Part shown: positions 1 through 50,805 of the stretch, one piece after another
Position numbering within the stretch: position 1 is the stretch's first letter
Layout: every line of letters begins with the position of its first letter
NCBI GenBank assembly: GCA_944391115.1
Contig: CALXSJ010000022.1
Coordinates: forward strand, 1 to 50,805
Source of the DNA: an uncultured Victivallales bacterium
GTDB taxonomy: Bacteria; Verrucomicrobiota; Lentisphaeria; Victivallales; UBA1829
DNA: 50,805 nt
Reading direction: 5' to 3'
The notes under the pieces: model-generated
Told to the model about the DNA's origin: nothing
Seen by the model: only the letters and a program-made list of their open reading frames with translations
Database searches by the model: none
Translations under genes and position numbers: made by a program

Positions 1-2214
1 GGACGAGGGCGCGAGCTGAAGCGCGTCAATGATCTGCCCGTGATGGTTGATGGCAAGATGATAATACTTGCCGGCCATGTCGGGATAATTGTAGAAAAGC
101 TCGACATGATTGCCAAGCGCGCTCCAGCCGGAATCGTTCCGCGCAACCTTCGTTCCCGCGGCCATCGCTCCGGGCTTCGGTTCCATCATCTCCACGGCGA
201 TGTAAAGATTGTCCTGGTCGTAGGTGACGCGGACGAAACTCTGCTGGACTTTTGTGCCGGCAGGAGTCATTCCGCCGGCTTTGAAATTGGAAACGACATC
301 GGCATTTTTCCAGTCCGCCTCTTCAATCACGCCGTCGATCCGGATCGGCGCGGTGCGCCTGTAGACATTCAGCTCCTTGAAGTTCTTCAGATAGTTCTTC
401 CGTTCCGCAAGCCACCGGATGGAAAAAAGTTCCCTGTCGCGAAGCACATGAGCGAGAACACGCGGATCCGGATCGGTCTTCGCGGCCTTCACGGCCTGAT
501 CCAGAAGGGCAAGAAGCTTCTGCTCCATGCCGGGCTGGTCGAGGCAGCGGCCGAGCGGAGCGCCCTGCCCCCATCCGATGCAGCCGGGGGTCTCATAGAA
601 GGCCTTCTGCTGCAGCTTCCGGAATTCACGGAATCCGCCTTCCCAGGCTTTTCCGTAATAAAGCGCGTTGGCCTCCTCATACAGCGCGTCGTAATTGCGC
701 GAGGCGTCCCACATGAAAACGGCGGAGAGATAGCAGGTCTGCCACATGGCATACCACTTCAGGTTTCTGCTGAAATACGGCGGACGGTTTTTCGCCCACT
801 TGAGAACCGGCGGAAACGGCCCTGTGACGCAGAAATAAGAACCGGAAAAACCGAGAGACGGATAATCCAGGAAATTCCGGTAGAGGACTTTTTCCGCGGG
901 CAGATACTCCGAGGCCAGCGCGCCGTCGGCGGAAATTTCATCCCGATTGACAATCAGGGGAAGTCCGGTTTTCGCCCACATCGCCATGATTTTCCGGAGC
1001 TCGGCGTTCACGCTGCAGGACTGATCCGTGATCGCATGACGCCAGCACTGGTTGTTGAAGGAGATGATCACGCGCAGGCGCGGATCGATTTTCACCTTGG
1101 TCGGCGGATACCAGAAATTCTGATAGGCCCAGCCGCCGAGTTTGATCTCCGGATTTTTCGCCCAGATGCGCCGGGCGATTTCATTGACCATGTACCAGTA
1201 GCGGTTGGATGCGGCGCCCTTGGTCCCGGCCATGGCGGGATCGTCCAGCGCATTGCACTTCGCACACTCGCACCAGATCGGAGTATCGTTGTTCCCGATC
1301 GTCACATAAGTGTCCGTGCCGTGTTTGACGTTGATTCGCCGATAAAGATTGTCCGCCATGTGATCCAGCAGCGCCGGATTGCTGATGCAGGGATTCGGAG
1401 ACTCGGCGGAAAGGATCATGACGCGTTTGCCGCCGATCAGCGGGAAGTATTCCGGATGTTCGGCATAAAGCTTTTCCATGTTCTTCCGGATTGTCCTGCC
1501 GTCCCAGCCGCCGAGCAGATTGCTGAGAATATGCGAATTGCCGTAGGTGGCGACACCTTCGACCGTCAGACTTTCATAGAGATCCGCGTTCGCAGTCCGT
1601 TTTCCCGTCCGGGGATTGTAAAAGGACGCGGAACCGGCGGAAGGCTGCATGTTGTTGCGGACCATCCACTTGTATGTCTCGACATCCGTCGCCACATTGG
1701 AACGGACCCGGAGATAAGGATTGGACACCAGCTTCCCGTCCGGCACGGAAACCGTCCCTTTTTTCGTAAAGTAGGTCCCGTCGTCTCCGGGGACGAGGAA
1801 ACGCACGCCGCCATGGCGTTTGAGAATCTCGTAACAGCCGTAAAGCGCTCCCCGGGGATCCCGCCCGATCACATAAACGCGGTTTCCCCCCGCGGCAATG
1901 GCGAATCCCTCCTCCTTCAAATCCCCGGACGCGATTCCGGACTCCTTCACAAGCCCCGCATCCGCAGTTGTCCCGATGAAAACCGCATTGCGCCCCGGAA
2001 CGGCCCGTTCCGCGACGGCCGGCGGAGTCCCGCCTGCGATCTTCCCCAGAAAGCGCGACAGTTCCGCCGCGCCGAAGCGCAGAGGCGCCGGGGCGTCTTT
2101 TTTCACGACAATGACGGAACAGGCTTTCCCGTCCCTTACCAGATCAACGTCCGCGGAACAGATCCCTCCGGCTGCCGTCAGCGCGGCACACGCAATGACA
2201 GAAAGAGCTTTCAT
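1..2214 (-). CDS. DUF4838 domain secreted protein, partial (3' end beyond window)
   Basis: The reading frame stays open from an ATG at 2214 to the left edge (738 codons, no stop reached), so the C-terminus is missing. Residues 1-21 (MKALSVIACAALTAAGGICSA) look like a Sec signal peptide. A GH20/GH67-type N-terminal domain follows (VIVVKKDAPAPLRFGAAELS). The middle carries the DUF4838 hallmark near residues 301-325, NNDTPIWCECAKC, with its cysteine cluster. From about residue 620 a CBM9-like carbohydrate-binding module begins (RIDGVIEEADW). An AAGGATTGAGG stretch precedes the ATG. DUF4838 proteins are common in PVC glycan-degrading loci and are presumed glycoside-active, but the exact reaction is not known. 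It is third in a LacI-pseudopilin-DUF4838 run, 79 bp after the pseudopilin, and is probably controlled by that LacI protein. Confidence 0.85.
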   Translation of the reverse strand, partial: MKALSVIACAALTAAGGICSADVDLVRDGKACSVIVVKKDAPAPLRFGAAELSRFLGKIAGGTPPAVAERAVPGRNAVFIGTTADAGLVKESGIASGDLKEEGFAIAAGGNRVYVIGRDPRGALYGCYEILKRHGGVRFLVPGDDGTYFTKKGTVSVPDGKLVSNPYLRVRSNVATDVETYKWMVRNNMQPSAGSASFYNPRTGKRTANADLYESLTVEGVATYGNSHILSNLLGGWDGRTIRKNMEKLYAEHPEYFPLIGGKRVMILSAESPNPCISNPALLDHMADNLYRRINVKHGTDTYVTIGNNDTPIWCECAKCNALDDPAMAGTKGAASNRYWYMVNEIARRIWAKNPEIKLGGWAYQNFWYPPTKVKIDPRLRVIISFNNQCWRHAITDQSCSVNAELRKIMAMWAKTGLPLIVNRDEISADGALASEYLPAEKVLYRNFLDYPSLGFSGSYFCVTGPFPPVLKWAKNRPPYFSRNLKWYAMWQTCYLSAVFMWDASRNYDALYEEANALYYGKAWEGGFREFRKLQQKAFYETPGCIGWGQGAPLGRCLDQPGMEQKLLALLDQAVKAAKTDPDPRVLAHVLRDRELFSIRWLAERKNYLKNFKELNVYRRTAPIRIDGVIEEADWKNADVVSNFKAGGMTPAGTKVQQSFVRVTYDQDNLYIAVEMMEPKPGAMAAGTKVARNDSGWSALGNHVELFYNYPDMAGKYYHLAINHHGQIIDALQLAPSS

Positions 2215-2293
2215 CCTCAATCCTTTCCATGAGTTTACAGTTCAAAAGAAGACTTGTTTCAATCCGCCGGTCCGCCGCCGCGGCGCACCGGTT

Positions 2294-3058
2294 TTACGGA
2301 TAGGAGCTGAGCAGCGGGCTGCCGCTGTTCGGATAGTTGTACCAGAGAATGCTGTGCTGATTCGGCGCGGCGCGCAGAATCACATCATTCCGCCTCAATT
2401 TTTTGACTGCGAGATCGACAAAAAGATACTGCGTCCCTCCATTGTGGTAAAAGTAATGTCCGTTGGACGCATAGTTGCTGCTGCAGAGCACCCATGCCAG
2501 GCGTCCGGGAAATTTGACCAGCCCCGGCTTGAAAAAAGGTGCATCCATCGTGCAGTCCCCGAGTTTCCCGGCAACCGGCCAGCCGCAGGCGTTATTGGAA
2601 CCGCGCTCGGCCTCCTTGGAACAGTTGTCATTGATGCAGTAGCTGCCCAGCGAAAGAGAGCCCTTGTTGGTTTCCACATTGTAATTCTCGGCGGTGTTGC
2701 AGCCCAGCATTTTTCTCATGTTCCGTTCGTTCCAGGGATGAATTCCGGATGTTCCCTTGACCTCGTAAGAGGAGAAATCCGTGGTGCCGGAACTGAAGAA
2801 ATGCGGCCATGCCATCCGCTCGCTGACCGTGTTCGTCCGGAACCAGACCTTGTAACCGCCGAGTCCCCAGTCCTTTGAAATGTCCGTATAGCCGGTCAGT
2901 GTCAGGCCGATCTGGCGGAGATTGCTGACGCATTTGATCCCGTAGGCCGCCTCGCGCGCCTTGCCCAGGGCGGGAAGAAGCATGGAGGCGAGAATCGCGA
3001 TGATCGCAATTACAATCAGGAGTTCGATCAGTGTGAAATTTCTCTCTGCGGCTTTCAT
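2294..3058 (-). CDS. Orphan pseudopilin (type II secretion-like prepilin leader)
   Basis: This 254-residue protein starts with a short basic leader and a classic type IV/pseudopilin helix, [20 protein letters not shown], cut by a prepilin peptidase before F8. The E at +5 of the mature protein is present. The C-terminal part is a globular beta-rich head. Near the end is [12 protein letters not shown], a variant of the PVC H-X9-DG motif in which the final G is L. No secretion or pilus machinery lies nearby. Its ATG overlaps the LacI stop in an ATGA, so the two are translationally coupled. Such orphan pseudopilins are abundant in Lentisphaerota; their function is unknown. A role in surface display or glycan binding is inference only. 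Confidence 0.88.
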
Positions 3059-4095
3059 GAAAGACTCCTTTCTCCTGAACTTCCTTTCCGCGGCGGCGCG
3101 GAAGATGCGCGGCGGATCAGTCTCGGCGGAAGCAGATACATTCCGCTCTCCTGTTTTTCCACTCCCGTTTCCTTATCAAGAAGCGCCCTCACCGCGACCT
3201 TTCCGAATTCGCGATGGTCCTCTTCAATGGAAGTGAGCGGAACAACGGCAGAGTTTCCGGCCTCCATATTGCCCATGCCGACCAGGGACAGATCCTCCGG
3301 AATCCGGATGCCGTGCAGAAATGCGTAACGCTGAACATAAAGCAGCAGGAAATCGGAAATGCCGAAGAGCGCCGTCGGCCGGTTCCGTTCCGGCAGGGAA
3401 AGCATCTTTGCAACGGCATTCTCCCGTTCGTCCGTGCAGACGATCCATTCCGGTTTCACCTCCAGCCCCGCTTCCGCCATTCCGGCAAGAAACCCCTCGT
3501 GCCGCTCTTTCACATAATGGAAATGCCGGTGCGGAACGCAGAAAAGACCGATCCGGCGGTGTCCCATTTCCGCCAGATGACGGACCGCCAGACGTGCAGC
3601 TGCGGAATTATCCACATTGACGGAGGGAAATTCACCGTTCGAATGTTCGAACACATAAACGAGACGCAGATTTTTCTCCCGGCAGAAGCGCGCAACCGCC
3701 TCCCGGGCTTCGCAATTCGTGCTGGTCATGACCACCAGGCGGATCATGCTTCCGCTGATCTCGCGGAACGCCAGATCCAGATTGGAATCGGCATAGACTT
3801 TGATGCTGTAGCCGTGGCAGACGCTTTCCTCGAGAAGCCCGTCGATCACCTTCGCGCCGCTCACAAAAAAGTCTTCAGGCGAAAACCTGGCAATCAGCGC
3901 CATCGTGTTCACAACCCCCGTCCGCACGGAAGACGCCAGCAGATTCCGCTGATATCCCAGTTCGCCGGCAATCCGGAGAATGCGCTCCCGGGTCGCCGGA
4001 CGCAGCTCATGCGCCTTCGGATGGTTCCGCAGAACGCGCGAAACCGTCCCGGTATCCGTCCGTGCGGCCTGTGCAATGTCCTTCAGTGTCACCAT
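3055..4095 (-). CDS. LacI-family transcriptional regulator
   Basis: The protein has 346 residues from the ATG at 4095, the best start because it gives the canonical LacI N-terminus [26 protein letters not shown] 33 nt upstream is a weaker alternative. The helix-turn-helix and hinge region are followed by a periplasmic-binding-protein-like sensor domain ([26 protein letters not shown]) typical of sugar-responsive repressors. The gene overlaps the pseudopilin by 4 bp and heads the operon with the DUF4838 gene, so it most likely controls glycan-dependent expression of that set. A palindrome over its own -10 box suggests autoregulation. The ligand cannot be read from sequence. Confidence 0.93.
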
Positions 4096-4131
4096 TCGCC
4101 CTGCAGCCTCGCAAATTATTTTACCCAATCG

Positions 4132-4154
4132 TCTGTGTAAATTAATTATACAGA
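4132..4154. promoter_or_regulatory. Operator-like palindrome over the LacI-gene promoter
   Basis: This is a 23-nt imperfect inverted repeat with outer arms TCTGT and ACAGA and 9 of 11 base pairs matching around a central A. It covers the -10 box of the LacI-family gene and extends to its expected start point, the usual place for an autorepressor site. Confidence 0.55.
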
Positions 4155-4172
4155 TTTTTTCCCTTTCGTCAA
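4145..4172 (-). promoter_or_regulatory. Promoter of the LacI-pseudopilin-DUF4838 operon
   Basis: On the minus strand TTGACG (4167-4172) and TATAAT (4145-4150) are separated by 16 bp, a near-consensus sigma70-type promoter. Predicted transcription starts near 4138, leaving a leader of about 43 nt before the ATG at 4095. Confidence 0.65.
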
Positions 4173-4255
4173 GATGAAATTTTCAAAAAAAGGAATCTTT
4201 TCCGGAAGTATTGCGGAAAAGTGCACAGGAAAACCGTTTTCCCGGCTGCCCGTTC

Positions 4256-4284
4256 TTGATTTTGCCGTGAAATGGCTGTATCTT
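4256..4284 (+). promoter_or_regulatory. Promoter of the MlaA-hydrolase gene
   Basis: TTGATT (4256-4261) and TATCTT (4279-4284) are spaced 17 bp, about 34 bp before the ATG at 4318. This also argues against translation from the upstream in-frame ATG at 4174. Confidence 0.5.
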
Positions 4285-4317
4285 TCCGTCCGACATTCAA
4301 TATTCAGGAGAAAATTC

Positions 4318-6393
4318 ATGACACGTTTTTTTTCTTTTTTTCCGAACGGGAAAAATCCGCCGTTCTGCGGAATGCTGCTCTTTTCCGCCGTGCTGCTGGC
4401 AGGATGCGCGACAAAGCCAGTCATTGATCCGGATGACCATTCCACGGGCCGCGTCTGGACGCCTGCGGAGGTCACGGAAGAACTCGCGGGAAACGATCCC
4501 ATTGAACCGTTCAACCGCGCAATGTTCGCGACAAATGACTTTCTCATGCACTGGATTCTGCGTCCCGTCGGTTACGTCTACGGCTCCATCATCCCCCGCG
4601 AGGGAATCAAACGCATCGACATGGTTTCGGACAACCTCGCCTTTCCGGGGCGCATGATCAGCTGTTTGCTTCAGGCGAAATTCACAGGAGGCGGCACCGA
4701 ACTCCTCCGTTTTCTGACCAATTCGACGATTGGAATCGCCGGAATCTTCGATCCGGCGGACGCATGGTTCGGACTTGCACGGCGCCCGGAAAACATGGGA
4801 CATGCGTTCGCAAGCTGGGGAATCGGACCGGGCTGCGTACTGATTCTGCCGCTCTCCTCTGCGGCGAATCCGCGCGATCAGATCGGCGCGCTTTTCGACT
4901 CCGTGCTGGACATCAAGTTCATTCTTCCCTATGCGCAGACAATTGCAGGCGTCAACCGCGCCATCAACTCGTATGATTCGTACAACACCATGACGGAAAC
5001 CTGCGCGGACCCTTATGACATGAGCAAGATGGGACTGGTCGCCATGCGCCATGTCGTCGTCAGCGATCTGCGCGAACGTCCGATGGTCTTCAAGGATTAC
5101 AGTTACGGCCAGGCCGCCCCGCCGGAAAATTTCCCGGTGAAGGGCTGCCTCATCAAAACCGCTCATTACTACGCCCCGCAGAATCCGCTGGTGGACACCC
5201 TCCGCGTCGGCATGTTCCAGATGCAGGAAAACGACACGAGTTTCTGGATCAAGCTGTCCCTCTGGAATCACGACTTCGTAACGCTCGGCAGCACCCGTTC
5301 GGTCCGTTTCTCCGAAGATTCGCCGGCAATCCGCTATCAGTACTGGAAGGGAACGGCGCCGACCAACGCGCTCGTCATCCTGATCCCCGGCATCGGAACC
5401 CACTACAAGGGCGCGACGCTCCGCGCAATGGCGGAAACGCTGAATCTCCGCGGCTATTCCGTGGCGGTCATGGGGAGCACGATGAACAGAACCTTCAGCG
5501 AAGGGGCGGGCCTGCGTTTTCCCGGATATGTTCCCGACGACGTCGCGGCGCTCCGCAAGACGCTCAGACTTCTGGTGAAGGACATTCACGCCAACACGGA
5601 ACTCGCACCGCAGCGTCTGATCGTCGCGGGCTACTCGCTGGGCGGACTGCACACGCTGCGTCTGGCCGCGCTGGAGGCGAAGGAAAACACGCTTGGAATT
5701 GAACGGTTCGTCGCAATGAATCCGCCGGTCGATCTTCTTTATGCCATGAACCGCTTCGACGAATTCACCGATCTTTCGAAGAAATGGACGAAAAAGGAGT
5801 TCTTCGACCTTGCCGGAGATGCGCTTCTCAAGTATTTCGCGGTCCTGAAAGCGAAATATCCGCCGATGGCTCCGGATCCGGCGGCCGCCGCAAAGTACCG
5901 GCTTGCGCTTTCTCCGGAACAGGCGGCGGTCATGACGGGAATCTCCTTCCGCATGAGCCTGCGCGAACTGCTGATCTCCGCACACCGGGAGGAGACGCTT
6001 CCTCAGATCAACGGGGCCTTTTCCTGGGGAAACCGGACCGGACTCTACCGCGAAATCGATCAGTACAACGGGATGGGATACGTCAAAAATTTTGTTCTGC
6101 CGGAATACCGGAAAAAGGATCCCTCCGCGACGCTGGAGCGTCTGAACCGGGACTCGGGTCTGCGCGCCATCGAAGACGATCTGCGTTCCAATCCGCATAT
6201 TTCCGTCCTGCACAATCTGGACGACCCGATTCTGTCGCCGTCCGACCGGGAATTCCTCGACAATGCGCTGGAAAAGAAGCTGACCTGGTTCGACTGCGGC
6301 GGACATATGGGGAATCTGTATCTTCTCGCCTATCAGCAGAAGCTCTGCGATCTGCTGGGAACGCCGGGCGAACTTCCGGAAAAGAAAGAATAG
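4318..6393 (+). CDS. MlaA (VacJ) lipoprotein fused to an alpha/beta-hydrolase
   Basis: From the ATG at 4318 (AGGAG just upstream) the protein has 691 residues. An in-frame ATG at 4174 would bury the signal peptide and is rejected. Residues 1-30 are a lipoprotein signal with lipobox LLAGC, lipidated at C30. Residues about 50-280 match MlaA, the outer-membrane lipid-transport lipoprotein that returns mislocalised phospholipids (DPIEPFNRAMFATNDF, RFLTNSTIGIAGIFDPAD, WGIGPGCVLILPL). After a linker comes an alpha/beta-hydrolase with nucleophile elbow GYSLGG (S440), acid HNLDDP (D635/D636) and histidine GGHMGN (H663), so the triad looks intact. MlaA alone is usually about 250 residues. The gene probably encodes a membrane-anchored lipase or phospholipase-like enzyme joined to a lipid-extraction module; substrate unknown. 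No mlaBCDEF genes are in the window. Confidence 0.88.
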   Translation: MTRFFSFFPNGKNPPFCGMLLFSAVLLAGCATKPVIDPDDHSTGRVWTPAEVTEELAGNDPIEPFNRAMFATNDFLMHWILRPVGYVYGSIIPREGIKRIDMVSDNLAFPGRMISCLLQAKFTGGGTELLRFLTNSTIGIAGIFDPADAWFGLARRPENMGHAFASWGIGPGCVLILPLSSAANPRDQIGALFDSVLDIKFILPYAQTIAGVNRAINSYDSYNTMTETCADPYDMSKMGLVAMRHVVVSDLRERPMVFKDYSYGQAAPPENFPVKGCLIKTAHYYAPQNPLVDTLRVGMFQMQENDTSFWIKLSLWNHDFVTLGSTRSVRFSEDSPAIRYQYWKGTAPTNALVILIPGIGTHYKGATLRAMAETLNLRGYSVAVMGSTMNRTFSEGAGLRFPGYVPDDVAALRKTLRLLVKDIHANTELAPQRLIVAGYSLGGLHTLRLAALEAKENTLGIERFVAMNPPVDLLYAMNRFDEFTDLSKKWTKKEFFDLAGDALLKYFAVLKAKYPPMAPDPAAAAKYRLALSPEQAAVMTGISFRMSLRELLISAHREETLPQINGAFSWGNRTGLYREIDQYNGMGYVKNFVLPEYRKKDPSATLERLNRDSGLRAIEDDLRSNPHISVLHNLDDPILSPSDREFLDNALEKKLTWFDCGGHMGNLYLLAYQQKLCDLLGTPGELPEKKE

Positions 6394-6485
6394 ACACCCG
6401 GCCGGACCGGCAGGAGCCGCATCCGGACGCGGGTTTCTGATGGCAAAAGAGATCAGGCATAAATTTGGGAACAAGGAGAGGATCC

Positions 6486-7622
6486 ATGAAAAAGAATCAT
6501 GCCGCCGTCTGCGCGGGAATCCTCGCGCTGGCAGCCGCGGGCTCGCTCATTGCGCAGGACATTTCCGAAATCGACAAAAACTTCCGCCCCGCGAAAGTCG
6601 GCAATCTGGCGGTGAATTACTTCAATGCGCTGAAACAGCCTTTCGAAGTGACGGGCTTTCCCTGGAGGAAGGACGGCGGTCCTCTTTACCGCATTCCCGG
6701 AAATCTGACGGAGAAAGAGATCAACCGCGGCGTCCTCAGTCTGGCATGGCACACCTCCGGCGGAACGGTCCGCTTCAAAACGGATTCGCCCTATCTGACA
6801 ATCCGCGCGGATTATCAGCGGTTCAGCGACATGAACCACATGCCCCGTTCCGGCAGCGCGGGATTTGACCTCTACACCGTCGGAGACGACGGCGGGGAAC
6901 TCTATCTGACCACAATCCAGCCGGGACCCGAAAACCGGAAAAAGACGCTGGAACGGCGCTTCGTCAACGTTCCAAGGGGAAAACTGCGCACCTATACGGT
7001 GTATCTGCCGTTGTACAGCGGCGTGAAGAATCTGGAAATCGGCGTGAAGCCCGACAGCAAATTACTGCCGCCGGATCCGCAGAAAATCCGCAAGCCGATT
7101 CTCTTCTACGGCTCTTCCATCACCCAGGGCGGATGCGCCTCGCGCCCGGCGAACAACTACACGACCATGCTCTGCCGCGCCGTGGATGCGCCGCAGATCA
7201 ATCTGGGATTCTCCGGCAGCGCCAAAGGGGAAATCGCGCTCGCCGAGGCGATCGCGAAACTGGATCTTGCCGTGTTTGTGATGGATTACGACTACAATGC
7301 GCCGAGCGCCGAACATCTGGAAAAAACGCACGAACCCTTTTTCCAGGCGGTCCGAAAAGGGAATCCCGATCTTCCCGTCATCATGCTTTCCAAATGTTCC
7401 TGGATCTCCCCCCAAAGACGCGACATCATCCGGAAAACCTATGAAAACGCAGTCAAGGCCGGCGATAAAAAAGTCTGGTTCATCGACGGAAACGAACTGT
7501 TCGGCGAACCCGGGCAGAACATGTGCACCGTGGATCACTGCCATCCGAACGATCTCGGATTCTACATGATGCACCGGAGAGTGCTTCCGGTCCTGAAAGA
7601 GGCTCTGGCCGCAGGAAAATAA
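6486..7622 (+). CDS. Secreted GxDLY/SGNH-family hydrolase
   Basis: The 378-residue protein starts at ATG 6486 behind AAGGAGAGG; an in-frame start 21 nt upstream lacks this site. It has a signal peptide ending near SLIAQ, an N-terminal jelly-roll domain with the GxDLY signature (GSAGFDLY) and a C-terminal SGNH fold. The catalytic serine is in GSSITQGG (S211) and the Asp/His pair in VDHCHPND (D350, H353). Relatives include acetyl-xylan esterases and other carbohydrate deacylases, so sugar-ester hydrolysis in the periplasm is likely. The gene lies 92 bp after the MlaA-hydrolase gene on the same strand and may share its transcript. Confidence 0.87.
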   Translation: MKKNHAAVCAGILALAAAGSLIAQDISEIDKNFRPAKVGNLAVNYFNALKQPFEVTGFPWRKDGGPLYRIPGNLTEKEINRGVLSLAWHTSGGTVRFKTDSPYLTIRADYQRFSDMNHMPRSGSAGFDLYTVGDDGGELYLTTIQPGPENRKKTLERRFVNVPRGKLRTYTVYLPLYSGVKNLEIGVKPDSKLLPPDPQKIRKPILFYGSSITQGGCASRPANNYTTMLCRAVDAPQINLGFSGSAKGEIALAEAIAKLDLAVFVMDYDYNAPSAEHLEKTHEPFFQAVRKGNPDLPVIMLSKCSWISPQRRDIIRKTYENAVKAGDKKVWFIDGNELFGEPGQNMCTVDHCHPNDLGFYMMHRRVLPVLKEALAAGK

Positions 7623-7629
7623 GGCGGAG

Positions 7630-8994
7630 TCAGCCGCTGCGCGAGATCTTTTTGATCCAGGTGTAGCGGTTGACCTTGTAAGCCGCCACCGCGCATTTCA
7701 GAACCTGGTCGGATTTCAGGCAGACAAATACCGCAACGGGTGAAAGCCGGAAGACAAACGCCGCGAGAAATGCCGACGGCAGGACCAGAAGCCACATGAA
7801 AATCAGATCGTTTTTCAGCACGAAATCGGTTTCGCCTCCCGCGCGGACGATTCCCGTAAGGCAGGGCATCTGGTAGGCGGTGCCGACCGTCGTCACGGCA
7901 AGCACGGTCATGAAACGGAGCGTCAGAGCGACGGATTCCTCCGACAGTCCGGAAAAAAGCAGAATGACCGGATCCTTCAGGAAAAAGAGAAACGCGCCGC
8001 TGGAAAATCCGATGCAGAGAAAGAGAACCTGGAAGGTGCGCGTATAAGGCCGGATCAGCTCCGTGCGCCCCTCCCCGATCGTCTTGCCGGTCATGACCGC
8101 CGCCGCGCTGGCGGACGCGTAGGTGAACACGGTCACGATCTGGAAGACGGTCGTCGCCACGGAATTCGCCGCAATCGCCGTGCTCCCGAGATGTCCCAGG
8201 ATGCCCGTCTGAATCGCCATGGCGACTCCCCAGATGGTCCCGGAAAGAAAGACCGGCGAACCAACACGGATGTAGTCGCGCAGCAGCCCTGTATTCATCG
8301 GGCGCAGAATATGCCGTATCCGGAGCTCGACCTTGCGGTCGATCAGGCGCGTGTATCCGGCAATCAGCAGCAGCTCCAGAAGTCTGGCTGACAATGTGGC
8401 AATGGCCGCGCCCCGGCACCCGAGCTCGGGAAAACCGCAGTTTCCGAAAATCAGCAGATAGTTCAGCGTCACATTGACGGAAAAGGTCACGATGGAAAGA
8501 TAAAAACTGATCTTCACGGTTTCCACGCTCCGCAGCATAATCATGAGAATCTGCGAAATCCCGAACACGGGATAGGAAAACGCGATAATCCGGGCATAGC
8601 GCACTCCTTCGGAGATCACCGCGCGGTCTGTCGCCATCAGACGCAGGATGAACTCCGGAAACAGCAGCATCGTCACGCTGAGGACGGAAGCGAGAACCAC
8701 GCCGAATTTCATCGCGATGTTCGTCACCTCGCGAATCGGCCCGATCCTGCGCTCCCCCCAGCTCCGGGAGGAAAAAACCAGCGCGCCCTCGGCGACACCG
8801 AACACCAGCATCTGCAGCAGGAACTGGATCTGATTGAGCAGCGCGACACCCGAAAGCGCCGTTTCGGAATAACGCGAAAGCATGATCGCGTCGGCAAGAT
8901 TCACGGAAAAGACAATCGCGCTCTGCAGAGCGATCGTCAGCGTCATCGTGAAAAAAGCGGAATAAAACTTCCCATCTTTTACCAGACTCTCCAT
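7630..8994 (-). CDS. MATE-family multidrug/Na+ antiporter
   Basis: From ATG 8994, preceded by AAAGGAGG, the protein has 454 residues with about twelve hydrophobic helices in two related halves, as in MATE exporters (for example GKTIGEGRTELIRPYTRTFQ in the second half). A longer frame reaching 9207 has no leader or ribosome site and runs through the promoter region. The family exports cationic drugs or metabolites in exchange for Na+ or H+; the substrate here is unknown. It ends 7 bp after the convergent SGNH gene. Confidence 0.9.
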   Translation of the reverse strand: MESLVKDGKFYSAFFTMTLTIALQSAIVFSVNLADAIMLSRYSETALSGVALLNQIQFLLQMLVFGVAEGALVFSSRSWGERRIGPIREVTNIAMKFGVVLASVLSVTMLLFPEFILRLMATDRAVISEGVRYARIIAFSYPVFGISQILMIMLRSVETVKISFYLSIVTFSVNVTLNYLLIFGNCGFPELGCRGAAIATLSARLLELLLIAGYTRLIDRKVELRIRHILRPMNTGLLRDYIRVGSPVFLSGTIWGVAMAIQTGILGHLGSTAIAANSVATTVFQIVTVFTYASASAAAVMTGKTIGEGRTELIRPYTRTFQVLFLCIGFSSGAFLFFLKDPVILLFSGLSEESVALTLRFMTVLAVTTVGTAYQMPCLTGIVRAGGETDFVLKNDLIFMWLLVLPSAFLAAFVFRLSPVAVFVCLKSDQVLKCAVAAYKVNRYTWIKKISRSG

Positions 8995-9028
8995 TTTGAT
9001 CCGCCGCCTCCTTTCACGAGATCGCGGT

Positions 9029-9056
9029 ACAATACACCGTTTCGGAAAAGAAGCAA
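9029..9056 (-). promoter_or_regulatory. Promoter of the MATE gene
   Basis: On the minus strand TTGCTT (9051-9056) and TATTGT (9029-9034) are spaced 16 bp, about 35 bp before the ATG at 8994. Confidence 0.45.
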
Positions 9057-9118
9057 GCGTTCCGCGCCTCCCCCGGCTGAATTCCGGCCGTATGTCCGGG
9101 CTGATTTTCGTCCCCGGC

Positions 9119-9147
9119 TTGATTTCACAGGGAAAACGGATTACATT
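9119..9147 (+). promoter_or_regulatory. Promoter of the Kdo/WaaP-like kinase gene
   Basis: TTGATT (9119-9124) and TACATT (9142-9147) are spaced 17 bp. Transcription from here would start near 9154, which supports a start codon at 9167 or 9179 rather than one further upstream. Confidence 0.45.
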
Positions 9148-9166
9148 ATCAGGAACCAGTTTTTCA

Positions 9167-10213
9167 ATGGAACGGGAAATGAATGACATCAATGACCTGA
9201 ACGACATCCGGGCGCTGGTGGCCTTTTCGAAAGTGAACGGGGAAGACCCTTCCGGACTGATGAAGTTCCTTCAGTCTGAACTCGAAGTGGAGAAGATTAA
9301 GGAAAATCCCAAACGGGCGATCTTCCGCATGGCCGACGAGCACGGCAGAGTGCTGTTTCTGAAACTCTTCCGGAAACAGCGCTTCCCGTTCAACATCTTC
9401 CGTTTCTACGCGGCAAAGGAGTACCGGATTGCAAAAACGCTGCAGAAAGCGTCTCTGCCGATTGTCAATTATCTCGCATGGGCGGTGCGGAAGGACGGAG
9501 GAGGATTCTGCGTCTCCGAAGGAATTCCCGATGCGCTCTCCGGACGGCGCTATTTCTTCGAGACCGCACGGTTCGACGCCCGGAAACGCAGGGTCTTTCT
9601 GGACCGGCTCGCGGAACTGACCTGCGCACTCTGCAGGGCGCATTTTTATCATCCGGATTTCCATACCTCCAACTTCCTCTTCGACACAAAGGCGGAAAAG
9701 GCGTTTCTCGTCGATCCGTGGGGCATCCGCGAAGTCTTTTTCCTGCCGGAGTTCCGGCGGCTTGAAATGTGCTTTCCGTGGATGGAGCTGCGGGACTGCC
9801 TGACCGACGACGAAATCATGCAGGGACTTCTCTCGTCCTCCCTGGCAGAAAACAAATTCGCGGCGCTGGAACTGATGGAGCGAGCAGGCTTCCTCTACCG
9901 CAAACAGCAGGAACTCCGCTGGCCGAAAATCCGCCGCCGGATACTCTCCGGAAAAGCAAAGTTCGCAACACTGGAAATGCACGGGAATGACCGTTTCTTC
10001 TGGCGGCATACGGACTGGTTTACGCCGCCGGACAAATTCGAGATTGATCCCGCCTGGGAGAAACGCGAATTCCCCGACGGCGCGGAGGCGGAAAAAATCT
10101 GGCTGGATTCCTTCCGGAAATATCCCGATCCGAAGCCAATGCTCTGGATTGCGCACCCCGGCGGTTCGGCCGAACTCTACTTCACATCAAAATCGAACAC
10201 CAGCGGCAGGTGA
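9167..10213 (+). CDS. Kdo/WaaP-type lipopolysaccharide core kinase-like protein
   Basis: This 348-residue protein has a eukaryotic-like kinase fold of the LPS-kinase/InaA type. It shows a catalytic-loop motif HPDFHTSNFL (D164, N169) and a metal-binding motif VDPWG. The likely ATP-anchoring lysine is in VLFLKLFRK. Such enzymes phosphorylate sugars of the lipid A inner core at the cytoplasmic face of the inner membrane. ATG 9167 or 9179 are both possible; a longer frame from 8996 would overlap the divergent promoter. Its last 37 bp overlap the 3' end of the convergent EEP gene. The family is fairly certain; the exact acceptor sugar is not. Confidence 0.75.
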   Translation: MEREMNDINDLNDIRALVAFSKVNGEDPSGLMKFLQSELEVEKIKENPKRAIFRMADEHGRVLFLKLFRKQRFPFNIFRFYAAKEYRIAKTLQKASLPIVNYLAWAVRKDGGGFCVSEGIPDALSGRRYFFETARFDARKRRVFLDRLAELTCALCRAHFYHPDFHTSNFLFDTKAEKAFLVDPWGIREVFFLPEFRRLEMCFPWMELRDCLTDDEIMQGLLSSSLAENKFAALELMERAGFLYRKQQELRWPKIRRRILSGKAKFATLEMHGNDRFFWRHTDWFTPPDKFEIDPAWEKREFPDGAEAEKIWLDSFRKYPDPKPMLWIAHPGGSAELYFTSKSNTSGR

Positions 10214-10911
10214 TCCGAAAACCGGACGTCGGCAACCTGAAATCCGAGGGGTTTGATTTCCGGCGAATGCAGAATGAAATCCAGCTGTTTTTCCGCGTTC
10301 CAGGAGGGAAAGGTCGGCGCGTTTTCACAGTTCGCGCTCCGCAGAGAAAATTTTTTCAGGAACGGAGCGAGTTCCTCATCACCGGTGAGCGTGTTGAAGT
10401 CGCCGCCGATGATAACCGGCTTCCCGCGCGGAATCAGGTGTCCGAGATGACGCAGCTGCACGCGCCGGGAACGCTGTCCCAGCGCCAGATGAACCAGAAA
10501 AATATGAACGCCGTCCAGTTCCACTTCGATAATCAGGCGCTTGAACCCGATCGGGAAATAGTGGAACGCATACGGGGTCAGGCGCCGTTTCGTCAGAAGG
10601 GCGTTCGCCTGCCGCCGCAGAATGGGAACACGCCGGGAAAAGGAGTCCAGCCCGTATTTCACGCCGCAATGGTAATACTGATGAAGCGACGCGGCGACGC
10701 GCTCCGCCTGATTGACGTAATCCGTCCGGAAGGAGCCGGTATCCACTTCGACCAGGCCGACAATGTCCGCTTCCATCTCCGAAATGAACCGGATGATGCC
10801 CTCCAGCGGCTTCCGGGGCGTCCGCAGATAACGGTGCGCGGTCAGGATGTTCTTCCCCATCCCGCCGGGCGCGCCGGTTCCGTAGGCGATGTTGTAAACA
10901 AGAAATCTCAT
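10177..10911 (-). CDS. Endonuclease/exonuclease/phosphatase (EEP) family protein
   Basis: The 244-residue protein starts MRFLVYNIAYG at ATG 10911, with GGAGGA placed about 10 nt upstream. An ATG at 10920 lies too close to that site. EEP family motifs are in order: the N-terminal YNIAYG, E in DIVGLVEVD, GGDFNTL, and a terminal SDHLPL. Members act on nucleic acids, inositol phosphates or sphingomyelin. There is no signal peptide, so it acts in the cytoplasm; the substrate is not evident. The 3' end overlaps the convergent kinase gene by 37 bp. Confidence 0.88.
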   Translation of the reverse strand: MRFLVYNIAYGTGAPGGMGKNILTAHRYLRTPRKPLEGIIRFISEMEADIVGLVEVDTGSFRTDYVNQAERVAASLHQYYHCGVKYGLDSFSRRVPILRRQANALLTKRRLTPYAFHYFPIGFKRLIIEVELDGVHIFLVHLALGQRSRRVQLRHLGHLIPRGKPVIIGGDFNTLTGDEELAPFLKKFSLRSANCENAPTFPSWNAEKQLDFILHSPEIKPLGFQVADVRFSDHLPLVFDFDVK

Positions 10912-10933
10912 TGGAATCATTTCCTCCGCATTT

Positions 10934-10962
10934 AATATATCTTGCGAATTGCGAATTGCCAA
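10934..10962 (-). promoter_or_regulatory. Promoter of the EEP gene
   Basis: On the minus strand TTGGCA (10957-10962) and TATATT (10934-10939) are spaced 17 bp. The spacer contains a tandem heptamer (TTGCGAA on the plus strand, repeated). Confidence 0.55.
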
Positions 10963-11119
10963 AATGAAAAAACGTGCTAAATTACAGAATTGCAGAGGCA
11001 TGATGCCGTCCGGACGCCCGCGGGATTCGGAAAAATCGGAAAAGCGGGTGAAAAAAATTTGCGGACCCGGACGGATGGATATACTGTACTTTGCGGGTAA
11101 TTTTAGGAGAGAATCTGAA

Positions 11120-11503
11120 ATGCTGCTGGAAATGTGCAAGAGCAAGATTCACAGGGCAAGGCTGACACACTGCGATCTTGACTATGAGGGAAGTCTGGAA
11201 ATCGACGTCGCGTATCTGGAAAAGGCCAATATGCTCCCTTATGAAAAGATTCTGGTGGTCAATGCGACGAACGGGGAGCGGCTCGAAACCTACGCGATTC
11301 CGGGCGAGCGCGGTTCCGGCGTCTTCCGACTGAACGGAGCGGCCGCGCACAAAGGAAATGTCGGCGACATTGTGACAATCATGTCTTTCGCGGCCTTCAC
11401 GCCGGAGGAGGCAAGGGAACATCTGCCGGACATTATTGTCCTGAATGAAAAGAATGAAATCATCGCCAGGCGGAAGGGACGCAACCTTCTGCCGCTGGAA
11501 TAA
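11120..11503 (+). CDS. panD: Aspartate 1-decarboxylase
   Basis: The 127-residue proenzyme makes beta-alanine from L-aspartate for pantothenate and coenzyme A synthesis. The self-cleavage site is present as DYEGSLEID, between G24 and S25, where S25 becomes the pyruvoyl cofactor. The length matches the family. The start at 11120 follows AGGAGAG, and upstream in-frame starts lack family similarity. It is the first gene of a plus-strand run, 34 bp before Tad-like genes, an unusual neighbourhood; no other pantothenate gene is visible. Confidence 0.95.
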   Translation: MLLEMCKSKIHRARLTHCDLDYEGSLEIDVAYLEKANMLPYEKILVVNATNGERLETYAIPGERGSGVFRLNGAAAHKGNVGDIVTIMSFAAFTPEEAREHLPDIIVLNEKNEIIARRKGRNLLPLE

Positions 11504-11537
11504 AACAGAACGCGCCGCGTTGCGGCCGTACGGGAAA

Positions 11538-11759
11538 ATGAGGCGGATCAGCACGGGAAAACGACGGAACGGCATTGCAGGCCAGGCATTGACCGAATAT
11601 GCGGCGATGCTGGTGGTATGCGCTCTGTTCACCGTTGTGCTCTGCGCGCTGCTGGCGGCGTTTTCCCGGCATGGAGCAAGGTTGATCGGACTGGTCTCGT
11701 GGGAGCCGAATCCCCCCGACCGGTCGCAGATGGAACAGATCGTTTCAGGGACTCTTTAA
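11538..11759 (+). CDS. Small Tad/Flp-type leader protein
   Basis: This 73-residue protein has a basic leader and GQALTEYAAMLVV, a class III (Flp/TadE) prepilin signature with G before the cut and E-Y at +5/+6, followed by one hydrophobic helix. The C-terminal tail is short (SWEPNPPDRSQMEQ). It could be a Flp-like pilin or a small TadE pseudopilin. The start is uncertain because only a weak GGGAAA precedes it. It sits between panD and a second Flp-like gene. Confidence 0.6.
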   Translation: MRRISTGKRRNGIAGQALTEYAAMLVVCALFTVVLCALLAAFSRHGARLIGLVSWEPNPPDRSQMEQIVSGTL

Positions 11760-11783
11760 CAGAAACAGCAAGGAGCGGGAACT

Positions 11784-12026
11784 ATGAAACTCGGAAGAAA
11801 CAGAAGAAAAGGACAGGCGATTGTCGAGTACATCATCATCATCGTCATCGTGGCGGTTGCGGCTCTGACTGTCATGGGACTCTTCAGCGACCGGATCCGC
11901 ACGATCATTGCGGGCGTGGCCTCCACCTTCGGCGACACAAACGCCGCACAGCAGGTCGAGGACAACAGTTCCGCCGACATCCTGAAGAACATGGACAAGG
12001 ACGGAATCGACATCAGCGGCGACTGA
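11784..12026 (+). CDS. Flp-type pilin-like protein
   Basis: The 80-residue protein follows an AAGGAG site. It has a basic leader and GQAIVEYIIIIVIVAVAALT, a class III prepilin signature and transmembrane helix, then a short acidic tail. Length and layout resemble Flp major pilins. It is 24 bp after the previous small leader protein and upstream of TadE- and TadG-like genes. No Tad ATPase, platform, secretin or peptidase gene is in the window. Confidence 0.72.
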   Translation: MKLGRNRRKGQAIVEYIIIIVIVAVAALTVMGLFSDRIRTIIAGVASTFGDTNAAQQVEDNSSADILKNMDKDGIDISGD

Positions 12027-12153
12027 CGCATCCGCGTTTCCCGCTTCTCTCTTTCCGGCTGAATTCATTCGGCCCCGTTTTTCCCGTTCTCTGCCGGAAC
12101 GGGAGGAACTTTTTGCATTTTTCCTTTGTCCTGAGCGGAACGGAGTGCGGTGC

Positions 12154-12735
12154 ATGAAACAGAAACCATACCGGAAAAAAAGAATGCGGCAGCGGGGTAC
12201 GGCAATCGTCGAATCCCTGCTTGCCATGTTTGTGATTTTCCTCGTGCTGTTCGGACTCCTTCAGGTCTTTTACTTTGTTGTCGGACAGTATTTCATCGAC
12301 TATGCCGCAATCCGCGGCGCGCGCTCCCGGGCGGTCGGATTCCGGGACTACCTGATCCGCCGGGAAATCCGCGTAAACGCGCTTCCCGCCTCGGGCGACA
12401 TTGTTTCGCCGACACTGGATGAAAATTCCCTTGCGGACCGGATGACGAAGGAACGCTCCTATATCAACAGCTACATCGGCGGCTACCGCTGGCTGGAATA
12501 CGAATACTGGGACGGGAACTCCCGCAATGAAGGTAAAAAAGTGGACACCACGCTCACTTATACGGCGGCGGTCAGCATGGATATGAATGATCTCTATACG
12601 AAGTTCACCGATTACGCATTTCCGGACACCTATCTCAAGCATCTCTTTTTCGGAAGCGGCATCGACCTGGAGGGCAAGGCCACGCTCAGTGATTTCGCCT
12701 CCAACTATCTCGAAAACAGCTCCGGAGGAAACTAG
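12154..12735 (+). CDS. TadE-like pseudopilin
   Basis: The 193-residue protein starts with a strongly basic segment (MKQKPYRKKRMRQRG) and GTAIVESLLAMFVIFLVLFGLLQVF, a TadE-type leader and membrane helix, followed by an extracytoplasmic domain. TadE proteins are minor pseudopilins of Tad pili. Its stop overlaps the run-in to the TadG-like gene, whose ATG begins one base later, so the two are probably coupled. Confidence 0.7.
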   Translation: MKQKPYRKKRMRQRGTAIVESLLAMFVIFLVLFGLLQVFYFVVGQYFIDYAAIRGARSRAVGFRDYLIRREIRVNALPASGDIVSPTLDENSLADRMTKERSYINSYIGGYRWLEYEYWDGNSRNEGKKVDTTLTYTAAVSMDMNDLYTKFTDYAFPDTYLKHLFFGSGIDLEGKATLSDFASNYLENSSGGN

Positions 12736-12736
12736 A

Positions 12737-14563
12737 ATGAACGGATTCCGGAACATCCGCCGCAGACTGCGCTCCGAACGCGGCCAGACCCTGATCCTGG
12801 GTCTGATGGCCGTCATCATCCTCATCGTCGGAATCCTGGTTCTTTTCGACGTGCAGCGGGTCATCCGCGGAAAAGTCAAGGTCATGTCCGCAATCGACGC
12901 CGCCGCGCTGACCGGTGCGAAATGGCAGCAGAACACGCTGAACCTGATCGGGGAGATGAACCTGATCAAGGCATGCACGGTCCTGATTACCGATCCCGCC
13001 TACGGCATCGGCGGAGACCTTGAAACCTTTCCCGGCGGGGATGATTCGGAAAAGGAGCAGCTCAAGCATTCCGCCGACCTTCTGACACAGATGCAGGTGC
13101 GCGTCGCCTTCGTCGGTCCCCTGATCGGCTTCGGTGCGGCGCAGCAGGCCGCCAAAAACAACGGACTCACCTACAATGAAAGCTGCAACACCTTTCTTCA
13201 GGAAATGCTCAGCGACATCTCCAGCGGAGAATATTACGGAAACCCCGATATCGTCAAGCAGGAATACTACGGCTTCCGGTGGCGGGTTCCTTATGCAAAA
13301 ATGATCTCCGCCATTCTCGGCCCCTCCGACAACGGAACATCCAAAGGCGTGGCGGTCGGAACCAATGTCGATTATCTCGGGATGCCGAAACTGCTGGCGG
13401 ACCGTTCCGAACGCCCGCCCGTCACCGTCGTGAACTACCTGCAGAACCGAACCGTGATGGAGGCGATCGCGGCGGAGGACTGGTGCATCCTCCGGGCCCT
13501 GCTGCCGAATAACGACGGCATCTACTATCAGGAAAAATGGTGGGGAAACATTGAGATTGAGCCCAGTAAAAAATCCCTGGAAGGCTCCGAAATTCTTCCC
13601 GTCCATGTCAAGACGAGCGAAGGCGGGGATTTCTACACCCGGGCGGACGAAAACGGCATGCTCGACGAAGTCATTCAACGGATTCCCGGCCGCGAAGAGG
13701 AACTCAAAAAGCTCGGCACGGCATACAATACGGGAGAAAACTCCGATGATGGGAAAAACCATTCCCTGCCGGAGCTTTCCTGGTCCATCTTCGACAGCGA
13801 CTGGTGCTCCTACTCCGAATACGGCGTGGACACAGGCAGCTGGGAAAACTATCTGCGCGGCCCGTTTCAGCAGGGCGTGGACTACCGCTCCGGCGCACTC
13901 TCCTATTTCTCCATTCGCGTGCCGGATGAAACCATCCTGCGACAGTTCGAATTCCGGAGAAGGTTTCAAACCGGCAAACATGCGCTGCGCTTCGGCGGCA
14001 AAAATAATTCCATGGGGCAGCAGATCAACAGATACGGCGAAAATACGGAAAATGCTTTGACCTACTTCGACGACGATGATTTCCAAATCACGTTCGACGC
14101 CACGGCAAAAACGCTCGGTTATCTGAAAACCGAAGAGGGGGCGATCCGTTATCCGTTCATCGCCGGCATGGTGCTGCCGGTCTTCGAAAAAGTGACGTTG
14201 ATCCCGGTTGCGCTCGAACCCGTCTACGGCATGCCGATGGACGACCGCGCATGGATCATCTACGTCACAAAATATCTGCCCGCGCTCGGCAAGGTGAACA
14301 ATATCGACGATGTCGAGGGGCATCTGACCGGGGAAGAGTTCGCGCTCTGCCTCAAATATCACAAACTGATTAAAGACCTGGACAATCTCTCCTGGCGTCT
14401 GCGCGGACGCGAATGGCTGAACGCCGAAGCCACCGGCCACGATGTTCACGATGCCTTCGGTAATGTGATCGGCCATGTGACCGATACGACCAACGAGGAT
14501 CACTGCGACGACTGGAGGTCCGGCGGAGGCGGCAACCGCCACGGCCCGGGGAAACTGCATTGA
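12737..14563 (+). CDS. TadG-like protein with N-terminal pilus leader and large outer domain
   Basis: The 608-residue protein begins at ATG 12737 with GGAGGAA upstream. Residues 16-40 (RGQTLILGLMAVIILIVGILVLFDV) form a Tad-type membrane anchor, followed by MSAIDAAALTGAKW, typical of TadG-like proteins, which often read DAAALAGA here. The rest is a large extracytoplasmic region without a recognised enzyme motif and without a clear von Willebrand A site. It closes the four-gene Tad-like run. The role could be surface adhesion or envelope anchoring; this is inference. Confidence 0.68.
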   Translation: MNGFRNIRRRLRSERGQTLILGLMAVIILIVGILVLFDVQRVIRGKVKVMSAIDAAALTGAKWQQNTLNLIGEMNLIKACTVLITDPAYGIGGDLETFPGGDDSEKEQLKHSADLLTQMQVRVAFVGPLIGFGAAQQAAKNNGLTYNESCNTFLQEMLSDISSGEYYGNPDIVKQEYYGFRWRVPYAKMISAILGPSDNGTSKGVAVGTNVDYLGMPKLLADRSERPPVTVVNYLQNRTVMEAIAAEDWCILRALLPNNDGIYYQEKWWGNIEIEPSKKSLEGSEILPVHVKTSEGGDFYTRADENGMLDEVIQRIPGREEELKKLGTAYNTGENSDDGKNHSLPELSWSIFDSDWCSYSEYGVDTGSWENYLRGPFQQGVDYRSGALSYFSIRVPDETILRQFEFRRRFQTGKHALRFGGKNNSMGQQINRYGENTENALTYFDDDDFQITFDATAKTLGYLKTEEGAIRYPFIAGMVLPVFEKVTLIPVALEPVYGMPMDDRAWIIYVTKYLPALGKVNNIDDVEGHLTGEEFALCLKYHKLIKDLDNLSWRLRGREWLNAEATGHDVHDAFGNVIGHVTDTTNEDHCDDWRSGGGGNRHGPGKLH

Positions 14564-14650
14564 GCGGAAAGCAATTCCGACACAGGACAATCCATTTATC
14601 TGCATTCCCGTCGGGGAATATTCAACTTCAGAAAGGAATGATTTTTCAAT

Positions 14651-15403
14651 ATGAGCTGGCTGGGAGCAATCGTGGGCGGGGCCATCGGATTTGCCGGAGG
14701 CGGACCGCTGGGAGCAATCGTGGGCGGCGTGATCGGGCATCTGGCCACGGGAAATGCGGAAGACAAGGCGAAGCGCGCCAGCCGCAGGGAGGAACTGCAG
14801 GCGGCCTTTATCACGGCATTGTTTTCCTGCATGGCGAAGGTGGCGAAAGCCGACGGCGTCGTTTCCGGGCGCGAGGCGGAATACATCAAGGCGTTCATCC
14901 GCGCGAATTTCCACCCGGATCAGAAGCCGTTCATCCGCGAAGTGTTCAACACCGCGCGCGACAATCACATCTCATATCAGGAGTATATTCTTGAATTCGA
15001 CAAACTGCTCGGCTACAATCCGGTCATCAAGCAGAATTTCCTGGGGCTTCTCTGCGAACTGGCCGCGGTGGACGGCGAACTGACGGAAAAGGAACGCGAA
15101 ATCCTTCTGTATGCCGAACGAGTCTTCCGCCTCAACGGATATGTCAACGCCTTCTTCCGGGTTCACAATGCAAAAGAGGGCCGGGAAGAGGATCTGGACG
15201 CCTATTACAAAATCCTTGAAGTATCCCCGGATGCCACGGATGCGGAACTCAAAAGCGCATACCGGAAAAAATGCGTCGAATTCCATCCGGACAAACTCCA
15301 GAGCAAAGGACTCCCTCCGGAAATGCTGGCGCACGCCGAAAATGAGATGCGCCGCATCAACCAGGCATATGACGCGATCTGCGCGGCAAGAAAGAAAAAA
15401 TGA
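14651..15403 (+). CDS. djlA: DjlA-like co-chaperone (TerB plus J domain)
   Basis: The 250-residue protein has a glycine-rich N-terminal hydrophobic segment (GAIVGGAIGFAGGGPLGAIVGG), a TerB-type acidic metal-binding domain (about residues 45-170) and a C-terminal J domain (about 185-250) with the invariant HPD in VEFHPDKL. This is the order of DjlA, a membrane-attached DnaK co-chaperone. The start at 14651 has AAAGGA about 12 nt upstream. It follows the TadG-like gene by 87 bp on the same strand. Confidence 0.85.
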   Translation: MSWLGAIVGGAIGFAGGGPLGAIVGGVIGHLATGNAEDKAKRASRREELQAAFITALFSCMAKVAKADGVVSGREAEYIKAFIRANFHPDQKPFIREVFNTARDNHISYQEYILEFDKLLGYNPVIKQNFLGLLCELAAVDGELTEKEREILLYAERVFRLNGYVNAFFRVHNAKEGREEDLDAYYKILEVSPDATDAELKSAYRKKCVEFHPDKLQSKGLPPEMLAHAENEMRRINQAYDAICAARKKK

Positions 15404-15430
15404 TCTTCCTCTGCGCCCCCCGGCGACCCC

Positions 15431-16150
15431 CTATCGCGGCGCATCGGGCGGGTGTTCATGCGCCTGCCCGGGAAGAACCGCGCCCGCGCTGACAATCAGA
15501 CGCATCGCGTCGGCAACGGACATGTCAAGAAATGTGCAGCGCTCCTTCGGGATCAGGAGCAGGAACCCGCTGGTCGGGTTCGGAGTCGTCGGCATGAAGA
15601 CGCTCACCACCGGGCTGCCGAGTTTTTCCGTCACTTCAAAAGGTTCCGTGTTTTCATTCGTCATGAACCCGATCGCATAGGAGCCGGGGCACGGATACTC
15701 GAACATCACAACCTTGCTGAACATGCTGCCGCCGCCCGATGTCCAGAGCGCGTCGCCGATCTGCTTGCAGGTCGAATAGATGAAATTGATGATGGGAAGG
15801 CGCAGCAGAATTTTCTGCGCCAGCAGGATCAGGCGGCTGCCGAGCGTCATCCGCGTCAGCTGCCCGATCAGAATCAGAAGCACGACAATGGCGATCAGGG
15901 AAAGGACGCGGATTCCCTGCTGCACCCAGAAGGAATCGATCTCCTCCTGAAGGAAATGAAACTGCTTCATGACCGCCAGAGCCCAGGTCGTCAGAAGATT
16001 GTAGACAAACCAGGCGAACCAGAGCGTCACGAAAATCGGAATCACGACGAACAGCCCCGTAATCAGGAGCCCTTTCGTCTGGGAAAACACAAAGCGGCGG
16101 CTTCTTCTCGCCGCCAGAGCCAGATACAAATTAAGCCGATGTCGCCTCAT
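15431..16150 (-). CDS. DUF502 family membrane protein
   Basis: The 239-residue protein has two strong membrane helices (LLITGLFVVIPIFVTLWFAWFVYNLL and VLSLIAIVVLLILIGQL). A soluble domain follows with family-typical MFEYPCPGSYAIGFMTNE and VFMPTTPNPTSGFLLLIPKE. The family is widespread and of unknown function. It is the last gene of the minus-strand operon and overlaps the CNNM/CorC gene by 20 bp. Confidence 0.88.
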   Translation of the reverse strand: MRRHRLNLYLALAARRSRRFVFSQTKGLLITGLFVVIPIFVTLWFAWFVYNLLTTWALAVMKQFHFLQEEIDSFWVQQGIRVLSLIAIVVLLILIGQLTRMTLGSRLILLAQKILLRLPIINFIYSTCKQIGDALWTSGGGSMFSKVVMFEYPCPGSYAIGFMTNENTEPFEVTEKLGSPVVSVFMPTTPNPTSGFLLLIPKERCTFLDMSVADAMRLIVSAGAVLPGQAHEHPPDAPR

Positions 16151-17420
16151 CGCCGCCTCCGTACATCAGTTTCAGCTGAAGAATTTTCCGTTTGTCCGCC
16201 TTCAGGACAAGCGCGGAGAGCTGATTGTTCGCAAAATGGAAGGTTTCCCCCTCCTCCGGAATCCTGCCGAGTTCGTAGCAGATGTAGCCGCCGATGGTGT
16301 CCGCGTCCTCGGTATCGGGAATTTCCGTATCCATGATCTCGTTCACGTCGGAGATCATGGTGCGCGCCTCAAGAACGACGGAGCCGTCCGGCATCAGCTG
16401 CGGACGCGTTTTCTCCTCCTCCTCGTTGTCGTATTCATCCTGCACATCGCCGACGATCTCCTCGATGATGTCCTCGAACGTGATGATTCCGGAGGTTCCG
16501 CCGTATTCGTCGATGATGACGGCGAAATGGTTGTGCTTGCGCTTGAACTCCTCCAGCAGTTCCCCGACCTCTTTGGACTCGGGAATGAAAATCGGCTTGT
16601 GAGCAAGCTGTTCCAGAGTCTTTCCCGCGATTTTCCGGTTGTCGATGAAATCCTTGGCGTAAATGATGCCTCTGATCTCGTCCACCGTCCGGCCGTAGAC
16701 CGGAATCCGGCTGTGCCCGGTTTCAATGAACATCTTTTTCGCCTCTTCGATGGAAGCCGCCGCGGGGAGGGCCGAGAGATCGACGCGCGGCGTCATGATT
16801 TCGCGGACGGACATGTCGCCGAGGTCGAGAATGCCCTTTATCATCCGCTTTTCCTCCTCTTCGAGATCGTCGTTCTCGTTGTCGCCGTAATTTTCCACGA
16901 CGGAAAGGATCTCGTCCTCCATGCTGACCTTCTGCTCGGGAGCCTCCTCGTCGCGCCAGTCGTCCGCATTCTGCTTGAGCCGCCGCGCAAGCAGTGTGAA
17001 CGGCAGCAGGACCGTATTGGCAAGCAGCGAAACGAATGGAAGCGTCGTTTTCAGAATGAATGTGTCGTAGCGATAGGTCACAAGGCGGGAAATGATCTCG
17101 CCCAGATACCACGAGCAGACAATCGCCGCAATGATGATGAGAACGCGCCACGGCTGAATCTCCTGCCCGAACCGCATCAGGAGAACGGAGTATGAAAGCA
17201 TTCCCATCAGCGAGGAGAGCATGAAGAGCAGAAGCTTGAACACGCTCCGGATGGAGTCGGAACGCTCCATCCATCCGCTTAATTTTTCGGCAAGTTCAGG
17301 TTTCGTGGCCTCCAGTTTCATGATCTGTCCGCCGGAAAGGCGGTCGAACGCCTCAAAGGCGCAGAAAATCATCAGAAACAGAATAAAACTTCCACTCAGC
17401 ACTTCCAGTTCGAACAGCAT
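16131..17420 (-). CDS. CNNM/CorC-type transporter (hemolysin C family)
   Basis: The 429-residue protein has an N-terminal membrane domain with several hydrophobic helices (residues about 5-150). An acidic linker, a pair of CBS domains (MTPRVDLSAL, GHSRIPVYGRT, FAVIIDEYGGTSGIITFEDIIEEIVGDV) and a C-terminal CorC/HlyC domain follow. Members of this family are linked to Mg2+ or Co2+ efflux and envelope stress. It starts on the last base of ybeY and overlaps DUF502, so it is part of the overlapping operon. YbeY-CorC adjacency is also common in Proteobacteria. Confidence 0.92.
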   Translation of the reverse strand: MLFELEVLSGSFILFLMIFCAFEAFDRLSGGQIMKLEATKPELAEKLSGWMERSDSIRSVFKLLLFMLSSLMGMLSYSVLLMRFGQEIQPWRVLIIIAAIVCSWYLGEIISRLVTYRYDTFILKTTLPFVSLLANTVLLPFTLLARRLKQNADDWRDEEAPEQKVSMEDEILSVVENYGDNENDDLEEEEKRMIKGILDLGDMSVREIMTPRVDLSALPAAASIEEAKKMFIETGHSRIPVYGRTVDEIRGIIYAKDFIDNRKIAGKTLEQLAHKPIFIPESKEVGELLEEFKRKHNHFAVIIDEYGGTSGIITFEDIIEEIVGDVQDEYDNEEEEKTRPQLMPDGSVVLEARTMISDVNEIMDTEIPDTEDADTIGGYICYELGRIPEEGETFHFANNQLSALVLKADKRKILQLKLMYGGGDEATSA

Positions 17421-17932
17421 TATCTTTTATTCTCTCCCGTCAGAACAGGTTCCGGAAAGATGTCGTCGAATGAGAACAGCTTTTCCAGTTCGTTCATTGT
17501 TTTTTGTTCCCTGCGTCTCATTTTCCTCTTGAGTTCAGGTTTCAGATCGTCTTCTCCGGCGGCGTGCAGCAGCCCGTGAACCAGATACAGCGCCACTTCT
17601 CGCGCATAGGGGAGCGAACGCATTCCCGCCTCGCGGCGCGCCACAGCCGGACAGATGATGATCTCCGCGTCAACGGCATCCTCCGCACTGTCGTCCGGAA
17701 GAATGCTTTTCGACTCACGGTAGTCGAAGCAGATCACATCCGTCGGACCGCTGTGACCGACAAACGCCTCGTTGACCGCCGCCATCTCCTTTTCCCCGAC
17801 AAAGTTCAGCGAAAGTCCGTTCGCAATTCCGCTTCCTGTGATTTCCGCGGCTTTCTCAGAGAATTTTTTCAGACGTTTCATCGACGGACGCGGAAACGTT
17901 TTTCCCGCTCTCCATGAACAGGTCGTCTTCAT
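17420..17932 (-). CDS. ybeY: Endoribonuclease YbeY (rRNA maturation)
   Basis: The metal-dependent RNase acts in 16S rRNA 3' processing and ribosome quality control. The zinc site is visible as VHGLLHAAGEDD (HGxLHxxGxDD family motif), and FVGHSGPTDVICFDY matches the family core. From ATG 17932, preceded by GGAAGAGGGGG, the protein has 170 residues and overlaps pgpH by 77 bp. An internal ATG at 17881 (153 residues, 26-bp overlap) is also possible but has a poorer ribosome site. Confidence 0.92.
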   Translation of the reverse strand: MKTTCSWRAGKTFPRPSMKRLKKFSEKAAEITGSGIANGLSLNFVGEKEMAAVNEAFVGHSGPTDVICFDYRESKSILPDDSAEDAVDAEIIICPAVARREAGMRSLPYAREVALYLVHGLLHAAGEDDLKPELKRKMRRREQKTMNELEKLFSFDDIFPEPVLTGENKR

Positions 17933-20201
17933 TCGCCCCCTCTTCCTTCGGATAGGCTATGCGCCCATGCATCATGGACGAAAGCGTTTTTACAAAACTC
18001 CTGCGGATTCCCGCAAGCTCCCTCATTGTCAGATTGGCTTCGTCAAGCTGTCCGTCCCGGATTTTCTTGCGGAACAGCTCCCGCACCAGAGTCTCCAGAG
18101 CGGCGGGAGTCGGTTTTTCCAGACTGCGCGAAGCTGCCTCGCAGCAGTCCGCCAGCATAATCAGCACGATTTCCTTTTCCGAAGGCAGAGGCCCCTGATA
18201 GCGGAACTCATTCTCCCCGACGTTATGCTCGCCGTGCATCTCCTGCGCACGCTTGTAGAAATACAAAATCAAATCGGTTCCATGATGCTGCATGATCGTG
18301 TCGCGGATGATCTTTTTGAGCTTGTGTTTCCGCGCAAGCTCCAGACCGTATTTGACATGGTTCAGAATAATCAGAGCGCTCATCGACGGATTCAGCTCCC
18401 TGTGCATGTCCGCGCCGGGGCTGTTTTCAATGAAATAATCCGGCTGCGAAAGTTTGCCGACGTCGTGGAACAGGGCGCAGACGCGCGCCTTGATATGGTT
18501 GAGTCCGACTTCCTGGGCGGCCTGTTCCGCAAGCGTTGAAACCATCAGACTGTGATGATAGGTGCCGGGCGCCTCGAACTGAAGACGCTTGAGAAGCGGA
18601 TGGTTGTAGTCGCTGTAGATCAGAAGGGACATCGTCGTGCTGACATCGAACAGAAATTCAATCACAAACAACGCCAGCTGTGCAAGAATCGCCGTCAGAA
18701 GTCCAGTGAAAAGCGGAAAAACCAGCAGCCAGAAACAGATTTTCGCCCCCTCCAGATCCTGCCAGAGGAACGTTCCGTTCAAATCGGTGTCCTTCCAGAG
18801 AAAGATAAAGGAAACGATCAGCGTTGAAATCATGGTGCCGAGGAACGCGCGGACGAAGAAATTCCGGTAGTTGGTGGCGTAGCGCACCGCGAAACCGGCT
18901 CCGCCGTTCACAATCAGCCCCGTAACCATCATCTGGAAAGGATTGTTCATCTGGAGAGCGGCAATTGTCGTCACCAGCAGTCCGACAAACAAGGCCGCGC
19001 GGATGCCGTAGATCACGGAGACAATAATCGCGCAGAAGCCAAGCGGCAACGCGAAATAGGTGACGTTCGGGGATATGCTGTACTGCTCGCTGATGATCTT
19101 GAACAGATCGAGGAAAAGACGGTTCAGCAGAATCGATGCAATTGTGATAAGTCCCAGCAGCCAGATCGTCCGGTTGCTTCGCGCCATTTCCGGATGCACG
19201 TGGGAGATGTAGATGCCCGTGAAAATAATAATCGCCAGACAGAGGAAAATATTTTCCAGAATCACGCGGTAGGGCCCGGTCTGCGCCTGATTCGCCCGCC
19301 GTTCCTTGTTGTAGGCCTCCAGAATCATCAGATCCTTGTCCGTCACAATGCTTTTCTTTTCCAGAATCGGCTGTCCCTTGTGGATTTTGAACATGACCGG
19401 ACGCACCATGTTCGCCATTTCCTCTTTTTTCGCCTCGGTAAAGTCGGGATCATAAGCAAGATTCCCGTTTCCGATCAAAGCGGACAGCGTCTTCTCAATC
19501 GCGGCAAGCACGGCTTCCTTTTCCGGATCGCTGTAATACTCCAGCGCGGCATTCACGACAGACTGCGCAGCCTCCCGGGGTGTCATGATTTCCCGCATCG
19601 GAACACTGTCGCGCTGACGTTTGTAAACGTCGATGATGCGGATATGCTTGTCCCACGTCAGACTTCCTTTCTGCTGATTGCTGATGATGCCGTTGTTCAG
19701 CGCATTCTCGAAAAGAGACTGCATCTTTTTCATCTGAACGGGATTGTCCGCAATCTGAAGCAGACACTCCGTCACGGTTTTGCTCAGGCCGGCGACGCGT
19801 TCCGCCACGGCATTTCCGGGTGCGGGAAGATAGCGTGCTCCTTTGGCTTCCGCGGCGCCGCGTTTATGCAATTCGGCGAAAAATGTCTGAAAACGCTCCA
19901 GAATCCGGGCGGAGGCTTCCGGTTGAATCTTGAAATAATAAGGCGACTGCGATGTCACTTTGTCACGGAGCGCCCTGGTCTTCAAGGTATCCTCTCCGGA
20001 AAAGTCAAACTCGGAAAAAACCGTATAAGGAGAATACTGTCCGGCGACAAAATGGATGTCCGTGCTGTTTTCCGGAATAATCATGACAAGCAGTGATGCC
20101 GCGAGCAGCATCAGAAGCATCAGCACAAGCACAACCTTCGAATGCTCCAGCTTTTCGCTGAACGAGACGGCTTTCAGCGTGTCCTTATTCATCTGCGCCA
20201 T
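17856..20201 (-). CDS. pgpH: PgpH-type 7TM-HD phosphodiesterase
   Basis: From ATG 20201 (GGGAGG about 8 nt upstream) the protein has 781 residues. An N-terminal membrane helix (VVLVLMLLMLLAASLLVMII), a large extracytoplasmic 7TMR-HDED domain, a block of about seven membrane helices and a cytoplasmic HD domain (from about H549, HD dyad H579-D580 in CALFHDVGK) follow in that order. This architecture defines PgpH, which degrades cyclic di-AMP in Firmicutes. c-di-AMP turnover here is inferred from the family. It lies between phoH and ybeY, the same order as in many bacteria, overlapping phoH by 17 bp. Confidence 0.92.
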   Translation of the reverse strand: MAQMNKDTLKAVSFSEKLEHSKVVLVLMLLMLLAASLLVMIIPENSTDIHFVAGQYSPYTVFSEFDFSGEDTLKTRALRDKVTSQSPYYFKIQPEASARILERFQTFFAELHKRGAAEAKGARYLPAPGNAVAERVAGLSKTVTECLLQIADNPVQMKKMQSLFENALNNGIISNQQKGSLTWDKHIRIIDVYKRQRDSVPMREIMTPREAAQSVVNAALEYYSDPEKEAVLAAIEKTLSALIGNGNLAYDPDFTEAKKEEMANMVRPVMFKIHKGQPILEKKSIVTDKDLMILEAYNKERRANQAQTGPYRVILENIFLCLAIIIFTGIYISHVHPEMARSNRTIWLLGLITIASILLNRLFLDLFKIISEQYSISPNVTYFALPLGFCAIIVSVIYGIRAALFVGLLVTTIAALQMNNPFQMMVTGLIVNGGAGFAVRYATNYRNFFVRAFLGTMISTLIVSFIFLWKDTDLNGTFLWQDLEGAKICFWLLVFPLFTGLLTAILAQLALFVIEFLFDVSTTMSLLIYSDYNHPLLKRLQFEAPGTYHHSLMVSTLAEQAAQEVGLNHIKARVCALFHDVGKLSQPDYFIENSPGADMHRELNPSMSALIILNHVKYGLELARKHKLKKIIRDTIMQHHGTDLILYFYKRAQEMHGEHNVGENEFRYQGPLPSEKEIVLIMLADCCEAASRSLEKPTPAALETLVRELFRKKIRDGQLDEANLTMRELAGIRRSFVKTLSSMMHGRIAYPKEEGANEDDLFMESGKNVSASVDETSEKIL

Positions 20202-21207
20202 CTTTTCCGCCTCCCGACACGACTTTTTCATTCTGATATGCATTGACGATTTTCTCCACAAGCGAGTGACGCACCACATCGCCCGTATTGAAAACGCAGA
20301 CGGCTATCTCGGGAATCCGCTCCAGACGCCGGACCGCATGGATCAGTCCGGAAGCCCGTTTGCCGGGAAGATCAATCTGGGTCGGATCACCGGCCACCAC
20401 GCACTTGGAATGGAAACCGAGACGGGTCAGAAACATCAGCATCTGCTCCCGGCTTGCATTCTGCGCCTCGTCAAGAATGATAAACGAATTGTTGAGCGTC
20501 CGCCCGCGCATGAACGCCAGCGGCGCAACCTCGATAATGCCGCGGTCAATCAGCGCCGCGGCCTCTTCGAACTCCAGCATGTCGTACAAAGCGTCATAGA
20601 GCGGGCGCAGATAGGGATTGATCTTCTCTTCAATCTTTCCCGGCAGAAAACCGAGATTCTCCCCGGCCTCCACGGCGGGACGCGTCAGGACAATCCGGTC
20701 GACCCTGCCTGCAAGCAGTTCGGAAACGGCAAGCGCCATGGCAAGATAGGTCTTTCCGGTTCCGGCCGGACCGATTCCGAAAACGACATCTTTCGTGCGG
20801 ACCGCCTTCACGTAGGCAAGCTGATTCGGCGTGCGCGGAACAATCTCCTGTTTTTTCGGACTCACTTTGATCCGCTGGGAAAAGAAATTCTGAAGCTCGG
20901 TTTCCCGCGATTCCTGAAACGCCGACAGCATCATCTGGAAGTCCCGCTGGTCAATCCGTTTTTTCGCAAGGGAATAAATCCTGTTCAGTTCCTCCAGAAA
21001 CGCCATGGCCTTTCTGAGGTTTTCCTGTTTCGGCGAGGAGAGTTTCAATTTCAGGTCGCGGGCAACCGCCGTCACGCCGAGACGTTTTTCAATCTCCCTG
21101 ACGTTTTCCGTGAAATGTCCGGAAAACATCTGTTCCATCTCGGTCGCGGTGCGGAAGAAATATTGGTCGGAGACTATGCCCCCTGGACTTTCACTGTCAG
21201 CATTCAT
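20185..21207 (-). CDS. phoH: PhoH-family ATPase
   Basis: The 340-residue protein has a PhoH P-loop ATPase core with Walker A GPAGTGKT (146-153) and Walker B SFIILDEAQN, plus the typical LTRPAVEAGENLGFLPG. An N-terminal region (residues 1-110) resembles the PhoL/YbeZ type. PhoH-like proteins are predicted RNA helicases or chaperones acting with YbeY, which is two genes downstream. Its ATG shares one base with the stop of the LysM gene. Confidence 0.93.
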   Translation of the reverse strand: MNADSESPGGIVSDQYFFRTATEMEQMFSGHFTENVREIEKRLGVTAVARDLKLKLSSPKQENLRKAMAFLEELNRIYSLAKKRIDQRDFQMMLSAFQESRETELQNFFSQRIKVSPKKQEIVPRTPNQLAYVKAVRTKDVVFGIGPAGTGKTYLAMALAVSELLAGRVDRIVLTRPAVEAGENLGFLPGKIEEKINPYLRPLYDALYDMLEFEEAAALIDRGIIEVAPLAFMRGRTLNNSFIILDEAQNASREQMLMFLTRLGFHSKCVVAGDPTQIDLPGKRASGLIHAVRRLERIPEIAVCVFNTGDVVRHSLVEKIVNAYQNEKVVSGGGKDGADE

Positions 21208-21740
21208 TATTTTCCAGCCGGCGGGATCTGAAGTTCAAGACCGGGTTTCAGAATGTCCGGATTCTTGATCTTCTCCTTATTCGCCTCAAAAATCACGGTC
21301 CACTTTTCGCCTTTGCCATAGATGGACTTTGCGATGTTCCAGAGGTTGTCATTCTGTTTGACAAGATAGACGGAGGGAATTTCCTTTGCATTCTTCGAAC
21401 CGTCTTCCGTTCCGATCTTTTCCTGTGCCGCGGAAGAAACGCTTTTCTCCGGTGCAACGGACTCTGGCCCAGCTTTTGTCACGGCGGTTCCGGATTCCGG
21501 CTCCGCGGCGGCAGACGCTTTCTGCTCCCGCTCGGCTTTCAGCGCAGCCTGATATTCCGCGGTGCCCATCGGCATCTCATGAGGAGGCTGCCAGTCGGGG
21601 TAGCTGGATTTGATTTTTGCGGACCACTCTTCTCCGGCGGGAGGCGGAGGCACATCGCTTCCGCTTTCAAAAAGACCGCAGGAACAGAGCAGAAAAGACA
21701 AGAGGGAAGCTGTTCCCGCGACAAAAATACGCTTGTTCAT
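21207..21740 (-). CDS. LysM-domain lipoprotein
   Basis: From ATG 21740, with GGAG 8 nt upstream, the 177-residue protein begins MNKRIFVAGTASLLSFLLCSCGLF, a lipoprotein signal with lipidated C20 (LCSC). A low-complexity linker follows (residues about 60-120, rich in A, E and S). A C-terminal LysM domain ends the protein (YLVKQNDNLWNIAKSIYG ... ILKPGLELQIP), which binds peptidoglycan. It is the first gene of the six-gene overlapping operon; longer in-frame starts at 21746 and 21806 are less well placed. Confidence 0.88.
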   Translation of the reverse strand: MNKRIFVAGTASLLSFLLCSCGLFESGSDVPPPPAGEEWSAKIKSSYPDWQPPHEMPMGTAEYQAALKAEREQKASAAAEPESGTAVTKAGPESVAPEKSVSSAAQEKIGTEDGSKNAKEIPSVYLVKQNDNLWNIAKSIYGKGEKWTVIFEANKEKIKNPDILKPGLELQIPPAGK

Positions 21741-21819
21741 TCTCATAACTCCGTCATGGTCTCGACGCAAATGCATTCTCATCCGGATGAAAGCTTCCCC
21801 GCTCATTTGACATAAAATG

Positions 21820-23079
21820 TCAGTCGGAGAATCTCTTGAGGAGAAGCGCTCCGTTGTGACCGCCGAAACCCAGATTAATGTTCATGGCAACATCGACCTT
21901 CTTTTCGACGGCGGTGTTGACCGTATAATTCAGATCGCACTCCGGATCCGGCGTTTCATAGTTGATCGTCGGAGGAATGACACCCTTCTGAATGACAAGT
22001 GCGCAGATGATGGTTTCAAATCCGCCGGCTGCGCCGAGGCCGTGCCCCATGGTGCCTTTTGTGCTGCTGATCGCCGTTTCATAGGCATGAGCTCCAAGAG
22101 AGGACTTGATCGCCATCGTCTCGAATTTATCATTCAGCTGCGTGCTGGTGCCGTGGGCGTTGATGTAGTCAAGCGCATCACCGCTGATTCCGGCGTTTCC
22201 GAGCGCCATGTTGATCGCCCGCGCCATGCCTTCCCCGCCCGGCGCCGGGGAGGTGATATGATAAGCGTCGCCGCTCGCGCCGTAGGAGAGAACCTCGGCG
22301 TAAATCCTGGCGCCGCGTTTTTTCGCGTGTTCCAGTTCCTCGAGAATCAGAATGCCCGATCCTTCGGACATCACGAAACCGTCCCTGTCCCTGTCAAACG
22401 GACGGCTGGCGTGCTTGGGATCATCATTTCTCTGACTCATTGCCTTCATGGAGCAGAATCCGGCGAGACCGAGCTTGGAAACCGAAGCCTCCGCACCGCC
22501 GCTGATCATGATGTCCGCGTCACCCCGCTGAACCGCGCAGAACGATTCCCCGAGGGAATGCGATGCCGTCGCACAGGCTGTGACGGCCGCAAAATTGGGG
22601 CCCTTCGCCCCGTATCTTATGGAGAGGGAACCCGATGCCATGTCGATAATCATCATCGGGATCAGGAAGGGGGAAATTCTGCCCGGACCTTTTTCCAGCA
22701 TGACTTCGCACTGCTGTTCCATCGTCCGCATCCCCCCGATGCCGCTGCCGACGCAAATGCCGACGCGATCCGGGTTGACGACCGAGCCGTCACGCATATC
22801 CAGAGGAAGTCCCGCGTCTTTGAGGGCCTCGTCCGCCGCCGCCACAGCATACAGGCAGAAGTCATCCATTCTTCTGGCCTCTTTCTCAGACATGTAACGG
22901 GTGGGATCGAATCCCTTGACCTCGCCGGCAATCTGAGTGCGGTAGGCGCTGACGTCGAACCTTGTAATTTTATCCAGTCCGCATCTGCCGTTGACCAGCG
23001 CGTCCCACATCGAATTCACATCCAGACCGATACAGGAAACGGCGCCGACTCCGGTAATCACTACGCGTCTTTTATCCAT
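21820..23079 (-). CDS. fabF: 3-oxoacyl-ACP synthase II
   Basis: The 419-residue condensing enzyme elongates acyl-ACP with malonyl-ACP in type II fatty-acid synthesis. The Cys-His-His triad is visible: C169 in TACATASHS, H309 in NAHGTST and H346 in MGHGLGAAG. GGAGG lies just before ATG 23079. It is the last gene of the fab cluster, 77 bp after acpP and behind an intrinsic terminator, so it should be made in lower amounts than ACP. Confidence 0.97.
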   Translation of the reverse strand: MDKRRVVITGVGAVSCIGLDVNSMWDALVNGRCGLDKITRFDVSAYRTQIAGEVKGFDPTRYMSEKEARRMDDFCLYAVAAADEALKDAGLPLDMRDGSVVNPDRVGICVGSGIGGMRTMEQQCEVMLEKGPGRISPFLIPMMIIDMASGSLSIRYGAKGPNFAAVTACATASHSLGESFCAVQRGDADIMISGGAEASVSKLGLAGFCSMKAMSQRNDDPKHASRPFDRDRDGFVMSEGSGILILEELEHAKKRGARIYAEVLSYGASGDAYHITSPAPGGEGMARAINMALGNAGISGDALDYINAHGTSTQLNDKFETMAIKSSLGAHAYETAISSTKGTMGHGLGAAGGFETIICALVIQKGVIPPTINYETPDPECDLNYTVNTAVEKKVDVAMNINLGFGGHNGALLLKRFSD

Positions 23080-23099
23080 TCAAGCCTCCGTGGATATAC

Positions 23100-23137
23100 A
23101 AAAAAGCGGGGCATTCTTTGACGGGAATGTCCCGCTT
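23100..23137 (-). terminator. Intrinsic terminator between acpP and fabF
   Basis: On the minus strand a 13-bp stem (arms AAGCGGGACATTC and GAATGCCCCGCTT, one mismatch) is followed by six T. It lies directly after the acpP stop and before the fabF ribosome site, so it probably lets only part of transcription pass into fabF. Confidence 0.8.
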
Positions 23138-23156
23138 CAATCAGCAAAAAACAGGC

Positions 23157-23396
23157 TTACGCCTTCTGCTTGCCTTCAATGTACTTGATGGCATCGCCGA
23201 CGGTTGTCAGCTTCTCTGCGTCTTCATCCGGAATGTCGGAGCCGAACTCTTCCTCAAGAGCCATGACAAGCTCCACCTGGTCCAGAGAATCCGCACCGAG
23301 GTCTTCGATGAATTTTGCGTCTTCGGTCACCTGGTCTTCAGCAACTCCGAGCTGCTCGACAACGATCTTTTTCACTTTTTCTGCTATTGTGGACAT
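23157..23396 (-). CDS. acpP: Acyl carrier protein
   Basis: The 79-residue acidic protein carries the 4'-phosphopantetheine attachment site S37 in [10 protein letters not shown]. Length and sequence are typical of AcpP. It lies between fabG and fabF, the common order. A separate promoter upstream and a terminator downstream suggest an abundant short transcript. Confidence 0.98.
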
Positions 23397-23445
23397 TACG
23401 AACCCTTTCTGTAAGTTAATTCGCAGTTGAGTTTTTACTACGCTA

Positions 23446-23480
23446 GCACATTAATATTGTGCTTTTTTAAAATTTTTCAA
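23446..23480 (-). promoter_or_regulatory. acpP promoter with palindrome over the -10 box
   Basis: On the minus strand TTGAAA (23475-23480) and TATTAA (23451-23456) are spaced 18 bp, with a predicted start about 48 nt before the acpP ATG. The -10 lies within a short inverted repeat, arms GCACA and TGTGC around seven bases (23446-23462), which could be an operator. Confidence 0.45.
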
Positions 23481-23561
23481 GTGTCAATTGAAAAAAAGGC
23501 TACTGAATTTTTCAGGCGCGCAGTTTCTCCCACCCGTTTCGAGCGGAAAGCGCCGGACACT

Positions 23562-24314
23562 TCAGGACATCAGAAATCCGCCGTCGACATTCAGAACCTG
23601 TCCTGTGACGTAATCGGAATCCGGTCCGCAGAGGAAGCAGACCACATTCGCGACATCCTCGGGCTTTCCGCCGCGTTTCAGCGGAATGTTCACGAGAAAC
23701 GCGTCACGCGCCGCCTGCGGCAGTTTTTCCGTCATGTCCGTGATGATGTAGCCGGGAGCGATCGCATTCGCGCAGATGTTCCGGCTGCCGAACTCGCGCG
23801 CCGTCGTCTTGGTCAGACCGATCACGCCGGCTTTGGAAGCGGAGTAGTTTGCCTGCCCGGCATTGCCCATGCGCCCCACAACAGAAGCGATGTTGACGAT
23901 CTTGCCGTAGCGGGCCTTCATCATGTAGCGGGTCGCCGCCTTGGTGAAGTTGAACGTTCCCTTCAGATTGACGGAGAGAACGAGATCCCAGTCCTGCTCG
24001 GTCATTTTCATCATGAGCGTATCGCGTGTGATTCCCGCGTTGTTGACGAGAATGTCGATCTTGCCGTATTTGTCGACAACGGCTTTGACTGCGGCTTCGG
24101 CCTCCTCGGGCTTGGCCACGTTCGCGGCGATCGCCATGGCTTCATATCCCTGAGCCTTGAATTCGGCGGCGGTCTTCTCCGCCACGTCAAGAAGAATGTC
24201 GACCATTGCAACGGTCGCCCCTTCCGACGCCAGTTTCTCGCAGATCGCCCTGCCGATGCCGCGCGCTCCGCCGGTGACCAGCGCAACACGCCCTTCGAGT
24301 TTTTTGCATCCCAT
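23562..24314 (-). CDS. fabG: 3-oxoacyl-ACP reductase
   Basis: The 250-residue short-chain dehydrogenase performs the first NADPH-dependent reduction of the elongation cycle. It shows the cofactor motif TGGARGIG, the NNAG motif, and the catalytic S144-Y157-K161. ATG 24314 is preceded by GGGAGAA. A longer frame reaching 24434 would overlap fabD and has no support. Confidence 0.97.
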   Translation of the reverse strand: MGCKKLEGRVALVTGGARGIGRAICEKLASEGATVAMVDILLDVAEKTAAEFKAQGYEAMAIAANVAKPEEAEAAVKAVVDKYGKIDILVNNAGITRDTLMMKMTEQDWDLVLSVNLKGTFNFTKAATRYMMKARYGKIVNIASVVGRMGNAGQANYSASKAGVIGLTKTTAREFGSRNICANAIAPGYIITDMTEKLPQAARDAFLVNIPLKRGGKPEDVANVVCFLCGPDSDYVTGQVLNVDGGFLMS

Positions 24315-24357
24315 AGTTACTCTTTCTCCCTTGATAGGTTTTGGGTATGGTATTGTT

Positions 24358-25287
24358 TCAAAGTTGAATCTTTTCAAGATCCGCGCAGGAGGAAACGTTG
24401 AGCAGCGCCTTCGACGGATCAATCTGCTTGACAAGGCCAGTCAGCACCGTGCCGGGACCGAACTCGATGAAGGTGTCAGCGCCGAGCGCCGAAAGAGCAT
24501 TGACGCAGTCGACCCACCGGACGCTTCCGGCAACCTGGCTCACGAGATTCGCCTTGATCTGCGTGAAATCTTCCGTGACTTTTCCCGTGACGTTCTGTGC
24601 GACGGGAACAACATTCTGCCGGATCGTCACGCCGTCCAGGACGCTTCTGAGCTGTTCGCCCGCCTTCGCCATCAGCCGGGAGTGATAGGCGCCCGCCACG
24701 TTCAGCGGAATGATCCGGCGGATGTTCTCAAGTCCCTTGATCTGTTCGCACGCCCTGGAGACACCGTCGGCGACACCGCTGATGACAATCTGCCCGGGCG
24801 AATTGTAGTTTGCCACATCAATGCCGCACCCGGCGCAGATATCCCGGATCGTGTCAGCAGGCGCCGCACCTTTCGTCAGCACGCACGCCATCGTTCCGCT
24901 TGTCTCGCGGCAGGCGGCGTCCATGAGCTCCGCACGGCGGGCGACAAGCCGGAGTCCGTCGGCAAAACTGAAAGATTCCGCACAGCAGAGCGCGCCATAC
25001 TCGCCGAGGCTGAGCCCCGCCGCGCCAACCGGCTTGACCGCATCGCCGAATTTTTCGCGGAATGCGGCAAGGCAAGCCATGCTGGTCACAAAAATTGCAA
25101 CCTGACAGTATCTGCTTTCGGTCAGTTTCTCCTCCGGCCCGTTGAAACAGACATCGGAAACGCTCCAGTCAAGCAGCGAATCCGCCTCGCGATAAACCGC
25201 GGCTCCGGCCCTGCTGTTGTCAAAGATGTCCTTCCCCATTCCGACGCGCTGCGCGCCCTGTCCGGAAAAAATAAAAGCTGCTTTCAT
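24358..25287 (-). CDS. fabD: Malonyl-CoA-ACP transacylase
   Basis: The 309-residue enzyme loads malonyl groups onto ACP. The nucleophile is S93 in GLSLGEY, the partner histidine H202 in GAYHSRLM, and the N-terminal FSGQGAQRVGMG is typical. Its ATG overlaps the stop of the upstream kinase gene in an ATGA, which indicates translational coupling. No fabH or plsX is seen nearby. Confidence 0.97.
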   Translation of the reverse strand: MKAAFIFSGQGAQRVGMGKDIFDNSRAGAAVYREADSLLDWSVSDVCFNGPEEKLTESRYCQVAIFVTSMACLAAFREKFGDAVKPVGAAGLSLGEYGALCCAESFSFADGLRLVARRAELMDAACRETSGTMACVLTKGAAPADTIRDICAGCGIDVANYNSPGQIVISGVADGVSRACEQIKGLENIRRIIPLNVAGAYHSRLMAKAGEQLRSVLDGVTIRQNVVPVAQNVTGKVTEDFTQIKANLVSQVAGSVRWVDCVNALSALGADTFIEFGPGTVLTGLVKQIDPSKALLNVSSCADLEKIQL

Positions 25288-27734
25288 TTTTCACCTTTTG
25301 TTGTTTGCTGTTTTGGTTCCGCAGCCGGAGACTTTTTCCCGGCTGCGCCCTTGATCCCCAGCAGAAGTTCCTCTTTGAATTTCGCGAACTCCGGCATGGC
25401 TCCATACGCGGAGACAAGGTGCCTGGCCTCATCTTTCGACCCTTTGCGCCATTTCCGCACCGCGTCTTCGACCGCATTGGAAAAATATATATTTATCATA
25501 GACTCTATTTCCGTTTTTTCAAATCCGTTTGCCGCAGTTTGCCTTGCCTCCTTCCATCTCGCCAGCGAGGCAAAGAAGGCAGGAATGGAAAAATCCAGCT
25601 TTTTCCTGCCGGCAGCATGTTTCTCCAGGGCAAGGAGTTCCGGAGAGGAAAAACGGGAAAACGGCAGATTTTCGCTCATCATGCCTTCCTGGTAGAGAAG
25701 AATGAAATCTTTTTTAATGCGCCCGACCTTCATCTTCTTTCCGGAGACGGGACTTGCAAGGGGGAAACCAGCGTATTCACGCCGGGAATCATAAATCAGC
25801 CCGTGAGCCGCCTTCATTTTCACTGCAAACTGCCACAGATCGGAAAACCAGGTCCGGAACGCGCGGGTCGGAACGCTGTAATCGGCGCTGTTCTTCAGGA
25901 AATCCGGCGGAACCAGCTCTTTTTCCAGGCGGCTGAAATCCCGGGTAAGAACAGCTTTCACAATCAACGTCCGGAAAGCTTTCCTGCAGGCCTCAAGTTT
26001 TTCCTGATAAGCCTTGAGCTCTTTCTGCTTTCGCCTGTTTTCCTCGGCAAGACGCTTTTTCCGCTGTTCCTCCTGCTTTTTCAGCAGGGCGGCCTCGGCG
26101 GCTTTCCGGTTCCGCTCGGCAAGCTGCGCCGCTCGCTCTTTTCGAAGTTTCGCAACAAGAGCGTCACGCTCCCGCACCAGAAGGGCGATTTTCCCGGACT
26201 CCTCCTCATTGAGTTTAATCCGCTCCTGAATGACGGCGCTCAGACGCGGATCCTTCGTCTCAATTCCATTCAGGTGGATGGCGGCCTGGTTCAGGAGCGT
26301 CTGCGCCCGGGCATAATGATTGTCATCGGAATATTTTTCCCCGACTAGTTTCCGTCCGGCATCCACCTCCTTCTGCGCCTGCGCTTTCAGCGTTTCCGCC
26401 AGATCCAGCGTTTTATTGATCTCCTCCTGAAGCGCCATGAACCGTTTCTCAAATTTCTTCAGGCGCCCGTAATTCTCGCTGATCTCCCGGCGCGTCGACT
26501 CCAGCACACCGAACCTCTGAGCGATCAGATAAGCATGATCCAGAGCATTTTTATATGCCTGCGGACTGGTTGTGTAGGGATCGAATCTGCAGTCGTTCAG
26601 CGCGCTGCGGGCCAGACGGTTGTTGTGCCAGACAAACAAGGCCCCAAGAATCAGGATGAAAAGAATCAGGATGAAACCGTAAAGAAGCAGGATCCAGTGT
26701 TTCTTCAGCGGCGGCCGGCGCAGAGGCTGGGAATCCGTGGCGACAGGAGTCAGACGGACCGGCTGAAGAAGCGCCTGCTCTTTCGCCAGATGTTCCTCGT
26801 AAATTCCCGCGGCGGCAAGCAGAAACTCCTCCCAGGAGGAAAAGCGCTTTCTGGGAGTCTTGCCGAGCATCCGTTTCATCAGGGCGGAAAGCTCGGGCGA
26901 AATGCAGGATCCGGGTGCGCGTTCGGACGGTTCCGGATAAGGCGCGTTGTTGTGCATGTCGAGAATCCGGTCGATGGACGGATCGTAAAACGGCACATAA
27001 CCGGTCACCATGTGATATAGGGTCGCGCCGAGCGAATAGAGATCGGTGCTCCAGGTCAATGTCTTCCCCTGAATCTGTTCGGGACTCATGTAAAACGGAG
27101 ATCCCTCCACCTCCCCGTCGATCAGGGAATCCTCGCCGGCCTCCTGCGCGATTCCCATGTCGAGAAGCATCGCCTCGTTGTCGGAATCGAGCATGATGTT
27201 CGCCGGTTTGATGTCCTTGTGAAACATCCGGTGCTTTTCCCAGATCAGCCGGAGGGCGCCGGCGATCTTGAGAACTACCGACAGCGCTTCCGCCTCGGAA
27301 AAGATTTTCCCGTCATCCAGAAGCTTTTCCAGCGTCTCTCCGCGGACATACTGCATGGCAATGTAATAAAAACCGCCGGCATTTCCGGCCTCCAGCGTCG
27401 TCACGATATTCGGATACTGGAATTTGGCGGTATTGCGCGCCTCGTTGATGAAACGTTCCGCCGCCTCCTTTTTCTCAGCAAGGGAACGTTTGAGAATTTT
27501 TATCGCAACCAGACGCTCCACGGCAACCTGATTGGCAAGGTAAACCCGTCCGGAACTTCCGGAAGCGAGCAGGCGGACTATCTCAAAACCGTTGATCGTG
27601 AATCCTTCCGGCAGAATATCGCATGCGCTGTCGACGGTAAGCTCCTCTCCGCAGTACGGGCAGACGACACGTTCCATATCGGTTGCATCGCACGAAAAAC
27701 TGTTTTCGCATCTGCTGCAGATAAATTCGCTCAT
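25284..27734 (-). CDS. Zinc-ribbon Ser/Thr protein kinase, membrane-anchored
   Basis: The 816-residue protein begins with a zinc ribbon (C6-x2-C9, C25-x2-C28). A Hanks-type kinase domain follows (about residues 50-310): glycine loop ASGSSGRVY, K79 in VAIKIL, catalytic loop HKDIKPAN (D174, N179), DMG in place of DFG (D192) and MSPE. A membrane helix (about 347-369) precedes a long charged, coiled-coil-rich C-terminal region. The arginine before the catalytic aspartate is replaced by lysine, a non-RD type. Planctomycete and Lentisphaerota kinases often share this zinc-ribbon start. The gene overlaps fabD by 4 bp and lies 61 bp after hisB. Confidence 0.93.
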   Translation of the reverse strand: MSEFICSRCENSFSCDATDMERVVCPYCGEELTVDSACDILPEGFTINGFEIVRLLASGSSGRVYLANQVAVERLVAIKILKRSLAEKKEAAERFINEARNTAKFQYPNIVTTLEAGNAGGFYYIAMQYVRGETLEKLLDDGKIFSEAEALSVVLKIAGALRLIWEKHRMFHKDIKPANIMLDSDNEAMLLDMGIAQEAGEDSLIDGEVEGSPFYMSPEQIQGKTLTWSTDLYSLGATLYHMVTGYVPFYDPSIDRILDMHNNAPYPEPSERAPGSCISPELSALMKRMLGKTPRKRFSSWEEFLLAAAGIYEEHLAKEQALLQPVRLTPVATDSQPLRRPPLKKHWILLLYGFILILFILILGALFVWHNNRLARSALNDCRFDPYTTSPQAYKNALDHAYLIAQRFGVLESTRREISENYGRLKKFEKRFMALQEEINKTLDLAETLKAQAQKEVDAGRKLVGEKYSDDNHYARAQTLLNQAAIHLNGIETKDPRLSAVIQERIKLNEEESGKIALLVRERDALVAKLRKERAAQLAERNRKAAEAALLKKQEEQRKKRLAEENRRKQKELKAYQEKLEACRKAFRTLIVKAVLTRDFSRLEKELVPPDFLKNSADYSVPTRAFRTWFSDLWQFAVKMKAAHGLIYDSRREYAGFPLASPVSGKKMKVGRIKKDFILLYQEGMMSENLPFSRFSSPELLALEKHAAGRKKLDFSIPAFFASLARWKEARQTAANGFEKTEIESMINIYFSNAVEDAVRKWRKGSKDEARHLVSAYGAMPEFAKFKEELLLGIKGAAGKKSPAAEPKQQTTKGEK

Positions 27735-27795
27735 TCGGCAGAATCCTTGCTCCCGGCACGCACTGCGCCGTTGTGCCCCCGCTGTTGATTATGGA

Positions 27796-28380
27796 TTAGA
27801 GAGAACCTTTTGTCGAGGGAATTCCCGTTTCCCTCGGATCCAGCTCGACCGCCTGGGAAAGCGCCCTGCCGAGCCCTTTGAAAACCGCCTCAAACACATG
27901 ATGCACTTCCGCGCCCTTGAGAAGCTGAACATGAAGATTGATTCCCCCTTTGACGCAGAACGCCTGGAAAAACTCCTTGAACAGCGCGGTGTCCAGATCG
28001 CGGATCCGCGCCGCAGGCGGAACCAGATCATATACCAGATACGGTCTGCCGGAAAGATCCAGCGCGACCAGAGCGAGCGACTCATCCATGGGAAGCAGAA
28101 AATTTCCATAACGGCGAATGCCTTTTTTATCTCCGAGCGCCCGGGCGGTCACTTCGCCGAGCACCAGTCCGAGATCCTCCATCGTATGATGGCAGTCCAC
28201 CTCCAGATCGCCTTTTGCCGTAAGTTCCAAATCGAATTTCCCATGCTTTGCAAAAAGCGTCAGCATATGATCCATGAAAGCGATGCCCGTGGAAATACTG
28301 GATTTTCCCTCCCCGTCAAGATTGATGGACGCCCGGATCTCCGTTTCCCGCGTGGCGCGTTCCGCACTGCCTTGTCTCAT
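27796..28380 (-). CDS. hisB: Imidazoleglycerol-phosphate dehydratase
   Basis: The 194-residue enzyme catalyses the sixth step of histidine synthesis. The metal-binding motifs are present: DCHHTMEDLG and VHHVFEAVFKGLG, plus the family's GIAFMDHML. It is a monofunctional type without the phosphatase domain found in enterics. It stands alone from other his genes and is followed 61 bp later by the kinase gene, so it may lead the fab transcript. Confidence 0.97.
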   Translation of the reverse strand: MRQGSAERATRETEIRASINLDGEGKSSISTGIAFMDHMLTLFAKHGKFDLELTAKGDLEVDCHHTMEDLGLVLGEVTARALGDKKGIRRYGNFLLPMDESLALVALDLSGRPYLVYDLVPPAARIRDLDTALFKEFFQAFCVKGGINLHVQLLKGAEVHHVFEAVFKGLGRALSQAVELDPRETGIPSTKGSL

Positions 28381-28413
28381 AATGATATGGTCCTCCCGTT
28401 TTTCCTCATCGAC

Positions 28414-28442
28414 AATTTACTTTGTTAAATAGTGTTTGTCAA
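28414..28442 (-). promoter_or_regulatory. hisB promoter
   Basis: On the minus strand TTGACA (28437-28442) and TAAATT (28414-28419) are spaced exactly 17 bp. A GACAA/TTGTC inverted pair flanks the region. No other strong promoter was seen before the kinase-fab genes, so it may drive them as well. Confidence 0.65.
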
Positions 28443-28472
28443 CGTCTTTCGGAAACAAATCGCATTCTTAAA

Positions 28473-28545
28473 GCGGCAGGACTCACGGGAAAGCGCGAAG
28501 CAACTTATGGAAAGAACGCCCGCTTCGCATGCGTCCGTCCATGCG
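28473..28545 (+). repeat. Diverged copy of dispersed intergenic repeat, with hairpin
   Basis: Positions 28473-28500 match the core of the dispersed repeat seen near 32.1 and 50.4-50.6 kb (GCGGCAGGACT, AC, GGAAAGC, CGAA, three differences over about 25 nt). A 6-bp hairpin with arms CGCATG and CATGCG lies at 28526-28545. The element lies just beyond the 3' end of the MFS gene. Confidence 0.6.
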
Positions 28546-28556
28546 GCGGCACTGCG

Positions 28557-29798
28557 TCAGACGTCCTCTTCGCGGAAATCCGAAAAACGCTTCATAACCC
28601 GGAGAATCAGAAACATGATCAGAATGAAAAAGACCGGCCCGACCACAAACAGATACCGGATTCCGAGAAACTTCGTCACGATTCCGCCCGCCAGAGGCGC
28701 GACAAACCATCCGAAGGATCGCGCCGATGCCGCCCATCCGAAGATCAGGCCGCGGGTCTGCGGAATCGTTTTGCGGCAGAGCCAGATCTGAAGGGCAGGA
28801 TCCAGTCCGCTGCTGGCGAAAATCATCGCGAAGCGGGCGCCGAACAGAAACAGCATGCTGTGCGCAAAGGTAAGGCTGAACATGAATCCGGCGGTCAGCA
28901 AAGCGGAAAAGATCGCGATCATGCCAGGCGGGTGCCTGTCCGCCAGGTACCCCAGCAGAAATCCGGAAAGCACGCCGGCGATTCCGCAGAAGGCCTGCAG
29001 CGCGCCCGTCCATGCGGACGCTCCGTCGATCCCCCCGTTGATATCCTGAACGAAAAGCGGAATGAACGAGGAGTCGAACTGGCGCGCAAACATCACAGCA
29101 CCCATCAGGAACAGAAGCGGAAGCGCAAGCGCAAGATGCCGCCGCTTCGGCGTAATCGAACTGAAAAAGCCGCGATGGCTGTGCAGCAGCGGAACAAAAT
29201 ATTCATGCACGCCGAACAGTACCAGAAAAAACGGAATCAGCATCAGGAATCCGGAAATGAGAAATGCCGTCCGGTAGCCGAAGTACTCCGCCGCGAAACC
29301 GCCGATGAAAGCGCCGGTCAGCGCACCGGAAAACACCGCGCTGTTCAGCGAGCCGAGCGCGAAGCCGCTGTGCTCTTCCGGCGTATGAGTGGCGACCAGC
29401 GTCTGCGCGGCGGAAACCGAGCCGCAAAGCGCGCCCTGCACCAGACGCAGCAGAATCAGATAGACCGGAGCATGAACCACTCCCATCAGACCGAGGACGA
29501 TCACGCCGCCGAGATAGGAGCGCAGCAGCATCTTCCGTCTGCCGTACTTATCCGCAAGCGCCCCCCAGACGGGGGCAAACAGCATCATGGTCAGCGGGGT
29601 TCCGGCTCCGAACAGCGCCACCCAGAAATCGATGCCGGTGCGCGTCACCCCCATTTCCTGCATGTAGAACGGCGCAAAAGGAAGCCCGAAGGCAAATCCG
29701 ATCTGGGAGAAAAACTGCGCAATCCAGACCATCGCAAGATTTTTCTTCCATGTGCGACCGAAATCCGGCTTCTCCGGAAACGAGTTGTCCGAATCCAT
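28557..29798 (-). CDS. MFS transporter
   Basis: The 413-residue protein has about twelve membrane helices and the MFS loop motif GALADKYGRRKM between helices 2 and 3, with a second related loop LGYLADRHPPG. It resembles the multidrug (TetA-like) group of proton-driven exporters. AAGGTAAGGA precedes the ATG. It is divergent from a GntR-family regulator, which may control it. The substrate is not known. Confidence 0.88.
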   Translation of the reverse strand: MDSDNSFPEKPDFGRTWKKNLAMVWIAQFFSQIGFAFGLPFAPFYMQEMGVTRTGIDFWVALFGAGTPLTMMLFAPVWGALADKYGRRKMLLRSYLGGVIVLGLMGVVHAPVYLILLRLVQGALCGSVSAAQTLVATHTPEEHSGFALGSLNSAVFSGALTGAFIGGFAAEYFGYRTAFLISGFLMLIPFFLVLFGVHEYFVPLLHSHRGFFSSITPKRRHLALALPLLFLMGAVMFARQFDSSFIPLFVQDINGGIDGASAWTGALQAFCGIAGVLSGFLLGYLADRHPPGMIAIFSALLTAGFMFSLTFAHSMLFLFGARFAMIFASSGLDPALQIWLCRKTIPQTRGLIFGWAASARSFGWFVAPLAGGIVTKFLGIRYLFVVGPVFFILIMFLILRVMKRFSDFREEDV

Positions 29799-29878
29799 CT
29801 TTCAAAAAGTCCTTACCTTGTATTGCTCAAACGGAAACTCTACATCCCATCCGGAAATTTTGCAAATCAGAATCCGGA

Positions 29879-29901
29879 AATACTTTAAATTTTAAAGTAT
29901 T
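29879..29901. promoter_or_regulatory. Perfect 23-nt palindrome upstream of MFS gene
   Basis: Arms AATACTTTAAA and TTTAAAGTATT are fully complementary around one central T. It lies 81 bp before the MFS start and is most simply a binding site for a dimeric regulator, possibly the neighbouring GntR protein. Confidence 0.55.
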
Positions 29902-30044
29902 GAATCGCCAGCGGAGCACACTCTTCCGTGCTGAATCATGAGAGCTCCTTCATTGCCGATGGCAATCCGCACCATGCATGGCGCGCGCCGGACTTCTCCA
30001 CGCAGCGGCAGCTCCTGCCGGATTTGCGGCACTGCATCAGGAAC

Positions 30045-30074
30045 ATCCAGAAAAAAAACAGTTTTTTTCTGGAT
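30045..30074. repeat. 13-bp perfect A/T-tract inverted repeat
   Basis: Arms ATCCAGAAAAAAA (30045-30057) and TTTTTTTCTGGAT (30062-30074) flank ACAG. It lies just before the -35 box of the GntR promoter and could act as a curved A-tract (UP-like) element or as a terminator-like hairpin in either direction. Confidence 0.55.
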
Positions 30075-30079
30075 TGCCC

Positions 30080-30120
30080 TTGACACTTAAGTATACCGGG
30101 GTTTATACTGGATAAGTATA
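30080..30120 (+). promoter_or_regulatory. GntR-creatininase promoter with operators
   Basis: TTGACA (30080-30085) and TATACT (30104-30109) are spaced 18 bp. AGTATA (30090-30095) and TATACT (30104-30109) form an inverted repeat over the spacer and -10, and a third half-site AGTATA lies at 30115-30120. The eight-base AAGTATAC occurs twice, 25 bp apart. Autoregulation by the GntR protein is the simplest reading. Confidence 0.7.
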
Positions 30121-30133
30121 CAAGGAAGTCATC

Positions 30134-31198
30134 ATGCGGCCACCGGTGAAAAGAGATAAAATCGCAAATGAGCTCAAGGCGCGGATTCTCGGCGGAATCC
30201 TGCCGCCCGGCGGCCGCATTCCCGCGGAACAGGAGCTCGCGCACCAGTGGAACGTTGCGCGGGACACCCTGCGGGACGCTCTCCGGATTCTGGAGGAGGA
30301 ACGCCTGATCGAACGGATTCCGGGCAGAGGAACCTTCGTCCGCGCCCGGACGGAAAAAGAGCCGGGAAATGTCGTCACGTTCCTGCTTCCGTGCGCGGAT
30401 ATTCTGGCGGACCGGATCGGCTATCGGACCTCGCTGATTACAAGGGAAATGCTCTGCGGCGCAATGATGGAAGGCGGCAAGCAGAAGCTCCGGATTGAAA
30501 CCGTCGCCGTCTCTCCGACGAACCGGAACGACGACATCGACTGGCATGCACTCTCCCATCTGGAGGCATCCGCAAAAGTCATTGTCTTCACGCTCTGGTA
30601 CCGCCCGCTCTTTTCCTTTCTCGCCGAACGGAAATGCCGTGTCGCACTGATTACGGCGGGAAGCGAGAACCGCCGCGCCGCGCAAAGCGGTCTCACCGGC
30701 GGCTGGATTCATCTGCACGAGAACGTCCCCGCCGTCATGCGGACGGCGGATGCTTTCCTCCGCACGGAATATGAATGCGGACGCACCTGTGCAATCCTGC
30801 AGAACTACGCGGGGGAAATGCAGGAAGGGTTCGATCTGTTTCCGGACGCGCCCTGTTCCGAGCTCCTGTTTTTCACGCAGGCGGAACACGACCGGAAATA
30901 CCGGGAACAGATGAATGCCCTGTATCGGCGCTTCCGCTTCGACGGGCTGTTTCTGCAGACGCCCTGTCTGCACGCCTTCGACTACTCCCGCTCGCTGAAT
31001 GCGAATCTCGGCCTGCCGGAAAGGGTCCGGATCCTCACTTACTGCGAAACGCCGTACAACACGCGTCTGCCAGTCCGGATCCCCGCCCTGAATTTCAATT
31101 TCCGCGAACTCGGGGCGGCGGCGGTCCGCCTTCTGAAGACATCCGGGGAAAATACGCCGGATTACGTGATTGAGCCATTCATCGACTTCTTTCAATAA
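30134..31198 (+). CDS. GntR-family regulator with LacI-like sensor domain
   Basis: The 354-residue protein starts behind AAGGAAG. Residues about 5-75 are a GntR winged helix (KIANELKARILGGILPPGGRIPAEQELAHQWNVARDTLRDALRI followed by a GRGTFV wing). The rest is a periplasmic-binding-protein-like sensor, an arrangement found in sugar-responsive regulators such as AraR. It heads an operon with a creatininase-family gene 24 bp downstream and is divergent from the MFS gene. Operator-like repeats lie on its own promoter. The ligand is unknown. Confidence 0.9.
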   Translation: MRPPVKRDKIANELKARILGGILPPGGRIPAEQELAHQWNVARDTLRDALRILEEERLIERIPGRGTFVRARTEKEPGNVVTFLLPCADILADRIGYRTSLITREMLCGAMMEGGKQKLRIETVAVSPTNRNDDIDWHALSHLEASAKVIVFTLWYRPLFSFLAERKCRVALITAGSENRRAAQSGLTGGWIHLHENVPAVMRTADAFLRTEYECGRTCAILQNYAGEMQEGFDLFPDAPCSELLFFTQAEHDRKYREQMNALYRRFRFDGLFLQTPCLHAFDYSRSLNANLGLPERVRILTYCETPYNTRLPVRIPALNFNFRELGAAAVRLLKTSGENTPDYVIEPFIDFFQ

Positions 31199-31222
31199 AC
31201 ACACAATAAGGAGGAATATGAA

Positions 31223-32077
31223 ATGAGAACGCATGCAATGGGGGAAATGACCGTCAAGGAGATCCGCGAGTATCTCAAAACCAATCAGACGATCATCCTG
31301 CCCTACGGCGTCGTCGAGCAGCACGGCTACCATCTGCCGCTGAGCATGGACATTCACAATGCGGAGGTTCCGTCCTACGCGCTGGCGGAAAAACTCGGCT
31401 GCATCGTCGCCCCGCCGCTCAACTACTGCTTCTCCGGCGGCCAGCTTCCCGGCACGATCAACGTGCGCCCGACCACCTTCTGCGCCATGGTCTGCGACAT
31501 CGTCGAATCCCTTGCGAACCAGGGATTCCTGAACATCCTGATCTTTCCCGGACACGGGGGAACGGAGAGCCTGGATCAGCTCCGGGAGTCCCTGCGCATC
31601 CTGAAATGGCTCAATCCCGCGCTGGAAAAAGTCATGATCATGATTCTCCGCCGGGGCGAATTCTGGCAGCGGCCGAAGGAACCGGGAAGGACCGGAAGCG
31701 ATTTCCATGCGGGCGACGCCGAAACCTCTCTGATGCTGGCATACCGGCGGAATCTGGTTCAGCTCGATCAGCTGGAACTCGACGAAAAAGAACTCGCTGA
31801 AAAAATGCGCCACGATCAGAATGCATATCAGATCTGCACGACCCTCAGCGGAAGACCGCAGGAGATCGCCACCACGCGCCAGCGCCCCGAAATCAAGGTC
31901 GGCGTCATGGGATATCCGGAAGACGCAACGGCGGAGCGCGGAATCGAAAATCTGGAAAATTCCATCGCGCCGATGGCGGAAATGCTCCGGCAGGCAATCG
32001 CCGAAGCCGAGGAAAACCGCAGAACCGGAAAACGCATTGAAGTGCAATCCCCCGTGCTCGGAAACAACGGAAAATGA
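31223..32077 (+). CDS. Creatininase-family amidohydrolase
   Basis: The 284-residue protein has the creatininase metal site: E32 and H34 in VVEQHG, D43 and H45 in SMDIHN, H111 and E115 in PGHGGTES, and the motif HAGDAETSLML. The family includes creatininase and enzymes of flavin, riboflavin and mycofactocin pathways, so creatinine is not necessarily the substrate. GGAGG precedes the start. It is likely cotranscribed with the upstream GntR gene and regulated by it. Confidence 0.88.
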   Translation: MRTHAMGEMTVKEIREYLKTNQTIILPYGVVEQHGYHLPLSMDIHNAEVPSYALAEKLGCIVAPPLNYCFSGGQLPGTINVRPTTFCAMVCDIVESLANQGFLNILIFPGHGGTESLDQLRESLRILKWLNPALEKVMIMILRRGEFWQRPKEPGRTGSDFHAGDAETSLMLAYRRNLVQLDQLELDEKELAEKMRHDQNAYQICTTLSGRPQEIATTRQRPEIKVGVMGYPEDATAERGIENLENSIAPMAEMLRQAIAEAEENRRTGKRIEVQSPVLGNNGK

Positions 32078-32200
32078 ACTGCCGCGGGGCTATGCCCGCG
32101 GAATTTTGGAATTCCGCCTGCGGCGACCGGCTTGCGCAGCTGGACCGCGACAGGACTGACAGGAGAGCACGAAGCTTTTTTGCGATGCATGGCATCGCGG
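32078..32200. repeat. Chain of hairpins containing a dispersed repeat copy
   Basis: Between two convergent genes, five hairpins follow one another: 7-bp arms CCGCGGG/CCCGCGG (32082-32101), CGGAATT/AATTCCG (32099-32116), CGCC/GGCG (32115-32125), CCGGCT/AGCTGG (32127-32143, one G-T) and GCGATGC/GCATCGC (32182-32198). Positions 32115-32173 match the repeat at 50559-50617 at about nine of ten positions. No gene was seen here. Confidence 0.75.
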
Positions 32201-32243
32201 GATTCAGCTTTTTAAAAACGGAAGTCTCGTCCGCGGGAATGCG

Positions 32244-34721
32244 TCACTCGGCAACTTTCACATCACACTGATCGAATTCCAGCGCACTGTCTTTGTCTGC
32301 GACCAGAAGGAAGCGGACAAAGCCGCATTTCCCATCCGGTCCGGAATCGGCGTCGGAGACCGTCGATTCAAATGAGAACTCCTTCCATTCCGCGGAATCA
32401 ACCTGGAACTTCGGAGAAGACGTGTTCGGCCGGATCCAGTGTTTGTTTTTTTCCGTGTAATTGGAAAGTTCCATGCTGAAACTTCCGCGTCCGCGCGCCT
32501 GGACGGAGATCCTGAGTTTTGCGCCGGGCTTGACCTTGACAAAGCTGTAGCTCATGAGCGTCAGCTGCGCCGGAGTTTCCACGCGGAGCGCGCCTGCGCC
32601 GGAAAAAGGCTTTTCCGCAACCGGGGACAGTTTTGCGCCGGGAACGGCCGGGTTCCGCCAGTAGAGCGGCAGACCGTTCCGGAACTGTTCAAATCCCGCA
32701 TTGCGAAACGGCCCTTCATCCTCCTTCGCCGGGCGCGGTTTTGCCGCGGGCACAGCTCCCCGGACCGCTTTTTCCGGATCGCCTTTCAGCGGCAGCGTGT
32801 CGGGATTCGAGGAGAGCAGCGGAAGAAGCGGCTCATACATTTTCACCGTGACCTGCCAGACCGCGTTCCGGACTTCAATCGCCCAGATTTCCGAACGCGA
32901 GACATCGGTGCGTTTTCCCGTAAACAGCGTCATGCTGTTGACGTTCCCGTCTTCCATGACCGTCTTTCCCGCCGGATTCAAAAGGGCGACGGACGCCCGC
33001 TGGTCCGCGGAAATTCCGAGCTGAAACTCCCCGACGCCTTCCGGAACTTCAAAGTAAAGTCTTCCGGAAACGGGCAGGAGCACCTGGAAACCGTTTTTCA
33101 CAAGATAGGCTCCGCCCGGATGCGACGAGGAAAGATCCACGCGCTGCACCGTTCCTCCGCTCAGCATGTAATACCCCGTCTCCTTTGCGGTAAAGGCAAT
33201 GGGATAATCCTTGCCGTCCGGGGGGAAGGAATATTTGCGGATGCGCTTGCCGTCCGGCGCCTTCAGTTCGATGTCCACATTGCCCGGATATCCGCCGGAA
33301 ATGATGCGCGCGTTGACGGTGACGTTCTCTCCCTTTTCGGCATACTGCACATAGGTGAAGGTTCCGCGCAGGCATGCTTCATTCCGGAAACGTTCGCGCA
33401 CCTGCTTCATTCTCTTCAGGGTGCCCAGATCAACGTCTGCAACGGGCTTGAGATGATTGATCCGGCTGAAGTAGGCCTGACGCTCCCGAACGAACGCCGG
33501 GAAATCGAAGCGCTCCGTTTTCCCGTTGCGGATCACGTCCAGCGAACCGGCGATCTGGTCGGAGACATCCCCCGTCCCCTGATAAAGAAGCGTGATCGGC
33601 TTCACCTTTTCCGAGCCGCATGTCATGGTGCAGTTTTCAAAGTGGAGTCCGCCGATTTCGCGGCCTTCGGCATATTTACAGACGATGTTGATTCCCGCGC
33701 CGTCTGTCAGGGAAGGAGCAAATTTGCAGTTCCGGAAGAAAAAGTCCACGCTTTTCGTCACGGGATCCTGAAAAAGATTGCGGTTGTTCAGGAATTCGCA
33801 GCTGATGAATTCCACCTTCCCCTTGACAGGATAAATTTTGGAATCGCGCGACGGATAGAGAAACAGACCCAGACCGTTCCCGATGGAACGGCAGTTCCGG
33901 AAGGTGATGGAGACGGGAAGGGAGTCCTTGTTGAGATGATTGGGGGAAACGCAGATTCCCGCGCCGCGGTTGTTTTCGAAAAGGCAGTTTTCCACAAGGC
34001 AGTTGACCAGACGCTCCACCGGCCGGTTGGGCTCGAAATCGATGCCGCCCGCAGGTGAGGTTCCGACCGCCCGGGTGAAACGGCAGTTCCGGATCACCAG
34101 ATTTTCCGCGCTGATGACGGCCATGCCGAGGCGGTTGCAGTCATCAGCCGTAATGTTCTCGATATGCACGTTCCGGCAGTAAGGCTGCGGACCGGAGCCT
34201 ACGTAAATGCCGTCTCCACCCGCTCCGGTGAGGAAGAGATCACGGATGGTGAAATCGCTGACGCCCTGGAGATAAATGATATGGCGCCATTCCCCTCTCC
34301 GGTATTTGCTTGCATCCTGATAGTCCTTCCGGTTCATCATCAGCTTTGCGGAACCTTCACCGCGGAGAATGGTATTTTTCGTTCCCGGCGCTTTGAACAG
34401 GGAGTCGCCGAGCCCTTTGAACGCCCAGCGTTTCGCCTTCAGCGTCACCTTGTCGGCGATGACAAGCTCCAGATTGGAAGGCAGAATCAGGGTTTTGCCC
34501 GTGATCCAGTCCTTTCCCGTGTAATCGACAATCACTTTTTTCGCGCCGGAATTGATCGCCGCCTGGAGGAACTCCGCGGAATCCGTTTCGTCAAATCCCC
34601 ACCAGGAAGCATACGCCGTGTCAATCCTGCCGGCCTTCACAGCGGCGACCTTTTCCGGATTCGGCGCACCGGAAAGCGCAAAACCGAGACACAGCAGGGG
34701 AAGGAGAATTTTTTTCCTCAT
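32244..34721 (-). CDS. Secreted right-handed parallel beta-helix protein
   Basis: From ATG 34721 (AAGGAAAGG upstream) the 825-residue protein has a signal peptide (MRKKILLPLLCLGFALSGA). A pectate-lyase-like parallel beta-helix spans about residues 30-400, with repeats such as VENCLFENNRGAGICVSP, IENITADDCNRLGMAVIS and FRNCRSIGNGLGLFLYP. Middle and C-terminal beta-sandwich domains follow, the last resembling a carbohydrate-binding module. Such proteins are usually polysaccharide lyases or hydrolases; no catalytic residues can be named with certainty. It lies 34 bp after a pseudopilin gene, forming an operon. Confidence 0.83.
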   Translation of the reverse strand: MRKKILLPLLCLGFALSGAPNPEKVAAVKAGRIDTAYASWWGFDETDSAEFLQAAINSGAKKVIVDYTGKDWITGKTLILPSNLELVIADKVTLKAKRWAFKGLGDSLFKAPGTKNTILRGEGSAKLMMNRKDYQDASKYRRGEWRHIIYLQGVSDFTIRDLFLTGAGGDGIYVGSGPQPYCRNVHIENITADDCNRLGMAVISAENLVIRNCRFTRAVGTSPAGGIDFEPNRPVERLVNCLVENCLFENNRGAGICVSPNHLNKDSLPVSITFRNCRSIGNGLGLFLYPSRDSKIYPVKGKVEFISCEFLNNRNLFQDPVTKSVDFFFRNCKFAPSLTDGAGINIVCKYAEGREIGGLHFENCTMTCGSEKVKPITLLYQGTGDVSDQIAGSLDVIRNGKTERFDFPAFVRERQAYFSRINHLKPVADVDLGTLKRMKQVRERFRNEACLRGTFTYVQYAEKGENVTVNARIISGGYPGNVDIELKAPDGKRIRKYSFPPDGKDYPIAFTAKETGYYMLSGGTVQRVDLSSSHPGGAYLVKNGFQVLLPVSGRLYFEVPEGVGEFQLGISADQRASVALLNPAGKTVMEDGNVNSMTLFTGKRTDVSRSEIWAIEVRNAVWQVTVKMYEPLLPLLSSNPDTLPLKGDPEKAVRGAVPAAKPRPAKEDEGPFRNAGFEQFRNGLPLYWRNPAVPGAKLSPVAEKPFSGAGALRVETPAQLTLMSYSFVKVKPGAKLRISVQARGRGSFSMELSNYTEKNKHWIRPNTSSPKFQVDSAEWKEFSFESTVSDADSGPDGKCGFVRFLLVADKDSALEFDQCDVKVAE

Positions 34722-34755
34722 AAGCAAACCTTTCCTTGGATTAGAATCTGTATTT

Positions 34756-35553
34756 TTATTGAAGTTTAATCTGTATGCCGTTTTCATGCCGATAGGTTTT
34801 AATCCCGTAAACGGATTTCAGCTCAAGAGGCATGACACCGGCGGCATGTCCGTCGGCAAACCAGATATTGATCTTGTTCTTATGCCGCATATGAAGATAT
34901 CCCCAGGACCCGGATCCCTTATCATAGGTATAATAATACGATGTGCCCATCACCCGCCCCTCGTAAAAATCCTCGGAAGTGTCTCCGACAAAATGCCATT
35001 GGCTCGGAACGCCGTCGCCCTTGAAAATGTTGCGGAAGTAAACACCGTAATGAGAATTGTAACCGGGAAATTTTTTGGAATAGTAAGTGTTGCTTGTCAG
35101 CAACAGCGAACCGTAAAGCGGCTGGGACAGATAAGCTACGGAAGTCAGCTTCAGATTGGCGTTGGAGGAGGGGCAGTGATAAGGTTTGAGGGTCTCCGGT
35201 TGATTCCAGGCAAGCCTGACGCCCACCTCCCGGGTAAGAAAGTAAATGAAATGCTCTTCGTTGTTGTTCTGCAGCACCCAGCCGTCGTAATCATGCGCAT
35301 AAGCGGTAAGCAGCAGTCCGAGCTGCTTCTGATTGTTCCGGCATTCCGTTTCCTGCGCCGTCCGTTTCGCATTGTTCAAAGCGGGCAGAAGCAGAGAGGC
35401 CAGAATCGCGATGATCGCAATCACGACAAGGAGCTCTATCAATGTGAAGAAAACTCCCTGCCGCCTCCGGACAGCCGGAATACCCGCCCGCATTGCCAAT
35501 CCTGAGAAAAAAAGACTTTTGAAGGATGATCTGGTTTTGTCCGCTGTTTCCAT
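34756..35553 (-). CDS. Orphan pseudopilin with H-X9-DG motif
   Basis: The 265-residue protein has an unusually long basic leader (about 35 residues) before [20 protein letters not shown], the prepilin-peptidase site and helix with E at +5. The C-terminus carries the PVC-type motif [14 protein letters not shown], an exact H-X9-DG. A start further inside, at [13 protein letters not shown], would give a shorter leader. It is followed 34 bp later by the beta-helix protein gene and is divergent from a GntR-family regulator. No pilus or secretion machinery lies nearby; function unknown. Confidence 0.88.
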
Positions 35554-35621
35554 TGTTCCTGCTCTCCGGCAACGGTTGAATCCGCAGTCTTTCGGATTTT
35601 TCTTTCGTATTTATATGATAT

Positions 35622-35649
35622 ATTATAACGATAATCCTGTCTGAAGCAA
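35622..35649 (-). promoter_or_regulatory. Promoter of the pseudopilin-beta-helix operon
   Basis: On the minus strand TTGCTT (35644-35649) and TATAAT (35622-35627) are spaced 16 bp within an AT-rich stretch, about 70 bp before the pseudopilin start. Confidence 0.4.
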
Positions 35650-35814
35650 TAGCATTTCAGCTCAAATTTATGTAAAATCGATGCAAAAATATATAATAAA
35701 ACATCAAAATATCTTATCCGCTTCCGGATCCCGTCCGCAGACGCGTGGATGTTCTTCCGGAAAAACGGCGATTGGAGAAAGATAAATTTTTCCGCTTTTT
35801 CAAGCGGCGTCTCC

Positions 35815-35843
35815 TTGCATAAAAATAAACCATATGGTATAAT
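35815..35843 (+). promoter_or_regulatory. Promoter and operator of second GntR gene
   Basis: TTGCAT (35815-35820) and TATAAT (35838-35843) are spaced 17 bp. A perfect 10-nt palindrome, ACCATATGGT (35829-35838), abuts the -10 box and could be an autoregulatory site. A 6-bp hairpin (CCGCTT/AAGCGG) lies just upstream at 35792-35807. Confidence 0.6.
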
Positions 35844-35852
35844 TTAAATATC

Positions 35853-36923
35853 ATGGAAAAACGAAATTATACAAAATGCGCGGATGCGGAACTGAAACTC
35901 GAAACATTCTGCGGGGAAAGCCTGCGGAACGGATCGTTTCTCCTGCCCGGCGAACGCGAACTTGCAGCAAAGCTCGGCGTAAGCCGCCTGACACTGCGGA
36001 AGGCGATGGAGACGATGCAGAGAAACGGCCGGATCCGCAGGGAGGGGCGGCGGACGGAAATCCTGCCCTGCCGCGCACTGCGGGAATGCGGACGGATCGT
36101 ATTTTTCGCCCCCGGCATGCACGCCTCGTTTTTCCAGCCGGCCTTCGAGCGTCTCTGGCTGACTCTGAAGCCGCGTCTGGAAAGCCACGGAGCGACGCCG
36201 GAACTGTATCTGGATCATGACGGACGGGATTTCTCCTCGTTCCGCCGGGCGGCGGATTCCGCGGACATCATTCTGCTGACTCTGCCCGCCGGAACGGACA
36301 AAGAAAAAAAAGTCGGATACCTGCGCCGCCTTCAGACACGGAAAAGGGTCCTTGCGCTCTCCGACCCCTGCCTCGAAGAGTTTGAAAACATCGCGGCGCT
36401 GGACAATCATGCCGTCGGAGAGGAAGCCGCCCGGGCGCTGCTCGCCGCCGGATGCCGGCGAGCGGCGATTGTCGATGTCGCATTCGGGATCAGCATGTTT
36501 GACAAACGCTGCGAGGGATTCCGGCGCGTCTTTCTTTCGCAGGCGGGAAACGAGGTCGGCGTGTATCCCCGGCGGGCTCCGGAAAACGGGGCGCGGGAAC
36601 TGCTCCGGATCTGCCGGAAAGGTTTCGACTCGGCATTCGTCGTCACGGACGAACACATCGGCGAACGCATGTCGCTGGTGCTGCGGGAAGGGGCGATTCC
36701 GGAACGATTCAAGCTGATCAGTTTCAACGGTTCCGGAGAGGGAATCCGCTGCACGCCTCCGGTCACCTGCCTGAATCACGGCACATCGGAAGTCGTGGAG
36801 GCCATTCTGGATTTTCTGAAGCGCAAGGCCAGCTCCGGAGAGAAAACGGCAATGCGCAAGCTCGTCCGGCCGCAGCTGTATCTAAACAAAACCATCGGAG
36901 AAATCAATCTTCCGTTACCATGA
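35853..36923 (+). CDS. GntR-family regulator with LacI-like sensor domain
   Basis: The 356-residue protein has an N-terminal winged helix (LPGERELAAKLGVSRLTLRKAMETMQRNGRIRREGRRTEIL) and a C-terminal periplasmic-binding-protein-like domain, as in AraR-type regulators. It is followed 72 bp later by a GH78 enzyme gene on the same strand and is divergent from the pseudopilin-beta-helix operon. This suggests control of glycan use, perhaps in response to rhamnose-containing sugars; the ligand is inferred. Confidence 0.88.
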   Translation: MEKRNYTKCADAELKLETFCGESLRNGSFLLPGERELAAKLGVSRLTLRKAMETMQRNGRIRREGRRTEILPCRALRECGRIVFFAPGMHASFFQPAFERLWLTLKPRLESHGATPELYLDHDGRDFSSFRRAADSADIILLTLPAGTDKEKKVGYLRRLQTRKRVLALSDPCLEEFENIAALDNHAVGEEAARALLAAGCRRAAIVDVAFGISMFDKRCEGFRRVFLSQAGNEVGVYPRRAPENGARELLRICRKGFDSAFVVTDEHIGERMSLVLREGAIPERFKLISFNGSGEGIRCTPPVTCLNHGTSEVVEAILDFLKRKASSGEKTAMRKLVRPQLYLNKTIGEINLPLP

Positions 36924-36926
36924 ACC

Positions 36927-36964
36927 GCGCGCTCCCGCGCACCGCCTGCGGGCCTGTTTCCCGC
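36927..36964 (+). repeat. Overlapping hairpins between GntR and GH78 genes
   Basis: Hairpins are GCGCG-CTCC-CGCGC (36927-36940), CCGC-CT-GCGG (36942-36951) and GCGGG-N7-CCCGC (36948-36964). The last two share the GCGG arm, so only one can form at a time. Confidence 0.5.
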
Positions 36965-36995
36965 TCGGCCAGAACCTATGGAAAGGATTTGCAGA

Positions 36996-39374
36996 ATGAA
37001 AGCGCTGAATCAGGCATCATGCATCTGGAGCAGTCTCCCGGAAAGGGGAAAGGATCTTTACCGGATTTTCCGCAAGGAGTTTCAGTGGACAGGTGAAAAA
37101 AACAGCCGTGTCTTTCTGGAAATCGCGGTGGACTCCACCTTTGCGGCCTATGTCAACGGACACCGCTGCCCGGTTTCGCAGACCGCGGATTTTCCAACGC
37201 GGAGGACCGCTTCCTCCCTGGAAATCACCGGACTGCTGGCACCGGGGAACAACGTGATCGCCGTCGAAGTGCATTACATCGGAGAGAGTTTTCTCACCTG
37301 TCAGCCGGGCATCCCCTTTCTGAAAGCGGCAATCCGAGACGGGGAACATCTTCTGGAAAAGACGGACGCATCCTGGAAATGCGCGGAAAGCGCGGAGTAC
37401 CGCCCGGGACTTGCATGCAAGGTCACAACCCAGCTGGGATTCGTGTTTGAATATGACGCGCGCAATGCATCGCCCTGGAGGGAACTCTCCTTCGATGATT
37501 CCTCCTGGCGTCCGGCCGCGGTTTACAGGAACGCTCCGGAAGGGGAAATGACGGAACGGAAGGTTCCGCAGCTTCTGGAACTGCCTCTGCCGCGCGCGGA
37601 AATCGTGCAGGCCGGGTATCTGCGGCGCGACGGCAAGGCGGAAACATTTGCAAGGACCTGCTCGCTGGACTGGCTCTCTCCGCGCCGCCCCGAAGAGCTT
37701 TTCGAGTCCCTGCCGCCAGAATGCTTTTCGGACGGCATGCTGCGTGAGAAACCGTATCTGAATCCAGACGGGACCTCCTGTTTCCAATTCAGAAAACCGG
37801 ATCCGCCGCCGGACGGATACTATGCCGTGCTGGATCTGCAGAAAGAACGTGTCGGATTTCCCGTTCTGAAACTCAGCGCGCCGGCGGGAACCGTCGTCGA
37901 CATCTGCCACGGCGAACATCTGGACGACGGCAGAGTGAGGGCATGGGCGGGCGGCCGGAACTTCTGCGACCGTTACCACTGCCGGGAGGGACTGAATGAA
38001 TTCGTCCATACGCACCGGCGGATCGGAGGACGCTATCTCGAACTGCACATCACAAACACCGGCGGCGGAACAGTCACACTGCATTACGCGGGAATGATCC
38101 CGCTGGAACTGCCTCTGCCGCCGGAAGCGCGTTTCCTTTCCGACGACCGTTTTCTGGCGCGACTCAACCGCCTTTCCGCGGACACGCTGAAACTCTGCAT
38201 GCACGAACATTACGAGGACTGCCCGTGGCGCGAGCAGGCGCTTTACGCCTATGACTCCCGGAATCAGATCCTTTACGGCTATTATGTCTGGGGAAATTAC
38301 GACTTTGCGGCTGCATGCATCGACCTGCTCGGACACTCGTTCGACGGGGAGCGCTATCTGGCGCTGACCGCGCCCGGCGCCTGCAATCTCACGATTCCGG
38401 TCTTCACGCTGGTCTGGATTTCGGAAATTTACGAACACCGCCTTTACAGCGGATCCTCCGCGCTGTTCGAACGCTGGAGCAGCCAGATCGACCGGATTCT
38501 GGACCGCGCCCTTGCGGAACCCGATCCGGCCTCGGAAGGACTTTATCATCCCGGAACCGGCGAACACATCTGGAATTTCTGCGAATGGAACGGAGCATTG
38601 ATCGGATTGAAGGATTTCCCGCAGGCGCCCTACAATGTTTATCTGCAGGAAGCCCTGCTCGCGGGCGCGAAACTCCATGAGCTTGCCGGGAACAGCGTCC
38701 GCGCGGCGTTTCTCCGGAAGAAAGCGGAAGAGCTCGGCAGAACGGCGGAACGTGTCTTCTGGAATCCGGCGCATTCCTGTTACGGAGCGCTCCCTCCGGG
38801 AAAAGACGAACTGAATTATGAGCATGTCCAGGCCGTTTTCCTTGCAAACGGACTGGTGCCGGAAGAAAAAAAGGCCCGGCTTTTATCGCGTTTCCACTCC
38901 GGAACACTGCGCGGAATCGATCTGAGCGGCCTCTGCTATCTGGTCCGCGGACTGATGGAATGCGGGCCGGAAGGACGCGCCTTTCTGACGGAGACGCTGC
39001 GCGGGATTTTCGAGCCGATCGTCTATTCAGGAGCCACCTCGCTGTGGGAGACCAGACACGGCAGCGTCGATTTCAACGGCGCGGGAAGTCTCTGCCACGC
39101 GTGGAGCAGCGTGATGCCTTATTTCTGCGGACACTGCCTGCTCGGCGTCACGCCGCTGGAACCCGGATTCCGCCGTTTCTCCGTGAAACCGTATTCCGCC
39201 GGACTGCCGCGTGCTTCCGGAGAAGTGCCGACACCCTTCGGACCGGTCCGAGTCTCCTGGGAATCTACGGAAAAAGGCCTGAACGTCACCGTGGAACACC
39301 CCGCCGGAACGCTCCCCGTGTTCGAAAGTCTGGAGGAGTGCCCGATCGCTCACGCGAAATCCGTTCCGCGCTGA
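36996..39374 (+). CDS. GH78-type alpha-L-rhamnosidase-like glycoside hydrolase
   Basis: The 792-residue protein starts at ATG 36996 behind GGAAAGGA. It has N-terminal beta-sandwich modules (residues about 1-380). A six-hairpin (alpha/alpha)6 barrel follows, with the GH78 signature DCPWREQALYAYDSR (D408-E413), and GATSLWETRHGSVDF carries a further family acid. A C-terminal beta domain ends it. GH78 enzymes release terminal alpha-L-rhamnose from pectin and glycosides. No signal peptide is evident, so it may act in the cytoplasm on imported glycans. It is adjacent to a GntR regulator. Confidence 0.85.
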   Translation: MKALNQASCIWSSLPERGKDLYRIFRKEFQWTGEKNSRVFLEIAVDSTFAAYVNGHRCPVSQTADFPTRRTASSLEITGLLAPGNNVIAVEVHYIGESFLTCQPGIPFLKAAIRDGEHLLEKTDASWKCAESAEYRPGLACKVTTQLGFVFEYDARNASPWRELSFDDSSWRPAAVYRNAPEGEMTERKVPQLLELPLPRAEIVQAGYLRRDGKAETFARTCSLDWLSPRRPEELFESLPPECFSDGMLREKPYLNPDGTSCFQFRKPDPPPDGYYAVLDLQKERVGFPVLKLSAPAGTVVDICHGEHLDDGRVRAWAGGRNFCDRYHCREGLNEFVHTHRRIGGRYLELHITNTGGGTVTLHYAGMIPLELPLPPEARFLSDDRFLARLNRLSADTLKLCMHEHYEDCPWREQALYAYDSRNQILYGYYVWGNYDFAAACIDLLGHSFDGERYLALTAPGACNLTIPVFTLVWISEIYEHRLYSGSSALFERWSSQIDRILDRALAEPDPASEGLYHPGTGEHIWNFCEWNGALIGLKDFPQAPYNVYLQEALLAGAKLHELAGNSVRAAFLRKKAEELGRTAERVFWNPAHSCYGALPPGKDELNYEHVQAVFLANGLVPEEKKARLLSRFHSGTLRGIDLSGLCYLVRGLMECGPEGRAFLTETLRGIFEPIVYSGATSLWETRHGSVDFNGAGSLCHAWSSVMPYFCGHCLLGVTPLEPGFRRFSVKPYSAGLPRASGEVPTPFGPVRVSWESTEKGLNVTVEHPAGTLPVFESLEECPIAHAKSVPR

Positions 39375-39380
39375 AACATA

Positions 39381-39446
39381 TTCCGCCCTTCTCCGGGCGG
39401 AACCGGCTGGCGCACATTTTTCAATAGATATTTTTTTATCTATTGA
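39381..39446. terminator. Two hairpins after the GH78 gene
   Basis: An 8-bp stem TTCCGCCC/GGGCGGAA (39381-39402) starts 6 bp after the GH78 stop. A 10-bp AT-rich stem with arms TCAATAGATA and TATCTATTGA (39421-39446) follows, with six T in the loop. A short T run between them makes termination plausible but not certain. Confidence 0.45.
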
Positions 39447-39500
39447 GCCTGAGCATTTTACATCCCCGGAAACATTTTTGAAAAAACTCATTTCCGAGGC

Positions 39501-39529
39501 TTGAATTTTAACGGAACATACTCTATCCT
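39501..39529 (+). promoter_or_regulatory. Hydrogenase operon promoter
   Basis: TTGAAT (39501-39506) and TATCCT (39524-39529) are spaced 17 bp, about 56 bp before the first hyd gene, which has a strong GAGGAGG ribosome site. Confidence 0.5.
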
Positions 39530-39585
39530 AGACGGATAAAGCTCAGTGGATTTCGTTGTTCGACCAATCAGAGGAGGTTTTTTTC

Positions 39586-40116
39586 ATGAGCGATCAATGT
39601 TGTTGCTGTTCCGATTGCGGCGCAATGCCGCCGGAGTTGAAGCGGAAATTCGACGAACTGGACCGGTATATCGCGGAACTGCATCCGGATGACAATCCGG
39701 ACCGGAGCCGCGGTTTTCTCATTCAGATTCTGCACCGCGCGCAGGGGCTTTTCGGCTATCTGCCGGAAGACGTCCAGAAATTTGTCGCCGCGCGCCTCAA
39801 ACTCTCTCCCGCCGAAGTTTACGGTGTCATCAGCTTCTACAGCTATTTCACGGACAAGCCGGTCGGCCGCTACAAAATCAACGTCTGCACCGGAACCGCC
39901 TGTTTCGTCAAGGGAGCCTCCAAAGTTCTCGACGAATTCAAACGCCGCCTCAATATCAAGGAAGGGGAAACCACGGAGGACGGGAAGTTCTTCCTCGGCG
40001 CACTGCGCTGCGTCGGCGCATGCAGTCTCGCGCCGGTCGTCATGGTGAACGACAAGGTTTACGGGAACATGACGGCGGAGAAGGTCGCGGACATCCTGAA
40101 GGAGTGCGCGGAATAA
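39586..40116 (+). CDS. hydC: [FeFe]-hydrogenase NuoE-like subunit
   Basis: The 176-residue protein is the thioredoxin-like [2Fe-2S] subunit of a trimeric, probably electron-bifurcating hydrogenase (also named HndA). The four cluster ligands are in CTGTAC and CVGAC. Its N-terminus is odd: MSDQCCCCSDCG holds five cysteines in the first eleven residues. GAGGAGG lies before ATG 39586. It is followed by hydB and hydA. Confidence 0.9.
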   Translation: MSDQCCCCSDCGAMPPELKRKFDELDRYIAELHPDDNPDRSRGFLIQILHRAQGLFGYLPEDVQKFVAARLKLSPAEVYGVISFYSYFTDKPVGRYKINVCTGTACFVKGASKVLDEFKRRLNIKEGETTEDGKFFLGALRCVGACSLAPVVMVNDKVYGNMTAEKVADILKECAE

Positions 40117-40172
40117 GAGAAGTCCTTCCGGATCACATGCAAGGGAAACAATCATCAGGAGTGAATTGAGTT

Positions 40173-42017
40173 ATGAAAATAGAATCACCGGCCCAGCTGA
40201 AGAAAACAGCCGAAGAGTTTCGGTCCCGTCCGACGCCCCCCGTCAAACTTCTTGTCTCCATGGGCACCTGCGGAATCGCGGCGGGAACCGCAAACGTGCT
40301 GAAAGCCGTCCGCGAGGAGGTTACAAAACGCCGTCTGGAAAACGCCCTGGAGGTCGTCGAGGTCGGCTGCATGGGACTCTGCTATGCGGAACCGACGCTG
40401 ATGATGGTCGATCAGACCACCGGGCGCCGCCTCATCTACGGGGACGTCACCGCGCAGCAGGTCCCCGCCATCCTTTCGGCCGGCATCACCGAACCCGCGC
40501 CCGGCACGCGCACGATCGAACGCAACTGGTACTATCCCGAATTTGAAAGCGCGGGGCCCGGCGAACTGCAGGCGCGCATCGTTCTGCGGAACACCGGAAG
40601 ACTGAACCCGGAAAGCATTGACGAATATATCATGAACGACGGCTATGCCGCGCTGGCGAAAGTTCTGACGACGATGAAGCCGCAGGATGTCATCGACGTC
40701 ATCAGCGCATCCGGTCTCCGGGGACGCGGAGGCGGAGGATTCCCGACCGGACGCAAATGGCAGTTCGCCGCCCAGCAGCCCGCGGGCGAAAAGTTCATCA
40801 TCTGCAATGCCGACGAGGGCGACCCCGGAGCGTTCATGGACCGCGCCGTGCTTGAAGGCGACCCCCATGCGGTTCTGGAAGCCATGACGATCGGCGGATA
40901 CGCGATCGGCGCGCAGACCGGCGTCATCTACATCCGCGCGGAATATCCGCTCGCCGTCAAGCGTCTGGAAAACGCCATCGCCCAGGCGCGCGAATACGGG
41001 TTCCTCGGGAAGAACATCATGGGCAGCGGTTTTGACTTCAACATTGAAATCAAGTTCGGCGCGGGCGCGTTCGTCTGCGGCGAGGAGACCGCGCTGATCC
41101 ACTCCATCGAAGGCAAGCGCGGCGAACCTACCGTGAAACCGCCGTTCCCCGCCGTGGAAGGCCTCTGGAAACGTCCGAGCGTGGTCAACAACGTCGAGAC
41201 CTACGCCTGCATTGCGGCGATCATCCGCAAGGGCGCGGAGTGGTTCCGGACGCTCGGCACGGAAGGCTCCCCGGGAACCAAGGTGTTCGCGCTCGCGGGC
41301 AAGGTCTCCAAGGTCGGGCTCGCCGAGGTTCCCATGGGCATGACCCTCCGCCAGATCATCTACGACATCGGCGACGGCATCAAGTTCGGCAAGCAGTTCA
41401 AGGCGGTGCAGACGGGCGGCCCCTCCGGCGGCTGCATCACCGCGAAGAATCTCGATCTTCCGATTGATTACGAATCCCTGAAGGCGATCGGCTCCATGAT
41501 GGGTTCCGGCGGCATGATCGTCATGGACGAGGACGACTGCATGGTCAACATCGCCAAGTTCTTCCTGGAGTTCACGCTGGACGAATCCTGCGGCAAGTGC
41601 ACGCCCTGCCGGATCGGAAACCGCCGCATGTATGAAATGCTGGAGGAGATCACCGACGGACGCGGGACGCTGGAGACGATTGAAAAGCTCAAAACGCTTT
41701 CGGCGACGATCAAGGACACCGCGCTCTGCGGACTCGGGCAGACCGCGCCGAATCCGGTGCTTTCCACGCTGAAGAATTTCGAAGACGAATACCTTGCGCA
41801 CGTGAAGGAGTCGCGCTGTCCGGCGGGAAGCTGTTCCAAGCTGATCCGCTACGTGATCTCCGACAAGTGCGTCGGCTGCGGGCTCTGCCTGCACCGCTGC
41901 CCGGTGAACTGCATCACGGGCGAACGCAAGATGCGCCACCAGATCGATGCAGCCAAGTGCATCAAGTGCGGCGTCTGCTATCAGACCTGCAAGTTCCATG
42001 CCGTGGAAAAAATTTAA
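40173..42017 (+). CDS. hydB: [FeFe]-hydrogenase NuoF-like flavoprotein subunit
   Basis: The 614-residue protein has an N-terminal thioredoxin-like [2Fe-2S] domain (MGTCGIAAG and VGCMGLC) and an FMN/NAD(H)-binding core ([27 protein letters not shown]). A [4Fe-4S] site [12 protein letters not shown] and a C-terminal ferredoxin domain with two CxxCxxCxxxCP-like clusters follow ([23 protein letters not shown]). It accepts or gives electrons to NAD(H) or NADP(H) in the HydABC complex. Confidence 0.94.
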
Positions 42018-42042
42018 CCGAGCCGCAAGGAGTTTTCAATTT

Positions 42043-43788
42043 ATGAATGTCAATCTGAAAATCAACGACCGTCCGGTCACAGTGGAAGCGGGAAGCACGA
42101 TTCTCGAAGCCGCCGAAAAACTGGACATCAAAATTCCGACCCTCTGCCATTTCAAAATGGACTGCTTCCACATGGAGCACCGCAGCGCATCCTGCCGCAT
42201 CTGCGTCGTGGAGGTCAAGGGACGCCCGAATCTCGCGCCTGCCTGCAGCACGCCCGTCATGGAGGGCATGGAGGTCAAGACCAACACGCTCCGCGCCATC
42301 AATGCGCGCCGGACGATCCTCGACCTGCTTCTCTCCGACCATCCGAAGGACTGCCTGACCTGTCCGAAGAACCTGAACTGCCAGCTTCAGGAACTCGCGC
42401 AGGAAATGGGGCTCCATCATCTGCTCTTCAAAGGCGAACAGTCCACCTACAACAAGGACCTTTCCAGCAATGCGATCGCGCGCGATCTTGATAAATGCAT
42501 CATGTGCCGCCGCTGCGAAACCGCCTGCAACTCCGTTCAGACAGTCGGCGTGCTTTCCGGTGTCGGACGCGGATTCAAAGCGGTCGTCGCCCCCGCCGGA
42601 CTCCGCCCGCTCGCGGAAACCGAATGCGTCTTCTGCGGTCAGTGCGTCCAGGCGTGTCCGGTCGGCGCGCTCAGTGAAATCGACTACAAATATCCGGTCT
42701 GGCGTGCGCTGAACGATCCCGGAAAAACCGTCGTCGTCCAGACCGCGCCCGCGGTGCGCGTGGCCATCGGCGAATCCTTCGGGCTCGAACCAGGCTCCAT
42801 CAGCACGGGAAAGATGGTGGCGGCGCTGCGCATGCTCGGCTTCGACAAGGTGTTCGATACCGACTTCGCCGCCGACCTCACGATCATGGAAGAGACGACC
42901 GAACTCATCGAGCGAGTCAAGAACAACCGCGACCTGCCGATCCTGACAAGCTGCTGTCCGGGGTGGGTCAAATTCCTGGAGCACCAGTTCCCGGAACTGA
43001 TCTACATGCCCTCCACGGCGAAATCCCCGCAGCAGATGTTCGGTGCGATCACGAAAAGCTATTATGCGCAGAAGATCGGCGTTGCGCCGGAAAACATCGT
43101 TGTGGTATCCGTGATGCCGTGTCTGGCGAAGAAGTACGAAGCTTCACGGGAAGAGTTCTCGCGCAACGGCGTCCGCGACGTGGACATCGTCATTTCAACA
43201 CGCGAACTTGCCGACATGATCCGCGAAGCGGGCATTCAGTTCGACCAGCTTGACGAGGAGACATATGATTCCCCGCTCGGCGAATCCACCGGCGCGGCGG
43301 TCATCTTCGGAGCAACCGGCGGCGTGCTCGAAGCGGCGCTCCGCACCGCGGCGGACTGGATCGCCGGAGAGGATCTGCAGGAAATCGACTTCAAGGCGGT
43401 CCGCGGACTCGAAGGGATCAAGGAAGCCACCGTCAAGGTCGGCGGTCTCGAACTCAAGGCGGCGGTCTGTTCCGGACTCGGCAACGCGCGCAAGCTTCTG
43501 GAGAAGATCAAGCGCGGCGAAGCGAACTATCATGCCATCGAAATCATGGCGTGCCCCGGCGGCTGCCTGAACGGCGGCGGACAGCCCTATCATCACGGCG
43601 ACACCACCATTCTGGAAAAACGCATGGAGGCGCTCTACCGCGCCGACGCAGGACTGCCGATCCGCAAGTCGCATCAGAACCCCTCGATTCAGAAGCTCTA
43701 CGAGGAGTTCCTCGGCGAACCGGGCAGTCACTGCGCCCATACGCTGCTTCACACGACCTACATCGACAGGAAGCATCCGAAGAAATAA
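42043..43788 (+). CDS. hydA: [FeFe]-hydrogenase catalytic subunit
   Basis: The 581-residue enzyme starts at ATG 42043 behind AAGGAG. It has an N-terminal [2Fe-2S] domain (C35, C51, C54, C68), a His-Cys3 [4Fe-4S] site (H100, C104, C107, C113) and two [4Fe-4S] clusters (C152-C162, C195-C205). The H-cluster motifs are TSCCPGW (C304/C305), MPCLAKKYE (C360) and MACPGGCLNGGGQP (C504, C508). Together with HydB and HydC it forms a trimeric group A3 type enzyme likely to bifurcate electrons from NADH and ferredoxin to H2. Maturation genes hydEFG are not in the window. Confidence 0.96.
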   Translation: MNVNLKINDRPVTVEAGSTILEAAEKLDIKIPTLCHFKMDCFHMEHRSASCRICVVEVKGRPNLAPACSTPVMEGMEVKTNTLRAINARRTILDLLLSDHPKDCLTCPKNLNCQLQELAQEMGLHHLLFKGEQSTYNKDLSSNAIARDLDKCIMCRRCETACNSVQTVGVLSGVGRGFKAVVAPAGLRPLAETECVFCGQCVQACPVGALSEIDYKYPVWRALNDPGKTVVVQTAPAVRVAIGESFGLEPGSISTGKMVAALRMLGFDKVFDTDFAADLTIMEETTELIERVKNNRDLPILTSCCPGWVKFLEHQFPELIYMPSTAKSPQQMFGAITKSYYAQKIGVAPENIVVVSVMPCLAKKYEASREEFSRNGVRDVDIVISTRELADMIREAGIQFDQLDEETYDSPLGESTGAAVIFGATGGVLEAALRTAADWIAGEDLQEIDFKAVRGLEGIKEATVKVGGLELKAAVCSGLGNARKLLEKIKRGEANYHAIEIMACPGGCLNGGGQPYHHGDTTILEKRMEALYRADAGLPIRKSHQNPSIQKLYEEFLGEPGSHCAHTLLHTTYIDRKHPKK

Positions 43789-43811
43789 GCTTCTTTCTTC
43801 CATACAAAGAA

Positions 43812-43840
43812 AAAGCCCCGGAAAACCGGGGCTTTTTTTT
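43812..43840. terminator. Bidirectional intrinsic terminator after hydA
   Basis: A perfect 10-bp stem, arms AAAGCCCCGG and CCGGGGCTTT around AAAA, is followed by T residues on the plus strand. The reverse strand also ends in TTTTT. It separates the convergent hydA and Gfo/Idh genes. Confidence 0.9.
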
Positions 43841-43869
43841 ATGACTTGAAATCCGTCGATTCCTGGAAA

Positions 43870-44895
43870 TCAGAATTTGTACACCTGCTTTGTTTTGACA
43901 GACTCAATCATGGCAAGCGCGATTTTGATGGAGTTGAACGCGTCCTGAATGCCAGGAGCCTCCACCTTCTCTCCGAGCATATTGCGGGCGAAATCAATCA
44001 TTTCCTGCGTATAGCCGGAAGCGACTTTCACTTCCTCCACGCCGGCGGCCGCATTCTGCGCGGCTCCGACGGGAATTTCCTGCTGCTCGCCGTCCATCGG
44101 CTGATAGAGGAGTGTCTCGGCTCCGGTCATATTGAGATACCCTTTTTCCCCGTAGATCTCCATCAGCTCATTGCTGCGGCCGAATCGCTGCCAGGTGCAG
44201 AGCATATTGCAGATGACGCCGTTCCGGTAGGTGACAATGCCGCCGACCATGTCGGAAGGCTTCTTCTGCGCCGGATCCAGCAGCATGCCGTCGGCATAAA
44301 CCCGTTCCGGCTCCCCGAAAAACCAGTTGGTGAGGTCAACATGATGAGCGAGCATATCGACGATCACGCCGCCGGACTTGTCAAAATCTGCGAACCAGTC
44401 TCCGTATTCCCGGCGGTACATGCCGAACGAGAGATCCACATTGCAGAAACGGATCTTTCCGAGCACGCCGGAATCAAGCATCTCCTTGAGTTTTCTGGTT
44501 TTCGCCATGGCGCGCCGGACGAAACCGACAGCAAAGAGTTTCTCCGATTTTCTGACGAGCTCCAGCATCGCAAGAGAATTCTCCAGATCGCGGCAGAGCG
44601 GTTTTTCGCAGAAGATGTGCCTGCCCGCGGCGACGGCGGCCCGGATGCCCTCCTGGTGACAGTAAGTCGGGGAGGCGATGACCACCGCATCCAGATCCGG
44701 AATTCCGGCAAGCTCCTCCGCTCCGGAACAGATCACGGCTCCGTATTTTTCATGCATGTCGTTTGCGGCGGATTCCTTCGGATCATAAACGGCGGCGACC
44801 TGCGCATCAATTCCCGCCACAGCTTTCAGCTGAGCGATATTTTCCGCATGCACATTTCCGAGACGACCGGCTCCGATAATTCCGAATTTCAGCAT
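43870..44895 (-). CDS. Gfo/Idh/MocA-family oxidoreductase
   Basis: The 341-residue protein has an N-terminal Rossmann fold with GIIGAGRLGNVH, the family motif CEKPLCRD (catalytic lysine) and a C-terminal substrate domain. Members oxidise or reduce sugars and inositols with NAD(P). It has its own promoter and a palindrome that may be a LacI-type operator. The exact substrate, perhaps an inositol or sugar, cannot be named. Confidence 0.92.
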   Translation of the reverse strand: MLKFGIIGAGRLGNVHAENIAQLKAVAGIDAQVAAVYDPKESAANDMHEKYGAVICSGAEELAGIPDLDAVVIASPTYCHQEGIRAAVAAGRHIFCEKPLCRDLENSLAMLELVRKSEKLFAVGFVRRAMAKTRKLKEMLDSGVLGKIRFCNVDLSFGMYRREYGDWFADFDKSGGVIVDMLAHHVDLTNWFFGEPERVYADGMLLDPAQKKPSDMVGGIVTYRNGVICNMLCTWQRFGRSNELMEIYGEKGYLNMTGAETLLYQPMDGEQQEIPVGAAQNAAAGVEEVKVASGYTQEMIDFARNMLGEKVEAPGIQDAFNSIKIALAMIESVKTKQVYKF

Positions 44896-44928
44896 TTTCC
44901 CTTCTCCGTTCTGGTGTTTTTCAACTTG

Positions 44929-44940
44929 GTAACGCGTGAC
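44929..44940. promoter_or_regulatory. LacI-type operator-like palindrome
   Basis: The site GTAACGCGTGAC has a central ACGCGT and flanking GT/AC, centred on CG as in many LacI-family operators. It lies at the expected transcription start of the Gfo/Idh gene. Confidence 0.45.
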
Positions 44941-44947
44941 ACCTTTT

Positions 44948-44975
44948 ATTATAATTCATTCCGGAGGATTGTCAA
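44948..44975 (-). promoter_or_regulatory. Gfo/Idh promoter
   Basis: On the minus strand consensus TTGACA (44970-44975) and TATAAT (44948-44953) are spaced 16 bp, one of the strongest promoters in the window. Confidence 0.75.
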
Positions 44976-45090
44976 GACCGGAAAACAGAAATCGAACCAT
45001 ATTTTCGGGAAAGCCGGGATGCAGCCGGAGCACGGCAATGAGACGGGAAGTGGCGGCCGGTAAAATATCCGGTTATTTTTCCGGGAGGAG

Positions 45091-45118
45091 TTGCAAATTG
45101 CGGGAAGGCGGTTATATT
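45091..45118 (+). promoter_or_regulatory. rpmE promoter
   Basis: TTGCAA (45091-45096) and TATATT (45113-45118) are spaced 16 bp, about 58 bp before the rpmE start. Confidence 0.5.
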
Positions 45119-45176
45119 ATATCCTTCCGGAGGTTCTGCGTTTAAAAATCATTGAACATAAAACGAGGTCTGCAAC

Positions 45177-45386
45177 ATGAAAAAGGGTATTCATCCGAAC
45201 TACGGTCCCGCAACCGTTACCTGCGCCTGCGGAAAGGTCTGGGAAATCAAGTCCACAAGAAAAGAGTACAAAGTCGGCATCTGCGCCGAATGTCATCCGT
45301 TCTTCACCGGAAAGCAGAAACTGGTGGACATCGCCGGCCGCGTGGAGAAATTCCGCCGCCGTTATGACAAGAAAGCCTCTGAATAA
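45177..45386 (+). CDS. rpmE: 50S ribosomal protein L31 (zinc-binding form)
   Basis: The 69-residue protein matches L31 ([19 protein letters not shown]). The zinc ligands are C16, C18, C36 and C39, so this is the C+ form that holds zinc. GAGG lies 9 nt upstream. A terminator follows before prfA. Confidence 0.97.
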
Positions 45387-45409
45387 GAGCTGTTTTCTTT
45401 TCAGCAATC

Positions 45410-45483
45410 CCGTTCTTTCCCTCCGGTGGTGCCGGTATTCCGGCTGTTTGTCTGCCACCATGCGGAAGAACGGTTTTTTTTTT
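45410..45483 (+). terminator. rpmE terminator
   Basis: Arms CCGTTCTT (45410-45417) and AAGAACGG (45466-45473) enclose inner complementary stretches (GGTGG with CCACC), forming a long stem, followed by ten T. Confidence 0.8.
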
Positions 45484-45520
45484 GATTCGTATTTTTTCTG
45501 ATTCAGATTGGAACACAGGC

Positions 45521-46633
45521 ATGACCCCGGAAGATTTAGCCTTGCAGATGAGCCGGATGAAGGAACGCTTCGCGGAACTTGACGCGCAGCTTGCCGATCC
45601 CGGAATTTATGCGCGCCAGTACGAATGCCGCGTGCTCTCCGCGGAACGGCGGCGGCTCGGCGAACTCTTCCGGCTGCATGACGACTGGACGAAGGCTCTG
45701 CGCGAACTGCACGAAAACCGGGAACTTCTTCAGACGGAGCAGGACGAATCCTTCCGCAATCTGCTTCTGAACGACATTTCCGAACTGGAGCAAAAGGCTG
45801 TTTCCGATGAAAAGGCGCTGACGCTGCTTCTGCTTCCGCCCGATCCCAACGATGCACGCAATACGATCGTGGAAATGCGTCCGGCGGCGGGCGGCGAGGA
45901 GGCCGCTCTGTTCACCGCCGAGATGTTTCGGGTCTATATGAAATACGCGGAGCGGCGCAACTGGAAATTCGAGCTTCTTGATCTGAGCGAAACGGAACTC
46001 GGAGGCATCAAGGAGGTCATCTTCTCCCTGAGCGGGGACGACGTCTATTCCCGCATGAAGTTTGAAAGCGGCGTGCACCGCGTCCAGCGCGTTCCGGTAA
46101 CGGAAACGGGAGGACGCATTCATACTTCGACGATCACAGTTTCCGTTCTTCCCGAGGCGGAGGAGATGGACGAACTGGAGATCCGTCCGGAAGACCTGGA
46201 AATTTCGACCTTCCGCTCGTCGGGGCCGGGCGGACAGAACGTCAACCGCACGGATTCGGCGGTCCGGATCGTCCACAAGCCCAGCGGAATCACCGTCGCC
46301 AGTCAGCAGGAGCGATCCCAGATCCGCAACCGGGAGATCGCGTTCCGCATCCTGAAGTCGAAACTTCTGGAAATCCGGCGCCGGGAGGAAGCGGAAAAAC
46401 AGGCGGCGTCGAAGCGCTCGCAGATCGGAACCGGCGACAGGAGCGAACGGATCCGCACCTACAATTTTCCCCAGAACCGCGTGACGGACCACCGCTACGG
46501 CATATCCGCCCACGACATGCCGTCCCTGATGGAAGGCAATCTGGATCTGGTGATAGAACCGATTCTCGAGGAGGAAAGCCGCAATGCGCTTGACGCCGTG
46601 CTGAAAGGAGGGAACGATGCGCCGCATGCCTGA
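45521..46633 (+). CDS. prfA: Peptide chain release factor 1
   Basis: The 370-residue factor reads UAA and UAG. The catalytic GGQ is at 237-239 (SSGPGGQNVN) and the codon-recognition tripeptide is PVT (192-194, RVPVTETGG), which marks RF1 rather than RF2. Length is usual. ATG 45521 has only a weak ribosome site. It overlaps the ABC transporter gene by 17 bp; rpmE-prfA adjacency is common. Confidence 0.97.
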   Translation: MTPEDLALQMSRMKERFAELDAQLADPGIYARQYECRVLSAERRRLGELFRLHDDWTKALRELHENRELLQTEQDESFRNLLLNDISELEQKAVSDEKALTLLLLPPDPNDARNTIVEMRPAAGGEEAALFTAEMFRVYMKYAERRNWKFELLDLSETELGGIKEVIFSLSGDDVYSRMKFESGVHRVQRVPVTETGGRIHTSTITVSVLPEAEEMDELEIRPEDLEISTFRSSGPGGQNVNRTDSAVRIVHKPSGITVASQQERSQIRNREIAFRILKSKLLEIRRREEAEKQAASKRSQIGTGDRSERIRTYNFPQNRVTDHRYGISAHDMPSLMEGNLDLVIEPILEEESRNALDAVLKGGNDAPHA

Positions 46634-48398
46634 AGATTATGAACTCGAGCGCAAGCCGCTGACCTGGAATTATGCGGTATCCGTATTGAAGACCTTCGTC
46701 CATTACTACGGACCGCACAGGCGTCTCTTTTACCTTTCGCTCTTCTGTGCGCTGGCGCAGGCGGCCTGCACAACCGTCATTCCGCTGCTGGTCTATGATG
46801 CCTTCAACACCTATCTCCCCGCGCGGAACTACCCGATGATCTGGATGACGGTGGGTTTGCTTGCGCTGCTTTCGATTCTGGTTGCGCTGGGGATGTTTGT
46901 CTGCACGAAATACGGTCATGTGCTCGGCGTCCGCATGGAGGCGGACATGCGCAACGACCTGTTCGCGCATCTGCAGCGGCTCTCATTCAAGTATTATGAC
47001 AAGGCGAAAACGGGGCACCTGATGTCCCGTGTCACAAACGATCTGACGATGATTGCCGAGCTTGCCCACCATGGCCCCGAGGACATGACCTCGGCCATTC
47101 TGATGCTGATCGGGGCGCTCGTCGTGATGTTCTGCATCAATCCGCTTCTGACGCTGATCACGCTGATTCCCCTTCCCTTCATCTTTCTGTGGGCGTATTT
47201 CTTTCAGGGACGGATGCGCCGGGGATTCCGGGAGGCGCGGCGCGAAGTCGCGGAAATCAACAGTCAGGTGGAAAACTCCATTCAGGGCATCCGCGAAGTG
47301 AAGTCGTTCACGAATGAACGGCGCGAGATCATGCGCTTCCGCAGGGTCAACAGCTCCTACCGTCATGTCCGCGAAGGCATCTTCGACGCGATGGCGAAGT
47401 TTCATGCCGGCGTAATGTTCTTCATTCAGGGGTATTCGATCTTCTTCATCATCGCAGGCATGATTCTGATGTATTTCGAAAAGGCGAACGTGATCCAGAT
47501 CATGACTTTCTTCATGTATTCCAAGTCCGTGACCATGCCGGTCATGCGCATTGTGGAGTTTGCCGAGCAGTTCCATCAGGGCGTGACCGCCTATGAACGC
47601 TTCTACGAGATCCTGCAGGTAAGTCCGGACATTACGGAAAAACCGGACGCGGCAGTCCCTTCCGCTCCGTTCCGGGGCGATCTGGAGCTGGATCACGTCA
47701 CGTTCAGCTATGACGGGAAGGAAATTGTTCTGGACGACATCAACATGTCGATCGGGCGGGGAAAGACAATTGCGCTGGTCGGGGAATCCGGCGCGGGCAA
47801 GACGACTCTCGCCGCGCTGATCCCGCGCTTCTACGACGTCTGCCGGGGCGCCATCCGGATCGACGGCACGGACATCCGCGATTATTCGCTTCATTTCCTG
47901 CGCAGGAGCATCGGAATCGTCCAGCAGACGCCGTTCCTGTTCGATACGACAATCCGGGACAACATTCTGTTCGGACGGCTCGACGCGACGGAGGAGGAGC
48001 TGATCGAAGCGGCGAAAAACGCCAATATTTACGACTTCATCATGAGTCTGCCGGCAGGCTTCGACACACCGACCGGCGAACGAGGCGTGCGGCTCTCCGG
48101 CGGTCAGAAACAGCGGATCTCCATTGCCCGCGTCTTCCTCAAGAATCCGTCGCTCCTGATCTTCGACGAAGCGACCAGCGCGCTGGACAATCAGTCCGAA
48201 GCGCTGGTGCAGGAGTCAATGGAACGCCTCTGCAAGGACCGTACGACGATCATCATCGCACACCGGCTCTCCACCGTCAAGAACGCCGACTACATCTACT
48301 GTCTGCGCGGCGGGAAACTTGTGGAGCACGGCACGCACAAGGAACTTCTGGTGCTTGACGGATACTACAAGACGCTGTATACTATGCATACATTCTGA
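46617..48398 (+). CDS. ABC exporter (permease-ATPase fusion)
   Basis: The 593-residue half-transporter has six membrane helices (residues about 30-330) and a C-terminal ATPase domain with Walker A GESGAGKT (389-396), signature LSGGQKQR (from 493), Walker B LLIFDEATSALD and the H-loop IAHRLSTV. It resembles MsbA/MdlB exporters that act as homodimers on lipids or drugs. AAAGGAGGG precedes the ATG inside prfA, so they are coupled. Confidence 0.94.
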   Translation: MRRMPEDYELERKPLTWNYAVSVLKTFVHYYGPHRRLFYLSLFCALAQAACTTVIPLLVYDAFNTYLPARNYPMIWMTVGLLALLSILVALGMFVCTKYGHVLGVRMEADMRNDLFAHLQRLSFKYYDKAKTGHLMSRVTNDLTMIAELAHHGPEDMTSAILMLIGALVVMFCINPLLTLITLIPLPFIFLWAYFFQGRMRRGFREARREVAEINSQVENSIQGIREVKSFTNERREIMRFRRVNSSYRHVREGIFDAMAKFHAGVMFFIQGYSIFFIIAGMILMYFEKANVIQIMTFFMYSKSVTMPVMRIVEFAEQFHQGVTAYERFYEILQVSPDITEKPDAAVPSAPFRGDLELDHVTFSYDGKEIVLDDINMSIGRGKTIALVGESGAGKTTLAALIPRFYDVCRGAIRIDGTDIRDYSLHFLRRSIGIVQQTPFLFDTTIRDNILFGRLDATEEELIEAAKNANIYDFIMSLPAGFDTPTGERGVRLSGGQKQRISIARVFLKNPSLLIFDEATSALDNQSEALVQESMERLCKDRTTIIIAHRLSTVKNADYIYCLRGGKLVEHGTHKELLVLDGYYKTLYTMHTF

Positions 48399-48427
48399 AT
48401 AATCCGACGATTCAAAGGAGTAGCGAC

Positions 48428-49378
48428 ATGAACGCTGGGAAAAAAATTCTGTTCTCGCTGTTGCTTGCATGGTCCGTGCTGGCGCTCTTCGCCGCGGACA
48501 AGGCGCTGATCTGGAAAGTCACGAAAACCGGAGAGCCGGGTAAAATCTATCTGGTCGGCTCGATCCATCTCGGACGCGCGGACTGGTATCCGCTGGACGC
48601 CGTATATGACAGAGTGCTGAAGGAGTCGCAGGAAATGTATTTCGAAATTTTCGAGCCGGACATGACTGCGCTTGCCATGACGATTTCCACGAAAGGGATG
48701 TATCCGCCGGATCAAACGCTCTCCGGAGCAATCGGGAAAACGCAGTTTGCCGAACTGGCCCGTTTTTTTGCCGAGAACGGCAGCAAGACTCCGCCGTTCC
48801 TGCTGGAAAAAATGCGCCCGTGGCTGGTCAGCATTGAACTTGCCGGCATTTATGTCCGGAAGGAAAAAACGCTGAAATCCTATTACGGACTGGAAAAGGT
48901 CTTCACGGCGCATCGCGGAGAACGGCCCGGACACAGTCTGGAATCCGTCGATTCGCAGATGAGCGCAATGGCTTCAATCCCCGATGATGTCATGATTGCC
49001 GCCGTCCTGAAATCCGTACGCAATCCGGAAAAGGCGAAACGCGAGCTTGACGCCACTCTGGAATCCCTTCATTCCGGTGACATTGCCGGACTCGCGGAAA
49101 TGTGCGGAGAAATCGCCCGGGAAACGCCGCAGATTTACCGGAAACTTTTCATTGAGCGCAATATCGCCATTGCGGAAAAACTCCTTCCGCTTCTGAAAAC
49201 GGGAAAAGTCTGCTTCGTTCTGGTCGGAGCAGGCCATTTCGCCGGTCAGGACAACATCCGCGAGTTGCTTGTCAAGGCAGGCTGCCAGGTGGTCCAGCTT
49301 GAGAAAACCGGCAGAAAAGGTTCGATCAAAGGCGCGCCTCCGGCAAAACAGCCAGTCCCGGCCCTTTCCGTGCCGTAA
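48428..49378 (+). CDS. TraB/GumN-family protein
   Basis: The 316-residue protein has a signal peptide (residues 1-22) and TraB/GumN features: GSIHLG near the N-terminus, EMYFEIFEPD, and FVLVGAGHFAGQDN near the C-terminus. Related proteins (Tiki-like) are suspected metalloproteases; the histidines in GSIHLG and GAGHFAG fit that. AAAGGAGTAG lies before the ATG. It is 29 bp after the ABC gene and probably cotranscribed. Confidence 0.85.
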   Translation: MNAGKKILFSLLLAWSVLALFAADKALIWKVTKTGEPGKIYLVGSIHLGRADWYPLDAVYDRVLKESQEMYFEIFEPDMTALAMTISTKGMYPPDQTLSGAIGKTQFAELARFFAENGSKTPPFLLEKMRPWLVSIELAGIYVRKEKTLKSYYGLEKVFTAHRGERPGHSLESVDSQMSAMASIPDDVMIAAVLKSVRNPEKAKRELDATLESLHSGDIAGLAEMCGEIARETPQIYRKLFIERNIAIAEKLLPLLKTGKVCFVLVGAGHFAGQDNIRELLVKAGCQVVQLEKTGRKGSIKGAPPAKQPVPALSVP

Positions 49379-49413
49379 GTTCCCGGCGATTTCCCGGGAG
49401 TCTGCCGCCGGAT

Positions 49414-49441
49414 TTGAAAAAACAGTTTTTTCTGCTATAGT
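49414..49441 (+). promoter_or_regulatory. Promoter of the discoidin gene
   Basis: TTGAAA (49414-49419) and TATAGT (49436-49441) are spaced 16 bp. The spacer holds a palindromic A/T tract (GAAAAAA-CAG-TTTTTTC), and a hairpin (GGCGG/CCGCC) lies in the leader. Confidence 0.55.
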
Positions 49442-49480
49442 ACAGCAAGGCGGATTAACCGCCTGGAAAGGAAAAACAAT

Positions 49481-50329
49481 ATGAAACACACAATTCTGCT
49501 CTTTGCCGCCTGCGCGCTTGCCGCGTCCGTCAGTCTGTATGCAAATGACAGGGAAAATCTGGCCCGCGGCGCAACAGCGACGGCAAGCTCCTCGCAATCC
49601 GGAGAATTCGCTCCGAACAAAGCCATCGACGGTCGGGGCAACACCCGCTGGGCTTCCAACAGAAATGACAACGAATGGTTCATGCTCGATCTGGGCGCGC
49701 CGAAAACAGTCGGACAGATCCGCCTTGACTGGGAAGCCGCCGCAGGCAAGGAATATGTCATCCAGTTTTCCAATGACGGAAAAAACTTCACGGACGTCTA
49801 TCAGGTGACCGACGGCCGCAGAGGAGCCCGCGAATTCATCAATCTCAAGCCGCAGGAAACCCGCTACATCCGCATTCTCGGCAAGAAACGCGCCTCGCAG
49901 TTCGGCTACTCGCTCTGGGAAGTCATGGTTTATCCCGCCACGGACAATCTGGTCTTCGGTGCAACCGCGACGGCAAGCTCGACGGATCAGAATCTTCCGC
50001 CGGAAAAGGCCATCGACGGCAGGGAAACCACACGCTGGACCTCCAGACGGAATGATAATGAATGGTTCACTGTGGACCTCGGAACAGCAAAGAACATCGG
50101 CAGAATCGTGTTGAAATGGGAATACGCCGCAGGCAAGGAATATACCGTCCAGCTCTCCGAAGACGGCAAGAACTTTACGGAAGTCTTCCACAAGAAAGAC
50201 GGAAAATCCAAAGCCACGGAAAATATTGTCATCACTCCCCGGAATGCCCGTTACATCAAGATCCAGGGCATCAAACGCGCCACACCTTACGGCTATTCGC
50301 TCTGGGAAGTGGAAGCATACGCGAAATAA
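49481..50329 (+). CDS. Secreted protein with two tandem F5/8 type C (discoidin) domains
   Basis: The 282-residue protein has a signal peptide (MKHTILLFAACALAASVSLYA) and two similar discoidin domains (about residues 26-152 and 155-282). Both contain A-T-A-T-A-S-S, AIDG...TRW, NDNEWF...DLG, AAGKEY and YGYSLWEV or FGYSLWEV. Discoidin (CBM32-like) domains bind sugars at the cell surface. No enzyme domain is attached, so it looks like a pure binding module. AAAGGAAAAA precedes the ATG. Confidence 0.88.
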   Translation: MKHTILLFAACALAASVSLYANDRENLARGATATASSSQSGEFAPNKAIDGRGNTRWASNRNDNEWFMLDLGAPKTVGQIRLDWEAAAGKEYVIQFSNDGKNFTDVYQVTDGRRGAREFINLKPQETRYIRILGKKRASQFGYSLWEVMVYPATDNLVFGATATASSTDQNLPPEKAIDGRETTRWTSRRNDNEWFTVDLGTAKNIGRIVLKWEYAAGKEYTVQLSEDGKNFTEVFHKKDGKSKATENIVITPRNARYIKIQGIKRATPYGYSLWEVEAYAK

Positions 50330-50372
50330 TAAACTGCCCCGGTACAACGCACACGCTCGTACCGGGGGGGTT

Positions 50373-50460
50373 GCCTCCGGCGGCCAGCTTATGCAACTGG
50401 ACCGCGGCAGGACTGACAATCCTGCATAAATCATAATCTGCAAAGCAAATTATTTCATTA
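50373..50460 (+). repeat. Dispersed repeat copy 1 of a local pair
   Basis: It begins GCCTCCGGCGGCCAGCTT and contains GCGGCAGGACTGACA and the GCAAAGCAAATTATTT tail, all shared with the copy at 50559-50655. The CCAGCT/AGCTGG and AATTTGC/GCAAATT stems each carry a mismatch here. Confidence 0.8.
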
Positions 50461-50462
50461 CG

Positions 50463-50549
50463 GAAAAATGCGCCAGCATTTTTCGCGGGGTCAAGGGCCT
50501 TCTGGCCCTTGGCGTGCTCCAGCGGCGAAACGCTGGGCGCGCTTCGCGC
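50463..50549. repeat. Four consecutive perfect hairpins
   Basis: Hairpins are GAAAAATGC/GCATTTTTC (50463-50484), CAAGGGCC/GGCCCTTG (50492-50511), CCAGCG/CGCTGG (50519-50536) and GCGCG/CGCGC (50537-50549). They lie between the two repeat copies. Confidence 0.8.
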
Positions 50550-50558
50550 GAAATCATC

Positions 50559-50662
50559 TGCCTCCGGCGGCCAGCTTACGCAGCTGGACCGCGGCAGGAC
50601 TGACAGGAAAGCACGAATCATAATTTGCAAAGCAAATTATTTTATTACAGAAAAAATGATTC
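50559..50662 (+). repeat. Dispersed repeat copy 2 of a local pair
   Basis: Perfect stems CCAGCT/AGCTGG (50571-50587) and AATTTGC/GCAAATT (50622-50638) are present, the latter nested within GAATCAT/ATGATTC (50615-50662). The first 58 bases match the copy at 32.1 kb at about nine of ten positions. Confidence 0.8.
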
Positions 50663-50689
50663 CCAGATTCTCCAGGATCTTTTGCAGAT

Positions 50690-50727
50690 AAAAAAAAAGA
50701 CCGGAGGACGCTTTTGACGTTCTCCGG
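50690..50727 (-). terminator. rRNA operon terminator
   Basis: On the minus strand arms CCGGAGAACG and CGTCCTCCGG (one mismatch) are followed by TCTTTTTTTTT, just after the 5S rRNA 3' end. Confidence 0.85.
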
Positions 50728-50738
50728 CCGGAAAGAAA

Positions 50739-50805
50739 TCCCGGCGTCTAACTACTCTCCCGCACTCGAGTGTGCAGTACCATCGTCGTGGAGGTTCTTA
50801 ACGAT
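50739..50805 (-). rRNA. rrf: 5S ribosomal RNA, partial (5' part beyond window)
   Basis: The minus strand reads GTTAAGAACCTCC, then CGATGGTACTGC, then GGGAGAGTAGTTAGACGCCGGG, split here by key motifs; this matches the 3' half of bacterial 5S rRNA, including the GCCGGG that closes helix I. The 3' end is near 50739. The 5' portion and any 23S gene lie outside the window. Confidence 0.88.

Follow-up and report, generated by a model that had tools for sequence, protein, structure and literature searches.

A hairpin-rich, gene-less repeat family in Victivallales, probably of non-autonomous IS200/IS605 type

Our study concerns a composite palindromic repeat at positions 50372-50655 of a 50,805-nt stretch of DNA from an uncultured Victivallales bacterium (the window). 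With a probability of roughly 0.8, we attribute this locus to a non-autonomous single-strand transposon of the IS200/IS605 type (PATE, palindrome-associated transposable element), of which it would be an old copy with a decayed end. Its probable membership in the family described here rests on homology to intact copies, since its own right end, guide and target are unreadable.

Architecture of the repeat locus

Flanking the locus are a discoidin-domain gene and, on the opposite strand, an rRNA operon, each with its 3' end towards the element; a second copy lies further upstream in the window. The features are as follows:

32073-32214, plus strand: second copy of the element, solo and degenerate, with left end AATGAA
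49481-50329, plus strand: upstream host gene, an ORF of 282 amino acids with F5/8 type C (discoidin) domains (Pfam PF00754, E 4.7e-53)
50328-50371, plus strand: left terminal part of the element, with AATAAA at 50328-50333 and then the hairpin CCCCGGTAC/GTACCGGGG at 50337-50367
50372-50468, plus strand: unit A, first copy, with the core hairpins and then an AT-rich hairpin at about 50433-50453
50459-50553, minus strand: unit B, an inverted variant unit with the four gap hairpins
50463-50484: gap hairpin 1, GAAAAATGC/GCATTTTTC
50492-50511: gap hairpin 2, CAAGGGCC/GGCCCTTG
50519-50536: gap hairpin 3, CCAGCG/CGCTGG
50538-50550: gap hairpin 4, CGCGC/GCGCG, read off the sequence
50559-50655, plus strand: unit A, second copy, with a perfect AATTTGC/GCAAATT hairpin at 50620-50640 and a broken GCAGGACT stem
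50701-50727, minus strand: terminator-like hairpin of the rRNA operon (hairpin and T run on the minus strand), outside the element
50739-50805, minus strand: 3' part of the 5S rRNA (RF00001, truncated), ending at the contig end, outside the element

The two-copy repeat described in a preliminary description of this DNA, and the composite palindromic nature which it suggested for the element, are borne out: the direct repeat spans 97 nt (50372-50468 and 50559-50655), with 88% identity and starts 187 nt apart. The four perfect hairpins which that description placed between the copies are present, but they are not separate items; together they make up a third unit, a variant of the other two in inverted orientation, giving the arrangement A(+)-B(-)-A(+). 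When read as the reverse complement, the gap hairpins follow the order of parts in the flanking copies, namely GATTTC, a short hairpin, CCAGC../..GCTGG, and a third and a fourth hairpin. Stems perfect in one A copy and mismatched in the other had also been described, and we find them in both directions, with GCAGGA/TCCTGC intact in the left copy only, and AATTTGC/GCAAATT and CCAGCT/AGCTGG in the right copy only. The claim that all copies share one orientation fails at the inverted middle unit, although the solo copy at 32073-32214 does match. At 28473-28499 a short stretch (GCAGGACTCACGGGAAAGCGCGAA) matches part of the unit A core in diverged form and is seemingly a remnant.

The left terminal part at 50328-50371 is similar to one variant of the left end, 'AATRAACTGCCCCGGTGC..GTATCGGGG', that occurs in other copies; the locus retains the older AATRAACTGCCCCGG type of left end together with its A-B-A cargo, and no right terminal hairpin, guide or target of the kind seen in intact relatives is recognisable there. 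The stop codon TAA of the discoidin-domain gene (50327-50329) abuts the element, and in the solo copy AATGAA provides the TGA stop (32075-32077) of a creatininase-family ORF (31223-32077). A position past the 3' ends of genes had been reported for the copies in the window, and both elements there begin at a stop codon (50327-50332; 32075-32077); in other parts of the genome, some copies are situated upstream of a gene or downstream of a tRNA. The alternative that the sequence is a known rRNA-operon spacer feature, which the preliminary description had allowed for, does not apply to a locus that lies 3' of the operon and past its terminator.

The locus is unusually rich in structure, with 14 nested hairpins of at least 6 bp; 100 mononucleotide shuffles average 1.4 and never exceed 6, and all but one of 50 segments of the same length elsewhere have 9 or fewer. 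Its folding z-scores are -5.75 on the plus strand and -7.58 on the minus strand. At the gathering score Rfam has no match in the window, and at lax thresholds over the element it returns only chance-level matches besides the truncated 5S rRNA (17.7 bits, E 0.54, under the gathering score; a similar stretch is present in the related genome G003). A tRNA scan found no tRNA. As a main role, a terminator was discarded after a simple scan found no terminator-like site inside the repeat at 50372-50655.

Family distribution and insertion sites

The core of the unit occurs at least 54 times in the draft genome to which the window belongs (G000, 3.66 Mb in 44 contigs). A 156-nt intact element has 53 matches in this genome, 18 of them at 99-100% identity over 152-156 nt, and among the matches listed there are 47 in G001 and 50 in G003, both genus mates, and 1 in G002; these copy numbers are lower bounds, the draft assemblies being broken at the element repeats. 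Three genomes of a second genus of the same bacterial family (G012, G019 and G024) have 8-25 diverged matches each, and the 18 other genomes of that family have no matches to the element. A pattern scan of named genomes has two MAGs among the matches listed (uncultured Victivallales bacterium and uncultured Lentisphaeria bacterium). Several contigs of G000 (C17, C25, C34 and C35) and many in G003 end within or beside element copies. The copy at 50372-50655 is found at the same place in G001, where it is 98% identical, and no copy follows the orthologous gene of G003; it is therefore an older insertion.

Intact members of the family start with AATNAATTACC and end with T7G(A), and copies of about 150 nt carry terminal hairpins. 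Their ends are sharp, with AATAAATTACCGCG on the left and, on the right, either TTTTTTTGA or TTTTTTTG, after which comes AATGAA or AATAAA. The search for empty sites suggested in the preliminary description was productive, as the empty sites of related species define the ends of the element at four loci. At L044 the filled site reads CTCAAGA, the element (AATAAATTACC..TTTTTTTGA) and AATGAACCGCGC, and the empty site in G001 is CTCAAGAAATGAACCGCGC. The insertion L156 of G003 consists of GCAA, the element (AATGAATTACC..TTTTTTTTG) and AATCATAAG, with GCCAAATCATAAG as the empty site in G000 and G001; L170 of G001 consists of GAAAG, the element (AATCAATTACC..TTTTTTTTG) and AATAAATCC, with GAAAGAATAAATCC as the empty site in G000; and L034 has an empty site in both G001 and G003. 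Three further loci (L046, L043 and L045), whose automatic alignments were unreadable or rearranged, were left out of this evidence. The insertion point lies directly 5' of a host AATN'A(A), with neither duplication nor deletion of the target; the right hexamer is host sequence, and the left hexamer is the element's own. Since the host base, as the empty sites demonstrate, is not carried along when the element is copied, solo insertions are largely separate observations.

An A-B-A cargo of identical type to that of our locus is found between complete ends in L315 (G000 C12, about 330 nt), which has guide T and an AATAAA target. Other forms were also seen. L316 (G001 C11:93700-94400), around AATGAATTACCGCGATGCCGTGCATCGCGGTATGAACTGA, is a terminal-only form, about 50 nt long, in which the two terminal hairpins seem to have been fused. 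Head-to-tail arrays of 2-3 elements occur at L029/L056 (G000 C19:2741-3153) and L169 (G001 C1:53471-53881), as if later copies had inserted at the AATRAA beside an earlier copy. Next to unit A, several copies (L003-L011 on G000 C3 and C5) have an additional repeated module (GAGAGCTCCGGGC..GGTTGGAACCGCC).

Guide-target pairing and stop codons

Read on the minus strand, an insertion runs from the host TTN'ATT through a linker of 14-15 nt, TTNATACC, the hairpin GCGATGC/GCATCGC, the cargo, NATACC and a second hairpin to a TTNATT end. Within the guide region, TATNAA, the guide base lies at +17 in subtype 1 and at +18 and +16 in others, and faces target base -4. In 50 of 64 solo insertions this base and the host target base make a Watson-Crick pair, T being found with AATAAA, C with AATGAA and G with AATCAA (T:A 26/28, C:G 8/16, G:C 16/19, one other). 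None of 20000 within-genome shuffles reached this degree of pairing, and G000 alone, compared for T or C guides against A or G targets, gives a Fisher p of 0.0075; the rule had been noticed in part of the data before counting, so that these p-values do not come from a blind test. At the other end, 48 of 54 cases show a guide base that matches the element's own terminal hexamer; shared descent contributes to this agreement, as both partners lie inside the element. The two main young subtypes of G000 are one internal base apart, this base is the guide, and their targets differ to match. The remaining 14 of the 64 solo insertions are unpaired at the guide base, some of them in young copies. L048 (G000 C1:270756) and L129 (G001 C23) are young exceptions with guide C beside AATAAA, possibly through mutation of the guide after insertion or a tolerated mismatch.

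The element's TNA forms the end of an upstream frame open for at least 90 codons in 14 of 38 solo copies, compared with 6 of 76 control frames. As the element carries TAA or TGA at its left end, a gene entered at its stop codon still terminates there: at L044 the TGA of the gene is replaced by the element's TAA, and at L156 the gene end AAA TCA TAA becomes AAA TGA. The preference for stop codons may in part be a matter of tolerance rather than targeting, AT-rich words being hit there without harm; in the window background, a gene stop is found at 8 of 47 AATAA and at 1 of 117 AATGA.

These data suggest a model for the spread of the family. A Y1 (HUH) transposase acting in trans would cut a single strand at guide-paired sites, circularise the element and insert it 3' of TTN'ATT on the minus strand. 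Where the AAT(A/G)A of a stop codon is hit, the TAA or TGA of the gene would be replaced in frame by the element's own; such insertions, their stop restored by the left-end AATAAA or AATGAA, would be tolerated and so could accumulate at gene 3' ends. Single-base changes of the guide would have shifted subfamilies among AATAAA, AATGAA and AATCAA targets.

Origin of the family and its relation to known elements

Among the closest parallels are the PATEs of Haloquadratum walsbyi (PMC3119063), which are likewise short and gene-less, with near-terminal palindromes, a conserved terminal oligonucleotide, no target duplication and strain- or species-specific insertions; terminal-only forms are known there too (52-bp core-deleted elements, compared with L316 here), and the IS200-type transposases of the same genome are mostly pseudogenes. 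The family described here differs in that it can carry a structured A-B-A hairpin cargo, has subfamily guides with matching targets and often targets stop codons; its palindromes, moreover, could be tied to no resident IS605-type transposon in the draft assemblies. None of G000, G001 and G003 yielded an intact Y1 transposase in a search with PF01797: G000 and G001 have decayed fragments only, G003, with its roughly 50 near-identical element copies, gave no significant match, and intact IS200 is present in G002 and G012. Decayed IS200-type Y1 stretches in G000 lie at C35:25416-25862 and, more weakly, at C28:28960-29198. The IS200 tnpA loci examined in the clade are without element-like ends, the end pairs of G000 and G001 revealed no long autonomous version and none of them spans a gene, and no partner with matching ends was found in the draft assemblies, which are incomplete and often break at these repeats. 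The Haloquadratum PATEs pose the same puzzle over their partner (PMC3119063).

The layout of the ends also resembles that of IS608 (PMC5934647), with a left-flank target, a linker of about 14 nt, a guide 5' of the left hairpin and a second 5' of the right hairpin, and a right-end cleavage site inside the element; the guide base +17 facing target base -4 corresponds to the A+17 that pairs with T-4 in IS608 (PMC5934647). In contrast to IS608, the family has neither tnpA nor tnpB, and its target is TTN'ATT instead of TTAC.

Some features are shared with REP and BIME elements: these too are multicopy extragenic palindromes without genes, in composite units of alternating orientation, and their proposed mobilisation by TnpA-REP (REPtrons) involves Y1 enzymes that may also use a guide-like tetranucleotide (PMC8266576). 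Even so, we consider it unlikely that the repeat is an element of this type, with a domesticated, REP-associated Y1 transposase (RAYT) as the agent of its spread, as the GTAG-type tag is absent at the hairpin foot, the element has two defined ends and inserts as a whole unit at a target of 5-6 nt that stays in the flank, and neither a RAYT nor an intact Y1 gene was found in G000, G001 and G003. Less probable still is an origin as a MITE from a classical DDE transposon, or as a cassette of a site-specific recombinase with palindromic ends that arose by chance. The terminal hairpins together do resemble an inverted repeat (TTACCGCGATGC .. GCATCGCGGTATTAA), and the left AATNAA and right AATN'AA look like a short direct repeat; however, the empty sites are free of target duplication, the two hexamers are often unequal (AATAAA/AATGAA, AATGAA/AATCAA), which argues against both a duplication and a recombinase requiring identical overlaps, and the guide, which is not mirrored but precedes both hairpins on their 5' side on the same strand, predicts the host base. 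Because the left and right hexamers need not agree, we also discarded a tyrosine-recombinase route.

The cargo raises the question of whether the hairpin array is instead a selected device, such as a stabiliser of transcript 3' ends or a terminator, with copying as a secondary matter. Copies are frequently found past gene ends, and the covariation for which the preliminary description proposed a test is present: it is strong in unit B and modest in the unit A core. Counted over 68 distinct copies from fetched loci, identified by BLAST with the four gap hairpins, all four hairpins of unit B stay paired through compensatory changes, with one pair having 45 A:T, 19 G:C and none broken, a second with 27 T:A, 30 C:G and 6 other, a third with 35 G:C, 15 T:A and 1 other, and a fourth with 35 T:A, 17 C:G and 3 other. 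Pairing in the CCAGC stem of unit A reaches 96.5%, with two pairs altered on both sides, but the third core stem (GCAGGACT) is broken in about half of the distinct copies. Covariation of this kind can have either selection or template switching as its source, the latter perfecting stems at quasi-palindromes without selection; given also that the scan for terminator-like sites inside the element was negative and that insertion polymorphism marks the element as mobile, we regard a selected device as very improbable.

The preferred reading, a non-autonomous IS200/IS605-type transposon, involves a mechanism of a known kind. The preliminary description had suggested an element outside the common repeat classes; its ends, guide-target pairing and lack of duplication fit palindrome-associated non-autonomous IS200/IS605 elements, but in the searchable literature we found no description of the family or of its target switching. 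The family itself, its structured A-B-A cargo, the replacement of stop codons and the one-base guide switches look new. A bolder reading, which we put forward as doubtful, is that this gene-less family lives at stop codons by recognising them through base pairing, inserting and returning the stop in frame, that it has split into natural AATAAA, AATGAA and AATCAA lineages by single-base guide changes, and that its covarying cargo makes it a movable 3'-end module for the host.

Retargeting of IS200/IS605 elements through a change of the guide has been achieved by design in the laboratory (PMC5934647); among the closely related subfamilies described here, guide and host target base change together, and retargeting appears to have taken place in nature. 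The evolution of guide and target can thus be tested directly from genomes. For a transposon, targeting stop codons and then replacing them provides a route to near-harmless insertion, and the family offers many natural guide-target pairs for studies of single-strand DNA integration.
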